The notes under the pieces were generated by a model that worked only from the letters and a program-made list of their open reading frames with translations, was not told the origin of the DNA and did no database searches. The translations under genes and the position numbers were made by a program. From Geothrix sp. (lineage in GTDB: Bacteria > Acidobacteriota > Holophagae > Holophagales > Holophagaceae), in the NCBI GenBank assembly GCA_023701165.1, contig JAMPXL010000001.1, positions 1 to 17,071 of the forward strand: a stretch of DNA of 17,071 nucleotides, read 5' to 3'. Positions 1-17,071 of the stretch are shown here, one piece after another. Position 1 is the stretch's first letter. The number at the start of each line of letters is the position of its first letter.

Positions 1-63
1 CCCGTGTTCAATCGGACCGTGGGGCTGAAGGACAGCTGGAGCAAGATCGAAGCCAAGCAGTAG
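1..63 (+). CDS. C-terminal end of an upstream gene, probably complex I subunit G
   Basis: The first 20 codons of the window are open in frame 1 and end at TAG (61-63); the peptide reads PVFNRTVGLKDSWSKIEAKQ. Only this tail is visible, with no recognisable domain. Because nuoH-I-J-K-L-M-N follow in the canonical order, the expected upstream neighbour is nuoG, the iron-sulfur subunit of the NADH-dehydrogenase arm. That identity is inferred from position alone. The reading frame is well supported because the stop is followed by a real gap and then nuoH on the same strand. Confidence 0.5.
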   Translation, partial: PVFNRTVGLKDSWSKIEAKQ

Positions 64-270
64 GAGGATTCCGGCGCCTCGGACCTCGCCGCGACCCGGC
101 TTCGGGGCGTTCCCCCGGGCCCCGGCCGCATCGCCCGGTGGTCGGGGACCCAGTGACCCAGGTCGCATCGGCGCCTGAATGGTTCTTTCCCTCCATGTCG
201 GGAACGCCGCGGCTCTGATAGGCTCGATGGGTTGGGCCTCCCCGAGGGTGGCCCTGCCGGGAAGCCGCCC
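64..270 (+). other. approximately 200-bp gap inside the nuo gene run
   Basis: This non-coding gap separates the upstream (nuoG-like) stop from the nuoH start, whereas all later nuo junctions except nuoJ/nuoK are under 12 nt or overlap. It is C/G-rich with short inverted pieces (CCCGGCTTCGGGG near 96-108; GGGCC at 235-239 against GGCCC at 250-254) and an 8-bp direct repeat CGGCGCCT (72-79 and 169-176). I see no convincing -35/-10 pair, no terminator with a T tract and no small gene. It may hold a leader or secondary promoter for the membrane-arm genes, but nothing in the sequence proves it. Confidence 0.4.
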
Positions 271-1332
271 ATGGACAAGCTCGCGAGCCTGCTGCACACC
301 TCCCCCGCCGTCGCCTGGATGGCGGTGAAGATCCTGATCGTGTTCGGCGGCGTCATGTCGCTGGCCGCCGTCTGGACCTGGGTGGAGCGACGAGGTTCGG
401 CCATGATCCAGGACCGCATCGGGCCCAACCGGGCCGCCCTCTTCGGCCGCTGGCCGATCCTGGGCCTGGGCCAGATCCTGGCGGACGGCATCAAGTTCTT
501 CTTCAAGGAGGACCTGGTCCCCCACGACGCCAACAAGCGGCTCTTCTGGCTGGCGCCCTTCCTCGCCTTCGTGCCGGCCCTCATGGGTTTCGCCGTGATC
601 CCCTTCGGCCGGAGCTTCGTGAGCGGCGGCCACACCTACCACCTGGCCCTGCTCGATCCCGGCAACGGCATGGGCATGCTGTATCCCCTGGCCATCGGGG
701 GCATGGCGGTCTACGGCGTGCTGCTGGCGGCCTGGTCCAGCAACAACAAGTGGTCGATCCTCGGCGGCATGCGGGCTTCCGCGGCCATGGTGAGCTACGA
801 GATCGGCATGAGCCTGGCCGTGATCACCATCTTCATGACCACGGGCGGCTACGACCCCTCCGAGATCATCACGGCCCAGAGCCACCTTCCCTGGGCCTGG
901 AACATCGTCCGCCAGCCCCTCGGCTTCATCGTCTTCTTCACCTGCATGTTCGCCGAGACCAACCGCCTCCCCTTCGACTTCGCCGAAGGCGAGAGCGAGA
1001 TCGTGGCGGGCTTCAACACGGAATACGGAAGCATGAAGTTCAGCCTCCTGGCCCTGGCGGAGTACTCGCACCTGATGACGGCCTCGGCCCTCATCGCCAC
1101 GATGTACTTCGGCGGCTGGCAGGTGCCCTTCGTGCGGGAGCCCGGAGTGCTGCTGTCCGTGGCCGCCTTCCTCGGGAAGATGCTGTTCTTCGCCTGGGTC
1201 TTCGTGTGGATCCGCTGGACCCTGCCGCGCTTCCGCTACGACCAGTTGATGCACCTCGGTTGGAAGGTGATGCTGCCGATTTCCATGGCCAACCTGGTCT
1301 TCCACGCCTGGCGCATGAGCCAGGGACACTGA
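271..1332 (+). CDS. nuoH: NADH-quinone oxidoreductase subunit H
   Basis: NuoH is the membrane subunit that joins the peripheral and membrane arms of complex I and forms much of the quinone chamber. With the ATG at 271 it has 353 residues, normal for the family. Family hallmarks are visible: VERRGSAMIQDRIGPNR near residues 38-54, ADGIKFFFKED near 71-81, and the conserved acidic loop AETNRLPFDFAEGESEIVAG near 228-247, followed by FNTEYGSMKF. Several hydrophobic segments run through the protein. An in-frame TTG at 232 would add 13 Gly/Pro-rich residues. I prefer ATG 271 because the protein then starts just before the first membrane helix and a GGGAAG stretch lies 6 nt upstream. The ribosome site is only moderate, so the start is the least certain part. 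Confidence 0.96.
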   Translation: MDKLASLLHTSPAVAWMAVKILIVFGGVMSLAAVWTWVERRGSAMIQDRIGPNRAALFGRWPILGLGQILADGIKFFFKEDLVPHDANKRLFWLAPFLAFVPALMGFAVIPFGRSFVSGGHTYHLALLDPGNGMGMLYPLAIGGMAVYGVLLAAWSSNNKWSILGGMRASAAMVSYEIGMSLAVITIFMTTGGYDPSEIITAQSHLPWAWNIVRQPLGFIVFFTCMFAETNRLPFDFAEGESEIVAGFNTEYGSMKFSLLALAEYSHLMTASALIATMYFGGWQVPFVREPGVLLSVAAFLGKMLFFAWVFVWIRWTLPRFRYDQLMHLGWKVMLPISMANLVFHAWRMSQGH

Positions 1333-1342
1333 GGAGTTCGCG

Positions 1343-1906
1343 ATGGGTGTCCTGGTCAAGAAGGTCGAGCTGAGCTGGCTGGACCGCACCTATGTGTGGC
1401 CGGTGATGAAGGGCATGGGGATCACGTTCCAGCACTTCCTCAAGCAGCTCTTCACGCCCACGGCGAAGCGCTACACGATCCAGTATCCGGAGATGAAGAA
1501 GGAGATGCCCGCGGGCTACCGGGGCCTCCACGAGCTGAAGCGCTTCGAGGACGGGGCCATCAAGTGCGTGGCCTGCTTCATGTGCCAGGAGGCCTGCCCG
1601 GCCCGCTGCATCAGCATCGAAGCCGAGGAGTTCAGCGAGCTGAACCTCACCCAGGGCTTCGAGGAGAAGCGCCCGGCCAAGTTCAAGATCGACATGCTGC
1701 GGTGCATCTACTGCGGCATGTGCGAGGAGGCCTGCCCCAAGGACGCCATCTGGCTCCGCAAGGACTATGAAGTGGCCGCCTACGACCGCCTCTCCATGCA
1801 GTACGGCAAGTGGGACCTGATGAACACCTACACCGACGCCGACGGCAAGGACCGCATCACCCAGGATCCCACCCCCTCCGTGCCGCGCCGCACGATCGCG
1901 TTGTAA
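1343..1906 (+). CDS. nuoI: NADH-quinone oxidoreductase subunit I (two 4Fe-4S clusters)
   Basis: NuoI is the ferredoxin-like subunit that carries clusters N6a and N6b and passes electrons toward the terminal cluster next to the quinone site. The 187-residue product has both expected motifs: C75-x2-C78-x2-C81-x3-C85-P and C121-x2-C124-x2-C127-x3-C131-P. The N-terminal 70 residues contain the amphipathic region that docks on the membrane arm, and the C-terminus is hydrophilic. The start is clear: GAGGAG at 1331-1336 overlaps the nuoH stop and lies 6 nt before the ATG. The gene sits 10 nt after nuoH and 10 nt before nuoJ, so translation within the operon is tightly linked. Confidence 0.97.
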   Translation: MGVLVKKVELSWLDRTYVWPVMKGMGITFQHFLKQLFTPTAKRYTIQYPEMKKEMPAGYRGLHELKRFEDGAIKCVACFMCQEACPARCISIEAEEFSELNLTQGFEEKRPAKFKIDMLRCIYCGMCEEACPKDAIWLRKDYEVAAYDRLSMQYGKWDLMNTYTDADGKDRITQDPTPSVPRRTIAL

Positions 1907-1916
1907 GGGAGCGGCC

Positions 1917-2411
1917 ATGTTCATCACCTTTGCCCTCATCACCCTCCTGGGCGCCCTGGGGATGCTGCTGCAGAAGAACGTCGTCGTGGCGGGCCTCTGC
2001 ATGGTGGCCACCTTCTTCGGCGTGGCCGGTCTCTTCGTGCTGCTGGCCAATCCCGTGGCCGCGGCCCTCCAGATCATCGTCTACAGCGGCGCCATCATGG
2101 TGCTGGTGCTCTTCGTGATCATGATGCTGAACAGCCACCAGGAGGAGGAGGCCGCGGCCTCCCGTCCCGTGCAGCGCTGGCTGTCCCTGGCCTTGCTGGC
2201 GGCCCTCGCCTTCGGCGCCGTGAAGCTGGTGCTTTCCTCCGGTGGCCTGAAGGCCCTGGCGGAGAAGGGCGCCGCGATGCCCCAGGCCATGACCCTGCAG
2301 AAGGCGGGCACGGCCCTCTTCGCTGACCATCTGCTGGGCTTCGAGGTGGCGGGCCTGCTGCTGCTGGCGGCCATGATCGGCGCCGTGGCCCTGACTAAGA
2401 GGAACCTGTGA
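1917..2411 (+). CDS. nuoJ: NADH-quinone oxidoreductase subunit J
   Basis: NuoJ is a five-helix membrane subunit of complex I that contributes to the E-channel linking quinone chemistry to proton pumping. The 164-residue product shows the conserved third helix with AALQIIVYSGAIMVLVLFVI (about residues 49-68), followed by MMLNSHQEEE and two more hydrophobic segments. AAGGGAG (1905-1911) lies 5 nt before the ATG. The C-terminus is KRNL and the stop TGA (2409-2411) shares its last A with an ATG, forming a TGATG overlap. In the undisturbed arrangement that ATG would be nuoK's start. Here it opens a 34-codon mini-ORF because an insertion has duplicated the junction. Confidence 0.96.
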   Translation: MFITFALITLLGALGMLLQKNVVVAGLCMVATFFGVAGLFVLLANPVAAALQIIVYSGAIMVLVLFVIMMLNSHQEEEAAASRPVQRWLSLALLAALAFGAVKLVLSSGGLKALAEKGAAMPQAMTLQKAGTALFADHLLGFEVAGLLLLAAMIGAVALTKRNL

Positions 2412-2416
2412 TGAGC
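2399..2416 (+). repeat. 18-bp direct repeat, copy 1 (nuoJ end)
   Basis: The sequence GAGGAACCTGTGATGAGC spans the nuoJ stop codon and the overlapping ATG. An identical copy lies 104 bp downstream at nuoK's true start. The flanking bases differ on both sides, so 18 bp is the exact repeat length. Confidence 0.95.
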
Positions 2417-2515
2417 CAAATCCAGTTGCCTTCGCTTCGGGACTCGGAACGGGCCATCGATCTGACGAGCGTCTCGCGTATCGGCGAAGCCGATACCGAG
2501 AGGAGGAACCTGTGA
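2411..2515 (+). CDS. 34-residue mini-ORF created by the nuoJ/nuoK insertion
   Basis: An ATG overlapping the nuoJ stop (TGATG) opens a frame that crosses the whole insertion and ends at TGA 2513-2515, which itself overlaps the nuoK ATG at 2515. The peptide begins MSQIQLPSLRDSERAIDL and ends RRNL, so its last residues copy the NuoJ C-terminus. I recognise no domain. GAGGA lies 7 nt before the ATG, so ribosomes finishing nuoJ could re-initiate here and again at nuoK. It could be an accidental frame of a repeat element, but the open frame and the double stop/start overlap would keep nuoK translationally coupled. Whether a peptide is made is unknown. Confidence 0.35.
   Translation: MSQIQLPSLRDSERAIDLTSVSRIGEADTERRNL
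2417..2502. mobile_element. palindromic insertion between nuoJ and nuoK (element copy 1)
   Basis: These 86 bp of new sequence sit between the two copies of the 18-bp repeat. Their right half is an imperfect hairpin: TCTCG-CG-TATCGGC (2472-2485), loop GAA, GCCGATA-C-CGAGA (2489-2501). The same hairpin in opposite orientation, with a swapped G-C pair in the stem, occurs at 9564-9594. The likeness may continue about 25 bp past the stem on the left side (reverse complement ATC..ATGG.CCCG). There is no transposase. It resembles a REP-like or other miniature palindromic element; the family name is unknown to me. Confidence 0.65.
2501..2506 (+). promoter_or_regulatory. ribosome binding site of nuoK
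   Basis: AGGAGG lies 8 nt before the ATG at 2515 and directly follows the 3' arm of the palindrome; its first A is the last base of the hairpin. The palindrome may therefore affect access to this site. It supports ATG 2515 as the nuoK start over the adjacent GTG at 2512. Confidence 0.7.
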
Positions 2516-2520
2516 TGAGC
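2503..2520 (+). repeat. 18-bp direct repeat, copy 2 (nuoK start)
   Basis: This is the identical partner of the repeat at the end of nuoJ. It carries the start codon of nuoK. The pair brackets the 86-bp palindromic insertion like a long target duplication. Confidence 0.95.
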
Positions 2521-2844
2521 GGCATGGACGCGATCCTCCACGGCGGCCTCCAGGGGTACCTGGTGGTGGCCCTTCTCCTGTTCGCCCTGGGCCTGGCCAC
2601 GGTGCTGCTGCGCCGGACCCTCCTCCTCCAGTTCATGGGCGTGGAGCTGATGCTCAACGCCGCCAACGTGGCCCTGCTGGCCTTCGCCCGCTTCCGGGGC
2701 GGGGACGCCCAGGCCACGGTGTTCTACCTCTTCATCATCGCCGTGGCCGCCTGCGAGGCGGCCATCGGCCTGGCGCTGGTCATCGGCCTCTTCCGGCATC
2801 GGGACACCACCGACTCGGACCGGGCCGCGAGCCTGAAGCAGTGA
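2515..2844 (+). CDS. nuoK: NADH-quinone oxidoreductase subunit K
   Basis: NuoK is a small three-helix, MrpC-like subunit of the complex I proton path. The 109-residue product (start MSGMDAILHGG) has three hydrophobic segments and the two buried glutamates expected of the family: E44 in GVELMLNAANV and E81 in AACEAAIGLAL. Length is close to the usual 100-110. The neighbouring GTG at 2512 would add one residue, and a second ATG at 2524 is also possible; ATG 2515 has AGGAGG at good distance. The gene ends 7 nt before nuoL. It is displaced from nuoJ by a palindromic insertion that duplicated the nuoJ/nuoK boundary but left nuoK intact. Confidence 0.95.
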   Translation: MSGMDAILHGGLQGYLVVALLLFALGLATVLLRRTLLLQFMGVELMLNAANVALLAFARFRGGDAQATVFYLFIIAVAACEAAIGLALVIGLFRHRDTTDSDRAASLKQ

Positions 2845-2851
2845 GGATGCG

Positions 2852-4756
2852 ATGAACAAGTACTACTGGCTCATTCCGATCCTCCCCCTGCTGGGCGCGG
2901 CCTTCAACGGCCTGCTGGGCAAGCGCGCGGGCAAGGGCGCCGTCACCTTCGTGGGGCTGGGCGTGGTCCTGGGTTCCCTGCTGCTGGCGGCTTCGGCGTT
3001 CCTGGCCATGAAGGCCGCGCCGGACCACCGGCTCATCCTGAACTACGGCGAGTGGATGGCCACGGGCGCTCTCAGCGTGCCCTTCGGCCTGGTCATCGAC
3101 CCCCTCAGCGGCACCATGATGCTCGTCATCACGGGGATCGGCTTCCTCATCCACCTCTACTCCGTGGGCTACATGCACGCGGATGAAGGCTATGCGCGGT
3201 TCTTCAGCTACCTGAACCTCTTCGTCTTCTTCATGCTGACCCTGGTGCTGGGCTCGAGCCTGGCGTTGATGTTCGTGGGCTGGGAGGGCGTGGGGCTCTG
3301 CTCCTACCTGCTCATCGGCTACTACTTCGAAACGGACTTCGCGCCCCAGGCCGGCCTCAAGGCCTTCCTCTTCAACCGCGTGGGCGACCTGGGCGTGTCC
3401 ATCGGCATGCTGGTGCTCTTCGCGGCCTTCGGCACCCTGACGGTCGCCGACATCCTCACCCAGGCCGGGCACCTGGCCCCGGAAGTGGGCTTCGGCGTCC
3501 TCACCTTCGCCACGCTGATGCTCTTCGTGGGCGCCACGGGGAAGAGCGCCCAGCTGCCCCTCTACCTCTGGCTGCCGGACGCCATGGCGGGCCCCACGCC
3601 CGTCAGCGCCCTCATCCACGCGGCCACCATGGTGACCAGCGGCATCTACATGATCTGCCGCCTGGCGCCGGTGTTCACGCTGGCCCCCATCACCATGGAC
3701 GTGGTGGCCTGGGTGGGCGGGGCCACGGCCCTCTTCGCCGCCACCATCGGCCTCTTCCAGCGCGACATCAAGAAGGTGCTGGCCTACTCCACCGTCTCCC
3801 AGCTGGGCTACATGTTCCTGGGCCTGGGCGCGGCGGGCTTCGCCGCGGGCTTCTTCCACGTCTTCACCCACGCCTGGTTCAAGGCCCTCCTCTTCCTCGG
3901 CGCCGGCAGCGTGATCCACGCCATGCACCACGAGCAGGACCTCTTCAAGATGGGCGGCCTCAAGGCCAAGACGAAGGTCACCTTCATCACCATGGTGGCC
4001 GGCACCATCGCCATCATGGGCTTCCCCGGCACCTCGGGCTTCTTCAGCAAGGACGAGATCCTCTACCTGGCCTACCTGAAGTCCCCGGCCCTCTGGGTGG
4101 TCGGCGTCATCGCCGCCTGCTGCACCAGTTTCTACATGTGGCGCCTCATGGCCCTCACCTTCTGGGGCGAGCCCCGGGACCACCACGCCTACGACCACGC
4201 CCACGAAAGCCCCCTGACCATGACGCTGCCGCTCATGGTGCTGGCCCTGGGTTCCCTGCTCTGGGGCTTCTGGGGCGTTCCCGAGGCCTTCGGCGGGCAC
4301 TTCCAGATCGGCGAGTGGCTGAAGCCGGCCCTCACCTTCGGGCAGCTGCACGGCGCCCACGGCCACCACGAGGGTCCGGCGGTGCTGCTGGCGATCATCT
4401 CCACGACCCTGGGCCTGGCCTTCGGCTTCCTGGGCTGGTCGAAGTACAAGAACGGTCCCGCCTGGGAGCTGGCCTTTGCCGCGAAGTTCCCCTTCCTCCA
4501 CGGCCTGCTGCTGAACAAATACTACGTGGACGAGGGCGTGGAGCTCTACATCCTCCGCCCCATCCGCTGGTTCGGCAACGTCCTGTGGAAGCTCTTCGAC
4601 GTGATCATCATCGACGGCGTGGGCGTGAACCTGCCGGGCGCGCTGGCCCGGGTCTTCGGGGACTTCACCGCCCTCTTCCAGACGGGCCGGGTGCGCAACT
4701 ACGCGCTCAGCATGGCGCTGGGGGCCGCGGTCCTCCTCTATGTCTTCCTGAAGTAG
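2852..4756 (+). CDS. nuoL: NADH-quinone oxidoreductase subunit L
   Basis: NuoL is the most distal Mrp-antiporter-like proton-pumping subunit of complex I and carries the long lateral helix. The 634-residue length is typical. Key charged residues are in place: E145 in FVGWEGVGLCSYLL and K231 in GATGKSAQLPLYLWLPDAMA, followed by GPTPVSALIHAATMVTSG. A second antiporter core region, FQRDIKKVLAYSTVSQLGYM, lies near 304-323. The stretch HHAYDHAHESP and the later HGAHGHHEG form His-rich loops in the C-terminal third, before the final helices. GAGGA at 2843-2847 overlaps the nuoK stop and sits 4 nt before the ATG. Stop to nuoM start is 8 nt. Confidence 0.97.
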   Translation: MNKYYWLIPILPLLGAAFNGLLGKRAGKGAVTFVGLGVVLGSLLLAASAFLAMKAAPDHRLILNYGEWMATGALSVPFGLVIDPLSGTMMLVITGIGFLIHLYSVGYMHADEGYARFFSYLNLFVFFMLTLVLGSSLALMFVGWEGVGLCSYLLIGYYFETDFAPQAGLKAFLFNRVGDLGVSIGMLVLFAAFGTLTVADILTQAGHLAPEVGFGVLTFATLMLFVGATGKSAQLPLYLWLPDAMAGPTPVSALIHAATMVTSGIYMICRLAPVFTLAPITMDVVAWVGGATALFAATIGLFQRDIKKVLAYSTVSQLGYMFLGLGAAGFAAGFFHVFTHAWFKALLFLGAGSVIHAMHHEQDLFKMGGLKAKTKVTFITMVAGTIAIMGFPGTSGFFSKDEILYLAYLKSPALWVVGVIAACCTSFYMWRLMALTFWGEPRDHHAYDHAHESPLTMTLPLMVLALGSLLWGFWGVPEAFGGHFQIGEWLKPALTFGQLHGAHGHHEGPAVLLAIISTTLGLAFGFLGWSKYKNGPAWELAFAAKFPFLHGLLLNKYYVDEGVELYILRPIRWFGNVLWKLFDVIIIDGVGVNLPGALARVFGDFTALFQTGRVRNYALSMALGAAVLLYVFLK

Positions 4757-4764
4757 GTGGGGCG

Positions 4765-6366
4765 ATGACCTGGCTGAACCTCCATCCCCTCACCTTCCTG
4801 GTCTTCGCGCCGGCCCTGCTGGGCCTCCTGCTGATGGCCCTGCCGCACGCCCTTGGCAAGCTGGCCCGCATGCTCGGCTTCCTGGGCGCCCTCGCCATCT
4901 TCATCCTCAGCCTGTCCTGGCTGCTGGGGCGCACCCCGAACGCGGGCGGCCTGATCCTGGCGGAGCGGGCTTCCTGGTTCACCCTGGTGGGCCTGCCGGT
5001 GGACTACGCCCTGGCCGTGGACGGCCTGAACCTGTGGCTGGTGATCCTCACCACCTTCCTGGTGCCCCTCACCATGCTGGGCACCTGGAACAGCCTCAAG
5101 GACCGCATCGGCACCTTCGTGGCCATGTTCCTCCTGCTGGAGACGGGCATGCTGGGCGCCTTGGTGGCCCAGGACCTCTTCGTGTTCTACCTGTTCTGGG
5201 AGGCCATGCTCATCCCGATGTACTTCATGATCGGGGTCTGGGGCGGCGACGAGCGCCGCTACGCGGCCAACAAGTTCTTCCTCTACACCCTGAGCGGCTC
5301 GCTGCTCTGGCTGGTGGCGCTGCTCTACCTGGCCAACAAGGCCGGGGGCTTCAACCCGGCCCTCATGGCCCAGGCCGCCTCGGCGCTGCCCTTCGGCGTC
5401 CAGGGCTGGCTGTTCATCGCCTTCGCCGTGGCCTTCGCCATCAAGGTGCCGCTGTTCCCGCTGCATACCTGGCTGCCGGACGCCCACGTGCAGGCGCCCA
5501 CGGCGGGTTCCGTCATCCTGGCAGGCGTGCTGCTGAAGCTGGGCGGGTACGGCTTCATCCGCTTCGCCATCCCCATGTTCCCCCAGGCGGCCATGCACTA
5601 TGCCCAGCCCATCGCGCTGCTGAGCGTCATCGCCATCGTCTACGGGGCCCTGGTGGCCATGGTCCAGCGCGACATCAAGAAGCTGGTGGCCTACTCCTCC
5701 GTGAGCCACATGGGCTTCGTGATGCTGGGCCTCGCCTCCATGACCGTCATCGGCACCCAGGGGGCCATGCTCCAGATGCTCAACCACGGCATCAGCACCG
5801 GCGCGCTCTTCCTGCTGGTGGGCATGCTCTACGACCGGGCCCACACGCGCATGATCGCCGACTTCGGCGGCGTGGCCGTGAAGATGCCCATCTTCACCGC
5901 GTTCTTCCTCATCGTGACGCTGAGCTCCATCGGCCTGCCCCTCACCAACGGATTCGTGGGTGAGTTCTGGATCCTGAACGGCACCTTTGTCTCCGGTTTC
6001 GGCTGGGGCCGCCTCTACGCCTGCCTGGCCACCTCCGGCGTGCTGCTGGGCGCGGTCTACATGCTGTGGATGTTCATGCGGGTCTTCTGGGGCCCCGAGA
6101 ACAAGGACGAGGACAGCGGCACCCACCACCTGCACACGGACCTGAACGCCCGGGAGATCGCGGTGATGCTGCCCCTGGTGGTGCTCATCGTGTGGATGGG
6201 CGTCCATCCGAAGACGTTCATCGCTGCCAGCGAAGCCCCTGTCACTGCGCTGCTCCAGGACATCAAGGCCCCGGCGCCCCGGACCTTCGTCCTGAAGCCC
6301 GCGGTCCATGAAGCTCCGGCGGCCCACGCTCCCGAAGCCCCCGCCGCCCATGAGGTGCACCGATGA
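4765..6366 (+). CDS. nuoM: NADH-quinone oxidoreductase subunit M
   Basis: NuoM is the second antiporter-like proton pump of complex I. From ATG 4765 it has 533 residues. E146 (YLFWEAMLIPMYFMIG) and K227 (FAIKVPLFPLHTWLPDAHV) are the expected buried pair, followed by QAPTAGSVILAGVLLKLGGYG and VQRDIKKLVAYSSVSHMGFV. GGTGGGG lies just before the ATG. The frame is open far upstream through nuoL, so the longer frame is not the gene. The C-terminus carries a hydrophilic tail rich in Ala, Pro, His and Glu (about the last 30 residues, KPAVHEAPAAHAPEAPAAHE then VHR) that most NuoM proteins lack. Its stop overlaps the nuoN start (ATGA). Confidence 0.97.
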   Translation: MTWLNLHPLTFLVFAPALLGLLLMALPHALGKLARMLGFLGALAIFILSLSWLLGRTPNAGGLILAERASWFTLVGLPVDYALAVDGLNLWLVILTTFLVPLTMLGTWNSLKDRIGTFVAMFLLLETGMLGALVAQDLFVFYLFWEAMLIPMYFMIGVWGGDERRYAANKFFLYTLSGSLLWLVALLYLANKAGGFNPALMAQAASALPFGVQGWLFIAFAVAFAIKVPLFPLHTWLPDAHVQAPTAGSVILAGVLLKLGGYGFIRFAIPMFPQAAMHYAQPIALLSVIAIVYGALVAMVQRDIKKLVAYSSVSHMGFVMLGLASMTVIGTQGAMLQMLNHGISTGALFLLVGMLYDRAHTRMIADFGGVAVKMPIFTAFFLIVTLSSIGLPLTNGFVGEFWILNGTFVSGFGWGRLYACLATSGVLLGAVYMLWMFMRVFWGPENKDEDSGTHHLHTDLNAREIAVMLPLVVLIVWMGVHPKTFIAASEAPVTALLQDIKAPAPRTFVLKPAVHEAPAAHAPEAPAAHEVHR

Positions 6367-7862
6367 GCCTCACTCCCAGCCAGTGGGCGGCCCTGCTGCC
6401 GCTGCTCCTCCCGGCCCTGGGCGCCTGCCTGATCCCCCTCATGGCCCTCGACAAGGACCAGGCCACGGCCAAGTGGATCCGCGGCGTCATGTACGGCACG
6501 GCCCTGTTGGCGGTGGCGGCCAGCTTCTGGTACCTGACGGACCTCTGGAAGACCGGCGCCCAGCCCAGCTTCTTCCAGCTGCGCATGGACCGCCTGGCCC
6601 AGTTTTCCGGGATCTTCGTGGTGGTGGCCGCGGCCCTCACCATCCTCCAGAGCTGGGACCACTTCCACCAGGAGGGCTGGGTGAAGGGCGAGACTCTCTC
6701 CCTGCTGCTGTTCTCGGCGACGGGCATGATGCTCTTCACCGCCAGCACCCACTTCGTGACCCTCTTCCTGGGCCTCGAACTCTTCAGCATCCCCCTCTAC
6801 GCCCTGGTGGGCACCGTGCGGGCCCGCCCGGAAAGCGCCGAAGGCGGCATGAAGTACTTCCTCACGGGGGCCGTGGCCTCCAGCTGCTTCCTCATGGGCG
6901 GTGTGCTGATCTATGGCCTGAGCGGCACGCTCGACCTGAGCGCCGCGGCCGGGGTGCTCAAGGCCCAGGGCCTGGCCCTGGATCCGCTGGCGCTCACCGG
7001 GGCGGCCCTCCTGCTGTTGGGCTTCCTCTTCAAGGTCTCCGCGGTGCCCTTCCACCAGTGGACGCCGGACGCCTACGAGGCCTCGCCCCATCCCATCGCG
7101 GGCTTCATGTCCGTGGCCACCAAGGGCGTGGCCTTCATCGCCCTGCTCCGCATCTTCCCCAGCAGCCTCGCGCCCCTGACGGCCGTGGGCGCGAAGATGC
7201 AGGCGGTGGTCGCCGTGCTGGCCGTGGCCACCCTGGTGCTCGGCAACCTCACGGCCCTGGTCCAGTCCAACGTGAAGCGCATGCTGGCCTACTCCAGCAT
7301 CAGCCACGCGGGCTACCTCATGCTGGGCTTCGTGGCGGGCACGCCCGCCGCCCACACCGGCGTGCTGTTCTACCTGGTCATCTACCTCGCCATGAACATG
7401 GGCGCCTTCGGGCTGCTCACGGCTTTCGGCCTGGTGGGCGAGAAGACCACCTTCGAGGATCTGCGCGGCCTGGGCTGGAAGCGGCCCGCCATGGGCTTCG
7501 CCGCGGCCGTGTTCATGCTCAGCCTGGCGGGCATCCCTCCCATGGGCGGCTTCTACGGCAAGTACATGATCTTCCGCGAGCTGGTGGCCACGGGCCACGT
7601 GGGCATGGCCGTTCTGGGCGTGCTGGCGAGCCTGGTGTCCGCCTACTACTACCTGCGCTTCCTGGTGGCCCTCTTCCTCCAGGCCCCCAGCGCCGAGGCC
7701 GAGCGCCTGGCCTCGGACCGTCCGGCGGTCCACGCGCCCCTGGCCGGCGCCACGGTGCTGGTCTGTGCGGCCATCGTCCTGGCAGGCGGTTTCCTCCAGT
7801 TTGCCCTGGTGGACGGCTTCGCCAAGCGGGCCCTGGTGGAAGGCCTCGGCCTGATCCGCTAG
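6363..7862 (+). CDS. nuoN: NADH-quinone oxidoreductase subunit N
   Basis: NuoN is the third antiporter-like proton-pumping subunit of complex I and closes the operon. The 499-residue product has E139 (FLGLELFSIPLYALVG), K224 (LGFLFKVSAVPFHQWTPDAY) and K254 (MSVATKGVAFIALL) in the family positions, and VQSNVKRMLAYSSISHAGYL further on. ATG 6363 overlaps the nuoM stop by 4 nt (ATGA), indicating coupled translation. The C-terminus is short (GLGLIR). No nuo gene follows; a 109-nt spacer leads to the export genes. Confidence 0.97.
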   Translation: MSLTPSQWAALLPLLLPALGACLIPLMALDKDQATAKWIRGVMYGTALLAVAASFWYLTDLWKTGAQPSFFQLRMDRLAQFSGIFVVVAAALTILQSWDHFHQEGWVKGETLSLLLFSATGMMLFTASTHFVTLFLGLELFSIPLYALVGTVRARPESAEGGMKYFLTGAVASSCFLMGGVLIYGLSGTLDLSAAAGVLKAQGLALDPLALTGAALLLLGFLFKVSAVPFHQWTPDAYEASPHPIAGFMSVATKGVAFIALLRIFPSSLAPLTAVGAKMQAVVAVLAVATLVLGNLTALVQSNVKRMLAYSSISHAGYLMLGFVAGTPAAHTGVLFYLVIYLAMNMGAFGLLTAFGLVGEKTTFEDLRGLGWKRPAMGFAAAVFMLSLAGIPPMGGFYGKYMIFRELVATGHVGMAVLGVLASLVSAYYYLRFLVALFLQAPSAEAERLASDRPAVHAPLAGATVLVCAAIVLAGGFLQFALVDGFAKRALVEGLGLIR

Positions 7863-7887
7863 GCCCTGTTTTTCCCACTCAACCGGG

Positions 7888-7926
7888 AACCTTCTGTGGC
7901 GGTCCATACATCGTTATGCGAAGGTT
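7888..7926. repeat. inverted repeat in the nuoN/macA-like spacer
   Basis: AACCTTC (7888-7894) and GAAGGTT (7920-7926) are perfect inverted repeats, with an inner TGTGG/CCAtACA pairing. The spacer is noticeably poorer in GC than the genes around it (CATACATCGTTATGCG) and may hold the promoter of the export genes, although I cannot point to a clean -35/-10 pair. Role unknown. Confidence 0.35.
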
Positions 7927-7933
7927 GAAGGCT

Positions 7934-7952
7934 GGGCCCCGCCCGGCCCTTT
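7934..7952 (+). terminator. weak terminator-like hairpin after nuoN
   Basis: GGGCC (7934-7938), a six-base loop and GGCCC (7945-7949) are followed only by TTT. The stem is short and the T tract weak, so readthrough into the following genes is likely if it works at all. Confidence 0.22.
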
Positions 7953-7971
7953 GAGAGTGGAGCGCGCCGTC

Positions 7972-9516
7972 ATGAAGCGGAATACCTGGATCGGCCTTGG
8001 CATCGGCGTCGCGGTGGTGGCGGGCGGAACCGCCTACGTCCTCACCCGGCCCAAGGACGAGGTGAAGTGGCGCATGGCCAAGCTGGACAAGGGCGGCATC
8101 ACCCAGCGCATCAACGCCACCGGGGCGGTGAGCCCCGTGGTGCAGGTGGCCGTGGGCACGCAGGTGTCGGGCGTCATCTCGGCCCTCTACGTGGACTACA
8201 ACAGCATCGTGAAGAAGGGTCAGCTCATCGCCCAGATCGATCCCACCATCTGGGAGACCCAGCTCAGGGACGCCGAGGCGGGCCTGGAGCGGGCCAAGGC
8301 CACCATGGATGACGCCAAGCGCCAGTACGACCGGGCCAGGCGCCTGGCGGCGGAAAAGCTGCTGTCGGACCAGGACCTGGAAACCCGGCTGGTGGCCCAC
8401 CAGACGTCGCTCGCCAGCTTTGAGAACGCCACGGCCGCCCTGGCCCGGGCCCGGGCCAACCTCGGCTACTGCAACATCACCGCGCCCGTGGACGGCGTGG
8501 TCATTTCGCGCCTGGCGGACGTGGGCCAGACCGTGGCCGCCAGCTTCAGCACGCCGAACCTGTTCCAGATCGCGCAGGACCTGTCGAAGATGAAGGTCCA
8601 GGTCTCCATCGGCGAGTCCGACATCGACGAGGTGAAGGTGGGCCAGCGGGCCATGTTCACCGTGGACAGCCTGCCGGACAAGCAGTTCGCGGCGACCGTG
8701 AGCCTGGTGCGCCAGGAGCCCATCACCACCCAGAATGTGGTGAACTACGTGGTGGAACTCATCGTGCCCAACGAGCCGCTGCCGGGCTCCGAAGAGGGCG
8801 GCCAGGCGGCCCATGGGCGGCCCGGGTCCGCTGAGGCAGGGAAGGGCGCCGGGCCCGAGGCCGCGCCGGATCCCGAGAAGGCCTGGGAGCGCCTGAAGGA
8901 CCGCATGGAGGCCCAGGGCGTCACCAAGGAGCAGTTCCTGAAGCGCTTCAAGGAGCGCATGGCCGGTCAGGCCCAGGGAGCGGCAGGCCGGTCCCGCGGC
9001 ATGGCCGCGACGAACCAGGCCCCGGCCGGCGATCCCAGGGCCCTGGCCCGGGTCCCGGGCGGCGCCAGCCAGCTGGGTGGCCCCAAGTTCATGGGTTCCC
9101 TGGCCCTCCGCTCGGGCATGACCGCCAATGTCACCATCATCACCAACCAGCGCCGGGATGTGATGCGGGTGCCCAACGCCGCCCTGCGCTTCAATCCCGC
9201 GGCCTTCATCAAGGAAGAGAAGAAGACGGAAGGGCCGCGGCTCGGCCAGCCCATGATGATGGGCGGCCCCCGGCCCGGCGCCCAGAGCGGCCCGGGCAGC
9301 CGGGGCGGCGTGGTGGCCAAGCGGGAGGACCGCATCTGGGTGCTGGAGAACGGCAAGCCCAAGGCCCTCGTGGTGAAGGCCGGCATCACGGACGGACAGT
9401 TCACCGAGGTCTCCGGCGAGGGACTCCAGGAGGGCCTGCAGGTCCTCGTCGGCGTCGAGAACACCAAGCAGGCCGCGGGGGCCGCGCCGCTCGGCGGCCC
9501 TGGCGGACGGCGCTAG
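7972..9516 (+). CDS. MacA-like periplasmic adaptor subunit of an efflux system
   Basis: Membrane-fusion proteins of the HlyD/MacA class link an inner-membrane transporter to an outer-membrane channel. The 514-residue product has an N-terminal membrane anchor (about residues 4-24, WIGLGIGVAVVAGGTAYVLT), a split lipoyl domain (GTQVSGVISALYVDYNSIVK near 62-81 and YCNITAPVDGVVISRLADVG near 166-185), a helical hairpin between them, and a barrel domain (VGQRAMFTVDSLPDKQF). An insertion of about 100 residues (about 270-373), rich in Gly, Ala and Pro with one charged amphipathic helix (DPEKAWERLKDRMEAQG), interrupts the barrel between VVELIVPNEP and SLALRSGMTANVTI. A second Gly/Pro/Met-rich loop follows near 414-450. 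Start: ATG 7972 with GTGGAG 10 nt upstream; TTG 7951 would add 7 residues. A permease follows, but no ATPase gene. Confidence 0.9.
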   Translation: MKRNTWIGLGIGVAVVAGGTAYVLTRPKDEVKWRMAKLDKGGITQRINATGAVSPVVQVAVGTQVSGVISALYVDYNSIVKKGQLIAQIDPTIWETQLRDAEAGLERAKATMDDAKRQYDRARRLAAEKLLSDQDLETRLVAHQTSLASFENATAALARARANLGYCNITAPVDGVVISRLADVGQTVAASFSTPNLFQIAQDLSKMKVQVSIGESDIDEVKVGQRAMFTVDSLPDKQFAATVSLVRQEPITTQNVVNYVVELIVPNEPLPGSEEGGQAAHGRPGSAEAGKGAGPEAAPDPEKAWERLKDRMEAQGVTKEQFLKRFKERMAGQAQGAAGRSRGMAATNQAPAGDPRALARVPGGASQLGGPKFMGSLALRSGMTANVTIITNQRRDVMRVPNAALRFNPAAFIKEEKKTEGPRLGQPMMMGGPRPGAQSGPGSRGGVVAKREDRIWVLENGKPKALVVKAGITDGQFTEVSGEGLQEGLQVLVGVENTKQAAGAAPLGGPGGRR

Positions 9517-9529
9517 CCCCGGGGGGTCC

Positions 9530-9622
9530 ATGCGATTCCTGGAATTCATCAAACTGGCCTTGTTCTCGGTATCGCCTTACGGCGATACGCGAGACGCCGT
9601 TGTAATCTCATGGGCCCGGTAG
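9530..9622 (+). pseudogene. broken or duplicated start of a MacB-type permease gene (30 codons)
   Basis: ATG 9530, with GGGGGG just upstream, begins MRFLEFIKLALFS, nearly the same peptide as the start of the intact permease 103 bp downstream (VALLEFLKLALFA). The frame then runs into the palindrome and stops at TAG 9620-9622 (tail VSPYGDTRDAVVISWAR). The two gene starts agree in protein but differ at many bases, mostly in synonymous positions. This is therefore either the remnant of a paralogous permease removed by a deletion or an old duplication of the gene start. It may still be translated and feed ribosomes to the GTG 10 nt after its stop. Confidence 0.5.
9564..9594. mobile_element. palindromic element copy 2, between the adaptor and permease genes
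   Basis: The hairpin is TCTCG-G-TATCGCC (9564-9576), loop TTAC, GGCGATA-CG-CGAGA (9581-9594). It matches the reverse complement of the nuoJ/nuoK palindrome, including the asymmetric bulge (one base on one side, two on the other). The GC pair next to the loop is inverted in both arms, so pairing is kept. Likeness may run on to about 9620 (ATC..ATGGgCCCG). The element boundaries are not certain. Confidence 0.65.
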
Positions 9623-9632
9623 GGGGTGGATC

Positions 9633-10850
9633 GTGGCTCTACTTGAGTTCCTGAAACTTGCCCTTTTCGCCATCACCCGGAACAAGATGCGGGCCTTCCT
9701 CACCATGCTCGGCATCATCGTGGGCGTGGGGGCGGTCATCGCCATGATCGGCATCGGCGAGGGATCCAAGCGCGCCTCCATCGCCCTCATCCAGAACATG
9801 GGCTCCAACATGCTGACCATCTTCCCGGGCAGCGGCGGAAACCGGTTCGGGCCCTCGGCCATGGGCAGCGCCGACATCCTGCTGGAAAGCGATGTGCCCC
9901 TGATCCAGCAGGAGCTCGCCCAGAGCAGCGTGGTGGCCGCCAGCGCCCATGTGCAGACGACGCGCCCCGTCATCTACCAGAACAGCAACTACGTGACCCA
10001 GATCCAGGGCACGGGCCCCGAGTTCCTCCAGATCCGCGGCTGGGAGGTGGAGAGCGGACGGTTCTTCACGGACACGGAAGTGCGCGGCATGGCCAAGGTC
10101 TGCGTCATCGGCCAGACCGTGAAGGACAACCTCTTCCCCAACGGCGAGGATCCCGTGGGCCAGACCGTCCGCGTGGGCGCGCTGCCCTTCCAGGTGGTGG
10201 GCGTGCTGGAGAAGAAGGGCGCCGGCATGTGGGGCGACCAGGATGACCTCATCGTGGGGCCCTACACCACGGTCATGCGCAAGATCATGGGCCGCGACAA
10301 GATCCAGCGCATCATGGTGAGCGCCCAGGAGGGCAAGGCGGAGCTGGCCGAGGCGGAAGTCACCGCGCTGCTGCGTCAGCGCATGAAAGTCGCCCCCAAG
10401 GACGACAACCCCTTCCAGATCCGCAAGCAGGACGACATCGTGCAGATGCAGAGCCAGCAGGCGGGCATCCTCACGGCCCTGCTCGCCGTGGCCGCGAGCA
10501 TCTCCCTGGTGGTGGGCGGCATCGGCATCTCCAACATCATGCTGGTGAGCGTCACTGAGCGCACCCGGGAGATCGGCATCCGCCGCGCCCTGGGCGCCAC
10601 CCAGCGCAGCATCCTCTGGCAGTTCCTCATCGAGGCGGTGGTGCTGTCCGTCTTCGGCGGCCTCATCGGCATCGCCTTCGCCTATTCAGCCGTCTTCATC
10701 CTCCAGAAGTTCCAGGTGCCCGCCATCACTGAATCCTGGGCCGTGGTCCTGGGGCTGGGCTTCTCCGGGGTCGTCGGTGTGGCGGCGGGTTTCCTGCCCG
10801 CGGTGAAGGCCGCGAAGCTGAATGTCATCGACGCCCTGAGATACGAGTGA
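9633..10850 (+). CDS. MacB/FtsX-type ABC transporter permease
   Basis: The 405-residue protein has the architecture of a stand-alone MacB-type permease. There is a first membrane helix within about residues 22-42 (AFLTMLGIIVGVGAVIAMIG), a large periplasmic MacB core domain (about 43-275), and three C-terminal helices of the FtsX domain starting at about 278. The segment between the first two of these reads SNIMLVSVTERTREIGIRRA, LGATQRSILWQFLIEA, a signature of the family. The end is PAVKAAKLNVIDALRYE. There are no Walker A or signature motifs, so the ATPase must be another protein. GTG 9633 is the start, preceded by AGGGGGTGG. It would act with the MacA-like adaptor in ATP-driven export or mechanotransmission; the substrate is unknown. 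Its stop is followed by a palindromic insertion. Confidence 0.92.
   Translation: MALLEFLKLALFAITRNKMRAFLTMLGIIVGVGAVIAMIGIGEGSKRASIALIQNMGSNMLTIFPGSGGNRFGPSAMGSADILLESDVPLIQQELAQSSVVAASAHVQTTRPVIYQNSNYVTQIQGTGPEFLQIRGWEVESGRFFTDTEVRGMAKVCVIGQTVKDNLFPNGEDPVGQTVRVGALPFQVVGVLEKKGAGMWGDQDDLIVGPYTTVMRKIMGRDKIQRIMVSAQEGKAELAEAEVTALLRQRMKVAPKDDNPFQIRKQDDIVQMQSQQAGILTALLAVAASISLVVGGIGISNIMLVSVTERTREIGIRRALGATQRSILWQFLIEAVVLSVFGGLIGIAFAYSAVFILQKFQVPAITESWAVVLGLGFSGVVGVAAGFLPAVKAAKLNVIDALRYE
10822..10850 (+). repeat. 29-bp direct repeat, copy 1 (permease end)
   Basis: The last nine codons of the permease with its stop, from ATGTCATCGACG to ATACGAGTGA, recur without a mismatch 122 bp downstream. Bases flanking the two copies differ. 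Confidence 0.95.
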
Positions 10851-10972
10851 TGGAGGCCATTACGTTGGACCCTGATTCGCTCTTCGCCGGATACCTCGCG
10901 CCGCAGGCTCCCCCGGAGCCTGCTCTGCGATCCGGCGGTCGCGATGTCATCGACGCCCTGAGATACGAGTGA
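10850..10972 (+). CDS. 40-residue mini-ORF created by the permease/MFS insertion
   Basis: An ATG sharing its A with the permease stop (TGATG at 10848-10852) opens a frame that crosses the palindrome and the second repeat copy, ending at TGA 10970-10972. The peptide begins MEAITLDPDSLFAGYLAPQA and ends DVIDALRYE, the same residues that end the permease. I recognise no domain. The arrangement repeats that of the nuoJ/nuoK insertion: stop/start overlap, open insert, copied C-terminus. It may be only an open repeat, or it may keep the downstream MFS gene coupled, since the MFS start is 6 nt after its stop. Confidence 0.35.
   Translation: MEAITLDPDSLFAGYLAPQAPPEPALRSGGRDVIDALRYE
10851..10943. mobile_element. 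palindromic insertion between permease and MFS genes
   Basis: These 93 bp of new sequence sit between the two copies of the 29-bp repeat. They hold a nested hairpin: outer arms CGCCGGAT (10885-10892) and ATCCGGCG (10930-10937), inner arms GCAGGCTCC (10903-10911) and GGAGCCTGC (10915-10923) with a CCC loop. The stem sequence is not the one in the other two insertions, apart from a short CTTCGCCGgATAC stretch. It could be a different subtype or a distinct element. No transposase is present. Confidence 0.55.
10944..10972 (+). repeat. 29-bp direct repeat, copy 2
   Basis: This is an exact copy of the permease 3' end, in the same orientation and in the frame of the 40-codon mini-ORF. It lies 6 nt before the GTG of the MFS gene. 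Confidence 0.95.
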
Positions 10973-10978
10973 CGCTCG

Positions 10979-12229
10979 GTGGATGAGCCCGCAGCCGTTC
11001 CCCACGACCCCTATGCGGCCCTGAGGGACGGCAGCTACCGCTGGTTCATCGCGTCGCTGGGCCTTGCCACCCTGGGGCTCCAGATGCAGGGCGTGGTGGT
11101 GGGCTGGCAGGTCTACGAGCGCACCGGAGACCCTCTGGCCCTGGGCCTGGTGGGCCTGTCCGAGGCGCTGCCCTTCCTGGCCCTGGCGCTCTTCGGCGGC
11201 CACGCGGCGGATCGCATGAACCGCCTGCGCATCTGCATGGCCGCCATCCTGGGGCTCGTCCTCTGTTCGGGCCTGCTGTGGGCCTTCACCTGGCGCTTCC
11301 CCGCCGGGCCCCTGGCCAAGGCCGTCTGGCCCATCTACGGCATCATCTTCCTCACGGGCGTCGTGCGGGCCTTCTACCGCCCTGCGAACATGGCCCTGGG
11401 CACGGACCTGTTGCCCAAGGCCCTCTACGCCAACGGCTCCACCTGGCGGGTTTCGGTCTTCCACGGGGGCATGGTGGCCGGCCCGGCCCTGGGCGGCCTC
11501 GTCTATGCCTGGCGCGGCCCGGCCATGGCCCACTTCCTGGTGATGGCCCTCTTGGCCGGCGGGCTGCTGGGCCTGTTCTTCATCCGCCACACGCCCCGGC
11601 CGGTGGCGCCGCGCCAGGGCTCCATCCTGGCGAGCCTGGGCGAAGGCCTGCGCTTCGTGTTCTCCCAGCGGCTGCTGCTGGGGGCCATCAGCCTCGACCT
11701 CTTCGCCGTGCTTTTCGGCGGGGCCGTGGCGGTCCTGCCGGTGTTCGCCAGGGAGATCCTGCAGGTGGGCCCCCAGGGCCTCGGCGCCCTGCGCGCCGCG
11801 CCGGCCGTGGGTTCCGTGCTCATGGGCATCAGCCTGGCCCACCTGCCGCCCCTGCGCCGGGCGGGGCGGACCCTGCTGCTTTGCGTGGGCGCCTTCGGCG
11901 TCTGCATGATCGCCTTCGCCCTGAGCCGCAGCTTCTTGCTGAGCCTGCTGCTGCTGGCCGCCAGCGGGGCCGTGGACAACGTCAGCGTGGTGCTGCGCGC
12001 CACCCTGCTGCAGTCCCTCACGCCTGCGCACATGCTGGGCCGCGTGTCCTCGGTGAACCAGGTGTTCATCGGATCGAGCAACGAGATCGGCGCCTTCGAA
12101 AGCGGCGTGGCGGCGCGGCTCCTGGGCCTGGTGCCCTCCGTGGTGTTCGGGGGCTGCATGACCCTGCTGGTGGTGGCCGCCACCGCCTGGAGGGTACCGG
12201 GGCTGCGAAAGATGGACCGCATCCCATGA
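10979..12229 (+). CDS. MFS transporter (EntS/MFS_3-like exporter)
   Basis: The 416-residue protein is a major facilitator with about 10-12 hydrophobic segments. The motif-A loop between helices 2 and 3 reads GGHAADRMNRLRI (about residues 73-85), preceded by LSEALPFLALALF. The N-terminus RWFIASLGLATLGLQMQGVV and the mid-protein LLGAISLDLFAVLFGGAVAV resemble the EntS-type exporters of siderophores or drugs. The substrate cannot be read from the sequence. Start is GTG 10979, 6 nt after the mini-ORF stop; the nearby ATG at 10983 is out of frame. The ribosome site is weak, which suggests translation coupled to the preceding frame. It ends next to a hairpin shared with convergent tpx. Confidence 0.88.
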   Translation: MDEPAAVPHDPYAALRDGSYRWFIASLGLATLGLQMQGVVVGWQVYERTGDPLALGLVGLSEALPFLALALFGGHAADRMNRLRICMAAILGLVLCSGLLWAFTWRFPAGPLAKAVWPIYGIIFLTGVVRAFYRPANMALGTDLLPKALYANGSTWRVSVFHGGMVAGPALGGLVYAWRGPAMAHFLVMALLAGGLLGLFFIRHTPRPVAPRQGSILASLGEGLRFVFSQRLLLGAISLDLFAVLFGGAVAVLPVFAREILQVGPQGLGALRAAPAVGSVLMGISLAHLPPLRRAGRTLLLCVGAFGVCMIAFALSRSFLLSLLLLAASGAVDNVSVVLRATLLQSLTPAHMLGRVSSVNQVFIGSSNEIGAFESGVAARLLGLVPSVVFGGCMTLLVVAATAWRVPGLRKMDRIP

Positions 12230-12231
12230 AA

Positions 12232-12253
12232 GAGCGGCCCCGAAGGGCCGCTC
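12232..12253. terminator. hairpin terminator between MFS gene and tpx
   Basis: GAGCGGCCC (12232-12240), loop CGAA, GGGCCGCTC (12245-12253): a perfect 9-bp stem. Read on the - strand the loop is TTCG and the stem is followed by TTTC, so it suits tpx best. It lies 3 bp after the MFS stop and probably serves both genes. Confidence 0.8.
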
Positions 12254-12272
12254 CTGTGGCATTGGGACCAGG

Positions 12273-12770
<498 letters not shown>

Positions 12771-12968
12771 GACGGGCTCCTTGAGGGAACCTCCAGGTTA
12801 CCCCCGGCGCGGGGCTTCGGCGGGAACTTGGCGCGAAGGCTGAGCCTGGGCCCGGTCTAGGGTGGTATGGGGAATGGCCCGATCCCCACACCCCCCGGCC
12901 AATGGTCTGTTCCGGGCTGTGAATTCCGTCTCCTTTCTTTGTAAAGCAGGGGGATTGGCCCGATCCTG
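12771..12968. promoter_or_regulatory. divergent control region between tpx and the MocR gene
   Basis: This 198-bp region must hold the promoters for tpx (leftward) and the MocR/ilvE unit (rightward). Visible items are a direct repeat A(A/T)TGGCCCGATCC at 12873-12885 and 12954-12966 (12 of 13 bases the same), a weaker third match at 12901-12913, and a 10-bp near-palindrome CTTTGTAAAG at 12937-12946 that includes a possible -10 (TGTAAA). Direct repeats are common MocR operators, so autoregulation is plausible but unproven. No clear -35 was found. Confidence 0.35.
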
Positions 12969-14438
12969 ATGGGGATGGTCCTCGATCCCACCCTCGACCC
13001 GGGCGCCTCCAGCCCCTTGTATCTGCAGCTGCAGCGGCGGCTGCGGGGGCTCATCCAGGAAGGCGAGTGGCGGCCGGGCTCCCGGCTGCCGGCGGTGCCG
13101 GAGCTGGCCGAGCGCTGGGGCGTCCACCGCCTGACGGTGCTGAAGGCCCTGGCGGGCCTCAAGCGCACGGGCTGGATCCAGACCGTGCAGGGCCGCGGCA
13201 GCTTCGTGGCGCCGCGCCTGCCGGAAGCGCCGGGCCTGCGGGCCAGCAGCGAATTCCCCTTCGAGGGCTCGCCCCTGCTGGTGCACGACGGCGAGCTGGG
13301 CTCCTGGCTCGGCGAGACCCTGGAGCGGGTGCAGGACCGCCACCTGGTGAGCTTCTCCGCGGGCTTCATCCCCTCCGACCTGGTGCCGGGCGAGCAGCTG
13401 CGCCGCATCACCACCCAGGTGCTCAAGGAGCTGGGCTCCGAGGCCTGGGTCTACTCCGCGCCCGCGGGCCATCCACCCTACCTGGAGGCCGTGGGCCGCT
13501 GGCTGGCCTCCGAAGGCGAGCCCATCGATGAGGGCTGGGGCATCCGCTCCCTCCCCGGAGCCCAGTCGGGCCTGGCCCTGGCCCTGGAATCCTTCACGGT
13601 GCCCGGCGACCGCGTGCTGGTGGAAAGCCCCTGCTACGTGGGCATCCTGGCCCTCATCCGGGCCCTGGGCCGGGAGGCGGTGCCCGTGCCCGTGGACCGC
13701 CAGGGGCTGGACCCCGAGCGCCTGGCCTCGGCCCTCCAGCGCAGCGAGGCCAAGCTGCTCTTCACGGTGCCCAGCTTCCACAATCCCACGGGCATGACCC
13801 AGTCCAAGGCCCGCCGCGAGCGGGTGCTGGCCGTGGCCCGGGCCCACGGCGTGATCGTGGTGACGGATTCCGCCTACGGCGACCTGCGCTTCTCCGGCAC
13901 CTCCCTGCCGCCCTTCCGCCGCCTGGAGGGGGCCGACCACGTCATCCACCTGGGCAGCTTCTCCAAGTCGCTGGCCGCGGGCCTGCGCCTGGGCTACCTC
14001 ATCGCGAAGGACGAGCTGCTGCGCCGCATGGCGCCCATCCAGGAGGTGCAGACCATCGGCCAGCCCCCCCTGCTGCAGGCGGTGGTGGCGCGGTTCCTGG
14101 ATACGGGCGGCTTCCGGCGCCACCTGGCCCGGCTGCGCCGCGCCCTCAAGGAGCGCCGCGACGCCATGGTGGAGGCCCTGGCCGAGCACTTCCCCCCGGG
14201 CACCCAGGTGTCGGAACCCAAGGGCGGCATGCACCTATGGGTGGTGATGCCCGAGGAGTTCTCCGCCCTGGATCTCCACCGCGACGCCCTGCAGCACGGC
14301 ATCGGCTTCGCGCCGGGGCCGCTCTTCTTCGCCGATGGCCGGGGCACCAACTGCCTCCGGCTGAACTTCTCCACGCACGACCCCGCGACCACCCGGGACG
14401 CCATCGCGCGCCTCGGGCACCTGGTCCACCGGGCCTGA
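12969..14438 (+). CDS. MocR-type regulator: GntR wHTH fused to a PLP aminotransferase domain
   Basis: The 489-residue protein begins with a GntR winged helix (about residues 14-80; SPLYLQLQRRLRGLIQEGEW, LPAVPELAERWGVHRLTVLK, GRGSFV). After a linker, a fold-type I aminotransferase domain fills about 120-485. PLP-binding residues are visible: N272 in FHNPTG, D300 and Y303 in VTDSAYGDLRF, and the Schiff-base lysine K333 in SFSKSLAAGLRLGY. MocR proteins usually sense PLP or an amino acid and control linked metabolic genes. Here the linked gene is ilvE, 24 nt downstream. Some proteins of this shape are true aminotransferases (LysN/AadR-like), and the complete catalytic set leaves that open. The start is uncertain: ATG 12969 or ATG 12975; AGGGGGA lies about 14 nt before the first. 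Confidence 0.9.
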   Translation: MGMVLDPTLDPGASSPLYLQLQRRLRGLIQEGEWRPGSRLPAVPELAERWGVHRLTVLKALAGLKRTGWIQTVQGRGSFVAPRLPEAPGLRASSEFPFEGSPLLVHDGELGSWLGETLERVQDRHLVSFSAGFIPSDLVPGEQLRRITTQVLKELGSEAWVYSAPAGHPPYLEAVGRWLASEGEPIDEGWGIRSLPGAQSGLALALESFTVPGDRVLVESPCYVGILALIRALGREAVPVPVDRQGLDPERLASALQRSEAKLLFTVPSFHNPTGMTQSKARRERVLAVARAHGVIVVTDSAYGDLRFSGTSLPPFRRLEGADHVIHLGSFSKSLAAGLRLGYLIAKDELLRRMAPIQEVQTIGQPPLLQAVVARFLDTGGFRRHLARLRRALKERRDAMVEALAEHFPPGTQVSEPKGGMHLWVVMPEEFSALDLHRDALQHGIGFAPGPLFFADGRGTNCLRLNFSTHDPATTRDAIARLGHLVHRA

Positions 14439-14452
14439 CCACCCCCCCTTCT

Positions 14453-14457
14453 AGGAG
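14453..14457 (+). promoter_or_regulatory. ribosome binding site deciding the ilvE start
   Basis: AGGAG sits 5 nt before GTG 14463 but 17 nt before the in-frame ATG 14475, so it favours the GTG. Confidence 0.65.
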
Positions 14458-14462
14458 CGACC

Positions 14463-15575
14463 GTGAATGCCGTGATGTCCACCTCCACCCTCGAAATCCG
14501 CCCCTCGGACCACGCCGCCAGCCCCGAGGAGCGTGCGAAGCGCATGACCAACCCCGGCTTCGGCCGCGTGTTCACCGACCACATGGTGGTGATCCCCTAC
14601 AAGGAGGGCCAGGGCTGGGGCAAGGGCGTGCTGAAGGCCTACGGCCCCATCGAGATGGATCCCGCCGCTTCGGTGCTGCACTACGGCCAGGCCATCTTCG
14701 AGGGCTTCAAGGCCTACCACCAGCCGGACGGCAGCATCGCCTCTTTCCGGCCCGAAGCCAATGCCCGCCGCTTCAACGCCTCCGCGGCCCGCCTGGCCAT
14801 GCCCGAGCTGCCCGAGGGGCTCTTCATCGAGGCCGCCCAGGCCCTCATCGCCCAGGACCGCGCCTGGGTGCCCGGCGCCGTGGGCGAAAGCCTCTACATG
14901 CGCCCGCTGATGATCGCCACGGAAGCCGCCCTCGGCGTGCGCGCCAGCAGCGAATACCTCTTCATCCTCATGGCCAGCCCCAGCGGCGCCTACTTCCCCC
15001 AGGGCGTGAAGCCCGTGACGGTGTGGATCTCCGAGGACTATGTGCGCGCGGCCCCCGGCGGCACCGGCTTCGCCAAGTGCGCGGGCAACTATGCCGCCAG
15101 CCTCGTGGCCCAGCGCCAGGCCAAGGGCGAGGGCTGCGACCAGGTGGTGTGGCTTGACGCCATCCACCGCGAATACATCGAGGAGATGGGCGGCATGAAC
15201 ATCTTCTTCGTCTACCAGGAGAAGGGCGAGACCGTGGTCGTCACGCCCGAGCTCACCGGCACCCTGCTGCCCGGCATCACCCGCGACAGCCTGCTGCAGT
15301 TGGCCCGCGAGCAGGGCTTCCGGGCCGAGGAGCGGAAGATCACCGTGTCCGAGTGGAAGAACGCCATCGCGGAAGGCCGCATGACGGAAGTGTTCGCCTG
15401 CGGCACCGCCGCCGTCATCACCCCCGTGGGCCATGCGAAGTCACGGCAGGGGAACTGGGACATCCACCAGGGCGTGACGGGCCCCGTGGCCGCCAAGCTG
15501 CGCGAAACCCTCCTCAACCTCCAGCACGGCCTCGCGCCCGACACCCACGGCTGGATGAAGAAGATCGTCGGATAA
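14463..15575 (+). CDS. ilvE: branched-chain amino acid aminotransferase
   Basis: BCAT catalyses the last step of leucine, isoleucine and valine synthesis and the first step of their breakdown, moving the amino group to or from 2-oxoglutarate with PLP. The 370-residue product is the longer type (eukaryotic/Mycobacterium-like, about 360 residues), not the 309-residue E. coli form. Recognisable parts are HYGQAIFEGFKAY (about 73-85), ESLYMRPLMIATEAALGV (about 142-159), the PLP lysine K205 in PGGTGFAKCAGNYAASL, and E241 in YIEEMGGMNIFFVY; ACGTAAVITPVG lies near the end. GTG 14463 is the start on ribosome-site grounds; ATG 14475 would remove four residues. It probably shares a transcript with the MocR gene and ends at a strong terminator. 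Confidence 0.96.
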   Translation: MNAVMSTSTLEIRPSDHAASPEERAKRMTNPGFGRVFTDHMVVIPYKEGQGWGKGVLKAYGPIEMDPAASVLHYGQAIFEGFKAYHQPDGSIASFRPEANARRFNASAARLAMPELPEGLFIEAAQALIAQDRAWVPGAVGESLYMRPLMIATEAALGVRASSEYLFILMASPSGAYFPQGVKPVTVWISEDYVRAAPGGTGFAKCAGNYAASLVAQRQAKGEGCDQVVWLDAIHREYIEEMGGMNIFFVYQEKGETVVVTPELTGTLLPGITRDSLLQLAREQGFRAEERKITVSEWKNAIAEGRMTEVFACGTAAVITPVGHAKSRQGNWDIHQGVTGPVAAKLRETLLNLQHGLAPDTHGWMKKIVG

Positions 15576-15593
15576 TCAGATCATCCGATATCC

Positions 15594-15623
15594 GAAAGGG
15601 CCCGCCTCCCGGCGGGCCCTTTC
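15594..15623. terminator. strong bidirectional terminator after ilvE
   Basis: GAAAGGGCCCGCC (15594-15606), loop TCCC, GGCGGGCCCTTTC (15611-15623): a perfect 13-bp stem with A-rich and T-rich feet on both sides. It lies between the convergent ilvE and lipoprotein genes and can end transcription from either side. Confidence 0.93.
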
Positions 15624-15626
15624 CAT

Positions 15627-16763
15627 TCAGGGGAAGCTCAGCGTGGTGGTGGCGGTGGCCCCGGCGCTGACGAGCACCTGGGCGCCGGTCTTCATGGCGG
15701 GGGCGGCGCCGGAGGTGCTGCGCTGGGCGGTGACGCCATAGATGCCCGGGGCGAGCCCCAGGAAGGTGGCCTGTTCGGGGGCCGTCTCGGAGGTCGCGGT
15801 CTGGGACTGGACGATGAGGTTCTGGCTTCCCGCACCCCCCGTGGCGAGGGCCTGCCGCAGCTCTCCCCAGGTGCCCTGGGTGGCGGTGGAGACGGGCGTG
15901 ATGCTGAGGGTCAGGACCCCAGGCGTCTGTGGATTGCTGAAAGCCAGGTTCGCGGTGTAGGTGGCGGCGGAAGTGGCGTTCACGGGAGCGGAGGCGGCCG
16001 CGGCGTAGGTGCTGCCAGCGCTGGCCGGCTGGGCGGCCACGAAGTAGAGGCCGCCCGTGGGCAGGCCCTCGAGGAGGTAGTTTCCGGAGGCGTCCGTGAC
16101 GGCCCGGCGCTGCAGGGTGGCGATGCCGAGCCCGTCCACGGTCTCCGCGAAGACCTCCACACCGGCCAGCGGCGTGGTCCCGTCCGCAAGGTGGCCCGCG
16201 ATGCTGGCCGACGCGGCCAGGTCGAAGGCGCGGCCCGTGGCGAAGAAGGTCGCGGCGGTGGCGCTGCGCGTCTGCACGGCCTGCTGGCCGCTCAGCATGA
16301 TCTGGCCCGTGGCGCTGCCATTGGCGGGCACCGTGACGCTCCCGCTGATGACGGTCGTCACCGGCATGGTCAGCAGCCTTCCGGCGCCACTGCTGGTGAC
16401 CGCGTAGGCGGGCTGATCAATGATCGACCGGTAGTTCACGGTGGCCCAGGTGATGCGGAACTGGGTGTAGGTCGCGGCGCGGACCGTCGTGGCCGGGAGG
16501 ATCAGGGCGCTGTGGCCGTTCTGCAGGGCCATCAGGTCGAAGGTGGCCTTGACGTTTCCCAGGGCGGTCCAGGTGGCGCCGTCCGGACTGGCTTCCACCT
16601 TCTCCAGGCCCACCACCGCCTGGCTGAGGCCGGGGAGGCTGTCCGAACCGAACCGGAGGGTCAGGTTCCCCGTGGGCGCGGGAGAACTGGAGCCGCCTCC
16701 GCCGCAGGCCAGGCTGAGGCCGAGGCAGAGCAGCAGGGAGGCCAGGATCGGGCGAAGGCGCAT
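15627..16763 (-). CDS. DUF4382 lipoprotein with a carboxypeptidase-regulatory-like domain
   Basis: The 378-residue protein starts with a lipoprotein signal peptide (MRLRPILASLLLCLGLSLAC; lipobox LSLA-C20) followed by GGGGSSSPAP, so it is exported and lipid-anchored. Residues about 32-180 match the DUF4382 pattern (NLTLRFGSDSLPGLSQAVVG, LEKVEASPDG, DLMALQNGHSALILP, ATYTQFRITW). Residues about 187-260 resemble a carboxypeptidase regulatory/CnaB-like beta-sandwich (IAGHLADGTTPLAGVEVFAE, TDASGNYLLEGLPTGGLYFV). A second, weaker beta repeat may follow to the end. Ala, Thr and Ser are abundant, as in surface proteins. Function is unknown; no catalytic site is visible. GGAG lies 7 nt before the ATG on its strand. 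Confidence 0.85.
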   Translation of the reverse strand: MRLRPILASLLLCLGLSLACGGGGSSSPAPTGNLTLRFGSDSLPGLSQAVVGLEKVEASPDGATWTALGNVKATFDLMALQNGHSALILPATTVRAATYTQFRITWATVNYRSIIDQPAYAVTSSGAGRLLTMPVTTVISGSVTVPANGSATGQIMLSGQQAVQTRSATAATFFATGRAFDLAASASIAGHLADGTTPLAGVEVFAETVDGLGIATLQRRAVTDASGNYLLEGLPTGGLYFVAAQPASAGSTYAAAASAPVNATSAATYTANLAFSNPQTPGVLTLSITPVSTATQGTWGELRQALATGGAGSQNLIVQSQTATSETAPEQATFLGLAPGIYGVTAQRSTSGAAPAMKTGAQVLVSAGATATTTLSFP

Positions 16764-16903
16764 CGGTAGCTCCGGAGGGGTCCAGCCTCCAGTCTAGACC
16801 GGGTCGCTGATCCGGCATCATTCCAGACCCCGGGGTTGAAGGCCCGAACCCTGCCCGCCCCCGGGGGGCCGAGATCTGCCACGCTACGGGGAAGACCTGA
16901 TCC

Positions 16904-17071
16904 ATGATCCCCGCTCTGCGCCGCATCCTTTCCCTCGCCCTGCTGCTGGCTGCGCTCCTCTGGCTGGCGGGCCGCGCCCTGGACCGCCTGTGGTTCGACC
17001 AGGCCTCCCGGCTGCTGCGGCCGCATGGGGCCGGGGATGCCTCCGTGGTCCTGATCGGACTGGACGAAGCC
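16904..17071 (+). CDS. start of a membrane protein, probably CHASE2-domain sensor (cut by the window end)
   Basis: The frame is open from ATG 16904 to the last base (56 codons, no stop). It starts MIPALRRILSLALLLAALLW, a signal-anchor helix, and continues with DRLWFDQASRLLRP and SVVLIGLDEA. A helix followed by a short charged stretch and then a beta strand ending in (I/L)D-E is how CHASE2 extracellular sensor domains begin. CHASE2 proteins usually end in an adenylate cyclase, GGDEF, kinase or histidine-kinase output, which is out of view here. GGGGAAGA lies 11 nt or more before the ATG. The gene diverges from the DUF4382 lipoprotein gene across 140 bp that show no clear promoter. Confidence 0.6.
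   Translation, partial: MIPALRRILSLALLLAALLWLAGRALDRLWFDQASRLLRPHGAGDASVVLIGLDEA

Follow-up and report, generated by a model that had tools for sequence, protein, structure and literature searches.

How did the same hairpin come to stand at two operon junctions of one contig, once in each orientation, and what kind of element is it? The window, i.e. the whole stretch of DNA that we analysed, comprises 17,071 nt of a contig from a draft genome (1.74 Mb in 361 contigs, 58% complete) of Geothrix, family Holophagaceae; Geothrix paludis and Geothrix rubra are among the named relatives found with its NuoN protein. A sequence-only reading had described the two hairpins as copies of a dispersed palindromic element whose folding matters, possibly a REP-like sequence moved by a RAYT transposase or a member of another miniature palindromic family. 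Both hairpins are found where that reading had placed them, at 2472-2501 on the forward strand (TCTCGCGTATCGGCGAAGCCGATACCGAGA) and at 9564-9594 (reverse complement, TCTCGCGTATCGCCGTAAGGCGATACCGAGA), and the loop-adjacent pairing is exchanged as it had described, GGC/GCC in one hairpin and GCC/GGC in the other. We designate the family H; its 32-nt consensus is GTCTCGCGTATC-nnn-loop-nnn-GATACCGAGAR. Folded as DNA, the window hairpins have stems of 13 bp, with energies of -12.4 and -13.5 kcal/mol; for neither of them did any of 200 shuffles fold as well. The unequal bulge reported earlier, C on one side versus CG on the other, is indeed a bulge, but in the actual fold it consists of one unpaired C in the 5' arm of the stem (TCTCG-C-GTATC / GATAC-CGAGA).

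The role ascribed to folding gained support from a set of 45 hand-picked H forms, in which the stem pairs beside the loop covary: we observed 36 two-sided cells versus 13.0 in shuffles, a value reached by none of 500 shuffles, with 97.1% of the cells in the H stem being paired. Beside the C-G pair closing the invariant TATC/GATA, two pairs had two-sided changes in 16 and 17 of the 45 forms, as had an outer stem pair in 3 of 45; the number of pairs with two-sided change, three, is not unusual in comparison with shuffles (117/500). Invariance of GCGTATC and GATACC is uninformative, since the retrieval pattern had fixed both. A T run is absent from H, and no match to Rfam at the gathering score was found in the window and 10 loci. 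Both window hairpins are crossed by short open frames (2411-2515, 34 codons, and 9530-9622, 30 codons), as the frame concerned meets no stop within H; a comparable frame occurs in Geothrix rubra (L135; L and G numbers denote our loci and genomes), as well as in L124 and L138.

With a covariance model of the 45 forms (E ≤ 0.001) H was detected in 70 of 77 Holophagaceae genomes, in all 47 genomes of Geothrix and in none of 16 genomes from other families of the same class. Among the genomes searched, H is confined to Holophagaceae. Per Geothrix genome there were 3-52 matches, which are upper figures as a palindrome can match both strands; the window's own genome had 17 matches at 13 distinct places (E ≤ 0.01). 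The family is therefore dispersed, as had been supposed, and the tens of copies that the sequence-only reading had anticipated do occur in some genomes (up to 52 matches, both strands counted). Three genomes (G029, G034 and G105) have ∼50 matches each, clearly more than the others. Of 100 genomes, 56 contained a match to the core pattern: 45/47 from Geothrix, 8/14 from other Holophagaceae genera and 3/39 from outside the family; the reversed pattern gave one match in the same 100. The three matches outside the family (L009-L011) were not H-like, and neither was one match inside Geothrix (L012). A lower-GC genome of the family, G057, has H-like palindromes in tight inverted clusters (L282, L283); some of its H-like sites lie ∼1.7 kb apart around a gene that by eye resembles an ATPase gene, and this genome differs in composition and context. 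In a viral collection H was found on a single contig (L288:6260-6294), and blastn of H against phages and plasmids produced only weak matches, with a best E-value of 0.7 or above among the matches listed.

The more telling feature had been overlooked in the earlier reading: both window hairpins stand between two copies of the end of a neighbouring gene (Table 1).

Table 1. Features of the two H loci in the window
Feature	Positions	Strand	Basis
Hairpin H copy 1, nuoJ/nuoK junction	2471..2502	+	Sequence, fold, 55.1 bits (covariance model)
Upstream copy of X (nuoJ end and TGATGAGC)	2399..2416	+	18 nt identical to 2503-2520; starts 72 nt before H
Segment S, between X and H	2417..2470	+	By-eye alignment with S of G. 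rubra L135
Downstream copy of X, right after H, into nuoK	2503..2520	+	H-free site in L127
Hairpin H copy 2, efflux adaptor gene/macB	9563..9595	-	Sequence, fold, 51.4 bits (covariance model)
Displaced macB start (MRFLEFIKLAL...), 3' of H in H's orientation	9530..9562	-	Distance 69, score 11
macB start in use (GTG at 9633, MALLEFLKLALF) and leader, 5' of H in H's orientation	9596..9665	-	Sequence, relatives

To assess how general this arrangement is, we called a duplication wherever a direct repeat with a score of at least 12 started within 2 nt of the end of H. From 192 distinct H copies (four non-H loci removed) 11 were dropped for short flanks, leaving 181. A direct repeat right after H was present in 105 of these, its partner starting 69-78 nt upstream of H in 86 cases and at distances of 35-37 (3 copies), 104-107 (3, in arrays), 120-127 (9) and 138-146 nt (4) in others. 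When flanks were re-paired between different copies, 9 of 543 pairs scored; as most did so at the same distances, they probably join copies of one and the same locus. At random places free of H the score was reached in 11 of 600, the distances being scattered. In the window, the nuoJ/K copy is among the 105 (18/18 nt). Its segment S does not resemble nuoK, so that a duplication of the full 72 bp at this junction is something we infer. The macB copy fell below the cut-off and was left uncounted; its two starts are plainly alike as protein (MRFLEFIKLALF versus MALLEFLKLALF), and native macB starts shaped like the displaced one exist in L125 and L129. Of the 12 places in the window's own genome that have enough flank, 6 were scored as duplicated.

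Grouped by the sequence that is duplicated, the 105 copies make up 35 sets, most of which are starts or ends of genes; other genera are represented too. A nearly fresh case is L220, where 70 of 72 bases are identical across the whole duplication around a single H, as would be expected for a young insertion; whole-duplication identities were 93% in L229, 89% in L043 and 88% in L096. Among copies with a single H the duplicates are <85% alike in 35 of 41, hence a full-length duplication is directly visible in few. On the 5' side of H the duplicated stretch covers a Pfam-recognised gene start or end in 26 of 31 loci, the other five having no match over the cut-off; starts include those of polA, uppS, folP, macB, cydB and a larB-like gene, and ends those of rpsT, efp, NFACT, nuoJ, a biotinyl-domain gene, adenosine deaminase and thiC. 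A rule that the gene always lies 5' of H fails, since among the 29 loci that have a frame on the right, 10 have a Pfam-recognised gene (nuoK, cydA and others) reaching into the duplicated stretch on the 3' side; a preference for the gene on the left of H remains. The gene end lies 13-67 nt away from the junction at a spacing of ∼72, ∼80-118 nt at 120-138 and 16 nt at 36; at every locus with a nameable gene the duplication exceeds the length needed to restore that gene.

The junction itself carries a motif, A-D-R-A-N-G. In 28 representative loci (spacing 70-76, intact side) position -2 was A and position +1 was R in all 28, position -1 was A, G or T and never C, A occupied +2 in 21 and G occupied +4 in 24; three positions ahead of H the base was G in 22. 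Taking all distance classes together and leaving out copies that follow another H, 80 of 82 have A at -2; these copies are not independent. A makes up 21% of bases in the flanks. We also looked for a rule of wider microhomology, reaching further than the lone A at -2, and found no support for one.

Relatives that have the same junctions without H were found at three loci, in agreement with the earlier suggestion that copies would be absent at orthologous sites. At nuoJ/K, H is absent from 14 of 15 loci with both genes and present only in G. rubra (L135); six further loci had one or both flanks missing. At macB, 16 of 19 loci have no H, the exceptions being L124, L138 (two copies) and L144 from another genus. 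Among the best 30 Geothrix loci for NFACT, 15 have H 69-71 nt after the start of the motif, 13 have none and two were unscorable; here the query contained H, which favoured loci with H. In L135 the copy beside nuoK resembles the H-free sites of L136-L138, and therefore the other copy and S are the newcomers at this site.

On balance, we favour the view that H inserts site-specifically by means of a putative mover, with a target duplication of ∼72 bp that rebuilds the interrupted gene end. We are likewise inclined to regard H as a short mobile hairpin, the duplication flanking it being most often 70-76 bp long. A candidate enzyme would cut within the motif on one strand and, ∼72 bp downstream, on the opposite strand; a copy of the hairpin would be joined in and both gaps repaired, which would produce a 32-bp insert flanked by a ∼72-bp target duplication. 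With the first cut near a gene start or end, the duplication would restore the gene and leave a dead partial copy beyond H, making the insertion harmless. Motif, constant insert and preferred spacing, taken together, would argue for an enzyme cutting twice. Against this view stand the searches described below, in which no mover was found, the 76 of 181 copies that have no duplication, the low similarity of the duplicates in most single-H copies, and the spacing, which is not one fixed value, as 35-37, 104-107, 120-127 and 138-146 also occur. Subsequently, alleles with H may pass between species by ordinary homologous recombination; such interspecies spread is likely, because S is alike across species at one locus (macB in the window, L124 and L138; also NFACT) and the outer copy is local. 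Recombination of H alleles between species would also explain why duplicates often diverge at silent sites and outside the gene end; recombination between duplicate copies may remove H.

We tentatively suggest that H might even be the footprint of an undescribed class of mobile DNA, characterised by a ∼30-nt hairpin, two strand cuts ∼72 bp apart with the first at A-D-R-A-N-G, and a gene end copied so that the gene is left whole. If a hairpin of 32 bp does create a duplication of ∼72 bp at a defined motif, an undescribed enzyme or repair route would be required, and H would show selfish DNA entering gene ends without harming the gene. Among the papers listed in our literature searches, judged by their titles and the openings of their abstracts, no description of H was found.

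Tandem arrays of H were seen with 68-, 103-107- and ∼157-bp periods; their units, of 36, 71-75 or ∼125 bp, are copies of the adjacent gene end. The nearest architecture that we found is that of the dRS3/RS mosaics of Neisseria, in which, according to PMC3898611, a palindrome alternates with 30-160-bp units in intergenic arrays; the array-forming subset of H matches this. The same source gives dRS3 as ATTCCC(N8)GGGAAT, with almost 700 copies, a target of the integrase of phage Nf1. H does not match the dRS3 consensus and differs in that its units are copies of an adjacent gene end. If the mechanism proposed for H is true, repeated rounds of insertion would generate alternating arrays of palindromes and units; H would thus offer a testable origin for such arrays, and the process could also explain the Neisseria mosaics. 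One array, L045 (G006:C7:97800-99100), follows the end of an adenosine deaminase gene; its six H copies recur every 68-71 bp, and it includes the spacing class 35-36.

Other known repeats share some of these properties. Mycobacterial MIRUs may resemble H in their settings, being small repeats found in operons where the stop of one gene overlaps the start of the next. Leaving aside the longest cases, given next, known insertions that copy their target copy a few bases. MITEs and insertion sequences resemble H in inserting with a direct target duplication; the longest duplications that we found for insertion sequences (PMC10132070) are the 16-28 bp of the IS1202 group, whereas that of H is ∼72 bp, with no known transposase. 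In comparison with MITEs, the duplication of H is ∼72 bp rather than short (2-10 bp), and H consists almost entirely of its repeat arms. MITE-like elements with ends of their own enclose some of the H copies, and no parent insertion sequence with H at its ends was found. REP/REPIN sequences (PMC3733652) are like H in being dispersed intergenic palindromes of 20-40 bp with a bulged stem, compensatory changes and a few inverted pairs; CGTC-tagged palindromes likewise have no dedicated transposase. H differs from REPs in having a long duplication and a target motif (the word duplication is absent from the main text of PMC3733652), in a lower number of copies per genome than is usual for REPs, and in its tag: GTAG is missing, and C precedes GTC (GYC) in only 3 of 28 loci, so the CGTC tag is not that of H. 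The spread of REP-like palindromes is itself still poorly understood, according to the abstract of PMC8266576.

Several explanations compete with insertion of a mobile hairpin. H could be an RNA or DNA hairpin selected at gene ends, as a terminator, an mRNA stabiliser or a protein site, with the duplications arising as a by-product of interspecies exchange. Its kept stem pairing and its presence at the same genes in several genera (uppS, rpsT, nuoJ, macB, NFACT) speak for such selection, but H also occurs upstream of gene starts in reversed orientation (polA, uppS, macB) and inside other repeats, many relatives have the same junction without it, and it has no T run; we regard selection as an unlikely explanation. 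Slippage or another kind of tandem duplication might have made the gene-end duplicates, H being a captured filler or the mark of a fragile hairpin. Hairpins stall replication, and the tandem arrays with the periods given above would suit this origin; still, it predicts neither a constant, covarying H exactly at the junction nor a near-invariant motif, and we consider it rather improbable.

The mobile unit could instead be a whole block of ∼104 bp (gene end, S and H) that travels either in the form of a small circle or by transformation and inserts by gene-end homology. This would fit both the likeness of S between species (macB in the window, L124 and L138; NFACT) and the downstream copy being like the local H-free form (L135 on the nuoK side versus L136-L138). 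However, homologous exchange covers spread at one locus and not 35 gene ends with the same hairpin and motif, which makes the block a doubtful candidate.

Movement by RAYT, one of the options named in the sequence-only reading, is now strongly disfavoured. H does recall REPs in its size, in the bulge of its stem and in occasional inverted pairs (L117, L093), but Y1 transposases (PF01797) are present in only 5 of 47 Geothrix genomes and absent from the window's own genome, none of the 15 loci around them contains H, the GTAG tag is absent, and no duplication of ∼72 bp is known from the insertion of REPs. Weakest of all, and very hard to credit, is off-target CRISPR adaptation, in which Cas1-Cas2 would have inserted H in the manner of a 32-bp spacer: its product, repeat-32 bp-repeat, has the same topology as the H loci, but the insert is constant, the duplication is too long, the units between H copies are local gene-end copies rather than the foreign spacers of a CRISPR array, and Cas1 was found in 5 of 47 Geothrix genomes with no H near the four Cas1 loci fetched. 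Reverse transcriptase genes, present in 15 of 47 Geothrix genomes (14 over the cut-off) and absent from the window's own genome, had H in none of 21 loci; altogether H was near RAYT, Cas1 or reverse transcriptase genes in 0 of 40 loci (15 + 4 + 21), and none of these three candidate movers is widespread. The closed genome G033, with 12 H matches, has none of the three, and in G044 the 6.5 kb separating two H copies (L219) contain no ORF recognisable by eye as a transposase.

Duplication was not seen in 76 of the 181 copies. TT directly precedes H in 44 of these, and many are embedded in heptamer palindromes (CACCAAG...CTTGGTG) or in elements that resemble MITEs, often after GATATCAGTTT or similar; under insertion of a mobile hairpin, such copies may be older insertions or passengers. 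The MITE-like elements that contain H belong to several unrelated kinds (L020, L036, L013, L117, L103 and others). Long heptamer palindromes, CACCAAGACACCAAG...CTTGGTGTCTTGGTG, have H in one arm in L067, L026, L079 and L260, the last being in the window's own genome (C300), and in such copies H frequently has GACACC or GGCACC on its 3' side, close to the target motif.
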